The position numbers were made by a program, and so were the translations under genes. The notes under the pieces were generated by a model. It had not been told where the DNA came from. It saw nothing but the letters and a program-made list of their open reading frames with translations, and ran no database searches. 64,000 nt of DNA from Citrus sinensis (Eukaryota > Streptophyta > Magnoliopsida > Sapindales > Rutaceae), in contig NC_068563.1 of assembly GCF_022201045.2 (NCBI RefSeq), positions 29,857,001 to 29,921,000 on the forward strand. Reading direction: 5' to 3'. Within the stretch, counting starts at the first letter, position 1, and every line of letters begins with the position of its first letter. This document shows, piece after piece, positions 1 through 64,000 of this stretch.

Positions 1-785
1 CTTGCTTTCCTTTCATGAACAGACATAGTGGTCTTGCCGTCGGCATAGGTCTATAATCAAAGTCACTGAAGTTATAATTTTGCAGGCAAAAAATGACAAA
101 CTGAAATGATCAACACAGGCATGTATTGATTAATTACCATACCATATAAATAAGAACCCGAAGCAAACCAAGGGCACCGGCAAGATGACAATCAGTCCAC
201 TGAACAAGAAAAAGGAAAAATTGAGCAGCAGGACTGTATGACAGTCTCATTTGAAGACGAGCTCCATCCGTCTCCCTCGGGTAATCTAATGCCCTGCGAA
301 TAACAAGAGAAACAAAAAGCACAATCCTCAATTAGCAAATATACAAAACCAATAACTCCAAATACTAAAAACTGTTTAACAAAGGTGAAAATCAACCGAG
401 ATTGTACCTTTAATGCAAAGTTTCAACTAAAAGATTAAATTTTAAACATGAATACAATTAATACTTTTTATGCGTCAAAAACATTCAAAGAACCAAATTT
501 TATAAGAACAAAAGTTGCGATTTTTACTTGAATAATAATGTCGCAAGTGAAGAAAAAAAAAAAATCTAAACCGCACATGTTTGAAGAGCAAAATGATATC
601 GTGATTAATTAACAAATATAAAGACACCTAAATAAACAAAAAAAAAATAGTATTTAGAAAATAAAAATTTAAAATTTGATCGATAATAAAAAAAAATCCA
701 GGAATTGAGAGAGTTACAGTGTGTTGGCGTGCTGAATATCAGCTTCGAGCGCTTTCAGTGAATCCTTGAAAGACGATTTTCCCAT
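1..785 (-). CDS. AIRP2-like RING E3 ubiquitin ligase, 5' end only (partial)
   Basis: Three exons read leftward: 718-785 (ATG at 785), 143-293 and 1-50, which runs off the window edge. They join in phase to 89 codons. The protein opens MGKSSFKDSLKALEADIQHA, then has QMRLSYSPAAQFFLFLVQWT and a segment ending TTMSVHERKA. This is the conserved N-terminal half of the small plant RING proteins related to Arabidopsis AIRP2 (a cytosolic ABA-response E3 ligase). The catalytic RING finger is C-terminal in this family and lies outside the window, so ligase function is inferred from the family. Splice sites are GT-AG at each junction. In Arabidopsis a RING gene of this family sits next to cis-prenyltransferase genes on chromosome 5, as here, which supports orthology with that copy rather than with AIRP2 itself. 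Confidence 0.85.
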
Positions 786-3232
786 GGCCGGGTATTTTCC
801 CGGAAACTAATTCCCATCAACCAAACAGAAATTCCAATAGAAAATTTATAACTAAGAAAAAAATTTGTGACTTTTTGATTTTTTCAAAAAGAAATCTTGA
901 TTGATAGAATCGGACTTCGGAGACAAGCCAGTACAGTTTCAGGCTCTACCTTAAAACACTGTCTGTTATGAATCGTTGAAACTTCTTATTAGCAGAAGAA
1001 AAAGTCGGTCTGCAATTACGTACTTGCCCTTTAATGAACAAACCAATTATGTGCGAGTCATAAGTCAAATTCGTGTATAGAATAAAAATTCATGTAAATT
1101 AAATAATATAAATAAATAAATCACAAGTCTTATAACTGAAGCATTGACCTTTATTAAAAAAATTCAGAAAGCATGACTTCGCTGTGGGTATCTGTGTCTT
1201 TATATTTTAATGATACCGAAAATTTATTAAGAATAAAAATAAAAGAATTATAACTTCAGTGTTATTTATGAGTGATATTTTGGAAGATCTCAAAATTTTT
1301 CAGGCAGATATTTTCTATTGACAAGATATGGCTTATTTCTAATAGATAAAAATCATTTATTGAAAGATACAAATTAGGTAAACAATTAGTCACAGAGTAT
1401 CCCAACGACAAAGATAGGAACTACGGAAATATAGTATATGAATAAAACTCAAACAATTTAACTATAGTATACATAAATATTATGAAGAATGAAATTAAAA
1501 TAGATATCTATAACTCAGTCACGAATATATTATCCATAATATTTTTAATATTTCAATACATTTTAGATCAACCTGATACATATTAAAAGACTTGAATCCT
1601 TGAATTTTTTATTTTATAGGGAATCCTTGAATTCATTAGTGAGAATTTAGGTGACAAACTCTAGACCTAGAAAGTGGTTGTCGAGAACACGTAGGCGACG
1701 AAAATTACCTATTTTATTACAATTTAATAGTTTAGATGGTATAGGGACAGAAATGGAATTTCATAGAAGCATCCTTAAATTTCTGGAAGAAACGGCAGCG
1801 TAGCAGGTACCTGCAGGCTGCGGTGATGTGTGTGACGTGGCGATTATAGGCTGATAATCAAATCAAGGGCAGTGGAAAGCGGTTTATGGAGAAAGGGCAA
1901 ATACCCGTTGGCGCGGCCTCAGTTTTTCCCATTTATTTAATAAACAACGGCAGAATTGTAAACAGCCGTCCTATCATCCAGACTGCCGCTAATTAAACGA
2001 TTATTATACAACTGGAATGAATAAGATAGGAATTGGATAAGATATGCGTCCTAGTCAAACATACACACACTCTCTTTCTCTCTCTCTCTCACACACGCAT
2101 ATATGAACAAATAAGATAGTCAATCTGAGAGTCTTTTTAAGGTAGTATGCATACTGCACTCTGAACCAAAAATAATATAAAATTAAGAATGGTTCTCTCT
2201 CACTTTGCTCCTAGAAATATTGCCTATAAAGTTCGTATTACAAGTTATATAACATATGCATGACTTTTCACTTGAATCGAGACAATTTATCTCTCCTTTA
2301 TGAACATAAGATTATAGTTATTAGAATAAAAACTCTAGATTCCGAGAAACTCAATAAACATATCCGTTAAAGAATAAATATGGAAACAAGCAAGCAATGG
2401 GCTCTCTGTTCTTAATGTAAATAATAAGAATCAAATGGATATGGTCAACGCTAATTACCTGTTAAAAGGAATGGAGTGTTTTTAATCATTTCCAATTTGT
2501 GAACAAGAGAAGTCGGCTTTTGAGGGGCTGTCATCATTATCCACTTTATATAGTCTAATAAGAGTGGAGAAATTTGACGTTTGGTGGCCAAGTGATTTGA
2601 ACACTATTATAATTTGATCATCAAAGGCACCAGATAAGGAGAAAGACAGACAAAGAGAATCTGCAAAAGTACTACCAACTTGTTTTACTAAATTCAGTTT
2701 AAAGTAAATACTGAGATTTGAATTAAATTAGTGCTTACTTTTATTGACCGGCAACCCTTCTATGACCCGAAATACTATCAACATCGAGTTACAGGAGGAA
2801 TGAAGATAGGGCTTAAAGTTTCATTGAACTTGTACATGGAAGTTGGCTTACCATTAGTACTAAAACCATGTGCGATACTTGTATTCTTGCCCCTGCAAAA
2901 ATGAGCACCAAGTGAAGCAATATTAGCCAAGCATTTATAGCATATATTTTTCTTGAGAAACATTTCAAACTTCCATTGACATATGATTCTATTACCTGTT
3001 AATGAAACGGGCTGTGGATGGATATTGCTCTGGAATTATGAAGATATGAAGGGAGCAATGCTTTTATTTTATATTACCAAGCTGCAATACTTTGACTAGA
3101 CTTTTTACTACTATATTAGTTTAAACCCAACACCATGATGTTGATCTGGTGCCGGCTTTTATAGCTATTCTTGATTCTTAGGCTTTAGACCCACAGCCTA
3201 ATATCTAATAAAGAACACAGGCAATTGCCAGC
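786..3232. other. Intergenic spacer between the RING gene and the prenyltransferase remnant
   Basis: AT-rich DNA that should include the 5' flank and promoter of the leftward RING gene and the 3' flank of the broken prenyltransferase. A dinucleotide repeat lies at 2062-2097. A 61-codon minus-strand frame at 2778-2963 has no family resemblance and I do not call it. Nothing else was recognised. Confidence 0.5.
2062..2097. repeat. CA/CT microsatellite
   Basis: A compound simple repeat: a short (AC)n run, then (CT)n with one interruption, then (AC)n again. Likely length-variable between individuals. Confidence 0.8.
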
Positions 3233-3671
3233 TTATGAATCTCGTCTACCATACCGCCTCTTCCTTTGCTGAAATGAAGTTAATGCCTCTACAAACTCGG
3301 CTTTGCCAAAATCAGGCCAAAGTGTCTGTACGAAGAAAAACTCTGGTGTATGCCAACTGGCAGAGTAAGAAGTTACTAACTCTTAGTTCACCACTGGTTC
3401 TAATCAATTGGTACGGCGGGTATGGGTAATCAGTACAGCTGGTTTCTAGTTCTTGCTCAATCAGGCTTTCATCGATGTCGTCCAGTCGAATAACATCGTC
3501 CTTCACTTTCTGTGCAATACTTTTGCAAGCCTGTACAACATCATATTTCCCGCTGTAGCTAACTGCCGCAATGAGTTGGAAATTTGAGTTATTTTTTGTT
3601 CTATCCTCTGCGTCACTTACAAGTTCCTGGAGAGTCTTTGGGAGTTTCGATGAATCCGCAATCATAGATAT

Positions 3672-4490
3672 CAGGGCCGGCTTTAGAATATATGGGCCTT
3701 AGGCAAAATTTTTTGTGGGGCTTTTTTTATTTTATAATTTTAATATTTAATGAAATATAAGAATAAAACATTCATACGACTTTTAACTCTTGAATTTTAA
3801 TAGTAATAAAAAATATCTTAAAAATTTTTAAAAACCAAACCTAAAAAAATAACCAAGAAGATATCTTTTTTACTTCCATTAAAATTATTACAAAGATAAA
3901 CAAACAAATAAATACAAACAATATTATTTTTAAAGAGAATATTTAGAATACTAGAAAGTTGAGATGATGAATTAATTATCAAATAATAGATATGCACTTT
4001 GTATTTTAAGAAATTAATTTTTTTTAAATGAATCAATGAATGTAATAATTCTCTTCGTAAAAAAAAAGACCAAGAAATCTATTTATTTATTATTTTTTAT
4101 ATTACAAGGTTTTAATGGAAATTAAAAGGAATATTAAAAATCAAAGAATTTAATTTTTTTAGGAAACTTAAAAGGTAAAAAAATTATTTTTATTTTTGGA
4201 AAAACTAATAATGAATGAATTAATGGCTAAACAATTTTATTAATTATATCTCTTGAACATTAAAGTTACCAAATATTGATTTTCTACAGAAAAAAAAAAT
4301 AATTCTTAGTTGTGGTATAACCGTTAATTATAAAGATGTCTAATAGGCTTTTCTGCAATACATAATTTAAAAAAAAAAAGATCTTTATTAATTAAATAAC
4401 TATTAAGAAATACTCAAAAAAAATGAGGCCTTAAAAAAATATAGGGCCTTAGGCAATCGCCTTGTTCGCCTATACTTAAAGCCACCCATG
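3672..4490. mobile_element. Non-autonomous hAT-type transposon in the prenyltransferase exon
   Basis: An 819-bp AT-rich insertion flanked by a perfect 8-bp target duplication ATAGATAT (3664-3671 and 4491-4498), the duplication length typical of hAT elements. Its ends are imperfect inverted repeats: left CAGGGCCGGCTTTAG, right (complement) CATGGGTGGCTTTAAG. Further in, both arms carry a GGGCCTTAGGCAA-like subterminal motif in opposite orientation. No transposase frame is present, so it would depend on an autonomous relative. Removing it and one duplication restores the codons across the junction, so the insertion struck coding sequence. Confidence 0.88.
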
Positions 4491-5400
4491 ATAGATATTC
4501 GAATACCTTCGCTGTTAAAGGAAAAGACACATCTATAAGGTACATGAACTCAACATCCGGACAGAAAATTCCAAAGCTGAGTTTCTTAATTAGTAGTTTG
4601 CTAAACTAAATTATTTAAGAAGTCCATATAGTTCTTGTTGTGGCAATCGTTTTTAATTTTGGTGCTGAAACGTATTGTTTTAGTCTTTGTAAATAATAAT
4701 AACTCAATATACCAGAAAATCTAGTAGACAAAGTGCACTACAGAAGTTATATAAATAAACCAGAAGCATGTGCAACAGAATCCATTTACTTGTGAGAACC
4801 TTCTCATAGAAAGTAATAACCTGCAACTGCAAGAGCTACTTCAGGCCAATATATGATATGACTACTAAAAGTCAAACAAGCAAAGAACTATTTGCAGATG
4901 CTTCTTGTTCTCAATTTGGTCATCAAGGGAATGAAAACATGTTAGGGATATAAATACAGTATATAGAGTTGACATGTCTATTTTGAGAAACAGAAACATA
5001 ATTTCCAAAAGAAAACACTTTCGATTTTTTAAAATTAAGATAAAGCACAACTGTTATAATATACTGAAAAAATTGTGGAACAATGGTATGTATCTACCTT
5101 ATGAAACCCTCTAGCTCCGACTTTATGGACTTTTCGAACAGTTTCATCAAGAATTCGACCTCCACCTGCACTTTTAACCAATGAAAATTAATTAGAAAAA
5201 TGATAAGCATACAAACAAGTGGCAAAATCAGATTCCTCAAAACGATGTTGTTTTGACACTTAGTTACAAAATTGTTTCTGTTGCACGTTTATCGTTACTC
5301 GGATCAATTAATTAGCCAGCTAGTATCGGGGTGTCGTGACTTTTAATCCTAAGTTGCTGCGAAATGAAATGAAATCATAGTCGTTGAGTGTAATTGCGTG

Positions 5401-5479
5401 GTGATAAAAACAATCGTTCGTTCTTTAGCTACTGTGGTTTTAAAATTAAGCAACAACGAGTGATAAAAACAATCGTTCG
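5401..5479. repeat. Pair of 20-bp direct repeats at the prenyltransferase deletion scar
   Basis: The same 20 bases, GTGATAAAAACAATCGTTCG, occur at 5401-5420 and 5460-5479, separated by 39 bases. The inner copy abuts the last conserved codon of prenyltransferase exon 1, exactly where the expected coding sequence disappears. This looks like a repair or filler scar. Confidence 0.75.
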
Positions 5480-5720
5480 CCTCCCTATTTAGTCCCGCCG
5501 GCAACTCCTCCTCCTCCAGAGACAAATCTGAAATCCTCTCATTCGAACGCCGCCGCCGCTGCTGCTCATTTTCCTTGACGGCAACTTCCGCGGAGCTCCC
5601 TCGAGCTCGAACCTTGCGAAGAGAAAACGGAGGTGTGATGCGGGTTTGGGAGCGCGAAGGATTGAGTTTCGGAGCAAAGAGAGTGTTTGGAACTGGAGAA
5701 TTCACGTGCAAGGATAACAT

Positions 5721-6386
5721 TGTTCCGGTTTAAGCTTAGCTATGAACTAACTTGTCGTTCATTCTTCTTCTTCTTGATTTTCAGTTATTCAGTTGTTGTT
5801 GCTGTTATATATTTGCCGCCACCTATGGCATTGATTTTGAATAGCCTGCCTACGGTGAAACGGAAGCGTTCTGAGCCTCTAGATTTTTAGTGGACAAGCA
5901 GAGCGATGGAGGAGCAACGACATGACACTTATTCGACTAGTTGTTCTCGCGAATAACTCCCTCCCTCTCTGATTTTGACGTCATCGATGGCATTTGTGGC
6001 TCAAACAATAATAATGACTGTAGTTGTTTGTTTATGCAAAATACTAATCATACTTCACCGACTCGTCGTATTTTACATGTGAAGGGCTGATAATGCGCCA
6101 CGTATTTCCCGCCATTGAAAGAACTTCAAAATGCCGAAAGTAACCAGACAAAATGTGGTGAATTAACTAAAAGTCTGGGGGTATTTGAGTAATTTAGTAG
6201 TGCACACGTGCGACGAGGCGACGAATCGGTATTTTGGTACTTCATTTTTAATGCCCAACCACGTTTGAACGTCCATTTCATTTCCCAATTCGTATTTGTG
6301 TAATATTGTCTGGAGTGAATTCGAATCGATTCCACGATCGTTGTCGTTGTGTTTGTTTTCGTCTGATTGTATGTGAATTGACGGAA
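5721..6386. promoter_or_regulatory. Shared upstream region between the prenyltransferase remnant and DDB2
   Basis: A 666-bp head-to-head spacer that must contain the DDB2 promoter and 5' leader. It was presumably bidirectional while the prenyltransferase was active. I see no convincing TATA box at a standard distance from the DDB2 start. Small open frames here (5687-5890 and minus 6126-6398) have no family match. Confidence 0.45.
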
Positions 6387-9300
6387 ATGGCCCCGCAAAC
6401 GAGAAGAATGGCGTTTCCGAGAGTTGTGATTGAGAGAGACACGGACACTGAGCAGAGCTCATCAGAAGACGAAGAAGAAGACCGGGAGGAGGGCCCATTT
6501 TCAGAATCAGAAGAAGAAGTAACAGAGAATGGACGTGAGGAGAAAATTGAAGAGGATTTGGATGCAAAGAGAAAAGGGAAAGCTCCTATTACCATCAGTC
6601 TTAAGAAAGTTTGCAAAGTAAGCCCTTTTAAGAAAAAGACTGAATTTTTATTTTCCTATTTTTCTTAGTATTTTTATTCCAATTACATGTTTTGGTGGGG
6701 TTTTAGGTTTGTAAAAAGCCGGGTCATGAAGCAGGATTTAAAGGAGCAACATATATAGATTGTCCAATGAAACCTTGCTTTCTTTGCAAAATGCCAGGTA
6801 AAGTAGCTCTGTTTTTCCATTTAGAATAACATTGCTGTTCAGTTGATATTGATTTGGTATCTTGTCGGTTGTCATCATGTCTTACTTTACACCGTTGGGT
6901 CATATTGTATAATTTACATATATGATGTTCTTACGTGGATTTTTTTTTTTTAATTTGAATTTTTTGAGAAATGAAGGTCACACGACGATGAGTTGCCCTC
7001 ATAGAGTTGCTACCGAGTATGGGGTCACTCCAGCATCCCATAGAAATGCCAGCAACCCAGTAGAATATGTCTTTGAGCGACAGCTCAGACCCAACATGCC
7101 TCATGTAAGTGTATTTTTATTATTTTTTTTAAAATTGTCATTATTCTGTTTACTTAATCTCCGCATGATGCTTGTATGTGCAAGTGGTTGTTATGTGTCA
7201 AATTATGTCCCAAGGAGTAAAGTCGTTGACACTGGTTTCCTTTGTGTTTGCGCCGACTGTCTGTAGTATTCAGCGTGTGCTTGATGAGTATGCGCTATAT
7301 CTGATGCTGACTTATTTTGTTCTCCATTTATGCTTAGTTGTTACATTATAGTGTTGGGTTTTGTGTGATTCTCTTCATATTGAATTTGCTGCAATTCTCT
7401 TCAATAGATGAAGCCTGCACATATGATCCCAGATCAAGTAAACTGTGCAGTCATCAGATATCATAGTCGACGAGTGACATGTTTAGAGTTCCATCCTACA
7501 AATAATCACATCCTTTTATCTGGAGATAAGGTTAGTCGCACTTGTATAATATTTTATTTGTTTGTTCAAGTTTCATCAATTTAAGGATGTTTGGATTTCA
7601 TGACTATTGACACATGTCCCCTGTTTTCTGGTTCATGGTAAAAGAAAGGACAAGTTGGAGTCTGGGATTTTTACAAAGTATCTGAAAAGATAGTTTATGG
7701 AAACATACATTCCTGTATAGTCAATAACATTAGGTGAGTCATCTCTTTATGAAGCCTTAACATTCAGCCATTCTTCTGTTGTGCTAGTACAGTTTGGGTG
7801 TGTAAAATGTAACCAGTCATTTACAGGTTTAACCCTACAAATGATGGTACTGTTTATGCTGCATCCTCTGATGGAACTGTCAGTTGCACGGACTTGGAGA
7901 CTGGCTTGGCGTTATCTTTGATGAACATTAACCCTAATGGATGGCATGTAATATTTTATTTTGTTTTACTTCTTGAAGTTCATAAAGCATGAGTTGAACT
8001 GATTATTTCATACTCATTCTGATATTTTATTATCCAGCATGAGTTTTATGTGACTAATATATGGCTTGTATGTAGGGCCCACGTACTTGGAGGATGCTTT
8101 ATGGCATGGATATCAATCCAGAGAAAGGGGTTGTACTTGTTGCTGATAATTTTGGTTTTCTCTACCTGTAAGTTATTTTCTTTTGTGCTATAGTTACAGC
8201 TTAAAGGTTTGTGATTAGGATACAAGAGATGCAGAACAGCTTATGAAAGGCTTACCCACTTGGTGACACTACTAAGCTTGCTAGCTATTTCCTTGTACAA
8301 CAAGTTGCCCTTTTCCTAGTGTCTGTTGACAAAATTCAAGATCAACAGCATGTTGTGAATGTTTGGGAAAAATCAAATTTTATTACAGCAAACAGAAAGT
8401 GGTATATTGTCAATGACAGTTTTCTGAATAGAAGGTTGTTCCCTTTGCTATTTGAATCATTTTATTGATGTGTCACCTATAGGATGAGCGAGGATATAAA
8501 ATTAGGTTGATAATCATGCCCACCGAGAAGTTAACTTTAACATTGACAGAGAGGTCGTCTTGCCAAATTGTCAAACCCATCAAATATTAGTGGTTGTGAT
8601 CATCTAATTCTAGCAGATTCTGCTGCAAAGATTCTGCTAGTTAGAATTTGCTACTGTCTTACTCACTGAATGGCTGCTTGGTTCTGCAGCAAAGTTCTCT
8701 GTTGTACTTGCAATGTTTGAGAAACTTTACAGTTTGCGTTAGGTAGAAACATTACTGAATTTTCAGCTGCATGCTACACATGTATTTGATTATCATTTTT
8801 AACTTAAAGTAAATTAATTGAATAATCTAGGATTGAAAAGAAAGAATGTAAAAGTTGGTTGTTTATTCCTTATCTTAGGGTGGATGCACGAACCAATAGC
8901 AGAAGTGGGGAGGCAATCTTGATCCACCGAAAAGGTAGCAAAGTTGTTGGTCTGCATTGTAATCCTATTCAACCAGAACTGCTTTTAAGTTGTGGAAACG
9001 ATCACTTTGTAAGTTTTTTAGTTTTATTAGTTCAAATTTGTATTTATTGACTTTTGTGACCGTTCAATGGTTTGTTCCTTCACTGCACACCAACAAGGGT
9101 TATGATTTAACTGCTATCTGGTAATTTTTTTTTTCACTATTATAATCTATGGAAACTAATATATTATATTAGAAAAGCTAATTTCCCTGGAAATTAGGCT
9201 GTTTGTAAAATTTTGCTTGGTAATATGAGTTTGCTAATCATCTTGCTTACATTTATTATTCTGGTTATGCCAGTTCTGAAAGTCATATTATTTTATTACT

Positions 9301-10413
9301 CCAGGCTCGTATATGGGACATACGGCGATTAGAAGCTGGATCTTCTCTCTGTGACCTTCCTCACAAACGTGTTGTTAACTCGGCATATTTCTCTCCGTCT
9401 GGTAGCAAAATCCTTACCACTTCACAGGACAACCGACTTCGTATTTGGGATTCTATCTTTGGCAATTTGGACTCCCCAAGCAGAGAAATTGTGCACAGTC
9501 ATGATTTTAATCGCCATCTGACACCTTTTCGAGCTGAATGGGATCCAAAGGTGATATCATATTACTTGAAATGCTTACCTTTAGGTTGCTTAAATTCTTC
9601 TTCTTGGATCTTAGGAAATTAATTATTATGTATTTGTTGCAGGATCCATCGGAGTCCCTTGCAGTTATTGGTCGTTATATAAGTGAAAATTATAATGGAG
9701 CTGCTCTGCATCCCATCGATTTCATAGATATCACTACGGGCCAATTAGTTGCTGAGGTTATGGATCCAAATATTACAACTATCAGTCCTGTGAACAAGCT
9801 ACATCCACGAGATGATGTTTTGGCATCTGGTAGTTCGAGGTTGGACTCTGCTTCTCTCACTGAATCATATTATTCTGTTGTGGTAGAGCTTTTTGCCTCC
9901 TATATACATTTCCAGAACTTTTCTTTCCCCCCTCAAGGGTGCCACAATCATTCCTTTGAGCTAGCCTTGAATACTTTTGGTATTGTCTTTCATTCATGGA
10001 GCAGTAATGCTATAAAGATTTCCCTAGCTTTTGCTCGATCAAATCAACCTGAAATGGGCTGATTGTGGTGAGGGATGAGAAAATTAGCTACATTTACACG
10101 TTTAGCAGTTAAGAACGTGGAGAGTTTGATTTGTTGCTTTAATCTGAAGTAGTGAAGTGTCATGTCTTATCAGTTGTATTGCCATTCTATCTATAATGTG
10201 ATTATGCTTATTCCTTTCAGGTCTATTTTCATTTGGAGGCCAAAGGAGAAGTCGGAACTGGTGGAACAGAAGGAAGAAATGAAGATTATTGTCTGTGGAA
10301 AGGCTGATAAAAAGCAAAAGCATAAGTTTGGGGATGAAAGTGAAGATTCTGATGACGACACATCCAAGTTAAAGCGCAAGAATGTCAGGTCTAAGAAGTC
10401 AAGAAAAAGTTAG
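6387..10413 (+). CDS. DDB2: DNA damage-binding protein 2 (UV-DDB substrate receptor)
   Basis: Eleven exons: 6387-6617, 6707-6797, 6977-7104, 7408-7530, 7645-7733, 7827-7947, 8076-8167, 8879-9008, 9305-9550, 9643-9839, 10221-10413; 546 aa, close to Arabidopsis DDB2. It recognises UV photoproducts and links CUL4-DDB1 ligase to nucleotide-excision repair in the nucleus. The N-terminus is acidic (Ser/Glu-rich, aa 20-60). A CX2CX4HX4C zinc knuckle is at aa 101-114 ([14 protein letters not shown]), preceded by a related C76-x2-C79-x4-H84 start. WD40 repeats follow, including [16 protein letters not shown] (aa about 336-343, the WDxR box that contacts DDB1) and LRIWDS. The C-terminus is a Lys/Arg-rich probable nuclear signal. 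The ATG at 6387 was chosen because the frame upstream has no other ATG. It lies head-to-head with the prenyltransferase remnant. Confidence 0.95.
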
Positions 10414-11265
10414 CGCAATACAGTCACAAGGGCAATGGCTAGCATAAAAGTATTAAGTCGAAGAGATATCTATTGTCAAATTGCCATTGTGCAAATCTTT
10501 TGATCTCGATTTTGTAGGTTTGTTAATGCTCTAACCTTGTACCAGTAGCCTCCTTAACTTGACAGTATGTTGCGGTAATGGGAATTTTGTTATGTGAATG
10601 GCTTGCGCCAAAAGACAAACAAGCTTTCTTGTTAGTATGAACCGTGTAATTATTAAGGCCTGCTGAAATGTTACTCGTTGGTGATGTTAGCGATTAGCTC
10701 ATTTTTAGTTTGCGATTTATATTTTGTTATGTGCCCACGAATTCGAAGTTGGAGCGTGCAAAAGTTGAACGAGATTTTTGATAAATGATCACATATATTT
10801 ACGTACAACTCACGTACGGCTTTCAGTGTTAATTACCTTTTTGAAGTTGACAATTTGGACAAGTAATTAGGTGTAATTCCATGTAATGAAGGTTGATCAT
10901 GTTCATGGATATGGTGTCCTGCGTCATCGAATGCGTCATACTCGTAAGCAAAAGTTGTATGTGCATGCGTATCCTATGCTTCTGCTTGTGCACTGGTGGG
11001 CGTAACAAGAGTTTTACTCCAAACGTTACACTGTTTCCTTTGTCACAAAATGCTTTGAAAAAGAGAATTCGTATTTTAATGTGACTTATAAATTCACCCA
11101 CGGTAATAATTATTATTCTTATTTAAGTTACACGTTTCAAGTAATGTGCCATTATTCCACACGTGACCAAAAGAACAGGACAACTAAACTTTGTATTCTC
11201 TGGAATCCAAAGTCAGGTAGGCGAATGCCGATTTACCCCAACCGTCAGATATTGGTGGCCAATTT

Positions 11266-11413
11266 CGTCATTTCGCATCTTCAAAGTTACCTTAAGAAAG
11301 CTAGAGAGTAGAAACTCAGCTCCGTCATTTCAGTCTTCAAAACTGTCAGGCCACGGCAAAATGATGCGCACTCGAAATGAGGGTCAATATCGTCATTTCA
11401 ATTCTTCAAAATT
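11266..11413 (+). repeat. Triplicated CGTCATTTC..TCTTCAAA motif in the ABCG31 promoter
   Basis: Three copies at 11266-11288, 11323-11345 and 11391-11413, spaced 57 and 68 bases apart. All share CGTCATTTC followed by TCTTCAAA with a 2-3 base variable centre. They lie within 200 bases upstream of the TATA box. Confidence 0.7.
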
Positions 11414-11444
11414 CCCGGGGCAAACTCTCCAAGACTCCAGCGCT

Positions 11445-11453
11445 TATATAAAC
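11445..11453 (+). promoter_or_regulatory. TATA box of ABCG31
   Basis: TATATAAAC lies 130 bases before the ATG, with a GA-rich leader between. This placement predicts a transcription start near 11475-11485. Confidence 0.6.
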
Positions 11454-11516
11454 ACACAACGTTTTCATATCAAACTATCGTTTGGAAGAGAGAGAAACTC
11501 CTGAGAATCTGAAACG

Positions 11517-11563
11517 AAAGAGAAAGAAAGAGAGAGAGAGAGAGAGAGAGAGGGGGGGAGGTG
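11517..11563 (+). repeat. GA-rich tract in the ABCG31 5' leader
   Basis: A (GA)n run ending in a G tract, probably transcribed. GA repeats near plant start sites are binding sites for BPC/GAGA-binding factors in known cases; that role here is inference. Confidence 0.65.
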
Positions 11564-11582
11564 AGGGCGAGGCTCTAATAAC

Positions 11583-14500
11583 ATGGCGGCCTCTAACGGA
11601 AGCGAGTACTTCGAAGTGGAAATAGATGGAACGGCGAGAGAATCGTTTACGCGTGCGTCGAATGCGGAGTCGTTGGAGGAGGACGAGGATGAGCTTATGT
11701 GGGCGGCGATCGCCAGATTGCCGTCGCAAAAGCAAGGAAACTTCGCCTTGTTGAAGACAACGACACCAAGAAACGGAGGCGAAGCCAAGACCGAGACGAT
11801 TGATGTGCGGAAACTCAATCGAAGCCGTCGCGAACTCGTTGTTAGTAAGGCCTTGGCTACTAACGATCAGGATAATTACAAACTTCTCTCTGCCATTAAA
11901 GAACGCCTTGATAGGTATATATAATATAGAAATTTTCGAACGAGGTTTTTCTGGCAATCTTGTTGTATCCCAAAGTGCAGGAAAACTCTTATCGAAAAAA
12001 GCACTGTTTATAATATATTTGTTTATTTACTCATAAGGAATAAATAGATTATATATAGGCTAAATTACAAAACTCGGTAATGTTTTATATAATTATATTA
12101 ATTAAAAAATGAAAAATATAATGTTGTGGATTGGTTCTTGTTGATGTTGATGAAGGGTTGGAATAGAAGTGCCAAAGGTGGAGGTGAGGTTCCAGAACTT
12201 GAAAGTTGTGGCTGATGTTCAAACGGGATCGAGGGCTTTACCTACTTTGGTTAATGCTACTCGTGATGTATTCGAGGTTAGTATCCTTTCTTATTATTGT
12301 TTCATTTAATATTGTTAACTGTCTATCATCAACGTATTAAGCATGCAAGCACTTATGTCTTATCTAACATAATGCTTCATTTCTTGTGGATTTGAATGCA
12401 GAGAATCTTAACTGGCTTGAGAATTTTTAAACCTAAGAGACATTCTTTAACCATCTTGAATGACGTTAGTGGCGTCGTGAAGCCGGGGAGGTACCTGTTT
12501 TTAAGTAGCTCAAATATACATGCATGTGTTTGTGTCTGTATATTTATACTTATATACTCATGATGCCACACCTCGATCTCAATATATACTGACATTTGTG
12601 TTTGTTGACTTCAATCGAATCAGTTTATAATGAAGTTATTAAGATAGGATAGTCAATTCACCAAGTTTGTGGATCATTTAGCTGTTTACGATAATTCTCT
12701 AAGGTCATCATCTTTTCTTGATCTGGGCTTTCAACTGGCCATATACAAAGAAGTAGTCGATAGCTAATGAATGGAAAACAATAATAATAATAATAACAAC
12801 AATAAAAAGATTTTGCCCATATTTGACTAATAATATACATGTGTCAAAGAGCCTTAATAATTCGAGTGGTGTTTGTAGTCGTTGTACTTCTGCTTAATAT
12901 TTAAAGCATAATATATCCCTTGACTATTGTGTAAACGCTTTCTTTTACTTACCTTGTGTGCAAGTTACCCACGCACCCAAAGCCACCACACTGAATCACG
13001 AACATATCCTTGACTTGATTACGAGCCTACGAGATTATGTTTTACTTTTTCCTACTTCGTTAGAGTCGTTAGAGAAATTTATTAAGTTTCACATGTTTTA
13101 TCAGTTATCATCTGAAATCTTCATTTTCTGCATGTGAATATAACTTTTTGGTATTTGTAGGATGACCTTGCTCTTAGGACCTCCTGCTTCTGGGAAATCC
13201 ACCTTGCTTTTAGCTCTGGCTGGGAAACTTGACAGCTCCTTAAAGGTTAGTACTTTAGACAAGCGTGTCACTTATATCTGTTTACGCACTTGTAACTGAC
13301 ATAAACCCTGAACGAATAATGATAAGTTTTATAGTTGTCAATAGTAGTTAAGAATTGAATTCAGTCCCTGAAGAATACTGCATCATTGAGTGCTGAAATA
13401 TATTTTCATCAATCTTCAGCTCTGAATTTTCTATTGACAGAATCTTTGTCTCATCAAATCAACAAAATATGATTTCAGAGATAGTTTACCCAAAGTCCCA
13501 AAAAAAAAAGAAAAAAATCGTTATCGAAAATGTTACTTTTATCCTGCTCCATGGCAGTGGTTGTGTTGACGAATTATAAACTTATTTTTGTTTGCAGAAA
13601 AGTGGTAATATCACGTACAATGGCTATAAACTTGATGAATTTCACGTTCAAAGGACTTCCGCATACATAAGCCAAACAGATAATCACATTCCTGAGCTCA
13701 CTGTTCGAGAAACCTTTGATTTTGCTGCTCGATGGCAAGGTGCAAATGAAGGCTTTGCAGGTCGGTTCATTATGATTATCAAAATTTTAAAGTAGAATCA
13801 CAGCCTTGATCGTGTAGCATTTTGCATTGTATAAATGTACTCCAGTCATTACACAGATTAATTACTTCTTGTGTTGCATACTTTCAAACAACAAACAGAA
13901 CTGATAAAATAATAAACAAGATCAAGGTGAACCTTATCACCTAATTAGAGGGTTTAGCTCTCATTTCTATGAATTTTGTCTGGCGGTAAGATATTCAGAT
14001 GGTATAGATCATGGTAGAGTCAATGCAACTGTTGTCAATTTTATTATACCAACAACTTATTAGTCTCCTTACTAATTATGATTTTCATTTTTCTTTCCCT
14101 CTTACTTGTAGCATATATCAATGATCTGAACCGTTTAGAGAAGGAAAGGAACATACGTCCTAGTCCGGAGATAGATGCTTTCATGAAGGTTGTCATTTTG
14201 AATCTCTGCTTTCATTTTTGTGTTTATGTTAACACCTGTTTTTTGAATTTAAGCATTTTTGTGTGTAGGCATCGTCTGTCGGTGGTAAGAAACACAGTGT
14301 TTCAACAGATTATGTCCTAAAAGTGCTTGGTCTTGATCTGTGTTCTGAGACTGTAGTTGGTAATGATATGATCAGAGGTGTCTCGGGTGGTCAGAAAAAA
14401 AGAGTTACAACAGGTCCCTCTCTGCTCCTCTCTCCACTTGCACGTGCATATGCATCTACCATTTAACTGTTAGATTTATACTGCTGATTAACTCCACTTT

Positions 14501-17500
14501 ACTGGTTCTAAGACCAAAGAGAGAATTTTCTTTTGTCGTAGACTCGTAGTATCATCATTATTGAAATTTATAACATTGAATGAAGTCTTTCCAATTTTTG
14601 GTTTTAATATGTGGCTCACTCCAAATGTTGATCATGGATCCATGATGAAGATATCCAAACTGTAAAAGAATATATCAATTATTGTTTTCTGATGAAAATT
14701 GCTTGGACATATTGACTAGGACTTCCAAAAATTTAGTGGAACCAGAAAGTTATTATTGAGTTGCATTTTGTTTGACGTTCAAATTTCAAACAATATCCAG
14801 TCAGTTATTTGATACTCTTCTATCAAACAGCAATAATAGTCGAGGTTATAATATGCAGGAGAAATGATTGTTGGACCAAGAAAAACCCTATTCATGGATG
14901 AAATATCCACAGGGCTCGATAGCTCCACTACATTCCAAATTGTGAAATGTTTGCGGAATTTTGTTCATCAAATGGATGCTACTATACTAATGGCTCTCCT
15001 TCAGCCTCCACCAGAGACATTTGATTTATTTGATGATCTGCTGCTGTTATCAGAAGGCCATCTGGTCTATCAAGGTCCTCGAGCAGAGGTGTTGGAATTC
15101 TTTGAGTCGTTAGGATTTCAGCTGCCTCCTCGCAAAGGGGTTGCAGATTTCCTACAAGAGGTAATGTGTTAAAATAGATTTACAAGTATGATCTTTGTTT
15201 TGGCGCTGCCTAACAATTTTTTTTTTTTTTAACAGGTGACTTCCAAGAAAGATCAAGCTCAATACTGGGCTGATCCTTCAAAGCCATATGTATTCCTTCC
15301 CGTTTCAGAAATTGCAAAAGCTTTTAAAGATTCCAGATTTGGAAAGGCTCTTAAATCCTCACTTTCTGTTCCATATGATAAATCTAAATGCCATCCTTCA
15401 GCTTTATCCAAAACAAGATATGCTGTATCTAAATGGGAGCTTTTTAGAACATGCTTTGCACGAGAAATTCTGCTGATCCAGAGACATAGTTTTCTTTATA
15501 TATTTAGGACGTGCCAGGTATAGTTTAGCTTTTCAGTTCTATAATTTTCTTTTTGAAGATTTTCTCTCATGGTTTTCCATCTCATAATCTCTTTTGCATA
15601 TTTTGAAGGTCGCATTTGTCGGATTTGTCGCATGCACAATGTTTTTACGGACAAGACTGCATCCCACAGATGAAAAGAATGGCAACCTCTATCTCAGTTG
15701 TCTGTTTTTTGCAGTGGTTCATATGATGTTTAATGGATTTTCTGAGTTACCTATCATGATAACTCGACTCCCGGTCTTTTACAAGCAGCGTGATAATTAC
15801 TTTCATCCTGCATGGGCATGGTCCGTTGCCAGCTGGATTCTTCGTGTTCCTTACTCCGTCCTTGAAGCCGTTGTTTGGTCTTGCGTTGTATACTTTACTG
15901 TGGGTTTTGCCCCAGAGACTGGGAGGTACTTCCTTTTATGGGTGATGTTTATGCTTTCTGTAATTTGTTTGTAATTACCTTTTCATTATTTTCAGATTTT
16001 TCCGTCACATGTTCTTGCTGTTCTCTTTACATCAAATGGCATTGGGCCTCTTCCGGATGATGGCCTCCATTGCTCGAGATATGGTCGTTGCCAACACATT
16101 TGCATCATCTTCTCTGTTAATCGTATTCTTGATGGGTGGATTTATCATCCCAAAAGGTAGGGTTAGATCATACATCATGATATTTTTTCAGGTCAATTAG
16201 TCATTTGGTGTTTCTTGTTTCAGAATCGATTAAGCCATGGTGGAGATGGGCTTATTGGGTGTCACCACTGTCCTATGCGCAGAGTGCAATTTCTGTTAAT
16301 GAATTTGCCGCCGCAAGGTGGAAGAAGGTGCTCTAATAAATGCATTTCTGGCAGCTTTTTTGTCGCTCAAATGCTGGTGAAATATTAACCATAACATTTT
16401 GCAGAAATCTGTTATTGGAGACAACACGATAGGTTACAATGTTCTTCATTCACACAGTTTACCGTCTGGTGATTATTGGTACTGGATCGGAGTTGGTGCT
16501 TTGTTACTTTACTCTCTACTTTTCAACAGTGTCGTGACTTTGGCCCTGGCTTACCTGAATCGTAAGTTACAAGAGGAAGTTTCGGCTCTTTGTTTTTATC
16601 GTTTTACTATTGATTTTCTTATTATTTGTTGATTACTTATAGACGTGGCGTTTCCTGTTTTGTTCATTACAGCTCTTAGAAAATCACAAGTGGTGATAGA
16701 TGATAAAGAAGAAAATTCTGTCAAAAGTCAGTCATCTTTTCAATTTTTTTTTAAAGAATTGTTTGTGTTTATTCATTTATAGCTATATTTTTATCTTCCA
16801 AAACTCAAGAAAATTGTTTTCTAATTGTTTGATTCTCATCTGAATATTCAGTGGCCAAGCAGCAGTTTGAAATAAATACAACCTCTGCCCCGGAGAGTGG
16901 CAAAAAGAAGGGAATGATTCTGCCATTTCAACCATTGGCCATGACTTTTCATAATGTCAATTACTATGTCGACATGCCCCAGGTGTGTTTGCTTAGCAGC
17001 TAAATTACTTTGCCTTATGATTTCTTAAATCAATGATATCCTAAATCAATGTAAAGCTTTCTTTTGGGGCGGGGTGTCATTGACTTTCAGGCAATGAGGT
17101 CACAAGGTATACCAGAAAAGAAGTTACAGCTCTTGTCAAATGTGAGTGGTGTATTCTCACCTGGTGTTCTTACCGCTTTAGTTGGGTCAAGTGGAGCCGG
17201 CAAGACGACTTTGATGGATGTTCTTGCTGGTCGGAAAACTGGTGGTTACATAGAAGGGGATATAAAGATATCAGGTTATCCAAAGGAGCAAAGCACGTTT
17301 GCCAGAATTTCAGGATATGTTGAACAAAATGATATACATTCTCCTCAGGTGACAGTTGAAGAGTCTCTTTGGTTCTCTGCCAATCTTCGTCTGTCAAAAG
17401 AAGTCAGCAAAAATCAAAGACATGTGAGCTTCTTAGCACTTGCAACATTTAAGTCTGCCGGTTGAGTAGTTATCACTATACTGATAGTAATTTTACCACA

Positions 17501-20500
17501 ATACATTGCAGGAGTTTGTTGAAGAAGTAATGAGACTGGTGGAGCTTGATAGTTTAAGGGATGCCTTGGTTGGTTTTCCAGGTAGCAGTGGTTTATCAAC
17601 CGAGCAAAGAAAACGCTTAACAATTGCAGTGGAGCTTGTTGCGAACCCATCCATAATTTTTATGGATGAACCTACATCTGGACTGGATGCGCGAGCAGCA
17701 GCAATTGTGATGCGAACTGTTCGTAATACCGTTGATACTGGACGAACTGTGGTTTGCACCATACATCAACCAAGTATTGATATCTTTGAAGCATTTGATG
17801 AGGTTGGTGTGTTTGTGATATTGCTAGTTACTCTATTGTTTACTTTTTTTTGGCATATAACTTTATGTTGTAACGCACAGCTACTTCTTATGAAACGAGG
17901 TGGGCGGGTTATATATGGAGGGAAGCTAGGTGTCCACTCAAAGACTATGATAGACTATTTCCAGGTGACATTCATTTACCATTGTTTATATTTTATTTGC
18001 TTGCTGTTCTTAGTTCTCCGCACTTCAGGTATTTGATGTCTTTAATATATTAGCGATCAGGATGATGATTAGTTTGACAATGGAATTAATGCATGGGATT
18101 TTTTCCGGTACTCTTTTCCCTTGTGTAGGCGCTTGATGGCATCCCTTCAATTCCTAGTGGGTACAATCCTGCAACTTGGATGCTTGAGGTTACTACAGCT
18201 GCTACTGAAGAAAAACTCGGAGTTGACTTTGCAGATGTGTACAGAAGTTCTGAGCAATATAGGTGATCGAATTGATTTCATATTATTATTGTATTAATAT
18301 TTGTCAGATATTTGACTTTTCCGTTGATTGTTATGCGCGATTTGTTAAGAAAAAATTATCATTTCAGGGTAGTGGAGTCTTCGATTAAAAATTTGAGTGT
18401 TCCTCCTCCTGGCTCAGAACCGTTGAAGTTTTCTTCAACTTATTCACAGGATCCGCTTTCTCAATTTTTTATTTGTTTTTGGAAGCAAAATCTTATATAT
18501 TGGAGAAGTCCACAATATAATGCCGTGAGGTTAGCTTTCACAGTGGCGGCTGCATTAATACTTGGCTCTGTATTTTGGGATATTGGTTCAAAGAGGTAAT
18601 TTTTTTTCTTAATTTTTAAAGTACTTATATTTGATCTTGCATTTTCGTAAGCATCTATAGCTCTCTGTTTTCAGTTTGCTTAGGTTCTTTTTAGCTTTCC
18701 TTTTTCTCTTTATTTTGTTGAGAATGAAACAAAAATTTGTTCCATCTTTTTTCTATCATTGAAAAGCTATAAAATAAGAATGAAATCTGGATGGTACTCC
18801 ACGCCATTAAAATGGAAAAATCTTTGGTGTGTCTCAGCAGCTTGGAAGATGTGCTTATGTTAGTCCTTTGAGATATGTAACATTTTAATGTATGGATTAC
18901 TTGCTTATGCATCTTAGAGGTTTTAACTAATCCTGAGCAATAAATTTTCAATGTCAAAGAGGTTCCTGCTGAACCTTTTTTTGAGTATCTGATGGTTGGA
19001 ACGCTACTCCCCTTTCTATATTTTTAGAATGGCTTTTATCTTTTTACCTTGTTTCTGTGGTAATTTTAATGTGGAGATAGTAAGCTATTTAATATAGTAA
19101 ACTCTTCAGGAGCTCAACTCAAGGTTTATTTATGGTGATGGGAGCTTTGTATGCTTCATGCTTGTTTCTCGGGGTCAACAATGCTTCCTCTGTACAGCCC
19201 ATAGTTTCAATTGAGAGGACAGTGTTCTATAGAGAGAAAGCAGCAGGAATGTATTCCCCAATTCCTTATGCAGTGGCTCAGGTAACCGTCATGCTGCTAA
19301 AAGTACATTTGGCACAACAGTCTAGTGTAAAGAATAAATAAATGATGAAAATCTCATTTTCCTCTTCAACAGGGTCTTGTGGAGATGCCATACGTTTTTG
19401 TGCAAACAATTATATTTGGCTTCATCACATTTTTCATGATTAATTTTGAAAGGACAGCTAGTAAGACTCCCCCTCTGCTCTAATGCGTCGTTTGGATTTA
19501 ATTGCTGCTTCTCTGATAGAGATGGTGTTTTTCATTTGTTTTCTTTCTTTTCTGCAGTCATAACTCTTTCAGGCTAAATTTCAGAGTTTTAAGCTTTTGT
19601 ATTAGAGGGAAAATATAAGTTTAACGTAATTTTGAGGAATAGCATAATCACAGTGTTTTTCTACTGAATGTTTCTAAGGTCAAATGATGATAATGATTTT
19701 GATGATGTCCATAGGGATAATGCACCAAGTGATTTCCGTCTATTAAGACTTTTATAGGACACATGTTTACGGCTGACATAGGGTAAACAATTCACTGCAT
19801 CTAAAGTCTAAACCATCGATTCATCATCTAAACAAAAATGAAATCAACTACTGTGTTTCGTGTTTTTTCAGCAGCGCAGCAATAGATTAACAGTTTGGAT
19901 GAAGCGGACCACTTTTGGGCCATGAATATTTTACAAATGTGCTGTCTGGACATATTTATGAAAATGCATTTTTTGTAATGCATGTTTTATTTTCAATTGC
20001 AGGAAAATTTTTTCTCTTCCTTGTGTTCATGTTTCTCACCTTCTCATACTTTACCTTCTACGGAATGATGGCTGTTGGTCTCACTCCTAACCAGCACTTG
20101 GCAGCTGTTATTTCTTCTGCATTTTACTCATTGTGGAATCTCCAATCAGGTTTTCTAATCCCACGACCAGTAAGTATTATTTATACCCTTTTAGCAAAAA
20201 ATAAAAATAAATGAAATAATGCTTTATAACTTTAAATCCATTAATTTTAGTCGTGCCATTTCCATCTTCAAGACTTCAAGTATCGATGAATGATGAATAT
20301 GATAACAGAGATTCTTCAATCTTAATCGGAGCTATTGAATACTATCATTGTCATCTGCTCAATCAGCCAACTTAAGAAACTTCACTTCCTTCTCAGCTTT
20401 AAGAGCTTGTTCTGAGCCTATCTATTAGTTGACTTTGTAAGTCAGAATAAAAAAGCAATCTCCTATCAGAAGTTGGCGTTTACAACTTCAAATAATAAAT

Positions 20501-21055
20501 AGTAATTAGTGATGCTTTAGAAAATACAGAGGGATCAAAATCTATTTTACTATTTTAATTTATGGAACAATTTGGAACAACATAATTTCTTCTGCAGGAG
20601 ACTGTCTAATTAGATGAATGATTATGCCAAAAGATAACTATAAGTAGCCACTATGTTACTGGACTACAAGTTCTGAAGTTGAGCTTGCTAGACATGACAT
20701 GGAATAGTTTCTGACACTCTGATTCATAGAGTTAGTTGATTCTCTTATAAATTTTAATCGACTTTGCAAATTTGTGGCATTATATTAGAGTATTCCCGGA
20801 TGGTGGATCTGGTTCTACTACATCAGCCCTGTTGCATGGACTCTCCGGGGCATCGTCTCGTCTCAGCTTGGTGATGTGGAAACCATGATTGTGGAACCCA
20901 CATTTCGAGGCACAGTGAAAGAGTATTTGGAAGAAAGTTTGGGCTTTGGTCCCGGGATGGTTGGAGTTTCAGCTGCAGTGCTTGTTGCCTTTTCTCTTTT
21001 GTTCTTTGGCAGCTTTGCTTTCTCAGTCAAGTTCCTCAACTTCCAGAAAAGATGA
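11583..21055 (+). CDS. ABCG31: Full-size PDR-type ABC transporter, ABCG31 orthologue
   Basis: Twenty-four exons: 11583-11914, 12156-12276, 12402-12490, 13161-13245, 13598-13760, 14112-14188, 14269-14413, 14859-15160, 15236-15517, 15609-15925, 15996-16156, 16224-16327, 16405-16561, 16673-16726, 16852-16982, 17091-17423, 17512-17802, 17881-17964, 18129-18262, 18368-18595, 19110-19281, 19373-19460, 20003-20169, 20789-21055. They join in phase to 1427 aa. Domain order is NBD1-TMD1-NBD2-TMD2. NBD1 has Walker [10 protein letters not shown] (about aa 187), signature VSGGQKKR and Walker [16 protein letters not shown]2 has GSSGAGKTT (about aa 872), a degenerate signature LSTEQRKR normal for plant PDRs, and [13 protein letters not shown]. 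Start [11 protein letters not shown] and body match AtABCG31, a plasma-membrane pump implicated in ABA export from endosperm and pollen-coat sterol glycosides. No lesions seen. Confidence 0.95.
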
Positions 21056-22706
21056 ATGAACCCACAGATTCAGTATAGAGGTGAAAGAAAACACCAGCTG
21101 GTTGTAAAATTCTGCTCAAGTATAGTCTAATCCAGTGGCGAAGCTAGCAACACATTTTTTTTTTTTTTCAATTGTTCAACATTGTTCTTGACTTACTGGT
21201 TAGTTGTCTGTAATTGAACCCCGTACTACTAATGCCACTAGTTAGTAATAATTCATAAACAAATATCATAACAAATTTTAATATAGTTCAAATTAAGTGT
21301 CAATTATTTTATAATTCCACTTACTGCTCTCCATTATCATGTTCTATTGTAATTCATAAAGGGGCATTAAAATGCAAAATGCAGCTAATCAAATTTTAAT
21401 AACGTGAGACAAAGTTTTCAAAGTTGCTCAGTGCTCACAAACTTCAATATTAGCCATACATATTGTAGTGAACAAAAACTCAAAATGTGTTTTACACAAA
21501 AAGTATTAGCACGAAATGATTATTGTACTTTGGACAAAAGTTGATTGGGATGAGTTGTGACTGTATTTGAGTTTTGCCTTTACGGCTTTATGCAAATTTG
21601 TTTTATGGAAATTGTCTAGTACAAGCATTATGGATTTTTTTACCTTTGCTTTGTACTGGAGGTTTTGGTTCCATCCCCCTCTCTTTGTTCATCTCTTCTT
21701 ATATATTTTATAAGTAAAGGTCCAGCGTAACACCCCATCTTCTGGGTGGTTTCATTAAAAAAAATAAAAAAATTATAGTGCAAGTCTCAACTGTTTCTGT
21801 TTAGTTAGTAAATTTGCTACTATTTATCTTTTATTGTTCAGCTGCAATATTGTTGGTTGCTGTAATTATAAACTTGCACATGTTTCTAACAGAATCCTTG
21901 TGATGATAGTTAATTTCTTGAAGATTAATCAAGTATGGTGGAAATACAAAATATTGAACAGATGTTAAATGAATGTAGCAAATGTTAATATACATTTTCA
22001 TTGATTTGGGATTTTATTAGTTCAGTTCGTTCTATATTTTAATGTCTGATTATTTGAGAAAAAGAACATTGGAGACAGTTGCACTAGCGATATGCCATTT
22101 TTACTTGTCTTACTCCTTAAGGATAGGAAAATGCTACTGTTATCGTGCCGGGAAAGCTAACCTCAATTGAAAATTTTGTTAGCATCTTCGGGCCCAAATC
22201 ATTAATTCTCAGGCTTGCAGACTCAAACTTAGGATTTGATTTTTAAGTCTAGGAATCATTTATATATATATATATATATATAACCTTTATCATTAACGGC
22301 ATGCTATCTCTCTCATTCTTTTTGTTTTTTTCCCCCCTAATTTATTTATTGTTTTCTTTTGATATTATGTGCTGAAAGTACACAAGACTTGCATTTCCAT
22401 TTCCTTAATGAAACACAACGTCTCTGCATTGTGACAACTGCAATAACCAAAAGAAATTTGAATGGTGTGAGTTCCCTTCCGCCTACAAAATTTGACAGAG
22501 AGAAGAGTAAAAGAGGGGACACTGCTGTTGGAAGTAAGGAAATTACATACTTTTAAATTATGAGATCACATCTGCATGATCATTTTAAAAAAATGAAACA
22601 AAAATAGAATAGTCAAGCGGCTGCACATGATCCTTGTGAGACCCAAATTCGTGGCTAACCACCTTCTCTTCCTTTCTGTTCAATCCAAACGAAGTCAAAG
22701 GAAGCT
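21056..22706. other. Convergent intergenic region between ABCG31 and the PRISE gene
   Basis: Contains the 3' flanks of two converging genes. CCAGTGGCGAAGCTAGC at about 21133 resembles a hAT-type terminus, but I could not find its partner. A (TA)n run lies at 22259-22282. A 65-codon frame at 22359-22556 shows no family resemblance. Confidence 0.45.
22259..22282. repeat. (TA)n microsatellite
   Basis: About twelve uninterrupted TA units in the spacer 3' of ABCG31. Confidence 0.85.
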
Positions 22707-23882
22707 CTATGGAATTAACTTTTCATCTTTCATGTAATCAATCCAATACAGGATTGAATCCAATGTTTTACACCGTATTCTAAACCCAAGCCGGTCGGCT
22801 TTGTCTCTGGTTCCCAACATTTTCGCCGGACAGCGAAACAAGATGTCCAAGAATTCCCAGTTAGCCAAATCTTCCATCTCTGTTTGAATCAGTCCTTTGC
22901 TCACTACAATCTCTTTCCATACTTGTTTCTTGTCATTCATGGCTTTTGCATACCAAAAATCCTGCGAAAACATGCTCTCCGGCACTTTCACGCCAAACTT
23001 CTTTCCGATGCTTGGCCAGATCTCCTTCCATGTAAATCTGGGGCCATTTATTGCATTGAAAGCTTGGCCCTTTGTGGAAGATATATCATCGTTTGTGGCT
23101 GCCCAAATGTGCTGTTCTGCAACTAGACGCGAATCTGAGCCGTCGATGCAGTACTCTTCCCAAATCTCCCTTGTTCCTCCAAACACAAAAGGTAGATTTA
23201 AATGTTTACAGACAGCACCATAGACACATAAACAGCCCAAGAAGTTGTACAAACTTCTATGAGAACTACCGAGTAATAAGCCGGGCCTATGCACCGACCA
23301 AGCCACCTTTCCTGCCAGTTTCTCCTTTAGCAAGTCCTCTAAAACATAGTAAAAGTTGTTGCTTTTGCTCACTCTTGGGCATTCTTCATCATAGAATCGA
23401 ACTTGTTTTTCTTCAGGAAGGCCTTGTAATGACACGTAATGCTTCATTCCTGTCTGGAGTGAAACGTGCTTTAATGCCTTAGCCCTTGGGAGAATGGCAT
23501 TCAAGGCGTAGCACATCATGGCCTTGTTCTGCTCGCAACACTTGTGCATATCGGAAGCAAACTGGCTTGCCCACGTGACCCAGAAGATATGCGTCACGTC
23601 TTCTAACAAAGTGAGCTTTCTCTTGATATCCAGAGGATTCAACAGGTCACATGAGATGAAACAGTAGCTGCTGCTTTGGATTGCTGTGATCTCCGGTTCC
23701 CGAGCAATCCCATAAACCTTCCAATTGGCTGTTGATATCAGTCTTCTGGCTAGCTCCTTCCCAACAAGCCCAGTAACCCCAAAAATGACTGCAACATTCT
23801 TAGCATCAACTTCTCTTCCTCTGTTGACAGAAACTTTGTTAGTGGCTGCTTCTGCTTCGTCATTGAACTCTTTGGCTGCCAT
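22707..23882 (-). CDS. PRISE-family NADPH-dependent enone reductase (progesterone 5-beta-reductase / iridoid synthase-like)
   Basis: An intact intronless 391-aa frame from ATG 23882, the usual length for PRISE short-chain reductases. They reduce 1,4-enones such as 8-oxogeranial or progesterone with NADPH. Visible motifs are the Rossmann glycine motif GVTGLVG (aa 35-41), a nucleotide-ribose region GIAREPE (aa 58-64), the QTGMKHY lysine at 147 and FYYVLED with Tyr178/Tyr179. From memory, K147 and Y179 have the same numbers as the catalytic pair of the Digitalis enzyme. The natural substrate cannot be told from sequence: the family is present in plants that make neither iridoids nor cardenolides, so I avoid the name iridoid synthase. 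The Arabidopsis block has a Rossmann gene of this family beside DDB2, which supports orthology. Confidence 0.9.
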
Positions 23883-26054
23883 TGATTAAAACTTGAGATG
23901 TTTTGGCTTTGTTTGAAATATGAACCATGCTACGTAACATGTATGTATATGCACACGCAGAGAGAGGGAGAGAGTCTCACGTTTTAATTATTTTGATCGT
24001 CGTCTAACAAGTCTTAAGAAAGAAGAGTCCAAAGACACCTAATTCAAGTCAAATGCTTAGTTCCTTCTTTTGAGGGATGATTTATTCGATGTACTCAAGC
24101 CTGACAGTTGAGAGAATAACTCTATTATAAAATACTGGCTTGTAGTGATCAAAAGTAGCAACATACATTTTTAAAATGCTCGCTTGCTATTTAAAATTTC
24201 ACTTTATGATTGAAGTTGAATAAAGTCTTTTTAGTAGTTGCCAGATTGTTGCAGCATCAAAGCTTATAGAAATGGCTGCCCTGGTGGCAGATTTTGACCA
24301 TGGCCGCTATAATGCTGGCATTGTGGAAACAAAGCTTAAAATATTTAGAGGATGGTCAAACTTACAGGGCCACCTCTTTTTGACAGAAACAGTTCACCAC
24401 TTGAATTGATGAATCCATTGAACCAACCAGCATTCTCTTTACTTACCAAGAAAAAAAAAAGGATTCAATTTCATGTGGCAAGAAAGAGATTTGAAGAGAA
24501 CTACTAACACCTAGATGTGTTTTTTATTATGTGCTTAAGGATGCGTTTCAAATGCAGCGCACAATACAAAAGCTAAAATGGTGGATCCAAATGGAATGTT
24601 ATTATTATCTTCAAGTTGTTGTTGCTGAAAAATGAATGAGCTTAAACTGACTCATCTTGGTTGTTTCAGTTCTATTTAGATATAAAAAATGCATGGACCA
24701 TGATGCAAGTTTGCTCTGTGATGTGTTGGCAACGATGGACAATTTTGCGGTGTTATTTATTTTTTTATACAACTTGGGGACATGAAACGATATCAGCTTT
24801 AATTGAATGAGCAGGCAAAATATTATATTAATACAGAACTCTGTGTGCTGCTTTGGCGTGAGAGCACGAGACATTTGATTAAATAATTATAATTTTTTTC
24901 TGATCTAATCATGTTTTAAGTAAATAATTCAATTATTAATTAATAATTAATAAATAAAAGGTAAAAAAAATTAAATTTTATTAATATACTATTATTAAAA
25001 AACACACAACACAAAATTTTAAAAAATTCAGTAGAACTCATACTAAAAAAAGATGTTATTCCTTGATCAAAACTTAAAATCTGTAGAAATTAAAAAAAAA
25101 AAATCTTGATTCCATAAAACGGACTTTCTAGAGACCCTATGAGCCACCACAATTCACGCATGAATTGCTAAGGATCCAAAATTTAGTGACATGTCAAAGG
25201 TCCCGGGGTCACGGGTGGGTTGGCCAGTTTGTTATCAATCTAAGAGATTAGATTATTAATACTTTCAATGTGTTACCCCTCAACCAATAGCAAACAAACA
25301 CATGACAATAATAAAAAGTTTGATAAGACCCAAGGTTCTCACTCTCTAATCTATTTAGTAAAGTTAAAACAACTCTTGGTCCACCCAGGTTGCGGGTTGC
25401 AAAACTTTGCTCGGCCCACCTGCCAAGAAATTTCGTGGTTCATAAAGGTGATCCCTATGTCTAGCCGGTGCCCAGTAGCCACCTTTGCATGGCAAATTGG
25501 CAATGCCCGAAGAGAACCGTAAAAATGCTCTTGAAGCTTAGAGAAAAGAAGGCAACTCAGGAATTTGATTTCAATGTAAGATTGGCTCCCGTATCCAGAG
25601 TTTTTTTTTTTTTTTTTATTGTTATTCGCTGATTATTATTACACCAACTAAGAGAAATGTTGCATTTGTCTTTGCTTCAGCAGCATAATAACTTAAGAAC
25701 CGACAGAGAAACAGAATATTATTACAATTTAATGCATAAGACGGAGTCATTTATGTACAGACATTTTAATGATAGCCTCACCATTGACTTTATAACCTAC
25801 CGATCTCAATTTCCTCTCAATGTACCACAGGGTCCTCGAATACACCATATGGAACCGAAAACTTCAATGAGCAAGACGAGATGAATTCAACAAATTGCAA
25901 TGTAATATTGAGGAATAACGAATGAAACCCGAAGAGGCTACGCGGCCGAGACTCCCAATGATGGTTTAGTTCCCATGTTCGCAGTGCCTTGATTTTCAGA
26001 ATACATAAGCAATATTATTGAAAATAATTATAAAAGTATAAAACTTGATTTTTG
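23883..26054. other. Intergenic region between the PRISE gene and CAX
   Basis: Holds the PRISE promoter (left part) and the CAX 3' flank (right part). It is AT-rich with A/T homopolymers at about 24960-25100 and 25602-25618. A short GC-richer patch at about 25380-25520 (ORF 25268-25522) shows no recognisable family. No gene called. Confidence 0.45.
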
Positions 26055-28248
26055 TTATCTGGGTTCGTAAATCTTACTCTGCGGAATTTTGTGAACAAAA
26101 AAGCATGCAGCAATGGCAATGTAGCATAGGAACAGAACTACTCCTTTCATGTAATGTGAAGTTCCATCCTGAAAGTGAGAATTTCTTTTGATGTAAATAA
26201 CTCTGAGATCAGATGAAATTATGGTAAGCAAAAGAAAATATTGCATATTTTACTGAAAAACCTGTAAAGTGAAGGCCACAATGATTATTGTGAAGGCAAG
26301 GGAACCGGTTTCAAGAAGACTGAAATCAAGATCCATGTAGACACCTATTATCCAAGCAATGACCACGCATAAAGGAACCTGAAAATTAGAAGAAGGATTA
26401 TTGGAATATCTTAGAGATATAAATTAAAATTGGGAGGGAAATATAAAATGAAACCTTGGGTGTCTTCAGAGCCTTACCACAAACATTGAAATTTGAGTAG
26501 CAGATCCCAGGGCAACCCCCAAAGAAATGTCCTGCATCATACATACATAAATGTCTAATCTAGGGTGTTGTCTAGAAATGAGTTACACAAAGGTAAAGTA
26601 AAATTATCTGTAAAAGTTGATCATGATATTCCATTACCAGCTTGTTTTTGAAAGCAAATATGATTGAGCCTGCATGTTCTGCTGCATTCCCCACAATTGG
26701 TAGCAGTATTATGCTGATAAAGCTAACAGAAATGCCCCACGAATCCGAGGCAGCCTAATCAAAACCAATTTTAATTCAAGCATCAAATTCAAATTGCACA
26801 TACATATACTACTAATGAGCTGAAAATTATATATATATTTATATACCTCAATTGTGCCCACAACATACTCTGATAACACAGCTATTATGGCTGTCATGCC
26901 AACCAGCCAGCTAAATGCACTCCAAAATCCAATCACTGCTTTCTCTTCGTCTTCATCTTCGTCTTCCTGCTGAGCATCAACCCAGATCAAAATTACTGAC
27001 TACGAATTAAGTTTTGCGACTGTTGGTATTACTCTACCTCTTGAGATTCGAAAAGCTTCCGATGTGTTTTCAACTGGAAAAAAATGTAAGCAACATATGC
27101 GAGAAGCATAAGAATGCTGCTAGCTCTTGACAATTGAAGTATAGAATCGGCAGGGAAAGTGCCCGGCTCTGCAGCATATCTGAACAACAGTGGCAGCATT
27201 TGGCACAGCAATCCCAGCAACAGAAGTAGTGAGTTCACATCAGCCTGCTTCTGTTAAATAATAACAACGTACACAAAACTAGCTATCAGTATAAAAAGTG
27301 CTTTCGGACAAAGAGCTTTTGCTAATCAGTGACTTACTCTATCATATCTTTGCTCCTCTCTGATGTTGGCCAAGCCTCCACAGAGAAGAGAGGTCCCAAG
27401 AACAAGGAGGAGGTTCGAGAGAACGGAACCCAAGAGCGAGTACTTCAGCACATGAATTTTGTTCTCGTAGAGAGCAAATAATGCTATTATCAGCTCCGTC
27501 GCATTACCACATGTTGCATTCATAAGTCCCCCAACTGCATGCAAAAACCAAAGCCCCACGCATCATCATCCAGCATATTGTTTGTGCGCGTGCAATCATC
27601 TCTCAACAAAACAAAATTGCAAAAATTATTCGCCAAGAGATTCAAATTACCTGTTGGGCCGGTGAAATAGGCAATTTGTCTGTAGATGAAATCAATTTCA
27701 TCATGTCACGAAAAGATTCGCAAATATATACACTAATTGATAATAAAATTATTCGTAGTCAGCACATGCCACTTACTCAGTAAGGAAGCTGACACGCTCA
27801 GCCAGTGGAGCGAGACCAAGCAAACTCAAAGCAAATACCCACGGCTGCATATTGTATTATAACAAAATAATCGTTTATAAAAATACAAAATAATATTTTT
27901 TATTTTTTAATAAGCGATAATATGGGCACTTACTCTTCCGAAGTTATTGAGGCGAGCAATAACAGCCAGAGGAACGGCCGGGAAGAGCAAAGCAAGCCTG
28001 GTGCCAAGAATGACCTCTTGCAAATTTGCTAAAAATTCCCTCAGGATTCTGAACCGAACATTTGAAGGAAGCAATGGATCCGATTTCTTTCGCATGATCG
28101 GAGTCGACACAATTTGTGTAGTTTTTGCAGCTTCATTGCTGTTATCATTGTTATTATTATTCCGAATTATCTCCTTGCTTGAGCTATCGATATGGCCTCC
28201 ATTTTCCAATTCCCATACCTCCTGCGAATCCATCGATGAAATCATCAT
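26055..28248 (-). CDS. Vacuolar cation/proton exchanger (CAX family, type I)
   Basis: Ten exons on the minus strand: 27934-28248, 27777-27844, 27651-27679, 27338-27534, 27038-27250, 26847-26966, 26638-26754, 26478-26531, 26262-26378, 26055-26168; they join in phase to 447 aa. CAX proteins use the vacuolar proton gradient to load Ca2+ (and Mn2+) into the vacuole. The two cation-binding helices show as [14 protein letters not shown] (about aa 145-158) and [11 protein letters not shown] (about aa 336-346), separated by the acidic [10 protein letters not shown] loop (aa 275-284). The N-terminal 60 residues are hydrophilic, with an Asn-rich run and RKKSDPLLP, corresponding to the family's autoinhibitory region. 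Start is uncertain: ATGs lie at 28248, 28245 and 28233; the last ([12 protein letters not shown]) may be used. Paralogue number (CAX1/3 versus others) was not assigned. Confidence 0.92.
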
Positions 28249-28619
28249 GTATTGCTTCAATTTCTTTAAATGAATTATATATATACACAGGAAATGAAAC
28301 AGAAATTTAACAATTGAGAACTCTTTTGCTGGGTTAAATATATTAAAAAGAGTTTATATGTATAGAGCAAAATATGGACGTACATTTTCATTTTCTTTGT
28401 TGCAGCTTCCTGGAATTTTCTCAGGATTTTGTTTCCATTCTTGCAAGCATTTACACGTATAGAACTTTGCGTAGGTGTTGCTTGCACTGTTGTTTAGTGA
28501 ATGTATTAAGGTGCCAACAAAAAAAGTGTGAGTGTGTGTGTACATATAATTAATTTAATTAAGACAACTAGTTCTTAGCTAAAATGGAAAACTTTTCTGT
28601 TTTCTTCTATCTCCCCCAA

Positions 28620-29510
28620 TAGGCGGCTCTTTCCCTAGACAACTTAAGTGGTTGTCTAAGGTCCCACTATAGACGAAGACTCTAATTTTATTCATAAATC
28701 ATAGTTATTAATTATTGATTTATATTTATTATTATTTTATAATTATATTTTTCACAAAAAATTATTAAATCCTTACAAGTTACAAGGTCCCCTTTTATCA
28801 TTATAATTAACAATTTTAATCCCATTTATTTCCTCCATATATTTCATCTAAAACTCTATAAAAGCCACATATTTTTTTAAAGTTATTATCCATTAATATC
28901 TTTTTCTAATAAAAAAAATATGAAATCTTCATTACTTTGGTGGAAAAACTACTTTCTCTACCCTACTTTTTTTAAAAAAAAAATCAATTATTTTACCATC
29001 TATTGATCACTCATACTCAAAGCTTCAATATATCAAAGTTAAAGTTCTCAAATTTTCAGGTTCTATCTTTCCATCCTTTTATTAATTAATTGTGTTATTC
29101 AGTTGTTAGTATGATTGTTTGCTTAATTACTCTTGTTTCATTAGGAAAAAAAATGTCTACTAAAAAAATATGCATTAGGATACAAAAAACTTAAAAAAAC
29201 AAGAGAAATATAGAAAAATTAGCTTAATCTTAAAAAGAAGCCGTTGATAAAAACTTATTTAAGATCAACTATATCACAAGAAAGATTAAATAAGTTAACT
29301 ATATTGTCTATTGAGAAAGATGTATTAAGAAAATTAGAATATAAAAATTTGATTAATGATTTTGCATCTTAGAAGCTAGAGAAATTGATTTTAAATAAAT
29401 AAAATTTCAATAAAATTAATACATACATTTTATCTCAAACTTTTTGGAAGACCTAATTAAAACAATTTGCCTAAGGCCTAAAATATAATTGAGACGCCCC
29501 TCCTCCCCTC
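28620..29510 (+). mobile_element. Degraded hAT transposon with transposase remnants
   Basis: Broken plus-strand coding pieces read like the two ends of a plant hAT transposase of the TTF-zinc-finger type. Near 29160-29240 is a Lys-rich N-terminal piece (GYKKLKKQEKYRK). At 29265-29395 is a C-terminal dimerisation-like piece (SQERLN, then LSIEKDVLRKLEYKNLINDF). Stops interrupt both, and the catalytic middle is absent. The borders are degenerate (left around GGCGGCTC, right around GAGACGCCCC, with a CCTAAGGCC motif inside), so the limits are approximate and no clean target duplication was found. Confidence 0.6.
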
Positions 29511-31559
29511 TAGCATGCACTTGTTTATTAAGTGCCAAAGCCAAACCACTCAGATCTTCTGTAAACATTTTCGTAAGTTCAGAGTAGTCTTGTAAGTCAT
29601 ACATTCACAATTTTAATTTAAAATGTAAATTAGAGGATTAGCAACAATGTTCTATTACATTCTATAAGGTGTTAAAAGAACTAATTACAGTTTATAAGGT
29701 GTTAAAAGATCTAATGGTTCTTCAATGAAGATTTTTGTTTGTCTTTCAAATGCAAAATAAACAAATATTACACAAAATATTAGTATATTTGAAAATGTAG
29801 ATTTAAGACAAGACAATATATTTTTGTTTAATTTTTGGGGGAAAACAAGACAATGACATTACTTAAATAAGATGTAAAATAATTAGTTGTTCTTCCGTGT
29901 ATCCAACCCTATTTTTCAAAGCACAAGTGAGACTTTACTATCTAGTTACAATACAATTTAAATAAGCTATTATATAATATAGACGTACCTATAAATTACA
30001 TATTTGTATATAGACGACAATGTTATCTAGCAGCAAGATAACATTAAACTCTATAATTGGACAGTATCTTCTAGTTTCAAATTCAAATTTTAAAACTTTT
30101 TTTGTGTAATTATAGTTTTTATCTTGAATTTATGTCGATCGAGGAACATACTCATAAAAGTTTTATTATTTTTTATATAAAAAAATCCCTTTAATGTGAT
30201 ATAATTCTTATGCAGCAAATTGTGATGGAATCATTATCTATCTTCTCTCTGTTAAAGGCTAGCTTGTTTATGTATCTAAATTAAGTTGCTTGCACGGGTG
30301 GAAAATTAATCAAATAGAAACAGAAACACGTTATCTTCCTTTTCATCAATAACGTCAACACTAATTAACATTCGCAGGGATCTATAATTAATGAGACGAT
30401 CCATAATCTGAATTACTATAAAATCATGACTGGATGGTTCCTGATTGTATCACCAGTTTCCATAATCTGAATTACCAGAAAATTAAGACTACACAATACT
30501 GGCTTCCTTCAAACTCGCATTTTAAAACGTGAAAAGCATCTAAGTATCATATCAACGAGACGATCCACTGCAGCGAGCGATGGCTTAAGGGAGGCATTTG
30601 TCGGCTGTAGCCAAAATGGCAGAACCTTCCAGGCATTTTCATGTGTTTCTTCTCAAGAGAGGATAAAGCGGCTGAAATTTACTGTATTTTTTTCTCCCAT
30701 TGGGTTGGTTTGGTCGATGATGAAAAATGTTCCGAGGACAAAATTAAAGCACAATAAAATTTGATCTTCAAGAAGTCAGAAAGCCCAAGGAAATTTCCCT
30801 CGACATCAATTTATCTCAAAATAACAAATTTTAATTAAACACTCCAAAACAAAGTAACCCTTAGACCAAATTGTGTTGTTTTACGATGCTTGTTGCTAAA
30901 TGAGAATCGTCTCCTCATTTTTTTTTTTTGCCTTTTCGATACGATACTGATACGTACAGTATTGTATTATATTATATTAAAACACTGTTTTTGTATAAAT
31001 TTACGTTTGACTATGATTTCTAATTACATTGTACTGCATTAAAAATGTGTGGCTGGCTAATACAATGTAACGAGTATAAAACAAACCATGCAAAATAAGG
31101 TTTAGGTTGCATTGGATTAAAATACTGTTCATTCTTTAAATTTAATCATTTTACTTTCGTTATTTAATAAATTAAATTTATTAATATTAATTTATATTAA
31201 TAGTCAAATAAAATATAAAATATTACAAACGGGAATATTTAATAAACAAATGATAATTACTTTTATTACATAAAATTATTTTAATTACTCTACTTTAAAT
31301 GTGCGTAGAGTATTTTAAATTTTAATTATTTAGTCATTTATTATTTAATAAAACACTAAATTTAAGGATAAATTTAAATTCAATTACTATATTCGACATT
31401 AGTAAATAAAAATTACTTTATAATTAAATTGAAAATTTAATATTATGCTGTATTATGCCGAATTCAGTGATTTTATTGTAGATGTTTTGGATAAACACAC
31501 ATTTATCTAGATATCCAAGATCTTAAATACAAAATATAAAAGCAAACACAACTCTCCGT

Positions 31560-32025
31560 ACTATCGCGTTGTATCCACAATTAATCCCAAAGGCTCTTAT
31601 ATTAAAATTAGAGGAGAAAATTCTATGTCAATCGCCATCTCCTTAGCGTACGTGACAGTTATCACTTATATCACATCTGCCTTAACATCCCTCTTAATCT
31701 CGTCGTTATCTCGTGCGACATTCTACAGTTGGTAATAATATTATATTTTATTATTTGATAATAGTATATCATTAAATTACTTTTATGCTATAAATATTAA
31801 TATATAAAAATATTTATTTAATAATTAATTAAAAATTAATATTATAACACAAAAATATTATAAATTTAAATAATACTAATTCAATTTTAATATAATATAA
31901 AATAATGTTACAAAATAGTATTATATAGTACAATCTATATTACTCTAAATATTACATTACATTACAACTTAATACAATATATGATAATATAATACAAAAT
32001 AATATAATGTAGAAAACGCGATAGT
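31560..32025. mobile_element. MITE-like element with 11-bp inverted ends
   Basis: ACTATCGCGTT at 31560-31570 is the exact complement of AACGCGATAGT at 32015-32025. The 466-bp interior is AT-rich and non-coding. No clear target duplication was seen, so the family is unassigned and a chance inverted repeat is not excluded. Confidence 0.4.
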
Positions 32026-32233
32026 GCATAGGACCAAACGATGACATGCCCCTGCACTATCAGTATCAGGCATGAAATTTAGGATCGAAATATAATTAAA
32101 CATAAGACTCATCTAATAAATTAAATAATTCACAATATAAGTGTCTTTTGCGGAATGGAAGTTTCATGACAAAGCTAAAACAGAAGTAAAAGAAATTCCA
32201 AGAACGCTCGAAGAGCAGACAGAGACCCTAGAA

Positions 32234-34146
32234 ATGGCGGAGAAATTGGCGCCCGAGAAACGGCATCGTTTCCTCCACAACGGTGCGTGTTTAGGGTCTC
32301 TCTATTTGTCTCCGTTTTTTAAAATTTTCCTAATTCATTTATATTTTTGCAGGCCAAACAGTATTTGAATGGGATCAAACCCTAGACGAGATAAATATTT
32401 ACATAAATTTACCGCCAAATGTTCACTCGAAGCAATTTTATTGCAAGATTCAATCAAAACATATTGAACTTGGCATCAAAGGCAACCCCCCTTATCTCAA
32501 CGTTAGTGCTTTTTATCTCAATTGCTTTATTTAATTGCTAAATGTTTTAATTTTTAGTTTTTATTTTCCTGATTTATGACATTTGATTTCAGCATGAACT
32601 CACCTGTCCGGTGAAGACGGATTCTTCTTTCTGGACCTTAGGTATTTTATTTTATAAATATTAATCTCTTTGTTTTTTGAAAAAAAATGTTTTTGATATA
32701 TATTTTTGAAATTTGAGCTGAATTGGGGTTTTTGGATGGCAGAGGATGATGTGATGCACATAACATTGACGAAAAGGGATAAGGGTCAGACTTGGGCTTC
32801 GCCTATAATGGGTCAGGGTCAGCTCGACCCTTATGTCACTGATCAAGAACAGAAGCGTCTCATGCTGCAGAGGTTCCAAGAAGAGGTGAACTATCACTGG
32901 CTACTCTTTATTGTTCTAGTTCAGTTTTAGTGGGCTTCTTTCTTTCTCTGTCTTTCCCCTAAACCATAGTAGTAGTAATGAGATAATTGTTAAAGCTGAA
33001 AATCTTGAATGCAAAACGGAGATTCCATTGTAACTTTAAACTCTAGCTGTGCTGTGTTATGGATAGTGATACTGGCTACTAGCTTCACATGTCTTTGGTA
33101 ATACCTCTTCGATGGAAGTGGGAAGAAGAAAGCTTAACTGCTGAGAATGAGCTCTTGGTGTGGGATATCATTAAGGGTGATTATAGCTTTCTTCTGCTGC
33201 AAGTGGAATTATCCTGGCCATCCATGATTTGGATGTTCATACATTAGGTCGGTATTAATTGGTATATTAAGCACATACTGGCACAAGGTTATTTGATCAT
33301 TGTCTATTAGAGTTTAAATGTTCCTATCACCCATTTGTAGACAAAGTTTCTCCTGATTACATGAAGAAACTGCCAGTTCCTTTAGCCCATTGATTGTTTG
33401 GAGAGAAGCAGAGAGGAGAGAGGAGGAACAAGCACAGCTTTTGGAACATTAGTTGAATTAATAGTCGCATGTTGAGTTAGGTTCAAAATGAATAACTTTT
33501 TGGGGATACCTGATACTGTGAACCAAAAATCTTCTTTGTTTCCTTTTATAATTACTATTCGGATGCTTCTTCATATTTTGGACTAATTATTATTTGAATG
33601 ATTCTTCGTTTGTTGGACTATGGTTGAGATCTTTTATTAGTTGTGATGTCTCTAGCTGAGTGGCCTATAGCTTAATCTTTTGTGTCCGGGTTTTCATGTC
33701 ATTATTGTTATTGATTATGTCATGTGTCTTATATGACCCTGAAATGCATTACTGTAAGTGAAGAGACCACATTGTTTTCTTTTGTGCTTTTAGATTTAAC
33801 CACTCTTATCTAATCCGCTTATAGAAAATCTTTAATTTCTTTTGGAAACTTCCTGGCATTAGCATACTTGGAACTTCTGTTGAATTGGCTTCATTCAATT
33901 TAATCAATTAAGATTTGCTTGTCTGGATTTTATTGAAATGTACTGAACCACTTAATTTGCTTGAAGCTTCCAATGACTTGCCGAAGCAAATCTAATTATA
34001 CGAGTTAGATACTGTTTCGGTCTGAACAGCCTGTCCTGACAAACTGTTGGTTTATGCAGAATCCGGGTTTTGACTTCTCGCAGGCACAATTTACAGGTAG
34101 CTGCCCCGACCCAAGGACCTTTATGGGTGGGATCCGCTCTGATTGA
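32234..34146 (+). CDS. NudC/CS-domain co-chaperone-like protein (NUDCD2 type)
   Basis: Five exons: 32234-32282, 32353-32501, 32593-32641, 32743-32885, 34060-34146; 158 aa. The start is the ATG at 32234 (MAEKLAPEKRH). Residues about 15-105 form a p23/CS beta-sandwich: FEWDQTLDEINIYINLPPNV, then IELGIKGNPPYLN, SFWTLEDDVMHITLTK and DKGQTW. A short helical C-terminus follows (LMLQRFQEENPGFDFS). Small plant NudC-like proteins of this length are HSP90-associated, HSP20-like co-chaperones with holdase activity; the client here is unknown. Arabidopsis has a matching HSP20-like gene next to the inositol kinase gene, as here. The long last intron (32886-34059) explains the apparent gap. Confidence 0.9.
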
Positions 34147-35616
34147 CAATGTTACTACGCTACATTGCTTACTTGTATTAAGTCTGTAGCATTATTTACC
34201 TGTATTAAGCCTATTAGAATCCTGACACTCTCTCGGTAAATAAAAACAATCTGATTTCCGTCAGTGTTCAGGTATTCTATGTAAAACTGTATTGACCTTG
34301 TCAAATGATTGTGGTCACATGTCACTCTAATTATTGTCCCGTTTATTCCAAATGTAGCAAAAAAAGGGAAGAAAAAGGAAGTGAAAATGTACGTCTCATT
34401 GTCTGTTTGTTGTTTGCGGTGTGTTAAGTGCAATATGAGGGCCTTGCTCAGCTTTTTAGGCTTGAGTAACAGATTTTATCTAGACAGATCCATGTGTTGG
34501 AGCTTGGACGCTACTTAGCAAACAGCAAAATAGCATCATGAGTCAGAGGATTAGTTTATAAGAGATCGAAGATGATGAACCCAGAAGTTAAAAAATTTAC
34601 CTGTTTTCAAATTATTTGATATTTGGTTGGCGTTCATTTGATATGGATTGAAAATCCCATGATCTGGGAAACAAAAAAGAATAGAAAGGATGAAATGGCT
34701 GGTTTTGATTTGTTAAGTGAACAAGAATCAGATTCCAAAAGAAACCGAAGAAAATGCTTGAAAGTTGAATGTATCGAACTAATGCTATAAGAATCATATT
34801 CCTGAGCGATCATTACTTTAATTTAGACTCGTATAATTACGCAAGTCTTATGCAGTGGGGGGAAATATTCCATGGGCTCTAACAACAACCATTGATATCA
34901 GTTTCTTTTGTTTTGTCTTAAGATTTTGAATATTTGTGGTAGCAGCCATCAGTTGCTTGCATATGCTTGCAACTCAATGCTCAAACAATGACGTCCACGG
35001 CAATCTCACCCTCCAGCTTGCGTAAACTACGTACCTTCTCAATTGAGGCCTAAGTCCTCGTGAAGAAGGTTTTTCTACAATTATGCATTAATGCAGAGTA
35101 ATTTTTACTCATTTTGAGCCTTATTATTTAGGTTGTGCCATTGCCCTCAAAGGTATTTGGCTGAGTGATTTTCTATCATATTTATTTAGTTAATCATCTG
35201 ACTTCCAATCTTGATAGGTAGATGCCAAAAATTAATTTCACTTCTACGGCTCTACCTTTAAAAAAAAAAAGAAAAAAGAAAAAAAGTCTAACTTGTCTCA
35301 TCACAAGGTTGTATTGTTCAGGTTTCAAGTCTCTTATAGAATACAATATACATGAGAAAAGTCGAACTGCCACATAAATATTATAACTGGCGCGCGTCTT
35401 CAATCTTTCGACACATATATAAGTCGGCATTCATTCTCTCACGCAGCGCACGAAACCAAATTCATTTTGTCGTCCCACAGGTGCACAGAATTTAGAAGTC
35501 CTCATCTCTCTCTTTCTTCAATGCTTTCTCTCAAACAAACCTCAAGCTGATGATCCAAAACCCACAAATATTCAAATACCCACTTGTTATTTTTCACCAA
35601 ACCCCCCACCTACACC
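34147..35616. promoter_or_regulatory. NudC-like 3' flank and inositol-kinase promoter
   Basis: No coding sequence recognised. The right end has a TATA box candidate TATATAAG at 35416-35423, about 195 bases before the kinase ATG, followed by a CT-rich leader around 35500-35530. Confidence 0.45.
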
Positions 35617-37635
35617 ATGGTGAGAAATCACTCAAATCACGGTATTCTAATCGTGGGAAATTACTGCCACGACGTTTTGATCCGAAACGGTACCGTTCTG
35701 GCCGAGACCCTCGGCGGGGCTGCCTCTTTCATTTCCAACGTCCTCAATGGCTTGTCCATTTCTTGCAGCCTGATTGCTAAAGTGGGTCATGATTTTAAAT
35801 ACGAAACTAGTTATCGTCCAATTATCGTGCCCACTTCTAAAACGACAGTTTTTCACGCGTATTTTGATTCGATTTCGGCTCCGAGTGGGCACTCAGATCG
35901 GGTCCTGAAACGGGTTTGCTCGTGTGAACCGATTACACCGTCGGATCTTCCAGATGGGAAGTTTGATTACGGGATGGCTGTTGGGGTTGGGGGAGAGATA
36001 CTGCCTGAGACGCTGGAGAAAATGCTTGAAATTTGTAATGTAGTGCTTGTTGATATCCAATCTGTAATTAGAGTTTTTGATAGCGTTGATGGAACTGTGA
36101 ATCCTGTGCCATTAAAAGAGAGTGGCTTTTATCATTTATTGCCCAAGATTGGATTTTTAAAGGCCTCTTCGGAGGAGGCTTTGTTTATGGATGTGGAAGA
36201 AGTAAGGAAGTTGTGTTGTGTTGTGGTGACTAACGGGAGAGAAGGGTCTGAAGTGTATTACAGAGATGGGAAAGTGAAGGTTTCGCCCTTTTTGGCTAAT
36301 CAGATTGATCCAACGGGTGCTGGAGATAGTTTTTTAGGTGGGCTTGTGACGGGGTTGGTTCAGGGGTTGGCTGTGCCTGATGCTGCATTGCTTGGCAACT
36401 TTTTTGGGTCGATTACTGTTGCTCAGATTGGTTTGCCTAAATTTGATTCAAGGGTCTTGCAGGTTTGTCAAGCCTTTTTTTTTGGGTTAAAATAGATACT
36501 GTTGGATTTATGTTTTCTGTTAGTTGTGTGGGAAACATAGTTATGTTTGATGAAGCTATAGCTAATAGGAACATGGATTGAGCTTTAACTATAGATTTGG
36601 ACTGTTAAACTTAACTTCAATAAGCTTGCTATCACAGCTTCCTATTAGTACTTGAGAAATCATCCCTTCAATAATGTGTTGCAGAAGTTTGCATTGTTTT
36701 GTGTAACTGATCTTTGGTTTATTATAACCTAACATGGAAGATAGTAGATTTCTTAATTGGTAGTTGGAGTTTTTGATTTGGTATAATTATTATCATATTT
36801 TAAGTGATATACTGATGGAATATAGGAAGTTTCTTGCCAAATATTCACAACAAACTGTTGGATGGCTTTGTAAACTACTACTCATGTAGAGTTTGTTTAT
36901 AGACGACAAGATTAGATAATGCTGGTTATCCATGTGTGCATGTTTATGGGTAGCTAAGTGTCAATTGGTAACATATGTTGATATGGGATTAAGTATATTA
37001 TAAACTTCCCATGTCTTTGCTCTTAATATGCTGGTCTTGTGAAAATGTCAAGGGTCGCCTCTTGGCACGTTTGGTCCGCATGCATGTTTTTTCTCAGCTT
37101 TGAGAAATTATGATTTATTTGTTGTTTTGTATCTTGAACACCTCATGGAGGTCAAAGGATTTGATTCCTTTTGAGTTTGCAAGAACTTTCATTGTAAAAT
37201 GGTTGAGTACTTCATGAATGGCTTTTGTTGGGGGTAGTTCATGTAGCCAATTACTGAGTGCTTTCTTTACATAATGCAGCTGTAGATTTGCACTATCAAA
37301 ATCTGCTATGTGCTATATCTTAAGAAAAATAATGTGTACTCATTTCTACTTTCTTCTTTCAGAGAGTCAAGGATGAGGTGCAGAGAAGGAAGCTGAGCTG
37401 CAGTGAAAGAAGAGACGAAGAGATTGAGTTTACGAAGCCTGAAGGTCATGAACAATTCCACTCATCCCTTTGTGCAGCCAAACTAGTATCAGCTTGTGCC
37501 ATGCAAGAATGTCTAAAAGACTTTCCTGGTATAACTAGAGAACAGGGTTTTCTCTCCCAGAACAATGGGCAATCTAAACAACTACTCAATCCTCTCTACG
37601 ATGAGCCAATTAAAACCACGGAAGGTAAACCTTGA
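35617..37635 (+). CDS. MIK: myo-Inositol kinase, pfkB/ribokinase family
   Basis: Two exons, 35617-36462 and 37363-37635, giving 372 aa. The first ATG in the frame is at 35617 (MVRNHSNHG). The N-terminal sugar-binding part reads LIVGNYCHDVLI then GGAASFISNVL. The pfkB signature is DPTGAGDSFLGG at about aa 231-242, with the catalytic-base Asp at aa 237 and the GAGD anion hole. Length and two-part layout match Arabidopsis myo-inositol kinase and maize lpa3, which phosphorylate myo-inositol to inositol 3-phosphate at an early step toward phytate. The C-terminal tail (aa 283-372, exon 2) is low in conservation and outside the kinase fold. Chromosomal neighbours match the Arabidopsis MIK locus. Confidence 0.92.
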
Positions 37636-38705
37636 CTTGGACAATATAACTCCCTCCTCACTTTCCAATTCATTGTAGAACAAACTTCACTGGCATAGGG
37701 ATATTGTTGCACGTGGCTTTGGTGTTGGTCATTCAATCCAAACCTTGGAGGTTAATTACAAACTCAAGTAATAAATCTCCTAAAAGCCAGAAAGATTTTC
37801 GATGATAGTTGCCTTCGTTCTCCTGTTCATATATGCTGCGCTAAATTTTTCATATCAGCTGCTGCTCACCAGATTTACTTTAGGTACATCTTCACTGAAA
37901 TTTTTTATGCTAGTGCAAACGTTAGTCTGTAGGAAGGCAAGACTCTTCAGTTTGTGAAAAGAGCCATCCTGTGAACTTCATTTTGCTTATCCTGGTTTTG
38001 TACTAGAATAAGAAAAGGAAAATTAGATTAGCGTGTTAAGCTGGTAGGATACAGCTAATTTTTTTTCTTGTAAAGTTCTCTTGTTGATTTATTAATTAAA
38101 AAAATTGGCACTTACTAGCTCAACTTGGTTGGTTAGTGTTTGTTACTCGGTCATAGAAAGTGATTGTGGCAATAATTGTGAAGTGTGGAAATACCATTAC
38201 GTTCCCACACTTTATAATATTGTTAATTTACAAAGTCTTGTAATAAAGGAAGGATGTGTTACGTTAATTAAGGATCGTATAACACCAAATTTTCGTTCAA
38301 CTTGTATAATTCAAGTCCACGATGAATTTTGGAACGTTCGGCACAAATTCTCTTTTTCAAAGCGCGTGAATCTCGTACCCTGTAGTCTTTAATATGAGAA
38401 TCCGCTTTTCTCGTGATTGCACGCGCGTGGTTTTATATTCCCAGATTTTGTCCAAGTGACCAAAAAGAAAAAAGAATCTTAAAATGAAAAATCTCTTTCA
38501 ACGTTCATTCAACAACCACCGTCAGTCATCAGATCCATGGCCTAGCCTGAAGACCACGATTTACGCAGAACCAGTTCATTTCAGAATTTATTTTTCTGCC
38601 TAATACTTGAACTTTCTAATCGTTACCCCCTCAAAATTAGGGTTTCAAAATAACCCTCGACACAAATCTCCGCCGTGGATTCTGCCCTTGCTCTGATCGG
38701 ACACA
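37636..38705. other. Spacer between inositol kinase and the SMR gene
   Basis: Contains the kinase 3' flank and the SMR-gene promoter and leader. A 95-codon frame at 38105-38392 has no recognisable motif. No TATA box is obvious. Confidence 0.45.
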
Positions 38706-41700
38706 ATGAAGGAGGCCAATAGAAAGAAGAAGAAGAAGCGGTCACGTGCTGCGAAACCAGCCCCCAACAATTCCTCACGTGACAGCAACAAACCGACAGC
38801 GACAGACGGCGAAGAAGTTCAGAACGACACCAAAAACCAAATCATCCACTCGTTAACGGAGGCTTTCGGTTCGGTCTCGCTGGAGGAAGCCACGTCAGCC
38901 TTTTGTGAAGCTAACGGAGACGTTAACAAAGCGGAGGAGCTTTTGACGGCCTTGACGGAGGGTAACAGCGAAGATCCGTTAACGTCGAGTTCGGTCTCGG
39001 GCGGATCGTCGAGCCTGGACTCGGGGTCAAGTTCGGGTTCATGGTTGGGGTTTGGTGAGACGAGCTGTGTGCAAAACCCAGTGGATTATGGTAATAAGAA
39101 GGGTGGGAGTAGGCAGAAGAGAGTCGTGGCTGTTTCAGGGATGGTTGCGAATATGTTGGGGAAAGATTATGTGAGGGCGAGTCCACGAAAGTCTGGGAGG
39201 TTTAAGGGGGTTGGTGACGATCAGAGTGGGTTTGACAAAGAGGAGATGGAGCAGTTTTTGTACTCCATGCTTGGAGACGAGTGCCAGTTTAGTATGGCTG
39301 TGGTTAGGGATGTGCTTTGTGAGTGCCCATTTATATAATATTTACCTTCTTTTTAAGCTATTTGAGTTATTGATGATTTTTATCTTGTGAAATTTAGTTG
39401 TTTGTAGTGGAATAAGTTAGATTGAGGTCAGGGTTTGTGGGGTTTGTTTTGGAATGGATGTAATTTGATTCAGAAGAAGCATATGTGTGGATATCAGATG
39501 AAAATTATGTTTGGATTTAGGTGAAGGCATGGAGTTGTTGTCTGTTAATACACTAGTTGCCAAGTAAAACTAGATCTTTACCAAGCACTTCAGTTTTTGT
39601 GCTTTCTGATTTGAGTAGGAGCACAACAATTTCACGTATACCCCAAATTTGAGTGGTTAAGTACATCAAAGAAGTAGGTTTTGAAGTTCTTTGAAAACAG
39701 TGCAAACTCCTATTAAATTGTCTTTTTTGGCATATTTTTCAGCTTACTGTAAAGTAATATTTTTTAGTCTTTTTACATGTTGCATATTCCTTTTAATCAG
39801 GGTAGTTGTAAAGGTTGATTTTAGTTTTATATTGCATGACATGAGAATGTGTACATGCAGGTCAGTGCGGGTACAACGTTGAAAAGGTATTGTCATCATT
39901 CTGTCACAAAACTGCTCCCATATTAGTTGGTGAGGATTTTTTTCTTGTTGATAAGTTGTCACGTCTTCATCTATTGAGAAAACATCTTGATCTCTACCTT
40001 CATTCCTATCTACAATGACAGTTGCTTCATTGGGTCATATATGAAAAGTCTTCTGTCTTCTTCTGCTCCTTTCCTTATTTCTAACTAAATTTCAAGAAAG
40101 CTTCTTCTGCAATTACAGTTTACCTTCTGCAATTACAGTTTACCCAATTCTCAGGCTGCCTTCTCGGTTACAGGATGCCGAACTAAAGAAATGGGACAAA
40201 CTCTCTCGTAGAAACCAGTTGCATGGTTGAATCATAATCCTTGTGGATCTGAATTAATTATTAGATATTAAGGACTTAAAATTCAATTTCTATGCTAGAT
40301 TATAGATTTTTGAAGGATGATGGCTTAGTCAACTGGGCATCTCGGTAAAGTGCTGTCCAGGTGATAAAGGGCTGAGTGGTGGTTTACATTTCTCCTGAAT
40401 TTGAAAACAGAGGGGGGAAAAATAGAATCTTTTATTTGCACCATATCATTTTTCTGCTGCCGCATCTTTTTAATAAATCTTCTTGTCCTCTTCTAGGCCA
40501 TGGATGTGTTGCTTGATTTATCTGCTCTCTCCAATGAGCGGTCTATGAATGATGATGATGATGATGATTTTACCTTTAAGGAAGATAGACGATTCATCAC
40601 TGAACATACTGACAATGTAAGTAGTATTGTGTGCATCACATAAATGTTAGTTTCACGGCTCCAAACTTTTTTGTTTTCGTGTGTGTGAGCTCATAGGTTT
40701 TCTTGATTCTAGTATTCCAATCATTTGACTATTTTCACTTTGCAGATCTCAGTCAGGATAATTAAAGCTATAGCTCTGTCCTTACCAATCCCAGACCAAA
40801 CTTAATTATAATGCACTCAATGGGTAGCAAAGATAAATTAGTTCTTTGGTTTAGATAAAAGTAACATGCTTGCCTTAAAGGACCAGCAGATTTTGATGAT
40901 TGAGTTGTCATTAGTTATTCCTCAGAGTAAATTATTAGCTGAAGATCATTCTTATTTGGCATACATGTTTGAAGAATTTAGTTATACAGTCATGTAGTCA
41001 GTTTCTGAGAAAGTCGTGGCCCAAATGTTTCGGCAGATGGCCTCAAGAGAAGGATAATTGAATGTGTTGCACCATGCATATGGAGGTCTTTTCGGCTTAT
41101 TAAATTTGCCAAGTTTTCATTGTTGGAAAATTTGAACTATTTGACTTTGAAATTCATTTTCTCTTTTCTTTTTACAGTTTACAGATAGGGCATCTGATTG
41201 CACTTCTTATTCATCTGAAAGCGATCTATATGATAGCATATGGTCTACAGGCTATAATTACAGGTAACTCATTCTGCACATTATTGCTGTAGCTGTTTGT
41301 TTTTCTCAAGTTTTTTCTTCCTTTTTCCCCTGTTCTTTCGTACAATCCCTCCCAATTTCTCTGGCACTTTATTTATTTATTTTTTTCTGATTTCTGGAGA
41401 ACCTTAGCTGAGAAGAGCTTTGGCAGATACACTCACAATCAAGTTGTTATAACCAGTATTTATATGTTTGGCCGAACTTGAGAAATCTACTTGAAGTGAT
41501 GGGGAATGCTCTTATTGATTTTATTGTTTAAACATCTGAATATCAGTGGACTAATGAGAAAGTGGTAGAAAATTTTCTGCGCTGGAATTTTTTTGATTTA
41601 ATATACTTATGATTTTATCAATTTAGAAAAACTATTGAGATTAAACTTTATTTGTAAAAGAAATGGAGAACCATAATAATATAATGGTTCATAATACTAT

Positions 41701-44284
41701 CTAAAAGTCTCAATGATCAGGAATCAGCTTTGTAATAATACTTTAGCTTCAAGATTCATATATTACTTTGGTGTTTCCTTTCTGGATCCTACACTCTGGA
41801 TGCATGTAACAGTTGTGTGGCAAGTACTGTAGGTGATAAATTATCTTACTCAATCTGGTACAATATCCAAGATCCCTAATACTTGTAGATTTATTTTGGT
41901 TTACACCTTTTCTTAGGGAAAGTGTGTGGAAAGCTTTAATGGTATTCTCCATTACTGGTCAAATTTCATTTTTTATTTCAACTTTTGCTTCTGGGAGGAA
42001 GTAAGTATTTGAAGCCTGGTCCTAAAAGCTTAGCTGTTTTGCATTTAAGGAATAATTCGAAGGTTCTTATTGGTTCTGAAGTACCATCTCCACTTAAGGC
42101 AAGCGATCAGTCAGATCTTCCTCAAAAGGTGTTGGAATCTTTGTTTAACATATCCAAAAGTCCACAGCACGAACCTACCACAATGAATTGGAGGAATGTA
42201 GTTAAGAAATTGCAGGCACTAGGTCCTCGGTTTGATGTTAGTCACTCTAGCAGTACGGAACATCAGCAGGAACTTTGTGGTATTCAACATTATCCCTATA
42301 GTGCTGTATTTGTTTAAGAATAATACTAGTCTCTCAAACCCATACCCCAAAATACTAATTCCAGATGATGTGCCCACTGATGTGGCATTTGCTTGCGAAT
42401 GATGAGATGAAGTGGAAGTGATTATTTTTTGTCACATCAGCAGACACATGACTTGGGATGAGAATTTTGGGATACAAGTTGGGAAGAATAGTATACACTG
42501 TTGAAAATGTTTGTCAAGACTTCATTGCTATTCTAATTTGTTTGTTTATTAATGCTGGGATATTAGGTAACTTCTCTTTGGCAAAGTGGCAATGGCTATT
42601 TCTTTACTATTATGTTCTGTTGAAATTGCAGCTAAGGGAGATGAATATCAGGTGTTTAGAAAAGATGCAAAGCAACACTGGAATTCAACGAAATCCTGCT
42701 ATCAGAAGGTGAATACAGTTTTAGTGGTTTTTATGATATTTGGGTGGCATTAAGATGCCATATGCATGTTTTTGAAGTTCACATGAAAACATTTCTTAAT
42801 TTTTTTTTGCTGAAACGCACATTCTTCTTCAGGCCTCAGCCGCATATTCAAAAGGGGAATGGGGATATGCAGCCCACCTCTCCGAGCAGGTTTGTAGACT
42901 TTAAACTGTATAATCTACTTCATTGAGGAATACTCAACAGCATATAGTTGCCAACTACTAGAGTGAGAGCATCTAGTAAATTATCAACAAGAATCCACAT
43001 CACACTACGTACATCCATTCCTTTTCTTTTCTTTTCTTTTCCTTTCCATGTAATGATAGATTAATAGGTTGCTGAATTCTGTATAGGTAGATGAAAGTTT
43101 AGATATGAATTTAGTTGCATTGTTATGGGCAACTTTTTAATTGTTTCTTAACATTTCTCTCTCATTCAGTTTGGCCAGATTCATGAAAATCAGAATGGTT
43201 AAATATTTATCATCTGAACCCAGTTACTTGTTACAAAGCATATCACACAGCTGTTTTGAACGCACACCATCTAATTTATTAATGTTGCATGGGAACCACT
43301 AGGTGCAAATTGAGCTGTGCTTGATGCTTTGTGGTCCTAAAGGGTCTAAACATTTTTCATCTTAATCCTGCCTTTAGTGGAAATGTCCTCAAGAAGTGTT
43401 TGTTTTATACCATAAAAATTATGGAACTTGGGCCAACAAAATCTATTTTTAGTCTCTCTTTGGTGGTGATCAACATGGTATCTTTTATATTTGGCGGTTG
43501 GGTGTTTCACTATAAAATTTTGACATTTTTTGTTGCATTTTGGTAGGGGAAGTCACTGACCAAATTAGCTCAAAAAGCTGATGAGAAGGCAAGCCATGAT
43601 ATATTTAAAGCTAGGTTGGTGTATAGCCATTTGCCGGTTTATTTCCTTTATTTCTTGTTCGATGAACTAAGAGATGAACTTGTAATTTGCAGAAACAAGA
43701 GCTTTGAGAATGTGATAACAATTGATTTGCATGGCCAACATGTCAAGCCGGCAATGAAGCTTTTGAAACTTCACCTTGTGATGGTATCATATGCTCAATG
43801 TAAGCATTTACTGGATCCTATTTAATTTACGTGTGTCTCTGTATGTTTTGCTCTAGTCTCTTCCATGGAAGAAAGTAAGCTTTTTCTTATGAGATGTAAT
43901 CACTATTCTTAATGTTCGATACTTACTGTTCTCGGTACCTCTCAGCTGTTCAAACTCTCAGGGTTATCACGGGATGTGGTTCACATGGTGTGGGGAAATC
44001 AAAACTGAAACAGTCGGTATGGGTTCTAGTCATCACTCTTGCATTTATTTTATTGGTGTATTGTGTAAATTACATAAAAAGTTGATTAAAATCCTAGTAG
44101 CGGAGCATCAAGAAGTCCTTTTAGCTTTAGTTTTCTGTGCCATTAAACTTAATGCGTGCAGGTAATTGAACTTGTGGAGAATGAAGGATTGCATTGGAGT
44201 GAAGAGAACCGAGGAACAGTTCTAATCAAGCTTGATGGATTCAGAGAGTTCAGCTTTCTGGATACTGATAGTGATTATGAGTAA
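38706..44284 (+). CDS. CUE-like / DUF1771 / SMR-domain protein
   Basis: Eleven exons: 38706-39318, 39861-39886, 40497-40616, 41178-41263, 42002-42279, 42632-42708, 42833-42889, 43547-43614, 43693-43799, 43946-44016, 44162-44284; 541 aa. The N-terminus is a Lys/Arg-rich stretch. A CUE-like helical segment follows (LTEAFGSVSLEEATSAFCEA, about aa 50-70). DUF1771 is at about aa 375-440 (FRKDAKQHW, then KASAAYSKGEWGYAAHLSEQ). A C-terminal small-MutS-related domain has IDLHGQ (about aa 452-457) and TGCGSHGVGKS (about aa 487-497), both hallmark SMR motifs. SMR domains bind or cut nucleic acid, and the CUE-like part suggests ubiquitin contact. Biological role unknown; the Arabidopsis neighbour was described as a PRL1-interacting factor. 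Acceptor 42002 was chosen because the alternative one base-step away gives an immediate stop. Confidence 0.88.
40104..40143. repeat. 20-bp perfect tandem duplication in an SMR-gene intron
   Basis: CTTCTGCAATTACAGTTTAC occurs twice head-to-tail (40104-40123, 40124-40143) inside intron 2. Likely a recent slippage or repair duplication with no coding effect. Confidence 0.9.
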
Positions 44285-46725
44285 TTTGTACAGCACTCAG
44301 CTCTGTAGAACCACCAACAGTCTCACAAAATTTCAGTTTAACACTCAACCATTAGCCATCAGCAGGAGCTTGTTCACTTATGATAGCAACTTAGGTCAGA
44401 AATCTAGGCAAGAATGTACTATAATGGCCTGCGCCGCATGCTATATGTTGTTGTGGTGTATGTATTTTGAATTAAAAAATGTGTCTTTTAACTTGTACAT
44501 TCATCAGCGAACGACTAATGATGCATGTTAGTATGTACATTTGTAACTTCTGTAAATTAACAAACTGATCATTTTAGGGGACTCTTGTCTATCTTCCGAT
44601 TTTCATTCTGACGGTTGAATATCGAACCATAGAATATGAACCACACGATAGAGAAAAGGGGTGATGACATTATTTTTATTTTTGCTACGTCATCTAAAAT
44701 TAGGATTCTTAGTGGGAAAAAAATAAAAATAAAAACTAACGTGGTTCTGGACGGATGATTTCCTTTTCTTCGATTTGGGGGGTTGTAAACAAAGAAACAA
44801 GTGGGTAATATTTTAGAAAGCTTAAAGGTAAATCAGCTTCGGCTTGATGTTTTTAAATCCGAGAATAAAATCTGAAGATGTTTTAATGTCAATATACCGG
44901 GTAGTTGTGTTTGTCATAATATGTTAGGGAAAGTGGCACTTGTTTTCTCCGATGAACCATTAGAAACCATTGTATTTATTTTTCATTTTATTCTTTTCGG
45001 TGGAATCTCAACTTTTAGGTTCTAGAAATCGACATTCGAACTTTTGTTTTAATTAATTCCTTCTCTTTGAATAGAGATGAAAGCATTATACACCTTCCAA
45101 TTACACACACACACATTATAATACATTTTTACAACATAACAAACAAAATTCATTAAGGAAAAAAGTTTAAATGTCTAATTTTAAAATGCTTAAGGTTTAG
45201 TTATCCATTTATAAAAAAAAAAAAAAAAGTATGCACCATATATTCTATTTTAGGATAAAATTATGTTGCAATGGTTGCAGCATACTACTATTTTAGTCTT
45301 TTTATGGTTTAATTACACGGCTATCATTGTTATATTTTGTAACCTAAAAAGAGTGTGCTTTTTGCGATGTTGATTAACGATCGGAAAAGTTGAAGTGGTC
45401 GCAAAACCAAATTGTCCGCTAGTTGCCACCCTCTATTTATTTTAAAAAGTACTTCGAAAATTATAAATTTATTATTCAATCATTTTTAATCAATAACAAT
45501 TTATAATTTATTTTTCAAACAATGATTCACAAGTTCAAATTTTTAAAAAGCAAAAAAAAAAAGGGGGGGGGGTAATTCTCAAGAAATGTAAAGCTTGAAA
45601 TTTTTGAACTATTTCATTTTTTTTTTCCAAATTAGCTCCTTTTTATATAATTCTTTTTTTTAATACCATAGTAATTTATTGGGCCTCATTTAGAAATTTA
45701 AAATAGCTCCCTTGAATTTACAGAAAATGTTGGAATTTTATAAATAAAGTAACATGTTGTATTTTATATATATTTATGGTTTGTATAAATAAACTAACAT
45801 GTCAAATACTATTGGAAATGGAAATTTAGTAAATTATAAGTTTTGTAATGATAAAATAATAAAGCATTACAACCAAAAAAATTTTATGCTTTTTATTTCA
45901 CAATTTCATTTTTTTATTTTCTAAAGTATTGAAAAATGTTAATAACCCATATTTTTAATACATATTCAATTTATTTATTCTATTATAAATGTATAATATA
46001 TAACATTTTTTTTTTTTTGTGTTTAGAAAGTTTTTATATGGAACTAGCTACAATGTTGCTTACATATCATTAATTTTATAATCAAATTAGGTCAATGGAT
46101 CAAGTGTAGAAATTTCAAAAAATAAGAGCTTATATTGTGTAAAATATTTGAAAACTTTTGGTTTTATGATTTTACAATAAACAATATAAACTGCATTATT
46201 AATACAAATTAAACACATCTGTAGCGTAACGATTGAAGAAGTTTCTCATTAGATCTCTATGTTGACTGTATCAGAAAAATAACAGAGTTGGGTACCTTGC
46301 GAGGTCGCTGGATCCGTTTTATTTTAAGAAGCCCAAAAGCCCACCCGACAAGCCATGTTTAAATCCCCGATAGGTTGAAGATATTTTTAATTTTTAAATA
46401 TACTTTTGTTCTTTTCACTAATCATCAGCCAATCGCAGGCAGCGCTTCAGACAGATCCAAACCAAAAGGACCAACCTTAATGACAGACCAATCAAAATGC
46501 TCCAAATCACCAAAACCCGCCACGTTGCGTCTGCCACTCACGCTCACGCCAAGCTGTATGTATATACCTATATAAAGCCAGATTTTTCAAAATAGAATAT
46601 CGATTTTTTTTTATAAAAAAAAAAGTATAAATATTTGGACTATGTTAATGTAATGTAGTATATGACAAGGAGTGAAGGAAGAATCATCATCTTTTTGATT
46701 GGTGGACAGGTGGAGTCGGTCTGTG
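44285..46725. other. AT-rich spacer upstream of ELF4
   Basis: SMR-gene 3' flank, then long A/T tracts (for example 45210-45225 and 45548-45571), then the ELF4 promoter and leader. The 46260-46340 stretch is less AT-rich but has no recognisable coding content. No gene seen. Confidence 0.45.
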
Positions 46726-47136
46726 ATGGACGATACGACCTCAACAACAGATACAAAACCTGATAACAAGACTCTCACCGTTAACACTAATGAACGCTCA
46801 AAAGTGAACAACAAGAAAGGAGGAGGCCGCATTGATGATTCGGACGAGGAAGAGTATGACGCGGAAGCGTGGAATACGCTGAGCAAGAGTTTTAAGCAAG
46901 TGCAGACCGTTCTGGATAATAACCGTTCGTTGATCGAACGAGTGAACGATAACCACCTGTCGAGGATTCCGGACAATATGTCGAAGAACGTGGAGCTGAT
47001 TCGCGAGATTAACGGGAATATCTCGAAGGTTGTCTCCATTTACTCCGACCTATCGGCGAATTTCTGCAACATTGTCAGTCAACGGAGGAGGAGGATGGGG
47101 ATGAACAGCGGACACGCGGAGGGCTCAGAGGATTAG
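46726..47136 (+). CDS. ELF4: EARLY FLOWERING 4 family protein
   Basis: A single-exon frame of 136 aa from ATG 46726 (MDDTTSTTDT). The C-terminal two thirds match the DUF1313/ELF4 domain: WNTLSKSFKQVQTVLDNNRS, then NDNHLSRIPDNMSKNVELIR and ISKVVSIYSDLSANF. ELF4 is a small helical protein that joins ELF3 and LUX in the evening complex, which represses clock and growth genes at dusk in the nucleus. The N-terminus is acidic and low-complexity (DDSDEEEYDAE). The intronless structure and short length are typical. Whether it is ELF4 itself or an ELF4-LIKE paralogue was not resolved. No ELF4 gene is expected in the matching Arabidopsis block, so it is an addition here or a loss there. Confidence 0.9.
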   Translation: MDDTTSTTDTKPDNKTLTVNTNERSKVNNKKGGGRIDDSDEEEYDAEAWNTLSKSFKQVQTVLDNNRSLIERVNDNHLSRIPDNMSKNVELIREINGNISKVVSIYSDLSANFCNIVSQRRRRMGMNSGHAEGSED

Positions 47137-48666
47137 AAGCGGAAAGATGGCGTTTTGAGTAATTTCGATCTCCTTTTTTTTAAGTTTATAGTTATGATTG
47201 TTACTGCCAATTAATAATCGCTTGAACGTGTCGGAGTCGGTCTCTGTTACTTTTTGGTTGTTCGGAATTTTAAGTCGTTAATTGTAGTGGTGATCTCGGT
47301 GGTAGCTGGGGATTGATTGTTTGTGATGATAATTGTAGAGTTTGATTTACGTTTTCTTGTGTTGTATTATAAGGAGCTGTGGCCGCTGCGGGACTGCTTT
47401 ATCTACATTACTCTGTCTACCCCGCAGATACTAATAAGGTATTTATGATCATGTTTTTGCTTCTAATATTGCTGACTTCTGCTGTTTTTGTTTGGAATTG
47501 ATGTTCTGTGATTGATGTGGAGTCAAATCACCACTTGTGAAGTAAAGGGTAGCTGTAAGTTATGCAAAAGCACAACCGTTACAGACATTCTTTTAGTTCT
47601 GAGTTTTATTTGATTTTGCAAGGCAGTGTGTCATCTGGCCTTCATTTTACTCCAAAATGTCATTTTGGAAAACACCTGACTGTTCCATTACAGGTTATTT
47701 AGGTGGTTCTAGTACCATTTCTACCATTAGATTAACGAGGTATTCTCGTAGTCTACAGTCAACTCTTGAAAATCATGGGGAGGGATTGGGTTGTCATTAG
47801 TCTACTTCTAAATAAAAATAAGTTAAAAAATATTTTTTTTTTTCTTGGTAATAATTATTATTTGGGTAGAACTTAGAATTCTTCCTCTCGGGGAAGGACA
47901 ATTAGGAAAATCCTATTGGTTGCAGCTTTTTGTAGAGATAAAAGTGTTAGCAGGTGAATAATATTAGGAGTCTTTATAGATATTGTATTATTTAGATTTA
48001 GAAATTTAATTAGCAACACAGTTACAGAACCCCTGTTCATACAAATCAGAGCAGAACCTACCTCTGTTCTGAAATTCAAATAAGTAAAATAGAATTACAT
48101 GGACCACATATTTAAGTATAAATAGGACCCAACAATTAAGCAAGGGGAACAATACAACTCGAGGCAAAGGAAACTCAGAGAGGACATCAATGATCAGACA
48201 AAGAAGTTTGAAGACTGAAGAAAGTTCAAAAATCAAGACATCGCTGGAGACATCCAATTTACGAGCATAGAGAACCCCACAGTTTGAAAGCAATATGAGG
48301 ACTTTCTAAATATAAGTCTCTCATTACAAGATTTAAAAGAAACTTAGACGGCTACTTGCGGCTCAAGCAGAGATAATTGTATTTGTCACCACACTTTTAT
48401 TTTATTTTTATTACATATACGTAAAATGTTATATTGTGAAAAGAGTTGAAGGAAAAGGTGTGGGGAAACGTTGGAGCTGATGAGTTTATGTAGCTAATGA
48501 CCTGGTTAGAGCATTGTGAGTGGTAGCTATGTGGTGAAGTGTTAATAGTTTCTGGGATTGGAGCTCATGATTTGATAATAGCTGTTGAAGATGGAGGAAA
48601 TGGGTCATGAAATTGGCAACTCTGGTGGCACAATGATTTACTAACAGCTGAAACAAAGCTGTTGAT
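47137..48666. other. ELF4 3' region up to the retrotransposon
   Basis: A GC-richer 65-base patch at 47374-47438 is bounded by AG and GT and could be an exon. Sequence about 47862-48300 reads on the minus strand like an LTR or transposon fragment (TATTTATAC box, then a pyrimidine-rich stretch), but I found no second copy. Long open frames on its minus strand (47873-48079, 48006-48293) lack known motifs. Confidence 0.4.
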
Positions 48667-50049
48667 TGTTGAGTGTTAGAAAATGCATATTTATAAAGGA
48701 GAAAACCATCATTTTACATTTCAAGTCTTACTAACAACCCTTACTTTTATGTATTTAACCTTCTTGTGATTTAATTACATGTGTTTTATTTTAATTAAGT
48801 ATTTTATGTATTTTAGGGGCATCATAGTCATTTCACAATAAACGAGAAATCAGATGGCAAAACGGACATCACTTTTGAACTCAGGACGGTCGAAAACCTT
48901 AGGATGAGCATAAAAGGAAAAATGGCACTGTTCACTTGTACGGTACTATTCACGTGTACGGTACTGTATACGTTACTGTTCACAACACTGTTCACATGGA
49001 CGGATGATGACGTGGCATTGATCGATGATGTGGCATTGACTGATGAGGTGTCACGATCCTGTTGGACTAAAATTCTTATGTACTGTTGATGGTGACGTGG
49101 CAGCATATCAGTGGACGAAAAATCTCGCGTACGGTGCATGCATCACACAGGATTATTTTCAACCAAACCGCGTTACTGTTCATCCGGGTCAAACCGCGTT
49201 ACTGTTCAAAGTCGGGTCAAACCGTGTTACTGTTCATCCGCGTGGTCAAACCGTGGACTGTTGACTGATGACGCGGCGCAATCCTGAGCGTCCAAACTGT
49301 TTTTAATCCGATGGCCATGATTTACTCCATGTATCTATAAAAAGGGGGCCTCTCCCCCCTAATTTGATATCTATGAATCCATTTTTGGGATCCATTTTCT
49401 GTAATTCCTTCTCCATCTTGTATTTTCTTCGTATTTTAATAAATTTCCATTTTGCCCCTAGTTCAATTATGAGTGGCTAATTTTCTTTCAAGCTTGGGTT
49501 GAAGGTGAAGTCTCAACATGTGTCATGGGCTTAATTTGGTAAATTTATTTTCTCTTCCCCTCTAGTTTTTGTGGATGTTTTGACTTCTCGTCGACAAATA
49601 ATAATATTCTTGTCTAGTACCGCCTTGGTTTCACCGGCCCTCTAGTACAAGGTTATTATTATTTGGCACGATAAGCCCTTAGCACCATATTGATTAGAGC
49701 GTGGTTCATGAGGTGTGGATTCCCCCCTCATGATTTAATTGGCATTAATACGGATTATTTAGCCCATGATGCATGTTGATACGGATCCAGATACCCAAGT
49801 ACGTCATTTCAATATAATTCTCGTCAATTTATTCTCGCCATTTCAATACCAATTTTAGAATTTATTCTCGTCATTTTAATTTAAGTTTCAGCATATTCCA
49901 AATCATTTCCACCATAAATCCAATCACCCATTTACAAAATTAATTCTACACAATTAAAATCCACCTCCTCGTGGGATCGACACTCGTCACCATTGATCTA
50001 TACTACAATAGATTCGTGCGCTTGCGAGTACATTAAAATTTGCACAACA
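48667..50049 (+). repeat. 5' LTR
   Basis: 1383 bp, TGTTGAG...CAACA. The U3 part contains a run of TGACGTGGC-like motifs (49008, 49026, 49093, 49269) and four spaced copies of a CAAACCG-containing unit (49164, 49190, 49218, 49247), three of which read CAAACCGYGTTACTGTTCA. Promoter candidate CTATAAAAAG is at 49335-49344 and poly(A) signal AATAAA at 49438-49443, so R probably begins near 49370. Confidence 0.95.
49335..49344 (+). promoter_or_regulatory. LTR TATA box
   Basis: CTATAAAAAG followed by a G/C-rich stretch, about 100 bases before AATAAA. The identical copy in the 3' LTR is at 60463-60472. Confidence 0.65.
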
Positions 50050-50055
50050 AGTTTT

Positions 50056-50073
50056 TGGCGCCGTTGCCGGGGA
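50056..50073 (+). other. Primer-binding site, complementary to tRNA-Asp(GTC)
   Basis: TGGCGCCGTTGCCGGGGA starts six bases after the 5' LTR. It is the exact complement of the 3' end of plant nuclear tRNA-Asp including CCA (from memory of that tRNA). This primer is typical of Athila/Tat elements. Confidence 0.9.
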
Positions 50074-50431
50074 GGTAAGTACTTTTAATTCATAGAATTA
50101 ATTTTTGTGAATAATTTCTTTTATTTGTTTTCTTGTATTTTTTTTATTTTTATTAAAAAAAAAAGAAAAAAAAGTGAATCTACATTTAAAGGTTAGTATT
50201 TTTTTCTCTTCTTTAAAATTCTGTAATTTAATTTTCAATTTATTTTTCTTTGTAATTTTTTTTTGTTTATCTTATTAATTTATTTTTAGTTAATTTATTT
50301 CACGTATTTATTTTTGTGTATTTTTATAGAAAGGTTTTAATAGCGCAATAAGGTTAGTATCGTAATTTCTCCCTCTTCTTTATTTTTATTTGTTTTGTTC
50401 TCATCTTTATTTTTATTTTATTTGTTTTTGC

Positions 50432-53400
50432 ATGCATGGTCGTAGGTCATTATTACCTAATCTTGAACCTATAGACCTTGAATTAGAAAAAACACTTCGC
50501 ACACACAAACAAATTAAAAATAAAATGGATTTGCAACCACAGGAGAGGCCATTTAAGGACTACTTCAGTCCTTTAGCTAATTTGAGCACATCATGCATAA
50601 GATACCCAAATGTAGCTGCTAGGAGTTTTGAATTAAAACCTAGTGTGCTAAATTGTCTCCCCACATTCTATGGCCTAGAAAATGAGGACCCATATAATCA
50701 TTTGAATGATTTTCATGCCATTTGTCAAACATTTAAATATGAGAATTTTTCAGATGATGATGTTAAACTTAGATTATTCCCATTTTCTTTAAAAGATAGA
50801 GCTCGTTCATGGTTAAATACTTTACCTGCTAATAGCATTTCATCATGGGAACAAATGGTAACGAAATTTTTGAATAAATATTTCCCAGTGCATAAAACCA
50901 ATGCTATTCGCAGGGAAATCTCGGAGTTTACCCAGAAAGATGACGAGCAATTTTTCGAAACATGGGAGCGATTCAATGGGCTACTCTTGAAGTGTCCACA
51001 TCATGGGTACGAGAAATGGCATCAATGCCAATACTTTTTGGAGGGATTACTACCAAATGTGCAAGAATGGCTAATGGCAACAAGTGGAGGAGAGCTAATG
51101 TCAAAAAGTGCATCAGAAATTTGGGAATTCTTCCAGCGACAAGCAGATAATTCCCAACAACGGAGTCGATCACTTAGGACTACTAGAAGAATTAAAGGAG
51201 TGAATGAGGTTCAAATTGGCGAGTCAACTTCGGGAATCAAAGAAGTCAAGGAGATGGTTGAAGGTCTTGCTCGACAAATAGCATCGTTATCGACTGCTAA
51301 ATCAACAGAGCCACATGACCATGACTCATACTCAGATCAAGCCAATGCCATAGGTGTAATGAGAAAACCATCAAATTACAACCCATACTCCAACACATAT
51401 AATCCTGGATGGAGAGACCACCCCAATTTTTCATGGTCTCAAGGATTCCAACAGAATGGACCAGCAGCTCCAGCTCCACCAATGCAACAAATTCCTCAAG
51501 TTCCTCAAGCCTCTCAGCCACCATTTAGACCATACAATCATAACCAGAACCACTCTCAACCTAGACCATGGGAGGATGCATTCCAGAATTTCAGGAATGT
51601 TACTCACTCCACGATTGAGCAACAGAACCGCACCATTGATGGACTACGAAATGAGTTGAGAGCGGGCTTCAACTCACAAGCTCAATCTGTTTCAAGCCTC
51701 GAAAAGATGGTGGGACAACTTGCTTCTTCAGTTCAGACCTTGGCAATGACTGTTGAGAAAGGCAAATTTCCAAGTCAACCAGTGCCTAATCCTAAAGGAG
51801 TACATGAAGCAAGTACCAGTTCACCACAGCAGCATGGAGAGGTCAAAGCAGTAATGACCTTGCGAAAAGGAAAAGAAGTCGACAACAAAGTGGAGATGCC
51901 GGTGACAAAAGAAAATCAAATCGTACCTGTGAATGTTGAGGACTCACCACCGGAGGAAAAAGAAGAAACCAACCCACGAGAATATGTTCCGAAAGCTCCA
52001 TTTCCTCAGAGGTTAGCGAAAGGAAAGAAGGGAAAATCCACAGGTGAGATTCTTGAAATCTTCAAACAGGTAAGTGTTAACATCCCTTTACTTGATGCTA
52101 TTAAGCAAGTTCCATCTTATGCCAAGTTTCTTAAAGACCTTTGTACTAAAAAGAGAAACATGCATGTTCAAAAGAAGGCATTTTTAACAGAAAACGTTAG
52201 TTCTATACTCCAACATAAAATTCCTTTAAAATGCAAAGATCCAGGCTCCCCCACTATCTCATGTAGTATAGGGAACCACACAATTGAGAATGCTTTATTG
52301 GATTTAGGAGCTAGTGTAAATTTGTTGCCTTACTCTGTATTCGTGAAACTTGGACTGGGAGAATTACACCCAACTCCAGTGGTGTTACAGCTTGCAGATC
52401 GGTCCACGAAAATACCTCGTGGTATTGTGGAGGACGTGCTTATCCAGGTAGACAAGTTTTATTTTCCTGTTGATTTCATTGTAATTGACACTCAACCAAT
52501 ACAGGATTCAAGGAAGCACATCCCCATTATTCTAGGCCGACCTTTCTTGGCAACTGCGGATGCTCACATTCAATGTAGGACTGGAAATATGCAGTTGTCC
52601 TTCGGCAACATGACTATGGAGCTGAACATCTTCAACATTGCCAAACAACCTCACAGTGCAGATGATGGAATTGTTGATGTGGATTTAATTGAAACAATAG
52701 TTGATAACACTTTTCTTTCAAACCTTAGTGATGATCCTTTACAAACATGTTTAACTCACTTTGGTTTGGATTTTGATATTGACAGATCGGTCGATGAGGT
52801 CAACGCCCTGCTTGACTCAGCACCATCCATGGACACTAATAAATGGAAGTCAAGAGTTGAACAACTAGCACCATCAGAGAAGCAACTCATTCCATCATCA
52901 GAATCACCACCGAAACTCGAGCTCAAACCATTGCCCAACACTTTGGAATATGCATTTTTGGGGGAAGAAAGTACTCTGCCGGTAATCATCTCATCATCCC
53001 TCAATGACGAACAAAAAGGTAAGTTGTTAGATGTTTTAAAAGAGCACAAAGGAGCATTAGGATGGACCATAGCAGACATAAAAGGTATAAACCCAGTAGA
53101 CTGCATGCATTACATTCACCTTGATGAAAATGCTAAAACTACTAGGGAAATGCAACGTCGGTTAAATCCTAATATGAAAGAAGTTGTTAGAATTGAAGTC
53201 CTTAAGCTATTAGATGCAGGTATCATTTACCCAATTTCTGATAGTTCATGGGTCAGTCCTGTACAAGTCGTCCCTAAAAAGTCAGGAATCACAGTAGTTA
53301 CCAATGCTGATAATGAATTGATACCCACTAGAGTGACTACAGGATGGCGTGTATGCATTGATTATAGAAAGTTGAATTCTGTCACACGTAAAGACCATTT

Positions 53401-55819
53401 TCCTTTACCATTTATTGATCAAATGCTTGATAGATTAGCAGGACATGAATTTTATTGCTTTCTAGATGGCTACTCAGGATATAATCAGATTCCTATAGCA
53501 CCAAAAGATCAAGAGAAAACTACTTTCACTTGCCCTTTTGGCACATTTGCATATAGGAGAATGCCATTTGGATTATGTAATGCACCTGCTACATTTCAAC
53601 GATGCATGCTAAGCATTTTTTCTGATATGGTTGAACGATTCCTTGAAGTCTTTATGGATGACTTTTCTGTCTTTGGCAACTCGTTTGATCAATGTTTACA
53701 TCATCTAACACTAGTTCTGCAGAGATGTATCGAGAAGAACTTGATCTTAAATTGGGAGAAATGTCATTTTATGGTAAAACAAGGTATTGTTCTCGGTCAC
53801 ATCATTTCGAGCAAAGGTATTGAGGTTGACAAAGCCAAGGTGGATCTCATTTCTAATCTTCCTCCACCCAAAACAGTCAGAGAAGTAAGATCTTTCCTTG
53901 GGCATGCTGGTTTCTATAGACGTTTCATCAAAGATTTTAGCAAAGTTTCTAGACCCTTATGCAATTTACTTGCTAAGGATGTACATTTTATCTTTAATGA
54001 TTCATGTCTTATGGCGTTTGAAAAATTAAAGCAGTTGTTGACATCATCACCCATCATTCAGGCCCCAAACTGGAGCTTACCATTTGAACTCATGTGTGAT
54101 GCATCTGATTATGCAGTAGGAGCAGTATTAGGACAAAGAGTTGATCGAATTCCGCATGTTATTTACTATGCTAGTATGACATTAAATGATGCACAGTTGA
54201 ACTATTCAACTACTGAAAAAGAAATGCTAGCAGTAGTGTTTGCATTGGAAAAATTTCGATCATATCTCATTGGTTGTAAAATAATTATATTCACAGATCA
54301 TGCTGCTCTTAAATATCTTCTCACAAAGAAAGATGCAAAAGGTAGGCTAATTCGTTGGGTGTTACTTTTGCAGGAATTTGACTTGGAATTCAAAGATAAG
54401 AAAGGGACAGAAAATGTTGTGGCGGACCACCTCTCTCGTCTCCATTTTGACACAATTACAGAATCATTACCATTGAATGAGTCATTTCCAGATGAACAAT
54501 TAATGAATGTGGAAGTATTACCTTGGTATGCTGATATAGTTAATTATCTTGTTACAGGTAAACTTCCAGAGCATTGGACCAAGCAAGACAAGGCTAAATT
54601 CTTTGCAGAGATAAAGAATTTCTTTTGGGATGACCCGTATTTGTTCAAGTATTGTGCAGACCAAATTGTTAGACGATGTGTCCCAGAAAGTGAAATTCAG
54701 AATATCCTTTCATTCTGCCATGAACAAGCTTGTGGAGGCCATTTCAGTGCTAAGAAAACCGCGACTAAAGTTTTACAATGTGGTTTCTATTGGCCAACTA
54801 TATTTCGAGATGCTTACACTTTCTGTTCTTCATGTGATAGGTGTCAACGAATGGGGAGCATTACACGAAGAAACATGATGCCACTAAATCCAATTTTAGT
54901 GGTTGAGATTTTTGACGTATGGGGTATCGACTTCATGGGACCCTTTCCCCCGTCTTTTGGCCATCAATACATATTGGTTGCTGTTGACTACGTATCGAAA
55001 TGGGTAGAAGCAATTCCATGTAGGACCAATGATCACAAGGTGGTGATAGGATTTTTGAAAAGCAACATTGTCTCGCGCTTTGGATTCCCTCGAGCAATAA
55101 TCAGTGATGGTGGTGCCCACTTTTGTAACAAAGCATTCAAAGCTCTTTTGACAAAGTATTCAATCACACACAAAGTGGCGACCCCGTATCATCCGCAAAC
55201 CAGTGGCCAAGTTGAGATCTCCAATCGAGAAATAAAGCACATATTAGAAAAAACGGTGAGGCCGGACAGAAAAGATTGGTCATTAAGACTTGATGATGCC
55301 TTATGGGCATATAGAACGGCTTTCAAAACCCCGATTGGGATGTCACCCTACAGGCTAGTGTATGGAAAAGCTTGCCACCTACCTGTGGAACTCGAGCATC
55401 GTGCATATTGGGCCATCAAGAAATTCAATTTTGACATGCAGCAAGCCAGCTCAGAAAGAAGATTACAGCTGGCAGAACTTGAAGAAATTCGCAATGATGC
55501 ATACGAAAATGCCAAGATTTACAAGCAACGAATGAAAGTCTTCCATGATAAGCAAATTATGAGAAAATCGTTCACTCTAGGTCAGAAAGTGCTTTTATTC
55601 AATTCTCGCTTGCACCTATTCCCAGGTAAGTTACGCTCTCGTTGGTCTGGCCCATTTATTGTTCATACTGTTTTTCCACATGGGGCAATTGAAATTAAAG
55701 ACCCAAAGAACGGTGTCACGTTTAAAGTCAATGGTCAAAGATTAAAGCCATATCTAGAGTACCAACCACATGAAGAAGACACCGAAATAAATTTGAGTGA
55801 CCCACCAAAATTGAATTGA
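50432..55819 (+). CDS. Gag-Pol polyprotein of the Ty3/gypsy element
   Basis: One uninterrupted frame of 1795 codons from ATG 50432 (a second candidate ATG is at 50525). Residue numbers here count from the frame opening at 50390. The Gag core is at about 140-230 ([15 protein letters not shown]). The protease motif [12 protein letters not shown] is near 635. Reverse transcriptase has FMDDFSVFG near 1088. RNase H has [13 protein letters not shown] near 1235. The integrase HHCC finger is near 1443-1487. The integrase triad is IDFMG, SDGGAHF and GQVEISNRE, with exactly 35 residues between the second Asp and the Glu. All catalytic signatures look intact. No CX2CX4HX4C knuckle was found in the Gag part. 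Gag and Pol share a frame with no stop, so they are probably made as one polyprotein. Confidence 0.95.
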
Positions 55820-55949
55820 TTTTTTTTTCTTCTTTTCGTTGATTTGATTTTTCTTTCTTTCTTTTTATTATTATTCTTTTGCTAATTGAAATTTTTTTTG
55901 CATAAGTGTGTTTATTTTACCATTAAGTTTTCTCTTATCATTTTTAATC

Positions 55950-56183
55950 ATGAGTCTCATACTTAGACCGTTCCTCCTGAACATTCTTAAACCACTTCAA
56001 CGTGTCAAAACTCATCTCAAAAGGCAGATTCAATTTTGTAAAACACAACGCATTTGGGCTCTACAACCACCAGAGTTAGTAGCCTATGTTGAGGGTTTAG
56101 AACGCCAACTCAGAGACATTGAGAGAAGTGTTTACGACATCCAATTGGAGCTTGAGGTAAATTCAATAAGAGGACGATTTTAA
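55950..56183 (+). CDS. Small accessory ORF of the retrotransposon, unknown function
   Basis: 77 aa from ATG 55950, 130 bases after the pol stop. The first 40 residues are hydrophobic then basic (RPFLLNILKPL, then KTHLKRQIQF). The second half is heptad-like (VEGLERQLRDIERSVYDIQL) and could form a coiled coil. I do not recognise a family. It could be a captured gene, a remnant of an env-like gene or a chance frame; only position and composition support it. Confidence 0.4.
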   Translation: MSLILRPFLLNILKPLQRVKTHLKRQIQFCKTQRIWALQPPELVAYVEGLERQLRDIERSVYDIQLELEVNSIRGRF

Positions 56184-56324
56184 TTTTCTTTGTGTGTTTT
56201 AATTTGTTTTTCTGTTTGCGTGCTTTAGTTTGTTACCCCGGTGAAGTGGCGGATAACGGTACTCCGTGACAATCAAGTCGGTTACTTCAGTTTCCCATAA
56301 TAACTGATATTCTGAGGCGAAGGT

Positions 56325-56882
56325 ATGGACAGAAACGAGATTCTAGCGAAGCTTCACAAGCGATTCCCTTCACTTCCTCAGAATGCCCTCCTTACGATCT
56401 ATAAAGCTCGGTCCGAACGCATGCGATTACTCATGAGGAATAACATACCTGCTGACATCCGTTGGTTAATCGAGGCTAAAGTACGATCGGCGGGTGAGTT
56501 ACCTCCAAAATTTATTGCATTCATGCCTGGTTGTGGTAAAGGAAATTATGCAAGAAAACGACGAGCTCGAAGAATTTCTGTTGCTTGTCATAAGTGTGCC
56601 AGAATGAGTTGCAATAAAAACCCATGTTCTTTAGGAATGGTGTCTGATAACAGGGAAGATAAGATTCAATTCATTAGGGATGGCTTGAATAAGGAGTCAT
56701 TGGATGATATCCTTTTGTCTCTTGAAACGCATCCCAGTGGATATGTGCAAGGAGCGATTCTCCAGTTATGGCCATTATTCCAGAAAGAGCATGCACGATA
56801 TAGTCTCGGGAATCTGACTATAAACGACCCTGTTTGCCAGTTTATAAGAAAACTGGATAGGAAGCCTATCCTCGACCCATAG
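56325..56882 (+). CDS. Accessory ORF with basic patch and CCCC zinc-finger-like motif
   Basis: 185 aa from ATG 56325. A helical N-terminus (aa 1-60) is followed by the basic cluster RKRRARR (aa 77-83), then cysteines 88, 91, 96 and 101 spaced CX2CX4CX4C, then CSLGMVSDN and IQFIRDGL. The order of basic arm, cysteine cluster, C-x2-G and a downstream FI-x2-G resembles the cysteine-rich nucleic-acid-binding proteins of carlaviruses and relatives, although the cysteine spacing differs. The spacing also matches a retroviral CX2CX4HX4C knuckle with His replaced by Cys. Nucleic-acid binding is the safest inference. It lies between a small ORF and a LOG-like gene in the element's 3' region. The family call is unverified. 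Confidence 0.6.
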   Translation: MDRNEILAKLHKRFPSLPQNALLTIYKARSERMRLLMRNNIPADIRWLIEAKVRSAGELPPKFIAFMPGCGKGNYARKRRARRISVACHKCARMSCNKNPCSLGMVSDNREDKIQFIRDGLNKESLDDILLSLETHPSGYVQGAILQLWPLFQKEHARYSLGNLTINDPVCQFIRKLDRKPILDP

Positions 56883-57202
56883 AGGGCGTTCAAGCCGTTT
56901 CTGGACGTAAAACCAGAGGAAGATGTGAGCCACAGTCGCAACTACCTGTAAATATCCTTTTACTTTACTGTTATTTTATTTCACTATTGTCTTATTGTTT
57001 GCATTATTGTCTTTAATAATTTTATTACTGTTTGCTTTTTCCTTTTTACTGTTTTCTTTTTGACTTGCGAGCCACGTGCTTTACGCGTTATTTGACACTG
57101 ACATATTACCTCATACACAACCATGACCCACTATCACCAAGACTCTTAAATGTGATTTCGTTTTTGTCAAGCACTCACAAATTGTTTTTGAGAAGTATCA
57201 CA

Positions 57203-57871
57203 ATGTCAGCTACTCCCAATAGACAATTCAAGAACATTTGTGTGCTTTCTGGATTTACATATGGCAAACATAAAGAGTTCGTTGAGGCAGCCATAGATCT
57301 TGGTCGACGTATAGCAGAGAGAAAATTACACTTGGTGTATGGAGGAGGTAACCGAGGATTATCAAAAATGGTCTCAGAAGCAGCTTTTATCAGAGGAAGT
57401 CAAGTGTTAGGCATCATCCCAAGAGTTCTAAAACCATTGGGCAGTTCGTCTGACTCATCAACTGGAGAAGAGTTAGTCGTCTCAGGTATGCAAGAAAGAA
57501 TAACTGAAATGCTTAATCATGCTGATGCTTTTATTTTCCTTCCAGGAGATCTTGCAACACTAGAGGCACTTATCACGCTAGCATCTTGGGCCCATCTGCA
57601 CATCCACCAGAAACCCATCGGTTTGTTAAATGTCAATAACTTTTATGATGGCTTTATCGCATTTCTTAACCATGCAATAAAAAACTATTTCATTCCCGCT
57701 AATGTGAAAAAACTCTTTATTTGTGCTCACACTGCTAATGAGCTACTTGATCTGTTACAAGCTTATAAACCGGAGCCAGACCCCTGGACCTTTGTGTTGG
57801 AGCGCCCAAATAATGATGGTAACAGTAGCCGCAGTAAGAAGTACAAATTAGATTTAACTCTCCGCTTGTAA
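57203..57871 (+). CDS. LONELY GUY (LOG)-like protein carried by the retrotransposon
   Basis: An intact intronless 222-aa frame from ATG 57203, full length for LOG. LOG enzymes convert cytokinin nucleotides to active free bases in the cytosol. The fold is recognisable end to end: KNICVLSGFTYGK (aa 10-22), LVYGGGNRGLSKMVSEAA (aa 44-61), VLGIIPRVLKPLG, MQERITEM with Arg99, HADAFIFLPGD, and IHQKPIGLLNVNNFYDGF. The hallmark PGGxGTxxE appears as PGDLATLEA (aa 114-122): two Gly and the terminal Glu are replaced. Normal catalysis is therefore doubtful; the protein could bind nucleotides or have shifted specificity. Plant chromosomal LOG genes have introns, so the lack of introns suggests capture through RNA. 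Its location inside the LTRs means it moves with the element. Confidence 0.85.
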   Translation: MSATPNRQFKNICVLSGFTYGKHKEFVEAAIDLGRRIAERKLHLVYGGGNRGLSKMVSEAAFIRGSQVLGIIPRVLKPLGSSSDSSTGEELVVSGMQERITEMLNHADAFIFLPGDLATLEALITLASWAHLHIHQKPIGLLNVNNFYDGFIAFLNHAIKNYFIPANVKKLFICAHTANELLDLLQAYKPEPDPWTFVLERPNNDGNSSRSKKYKLDLTLRL

Positions 57872-57960
57872 ATATTGTTTTCTGTGTTGCACCACCCAGG
57901 TGATGTCTTCTAAACTCTACTTCTTTCCTTTCAAACATTGAGGACAATGTTTCATTCTGG

Positions 57961-57973
57961 TTGGGGGGAGGGA
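57961..57973 (+). other. Internal polypurine-tract-like motif
   Basis: TTGGGGGGAGGGA, preceded by GGTT, closely resembles the true 3' tract at 59785-59794 (both contain GGTTGGGGGG). It lies 90 bases after the LOG-like stop and could prime an extra plus strand, as central tracts do in some retroelements. Confidence 0.5.
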
Positions 57974-58040
57974 ATAGTCGACAATTGTGAAATTTTGGTT
58001 AAGTTTTTACTAATTTTTGTTGTAGAAACTAACTGTTGCT

Positions 58041-58271
58041 AACTTTTTGTGTCGAAGATGGCTGAATATGGAGTGTAGTGACTCTAGAAACGCATCTTCA
58101 TCGTAAAAAAAAATTAAAAAACTAAAAAATTTCAGACATTTTCTTTTTCTTTATTATATGTTTATGTTTATTTTTCTTCTTTTTAATTTCTCCTCTATCA
58201 ATATACATTTTCCAACTTTTGAGTCGAAGATGGCTGAATATGGAGTGTAGTTCCTCTAGAAACGCATCTTC
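58041..58271 (+). repeat. Two copies of a 59-bp unit with a conserved stem-loop
   Basis: Units at about 58041-58099 and 58213-58271 share GTCGAAGATGGCTGAATATG and CTCTAGAAACGCATCTTC. In each, GAAGATG (58054-58060, 58226-58232) can pair with CATCTTC at the unit's end (58093-58099, 58265-58271). The loop differs slightly between copies but the stem is kept. Confidence 0.75.
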
Positions 58272-59784
58272 TTTAAAAAATAAAAATAAAAAAATATTTT
58301 CGTTTTCTATCATTTTACATGTAACTTTTCTAATTAGTTTTTATGCATCATTTTCACATTTCTGCATGCATATTTTCCTTTCATGTTTAGAATAGGATGG
58401 GGGGTAGAATGTTGTTTAAAAAAAAAAAAAAAAAATTTTGTGTGATTTGTTTTAACATTGGATGACATGATTAATTTCAAATTTTAGTATTTGTATTATC
58501 TTTGGTCTTAAGTGATGTTACATTATGTTTGCTACTCTACATGTTGATGTCGGAGACAAATATGAGTTGCTTGAAGGAATGAACATGTCATAATAAGTAC
58601 CAAGTGAGTTTTTGAGCCTATTATTTTTCTTGGAGAATAACCCTTTTGCCCACTCTTTATACAGCTTAGCAGTTTATTATTTTATACACGATCTCTAGAT
58701 TTCTTTTGAGTTAACCCTTAATAAAAAGAAAAAAAAAAGAGAGAAAAAAAAGTGTGTTGCTACATTTGGAGGCCCATCTAACTAGTAGATATGGAAGGTT
58801 ATTTAGAGCCCTAAAAGACGATGGAAAGGCCATCTTTGATCTGTTTGAGCCTTTCTAGCCATCCCTTTTATTAAATATCCATAGTTAACCCTTTTGAGCC
58901 TTTAAAAAAAAAAAAAAAAAAACATTTTCTTTGTCAACTTATCATCTTGATCCACTCCGATTTGGAGTATTACCCGATGTCTTATAAGTTCCATCACCTA
59001 TTTATGTTTGAGAAAATGTAAATAATTATGTTTTTCAGTGAAGTTATGCCAAAAAAAAAAAAAACAAAAACAAAAACAAAAACAAAAGTTGTTGTTTCAA
59101 AAGAATAAAAATAACAATAATAGGTGAAATCCACCTTGCAACTTCCAAAAAAAAAAAAAAAAAAAATTCTCTGCATTTTTCTCAAACATACACTTTGTTT
59201 TCTCTATTTCCTTTCTTTGTTAACCATGTCCCTAGCCTACGTTACATCCTAATAAAAGTCCTTCTTGATTTTAGGGAACTATAATCTGAAGTAGAAGCTA
59301 GTTATATGGGCTAAAAAGATGTAGTGGTGCATATAAAAAAAATAAATAAATAAATTGGGTTGACTAACAGTTTTTATTTGACTTGAGATCGTATTATTTT
59401 TAAGCTGAGGGCATATTTATTTCATCTTGGCGAGAGCATGTGATATCACTTCTTCATTATTTTCTCTCAATTATCATTCATTGGAGTGACTATTTTTATT
59501 GGGTTTAATTTCTTTGTGAGAGTGTCACTACTTCCAGTGAGATTTTGGGGTTTGACATGTCATTCTTGAAAGTAGTTATAACAAAGTCTACTGGGCTGAT
59601 TCATGTGGATGGTTGATGTGGCTGTGATGTTACTTTAGACTGGAGATAATGCTTATACTTTTATTTGATTGCTATCATTAATCTGATTGAATAAACACGA
59701 GTGTTTCTAAATTTAAAAAAAAAAAATCATTTTGAATTTGAATTTTATTTTCGCTTCATTTGCTAGGGACTAGCAATAAGCTGG
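58100..59784 (+). other. Non-coding 3' region of the retrotransposon
   Basis: After the LOG-like ORF the element has about 1.9 kb with many A or T homopolymers (for example 58419-58435, 58903-58921, 59147-59165) and an (AAAAAC)n tract at 59050-59086. No long frame is convincing. Long 3' non-coding regions are common in Athila/Tat elements. Confidence 0.6.
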
Positions 59785-59794
59785 TTGGGGGGTG
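59785..59794 (+). other. Polypurine tract
   Basis: TTGGGGGGTG lies immediately before the first base of the 3' LTR, the required position for plus-strand priming. Confidence 0.8.
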
Positions 59795-61177
59795 TGTTGA
59801 GTGTTAGAAAATGCATATTTATAAAGGAGAAAACCATCATTTTACATTTCAAGTCTTACTAACAACCCTTACTTTTATGTATTTAACCTTCTTGTGATTT
59901 AATTACATGTGTTTTATTTTAATTAAGTATTTTATGTATTTTAGGGGCATCATAGTCATTTCACAATAAACGAGAAATCAGATGGCAAAACGGACATCAC
60001 TTTTGAACTCAGGACGGTCGAAAACCTTAGGATGAGCATAAAAGGAAAAATGGCACTGTTCACTTGTACGGTACTATTCACGTGTACGGTACTGTATACG
60101 TTACTGTTCACGACACTGTTCACATGGACGGATGATGACGTGGCATTGATCGATGATGTGGCATTGACTGATGAGGTGTCACGATCCTGTTGGACTAAAA
60201 TTCTTATGTACTGTTGATGGTGACGTGACAGCATATCAGTGGACGAAAAATCTCGCGTACGGTGCATGCATCACACAGGATTATTTTCAACCAAACCGCG
60301 TTACTGTTCATCCGGGTCAAACCGCGTTACTGTTCAAAGTCGGGTCAAACCGTGTTACTGTTCATCCGCGTGGTCAAACCGTGGACTGTTGACTGATGAC
60401 GTGGCGCAATCCTGAGCGTCCAAACTGTTTTTAATCCGATGGCTATGATTTACTCCATGTATCTATAAAAAGGGGGCCTCTCCCCCCTAATTTGATATCT
60501 ATGAATCCATTTTTGGGATCCATTTTCTGTAATTCCTTCTCCATCTTGTATTTTCTTCGTATTTTAATAAATTTCCATTTTGCCCCTAGTTCAATTATGA
60601 GTGGCTAATTTTCTTTCAAGCTTGGGTTGAAGGTGAAGTCTCAACATGTGTCATGGGCTTAATTTGGTAAATTTATTTTCTCTTCCCCTCTAGTTTTTGT
60701 GGATGTTTTGACTTCTCGTCGACAAATAATAATATTCTTGTCTAGTACCGCCTTGGTTTCACCGGCCCTCTAGTACAAGGTTATTATTATTTGGCACGAT
60801 AAGCCCTTAGCACCATATTGATTAGAGCGTGGTTCATGAGGTGTGGATTCCCCCCTCATGATTTAATTGGCATTAATACGGATTATTTAGCCCATGATGC
60901 ATGTTGATACGGATCCAGATACCCAAGTACGTCATTTCAATATAATTCTCGTCAATTTATTCTCGCCATTTCAATACCAATTTTAGAATTTATTCTCGTC
61001 ATTTTAATTTAAGTTTCAGCATATTCCAAATCATTTCCACCATAAATCCAATCACCCATTTACAAAATTAATTCTACACAATTAAAATCCACCTCCTCGT
61101 GGGATCGACACTCGTCACCATTGATCTATACTACAATAGATTCGTGCGCTTGCGAGTACATTAAAATTTGCACAACA
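59795..61177 (+). repeat. 3' LTR
   Basis: 1383 bp, the same length as the 5' LTR. By eye I find four differences, all transitions (positions 60112, 60228, 60402 and 60444 against 48984, 49100, 49274 and 49316). Followed by the TTGAT duplication at 61178-61182. Confidence 0.95.
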
Positions 61178-62782
61178 TTGATCATGGTGGTAAGTGATGT
61201 TGTATTGCTGAGAGGTTTGTTTCAAGTAAATTTAAGCAACTTAAAACTGAAGACACATGCCGAACAACGGGACTAGATTTTTTGAGGCTGGTGATGCTCT
61301 TTGTGGATATTGATTGTTGTCTGGTGGAGGTGGTTTAACTTGGTTTACAGATGCAGCTGATGAAAACATGTCAGTGTTTGTCTGGGAGGAGCCATTAAGA
61401 TTTGGAGGACTAGGCAAGTTTTAGGTGTATAAAGATTACTGTTATGATTGTCTCATTGGGAAATTTATTTATGAAATTTCATTTTCAAGGTTTTTCTTGC
61501 TATTATTTATAGTATAAGATTAGGAAGATGTATAACAGAAATGATGCTTTCTGGAATTGTTCCTGGGTTCTGACAGCTGAGTCTGTAATAGCAGTTTTAA
61601 TTTATTCATCAATATAGGATGTAGCTTGGGCTTCATACAGTACGATGATGTTATAATTCTTCCTAAATTCATTTTATTGGATATTTTATTTCTTGTATTG
61701 TTTGGCGGATTTCATAATTCATACCTCCTCCTTGACTTGGGGACGAGCTCAAAAGACGGCTGCTTGTTTTTCTCTTGTTCTTCTCTTTCTTTCAGGGGTA
61801 AGTGAAGATAAATTAGGGGTATTTTTGGATTCTTTTTGACGATGGATGAAATCAATCCGTTATGTTCTGTGACATTGTATGAGATCAAGTCGTTTGTTCC
61901 CCCACCACAGTTGCATCAGTCTATTGGTTCAACTGTTTTCCAATATTAAAAATGCATTTGAGACAAATCATTGTCTTCTATCAATCAGTAACGTTTTTTC
62001 TTTTTCTGAGATGTAAGTAACCCAAGGAGCATTAATCTGGAATTATTCATTAATCAGCCACTCACCTCGTATTCTATTGTCGTCATTGGATATGGCACAG
62101 CCGGCTAAAATATTTTAGGTATTGAATTCGATGGAACTAATGTCATTATGAACCCGTCATGCTTGTGCTCTACGATAATATTCACAGCTTTCCGATTCTA
62201 ATGGAATAGTGTCGTGGCTCAATTCCATGCTTTCCCGCTGATAATCTACTGGTTCGCTAAGAAAGCATTGCATGTAGGCGTGCAGGCTAGATGCCAACTA
62301 TCAATCAATTCAACCTCACAATCTCTCACGAACTTTTTCCTCAAGCATTTTTTGTGTCAACATCTATGTCTTAATTCAAAGCAACTGAAGTTATTCTTGA
62401 ATCTCCTTTAATAGGAAAAGTTTTTGGCAAAATAAATTGTACTTCGGTCCTTGCGCAAAAATGTTCGAGTTCCACATTGTCATGTGGCTGACGACTGTTA
62501 ACAACAAACACAAGTATTGATATGGATTCCAGCATTCGGTACTTATTTCGGTGCTTCCATAAGCTTCTTCTACACAAGTTAGAAAAGAAACACTAAATGT
62601 GATGAGATAGCTATCAGAGAAAAGGATCCCCTTAAAATGAAGCACCAGCTTGGCAAACAACCTAGGACATTTTAAAATGTCTATTACATGATAAATAGGC
62701 AAATTATGAGTATCTTCATGAAGGTTGAAAAGACGAGAGGACTAAAAAGGTGTATAGCGTAATTATATAATTATGGGGGAAA
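61178..62782. other. Spacer between the retrotransposon and the cyclophilin gene
   Basis: Continues the sequence broken by the retrotransposon and holds the cyclophilin 3' flank at its right end. Small frames at 62214-62411 and on the minus strand at 62371-62702 have no family resemblance. Nothing else recognised. Confidence 0.45.
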
Positions 62783-64000
62783 TCACAGAGGAAGTTCACC
62801 GCTGTCTGCAACGACGACTTTGCTCTTCGGAGTGCCATTCTGCCTCCCTTCAGCTTCAACCTTGTAAACTACATCCATCCCCGATAGCACCTTTCCAAAT
62901 ACAACATGCCTGCCATCCAACCTGCAAGCCATTCCAATGATAAGTTGACAAAGATAAAACATCTTATATGGTAGAAAAATCAAACATCTGGGGTTTTAAA
63001 TTGATCATAATTGTGAATGCTTTTATAATCCACATTGTTCTTCTGCAGCACATGTAACACAACTAGGGTCATATTTAAGAGTCCAGACAAGCATATCTGG
63101 CTAAAGCGGAGGCCTCCAAAAGGCGTGATTTGCAGAAACTTGTACAAAATAGCATTACATGAACTAATATCCCTATGAGGGATACCATACACATGATAAA
63201 GTAAAGATTTAAAAAATTTCAAAGTAAGAAAATTTGCTTAGATTATGCTTTCCATTTATCTCTTTGTGGGTGCAGATATAATTACCAGCTAGTTGTCACA
63301 GTTGTAATGAAGAATTGTGAACCATTGGTGTCTGGACCAGCATTTGCCATTGACAAAAGCCCTGTTCACAGAATTTAATATACGTTACATTGAATGCTTT
63401 TAACCATTGAATAATGCTTGCATGGCCGTATACAAACCAATCAAAAGAATGGGCTAATAAGTGTACCTGGGCCAGTGTGCTTCAGTTTGAAATTTTCGTC
63501 AGGGAACTTCTCTCCATAAATTGACTCTCCACCTCTTCCATCACCAAGAGTGAAATCACCTCCTTGAAGCATAAAGCTGGGAATAATCCTATGGAACGTA
63601 CTTCCCTTGTAGTGGAGTGGCTTCCCGCTCTTGCCAATCCCTTTCTCCCCTGAAATGATAAAGTGATATACACCAAAACAACGGCCAAGTACACCGTTAC
63701 TATCCAATGGTTCAAATACATTGAAAATGATATGCCATTAAAATTTCATTTGCAGTTTTACACAGTTTTTTGAATTCCTATGAATAATATTAGCTGTTTA
63801 AATTTCTAATTTGCTTGAAGAAAATGTATTGTCTTTCACGTATCTTGTAACTATAGTAAGATCACTGATGAACTGAGAGAGGTGGTGCAGCAAATTTGAT
63901 TTTTAACTCAAAAAAATTTAAGATCTTTAATCATGTATTAGGCGTCAAGTCAACTCAAACAAAGAAAGCCAAGATCGCTGCACAAATTTACCTGTGCACA
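62783..64000 (-). CDS. ROC7: Cyclophilin peptidyl-prolyl cis-trans isomerase, ROC7-like (5' end missing)
   Basis: Four minus-strand exons lie in the window: 63992-64000 (end of an exon continuing outside), 63467-63649, 63286-63361 and 62783-62921; the stop TGA is at 62783-62785. They join in phase to cover the C-terminal two thirds of the cyclophilin fold. Active-site segments are [16 protein letters not shown] (catalytic Arg and the QGGDF motif), [17 protein letters not shown] and [12 protein letters not shown]. The insertion [16 protein letters not shown] is typical of divergent plant cyclophilins. The C-terminus [12 protein letters not shown], with no retention signal seen, matches the secretory-pathway ROC7 type, whose N-terminal signal peptide would lie outside the window. 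The gene assignment leans on the matching Arabidopsis neighbourhood. Proline isomerisation and protein folding is the inferred role. Confidence 0.9.

Follow-up and report, generated by a model that had tools for sequence, protein, structure and literature searches.

The window, by which we mean the whole 64-kb stretch of DNA analysed here, carries an intact Athila-like LTR retrotransposon at 48667-61177 on the + strand (Table 1). Its two LTRs are 99.7% identical, with 4 mismatches and 0 gaps over 1383 bp, and the primer binding site (PBS) is what we take to be the complement of the tRNA-Asp 3' end, as in Athila/Calypso, a group that Wright and Voytas (2002) are said to have treated as an 'endogenous retrovirus' lineage. 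The Pfam domains at 50531-55816 follow the Athila order, with gag and protease followed by RT-RNaseH-integrase in one polyprotein, while a pattern search found no CCHC zinc knuckle in Gag-Pol. On domain order and PBS, the element is Athila-like. A preliminary description of this DNA had called it apparently intact and Athila-like, and the LTR pair, the target-site duplication (TSD), the PBS and the Pfam order all bear that out.

Table 1. Features of the element, in order along the window
Feature	Position	Strand	Basis
TSD, TTGAT	48662..48666 (left copy); 61178-61182 (right copy)	.	read from sequence
5' LTR, TG...CA, 1383 bp	48667..50049	+	LTR comparison
PBS, TGGCGCCGTTGCCGGGGA	50056..50073	+	sequence; 969 exact copies in genome
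Candidate 5' splice donor GAG|GTAAGT, directly 3' of PBS	50075..50080	+	weight matrix; role inferred
gag-pol, single ORF (gag, protease, RT, RNase H, integrase)	50390..55819	+	Pfam
Accessory ORF 1 (O77), 77 aa	55950..56183	+	ORF calling; NG86 A-B dN/dS 0.33 (1044 pairs)
Accessory ORF 2 (NABP-like), 185 aa, basic, finger-like cluster CHKCARMSCNKNPC (Cx2Cx4Cx4C)	56325..56882	+	NG86 A-B dN/dS 0.24 (1020 pairs)
Nucleotide-level conserved block over NABP stop codon	56833..56960	+	A-B identity; limits by eye
Accessory ORF 3 (LOG-derived), 222 aa	57203..57871	+	NG86 A-B dN/dS 0.21 (810 pairs)
Degenerate LOG catalytic motif, P114 G D L A T L E A122 instead of PGGxGTxxE	57542..57568	+	residue tally
Internal G-rich polypurine tract GTTGGGGGGAGGG, 3' of LOG ORF	57960..57974	+	sequence; role inferred
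3' polypurine tract GGTTGGGGGGTG	59783..59794	+	sequence
3' LTR	59795..61177	+	LTR comparison

All three accessory ORFs lie between the pol stop and the 3' LTR on the coding strand, as the preliminary description had it, and every other ATG ORF on the + strand of 55820-57900 is shorter. Its argument that such open frames are not due to chance also holds: in 1000 dinucleotide-preserving shuffles an ORF of at least 185 aa arose once, while one of at least 222 aa, or two of at least 185 aa, never did, and a chance origin is rejected. Athila/Calypso elements (cf. PMC7264820) have the same Ty3/gypsy domain order, a tRNA-Asp-type PBS, a length of about 12 kb and sense ORFs from pol to the 3' LTR. 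Unlike them, the present element has three small ORFs in the 'env position', a term that holds as a location.

Copy number, selection and RNA-level signals

The LOG motif of the window, PGD(L/F)AT(L/F)EA, has 832 exact sites in the 300-Mb, apparently citrus-like genome against 0 for the reversed pattern, and an NABP search of the genome, with 150 of 1882 candidates scored, gave sequences 98-100% identical, 149 of them without a stop. Hundreds of cassette-bearing copies are present, not this one alone, which answers a check named beforehand; the family is abundant and recently active. The gene order O77-NABP-LOG is common to subfamilies A, B and C, and the order integrase-NABP-LOG is found in a fossil lineage, D, as well. 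The 74 cassette loci analysed correspond to 67 distinct copies, L006-L012 being duplicates of L066, L051, L052, L061, L062, L063 and L064 (subfamily A). After loci with broken or incomplete ORFs were dropped, 58 were usable for LOG, 70 for NABP and 67 for O77 (51, 63 and 60 distinct copies), with integrase usable in 54/66. These locus counts are not independent, since the copies are related. The B loci L013-L042 and the A loci L051-L080 were chosen by NABP similarity, and the analysed copies are mostly the best-scoring ones; this choice lowers dN of NABP within subfamilies and affects the A-B comparison less.

Between the well-separated subfamilies A and B, all three proteins are under purifying selection. 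The dN/dS of the cassette ORFs (Table 1), likewise proposed beforehand as a check, lies at 0.2-0.35, well below rather than near 1, with integrase at 0.07 (725 pairs) as a yardstick. The 95% ranges from a one-pair bootstrap were 0.13-0.28 for LOG, 0.14-0.36 for NABP and 0.16-0.67 for O77, and for the pair L020-L066 a value of 1 was reached in 0/1000 bootstraps for LOG and NABP and in 1/1000 for O77. At four-fold sites the same pair is identical at 35/74 positions in integrase and 84/125 in the cassette (Fisher p 0.007), and a sharper split within integrase, chosen after looking, gives p 0.0007; this does no more than suggest cassette exchange between lineages.

When the 485 GT sites of the internal region are scored with an approximate weight matrix, the candidate donor behind the PBS ranks 4th, and the PBS is followed by GGTAAGT in 630/969 genome copies. 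On contig C1, a LOG motif lies 6-10 kb downstream on the same strand of 38/61 sites with PBS and donor (35 of them at 7.37-7.58 kb), as compared with 1/22 PBS sites without the donor and 0/83 in an opposite-strand control; the only subfamily-A copy on this contig with an exact PBS is without the donor. The block over the NABP stop is possibly a cis-acting RNA element, given that A and B are 96% identical in the bin 56824-56923, with 0.71 and 0.82 in the neighbouring bins. Read-through of the UAG was considered and rejected: the frame past it (22 extra residues) is open in 66/73 loci, but all 4/4 L020-L066 differences there are non-synonymous, so that protein-level selection on the extension is not seen and we favour an element acting at the nucleotide level. 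A hairpin conserved across the block was set aside, as the fold has z = -2.6 but one GGAUAGG/CCUAUCC pair breaks in A copies (judged by eye). Around the internal polypurine tract, the bin 57924-58023 has 85% identity to subfamily A. A candidate intron in LOG, 57486-57545, has its donor in 27/27 B and 0/30 A loci and would be B-specific.

The LOG-derived and NABP-like proteins

The homology of the third ORF to LOG enzymes is well supported: scanned as a 279-codon frame it matches PF03641 at 1e-27, and the 222-aa ORF passes TIGR00730 (126.3 bits, cut-off 96.35) and matches Arabidopsis 2a33 at 5e-45, although it misses the cut-off of the NCBIfam equivalog NF058542 (90.5 bits against 300). It is homologous to the plant enzymes AtLOG3 (2a33) and AtLOG8 (1ydh) over residues 7-190 and differs from them in being intronless, in lying inside a retroelement and in having lost the catalytic motif. 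In the 58 usable LOG loci (51 distinct copies) the family motif reads PGDLATxEA; D116, A118 and I100 stand in 58/58 in place of both motif glycines and Lys100, and the catalytic Glu122 is Ala in 57 and Val in 1. R99 is kept in 57/58, and M96, T119, E121 and LVYGGG in 58/58. In the available text of PMC4979012, catalysis by CgLOG is proposed to depend on Arg99 and Glu122, Ala at its AMP-binding or catalytic residues nearly abolished activity (S19A excepted), and two AMP-contact positions that are Ser/Glu in other LOGs are Ala/Asp in MmLOG. The retention of R99, T119 and E121, together with these MmLOG variants, leaves room for weak or altered activity. All the same, the 58-locus tally led us to reject a catalytically active LOG as the likeliest reading. 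The protein is very likely non-catalytic and is a probable case of conservation as a pseudoenzyme, which suggests that the element uses its captured LOG for something other than hormone production. Thus, of the earlier claim of a full-length homologue of a hormone-activating enzyme, the homology stands, while the missing catalytic motif had been overlooked and the enzymatic label has to be given up. Single-sequence AlphaFold models were of low confidence (pLDDT 38 and 41).

The element LOGs form one clade (support 98/95), nearer to plant LOGs than to the four bacterial LOGs used (host plus element versus bacteria, 87/92); within this tree, for which the tool warned of long branches meeting, the A-C clade has 99/97, the D clade 99/98 and the host LOGs as a group 47/0. 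In the eight matches to host LOGs (L043-L050) the coding sequence is divided among exons; their canonical motif follows from the construction of the search pattern, and they share about 30-57% identity per exon piece with the element LOGs. The replaced catalytic residues are common to the live subfamilies A, B and C, whereas PGGLGTLEE is read in the decayed D copies L087 and L088, next to what is left of integrase and NABP; the search for the canonical motif gave 3 matches and its control 1 chance match. Lineage D may itself be impaired, since position 100 there is already Leu in place of Lys. From the tree and these residues, it can be proposed that a single capture, apparently of a plant gene, brought in LOG, whose active site was lost before A, B and C diverged, the protein being conserved afterwards.

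For the 185-aa ORF, Pfam returns three matches, none of which reaches its cut-off: Carla_C4 (E 0.011), Viral_NABP (0.069) and a C2H2 finger (0.049). Among eight element NABPs scanned, none reaches the gathering score of PF01623 (Carla_C4, best 20.8 against 20.9 bits) or PF05515 (Viral_NABP, best 20.3 against 23). At E up to 1, Carla_C4 is found in 7/8 and Viral_NABP in 6/8 (E 4e-4 to 0.07), as compared with 0/10 locally shuffled controls for either family. L082 matches neither family and L086 only Carla_C4; both are among the six C-lineage NABPs scanned and have an altered Cys cluster, and their scans point to a weaker viral similarity. A basic region precedes the Cys cluster (KKRRAKRLGSKCHNCVRLGCKRPDC and variants), the C..C...C...C cluster being present in 68/70 usable loci, and a basic stretch with CxxC and two further Cys is presumably the carlavirus-type NABP motif. 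The element protein shares this arrangement with the carlavirus-type NABPs and Viral_NABP, and differs from them in its Cx2Cx4Cx4C cluster, its scores under cut-off and its retrotransposon location. It thus weakly resembles carlavirus-type NABPs, and the preliminary description of a Cys-rich basic protein resembling plant-virus NABPs survives at that reduced strength. An exact-word scan of viral_contigs found no relatives of LOG or NABP, and a scan of genome_contigs found none of NABP.

Possible roles of the cassette

The reading we favour, and consider likely, is that the three-gene 3' cassette of this Athila-like family benefits the element, with the captured LOG now a pseudoenzyme. Splicing from the donor behind the PBS would supply a subgenomic RNA for the cassette. 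The 185-aa basic Cys protein would bind RNA or DNA, and we lean towards its being a separately encoded nucleocapsid or a silencing suppressor; as Gag-Pol is without a zinc knuckle, the former may apply. The LOG-derived protein would act through its fold and dimer interface. That it partners the NABP or the particle, in a structural or nucleotide-binding role, comes close to an even guess, while pairing with host LOG subunits, so as to poison the shared active site and lower local cytokinin activation, is a tentative idea on the unlikely side. A broader version, in which a plant lineage akin to endogenous retroviruses exchanged env for a virus-style NABP and a decoy LOG, non-catalytic from early on, retained by selection and acting against host LOG dimers or as a nucleotide sensor for the element, seems doubtful.

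A cassette of no function, in which a host LOG was transduced once and amplified with the master element, might account for the degenerate motif, and LTR elements are known to transduce host genes, in one or a few copies according to the available text of PMC7264820. Such a passive passenger is very improbable, as LOG and NABP, with dS between A and B of about 0.75-0.96, have dN/dS of 0.21 and 0.24, almost no bootstrap reached 1, and the gene order is kept in A, B, C and, in part, fossil D. The retained residues, and the PGGLGTLEE of lineage D, would instead suit a LOG that is still an enzyme of changed chemistry, acting on another nucleoside monophosphate or as a weak phosphoribohydrolase and raising cytokinin or purine base in cells where the element is active. 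We regard this as decidedly unlikely, for E122A and K100I strike proposed catalytic and adenine-site residues of CgLOG (available text of PMC4979012), and G116D puts an acidic residue where main-chain groups bind phosphate.

Conservation of the protein while its catalytic residues are fixed as lost also speaks for a dominant-negative LOG, one that would pair with host LOGs and block the shared dimer active site, so biasing cytokinin signalling in a way that benefits the element, for instance in meristems from which germ cells arise. The LOG active site is a pocket formed by dimerisation, according to the available text of PMC4979012, but element and host LOGs share limited identity per exon piece. 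We hold this effect to be unlikely. Lastly, the NABP and the small ORF may be of plant RNA virus origin, with LOG added to them, making the cassette a virus-derived movement or suppressor module. The Carla_C4 and Viral_NABP matches and the clean shuffled controls speak for such an origin, as does the fact that the Cys cluster is altered in the copies that gave the two weakest NABPs. All the matches are nevertheless below the curated cut-offs, the viral contigs hold no relative by exact-word scan and Pfam gives nothing viral for the ORF-1 frame, which makes it quite improbable.

The abstract of Steinbauerova et al. (2011) reportedly names two Athila-like elements with similarity to LOGL4. A LOG-type (YgdH) domain has been published for Citrus Ty3/gypsy elements (PMC9289625, which cites Steinbauerova et al. 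2011). These elements share the LOG-family domain and very probably belong to the present family or to one close to it; an NABP-like partner ORF, purifying selection and loss of the catalytic motif do not appear in the available text of that account. Among the literature matches listed (titles and abstract openings, with subscription literature thinly covered), neither a LOG plus NABP cassette nor a LOG pseudoenzyme in a retrotransposon was found. The earlier statement that no described lineage was known to have this combination is too broad for LOG in Citrus gypsy elements, which had already been published; the conserved three-gene set and the lost active site do not appear among those matches. 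The available text of PMC9289625 also describes an AlkB RNA demethylase ORF in gypsy elements of Phalaenopsis. There too a gypsy lineage has fixed an enzyme domain that it captured, but that domain is active in vitro, whereas the active site of the element LOG appears lost.

These findings bear on the role of the extra 3' ORFs in plant Ty3/gypsy elements. One such ORF now has a known ancestor, an active-site loss that can be placed on a tree, measurable purifying selection afterwards and hundreds of copies. This makes accessory function testable, as a choice between a pseudoenzyme acting on hormone metabolism and a fold used as a building block. The virus-like NABP, if confirmed, would provide a link between plant RNA viruses and retroelements.

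Structure and prevalence of the cassette-bearing element

The preliminary description had proposed that an Athila-like LTR retrotransposon carries a three-gene accessory cassette with a relative of the plant hormone-activating enzyme LOG in the env position, and the three ORFs were confirmed in the window at the same positions (table below); none of 1000 shuffles contained two ORFs of such length. The element has TG...CA ends and a TTGAT target duplication, and its 1383 bp LTRs differ by 4 mismatches and 0 gaps. If plant LTRs change at about 0.7-1.3e-8 substitutions per site and year, the insertion dates back roughly 0.1-0.2 million years. The domain order (gag, protease, RT, RNase H, integrase) is that of Ty3/gypsy elements, a pattern scan of Gag-Pol found no CCHC zinc knuckle, and a GAG|GTAAGT donor lies directly 3' of the primer binding site (PBS). 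The snoR71 match is either a snoRNA-like antisense RNA of the element or the family model picking up Athila-type gag. Other ORFs in the window matched plant gene families, including an At5g58720 UBA-like domain.

Features of the cassette-bearing element, in window coordinates
Feature	Position	Strand	Remarks
snoR71 match (RF00097, Rfam)	50906-51009	-	antisense within gag; 48.6 bits vs gathering score 40
ORF 1	55950-56183	+	77 aa
Candidate 72-nt removal	56157-56228		end of ORF 1; donor GAG|GTAAAT and T-rich stretch ending TTTAG
ORF 2 (NABP)	56325-56882	+	185 aa
Nucleotide-conserved block	56833-56960		spans NABP stop codon, ends at GTAAAT donor-like site; kept in A, B and C copies
ORF 3 (LOG)	57203-57871	+	222 aa; LOG homology at residues 7-190
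In-frame 60-nt stretch (B copies)	57486-57545		inside LOG ORF, between the internal region's top-scoring acceptor and fifth-best donor; donor absent in A
82-column repeat	58041-58121 / 58214-58294		88% identical, contains TCGAAGATGGCTGAATATGGAGTGTAG; between LOG and 3' LTR; portions also alignable to an A copy

When the 299.7 Mb assembly (11 contigs, with the window on C8) was searched with PF03641, the best 150 of 1560 candidates were scored, and all were above the cut-off and free of internal stops. The best 150 of 1882 NABP candidates were 98-100% identical, 149 of them stop-free, and the best 150 of 1883 candidates for the subfamily-A query ranged from 100% down to 70% identity, and many of those at the lower end were broken. 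The exact window-type LOG motif, PGD(L/F)AT(L/F)EA, occurred at 832 sites, whether or not the surrounding frame was intact, versus 8 matches to the host-type GGYGTxEE, all 8 in intron-split genes. The PBS occurred 969 times, with GGTAAGT next in 630. On contig C1, 38 of 61 sites with PBS and donor had the LOG motif 6-10 kb downstream on the same strand, compared with 1 of 22 donor-less PBS and 0 of 83 in the opposite-strand control. Given these copy counts and this spacing, the cassette is therefore the usual state of the element family and not a one-copy accident; one of 30 B copies (L025) was without LOG within the fetched stretch. Same-strand NABP pairs lay 11.12-11.17 kb apart at L015/L016 (C1), L030/L031 (C2), L036/L037 (C3) and C8:14243633 and 14254800. 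One LTR and the internal region together measure 11,128 bp, close to this spacing, which suggests tandem elements with a common LTR arising via unequal recombination.

Selection on the cassette and the nature of the putative NABP

The ORF 1, NABP and LOG proteins of subfamilies A and B were about 54%, 67-68% and 74-75% identical, and the mean dN/dS (Nei-Gojobori) was 0.33, 0.24 and 0.21, respectively, against a yardstick of 0.07, with dS saturated, for the C-terminal part of integrase. Codon bootstraps of a single pair (L020/L066) gave 95% ranges of 0.16-0.67, 0.14-0.36 and 0.13-0.28, and dN/dS reached 1 in 1, 0 and 0 of 1000 replicates, in the same order. There were counter-cases: an A-C NABP pair (L066-L085) had a dN/dS of 0.53, with 50 of 1000 replicates at 1 or above, and the within-subfamily values ran from 0.07 to 0.88 (ORF 1 within B 0.70, integrase within A 0.88), a spread expected of young, largely unselected insertions. 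Over window 54920-57868, identity to L066 at four-fold sites was 35/74 in integrase and 84/125 in the cassette, the lower integrase value hinting that the 3' region may have been swapped between element lineages.

The 185-aa protein has a basic composition and a Cx2Cx4Cx4C cluster; its similarity to carlavirus-type NABPs stays under the family cut-offs and is strongest in the subfamily-A version (Carla_C4 3.9e-4, 20.8 bits vs a cut-off of 20.9; Viral_NABP 5.8e-4). Among eight NABPs scanned (the window, L006 and six C-lineage copies), seven matched Carla_C4 and six Viral_NABP, none exceeding the cut-off; L082 matched neither and L086 Carla_C4 only, the Cys cluster being altered in both. None of 10 locally shuffled NABP controls matched either family. 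If the candidate 72-nt stretch were spliced out, the ORF 1 protein could end in a different 23-residue tail, the frame being read by eye. Across the NABP stop, A-B identity was 96% in bin 56824-56923, with neighbouring bins at 0.71 and 0.82, and in the open stretch past the stop 4 of 4 differences were non-synonymous, which suggests that the RNA of the conserved block may itself carry information.

Apparent loss of the LOG active site and its ancestry

Aligned by motif, the numbering of the window LOG coincides with that of Corynebacterium CgLOG, for which PMC4979012 proposes Arg99 and Glu122 as catalytic residues, assigns the adenine site to Met96, Lys100 and Glu121 and the phosphate contacts to Gly116-Thr119, and reports that alanine changes at these residues nearly abolish activity, except S19A. 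In 58 usable loci (A 30, B 27, C 1), representing 51 distinct copies, D116, L117, A118, T119, E121, I100 and M96 were found in all 58, R99 in 57 (Q in L085) and P114 in 56, and position 122 was A in 57 and V in one. The active-site loss is common to A, B and the sole usable C copy, so the A-B LOG dN/dS postdates it, unless the changes arose repeatedly. From these residues we infer that the protein encoded by the element LOG is probably non-catalytic.

A genome search for PGGxGTxxEE gave three sites, of which one lies in a host gene and the other two in degraded elements of the sister lineage D (L087, L088); the reversed-pattern control gave one chance match. In both elements, remnants of integrase (about 47-62% identity), NABP and LOG follow one another as in the other copies but are interrupted by stops and frameshifts. 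The LOG pieces of both carry PGGLGTLEE, and Leu has already taken the place of Lys100. In a search with the L088 piece these two ranked first, followed by A/B-type copies at 50-55%. A tree of 127 columns with five element LOGs, host LOGs and four plasmid-borne bacterial LOGs, to be read with a long-branch warning, supported the element clade at 98/95, A-C at 99/97 and D at 99/98, and split host and element LOGs from the bacterial ones at 87/92. Host LOGs formed their own group at 47/0, so the tree does not resolve the source gene. The element ORF has no introns at sites where host LOG genes have them, which fits a capture from spliced RNA.

Proposed role and relation to earlier reports

In the favoured reading, a spliced subgenomic RNA would be produced from the post-PBS donor. 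Judging from its motif and from a Gag without a zinc knuckle, the NABP might act as a nucleocapsid-like or anti-silencing RNA-binding protein. The LOG fold may be kept as a non-catalytic dimeric part, which would either partner the NABP or particle or poison host LOG as a subunit.

The abstract of Steinbauerova 2011 reportedly describes two Athila-like elements similar to LOGL4. PMC9289625, referring to that study, states LOG-type (YgdH) domains for gypsy consensuses of Citrus sinensis and C. clementina, and for Populus trichocarpa with a filter off. Many Athila elements are described in Citrus (PMC6466647, PMC7145672); the former text does not mention lonely, cytokinin or lysine decarboxylase, nor the latter log or cytokinin. 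Among the titles and abstracts listed in our literature search, we found no account of an NABP partner, purifying selection or a lost LOG motif in LOG-bearing elements. LOG domains in Citrus gypsy elements are already known, and the new part is the testable claim of a pseudoenzyme.
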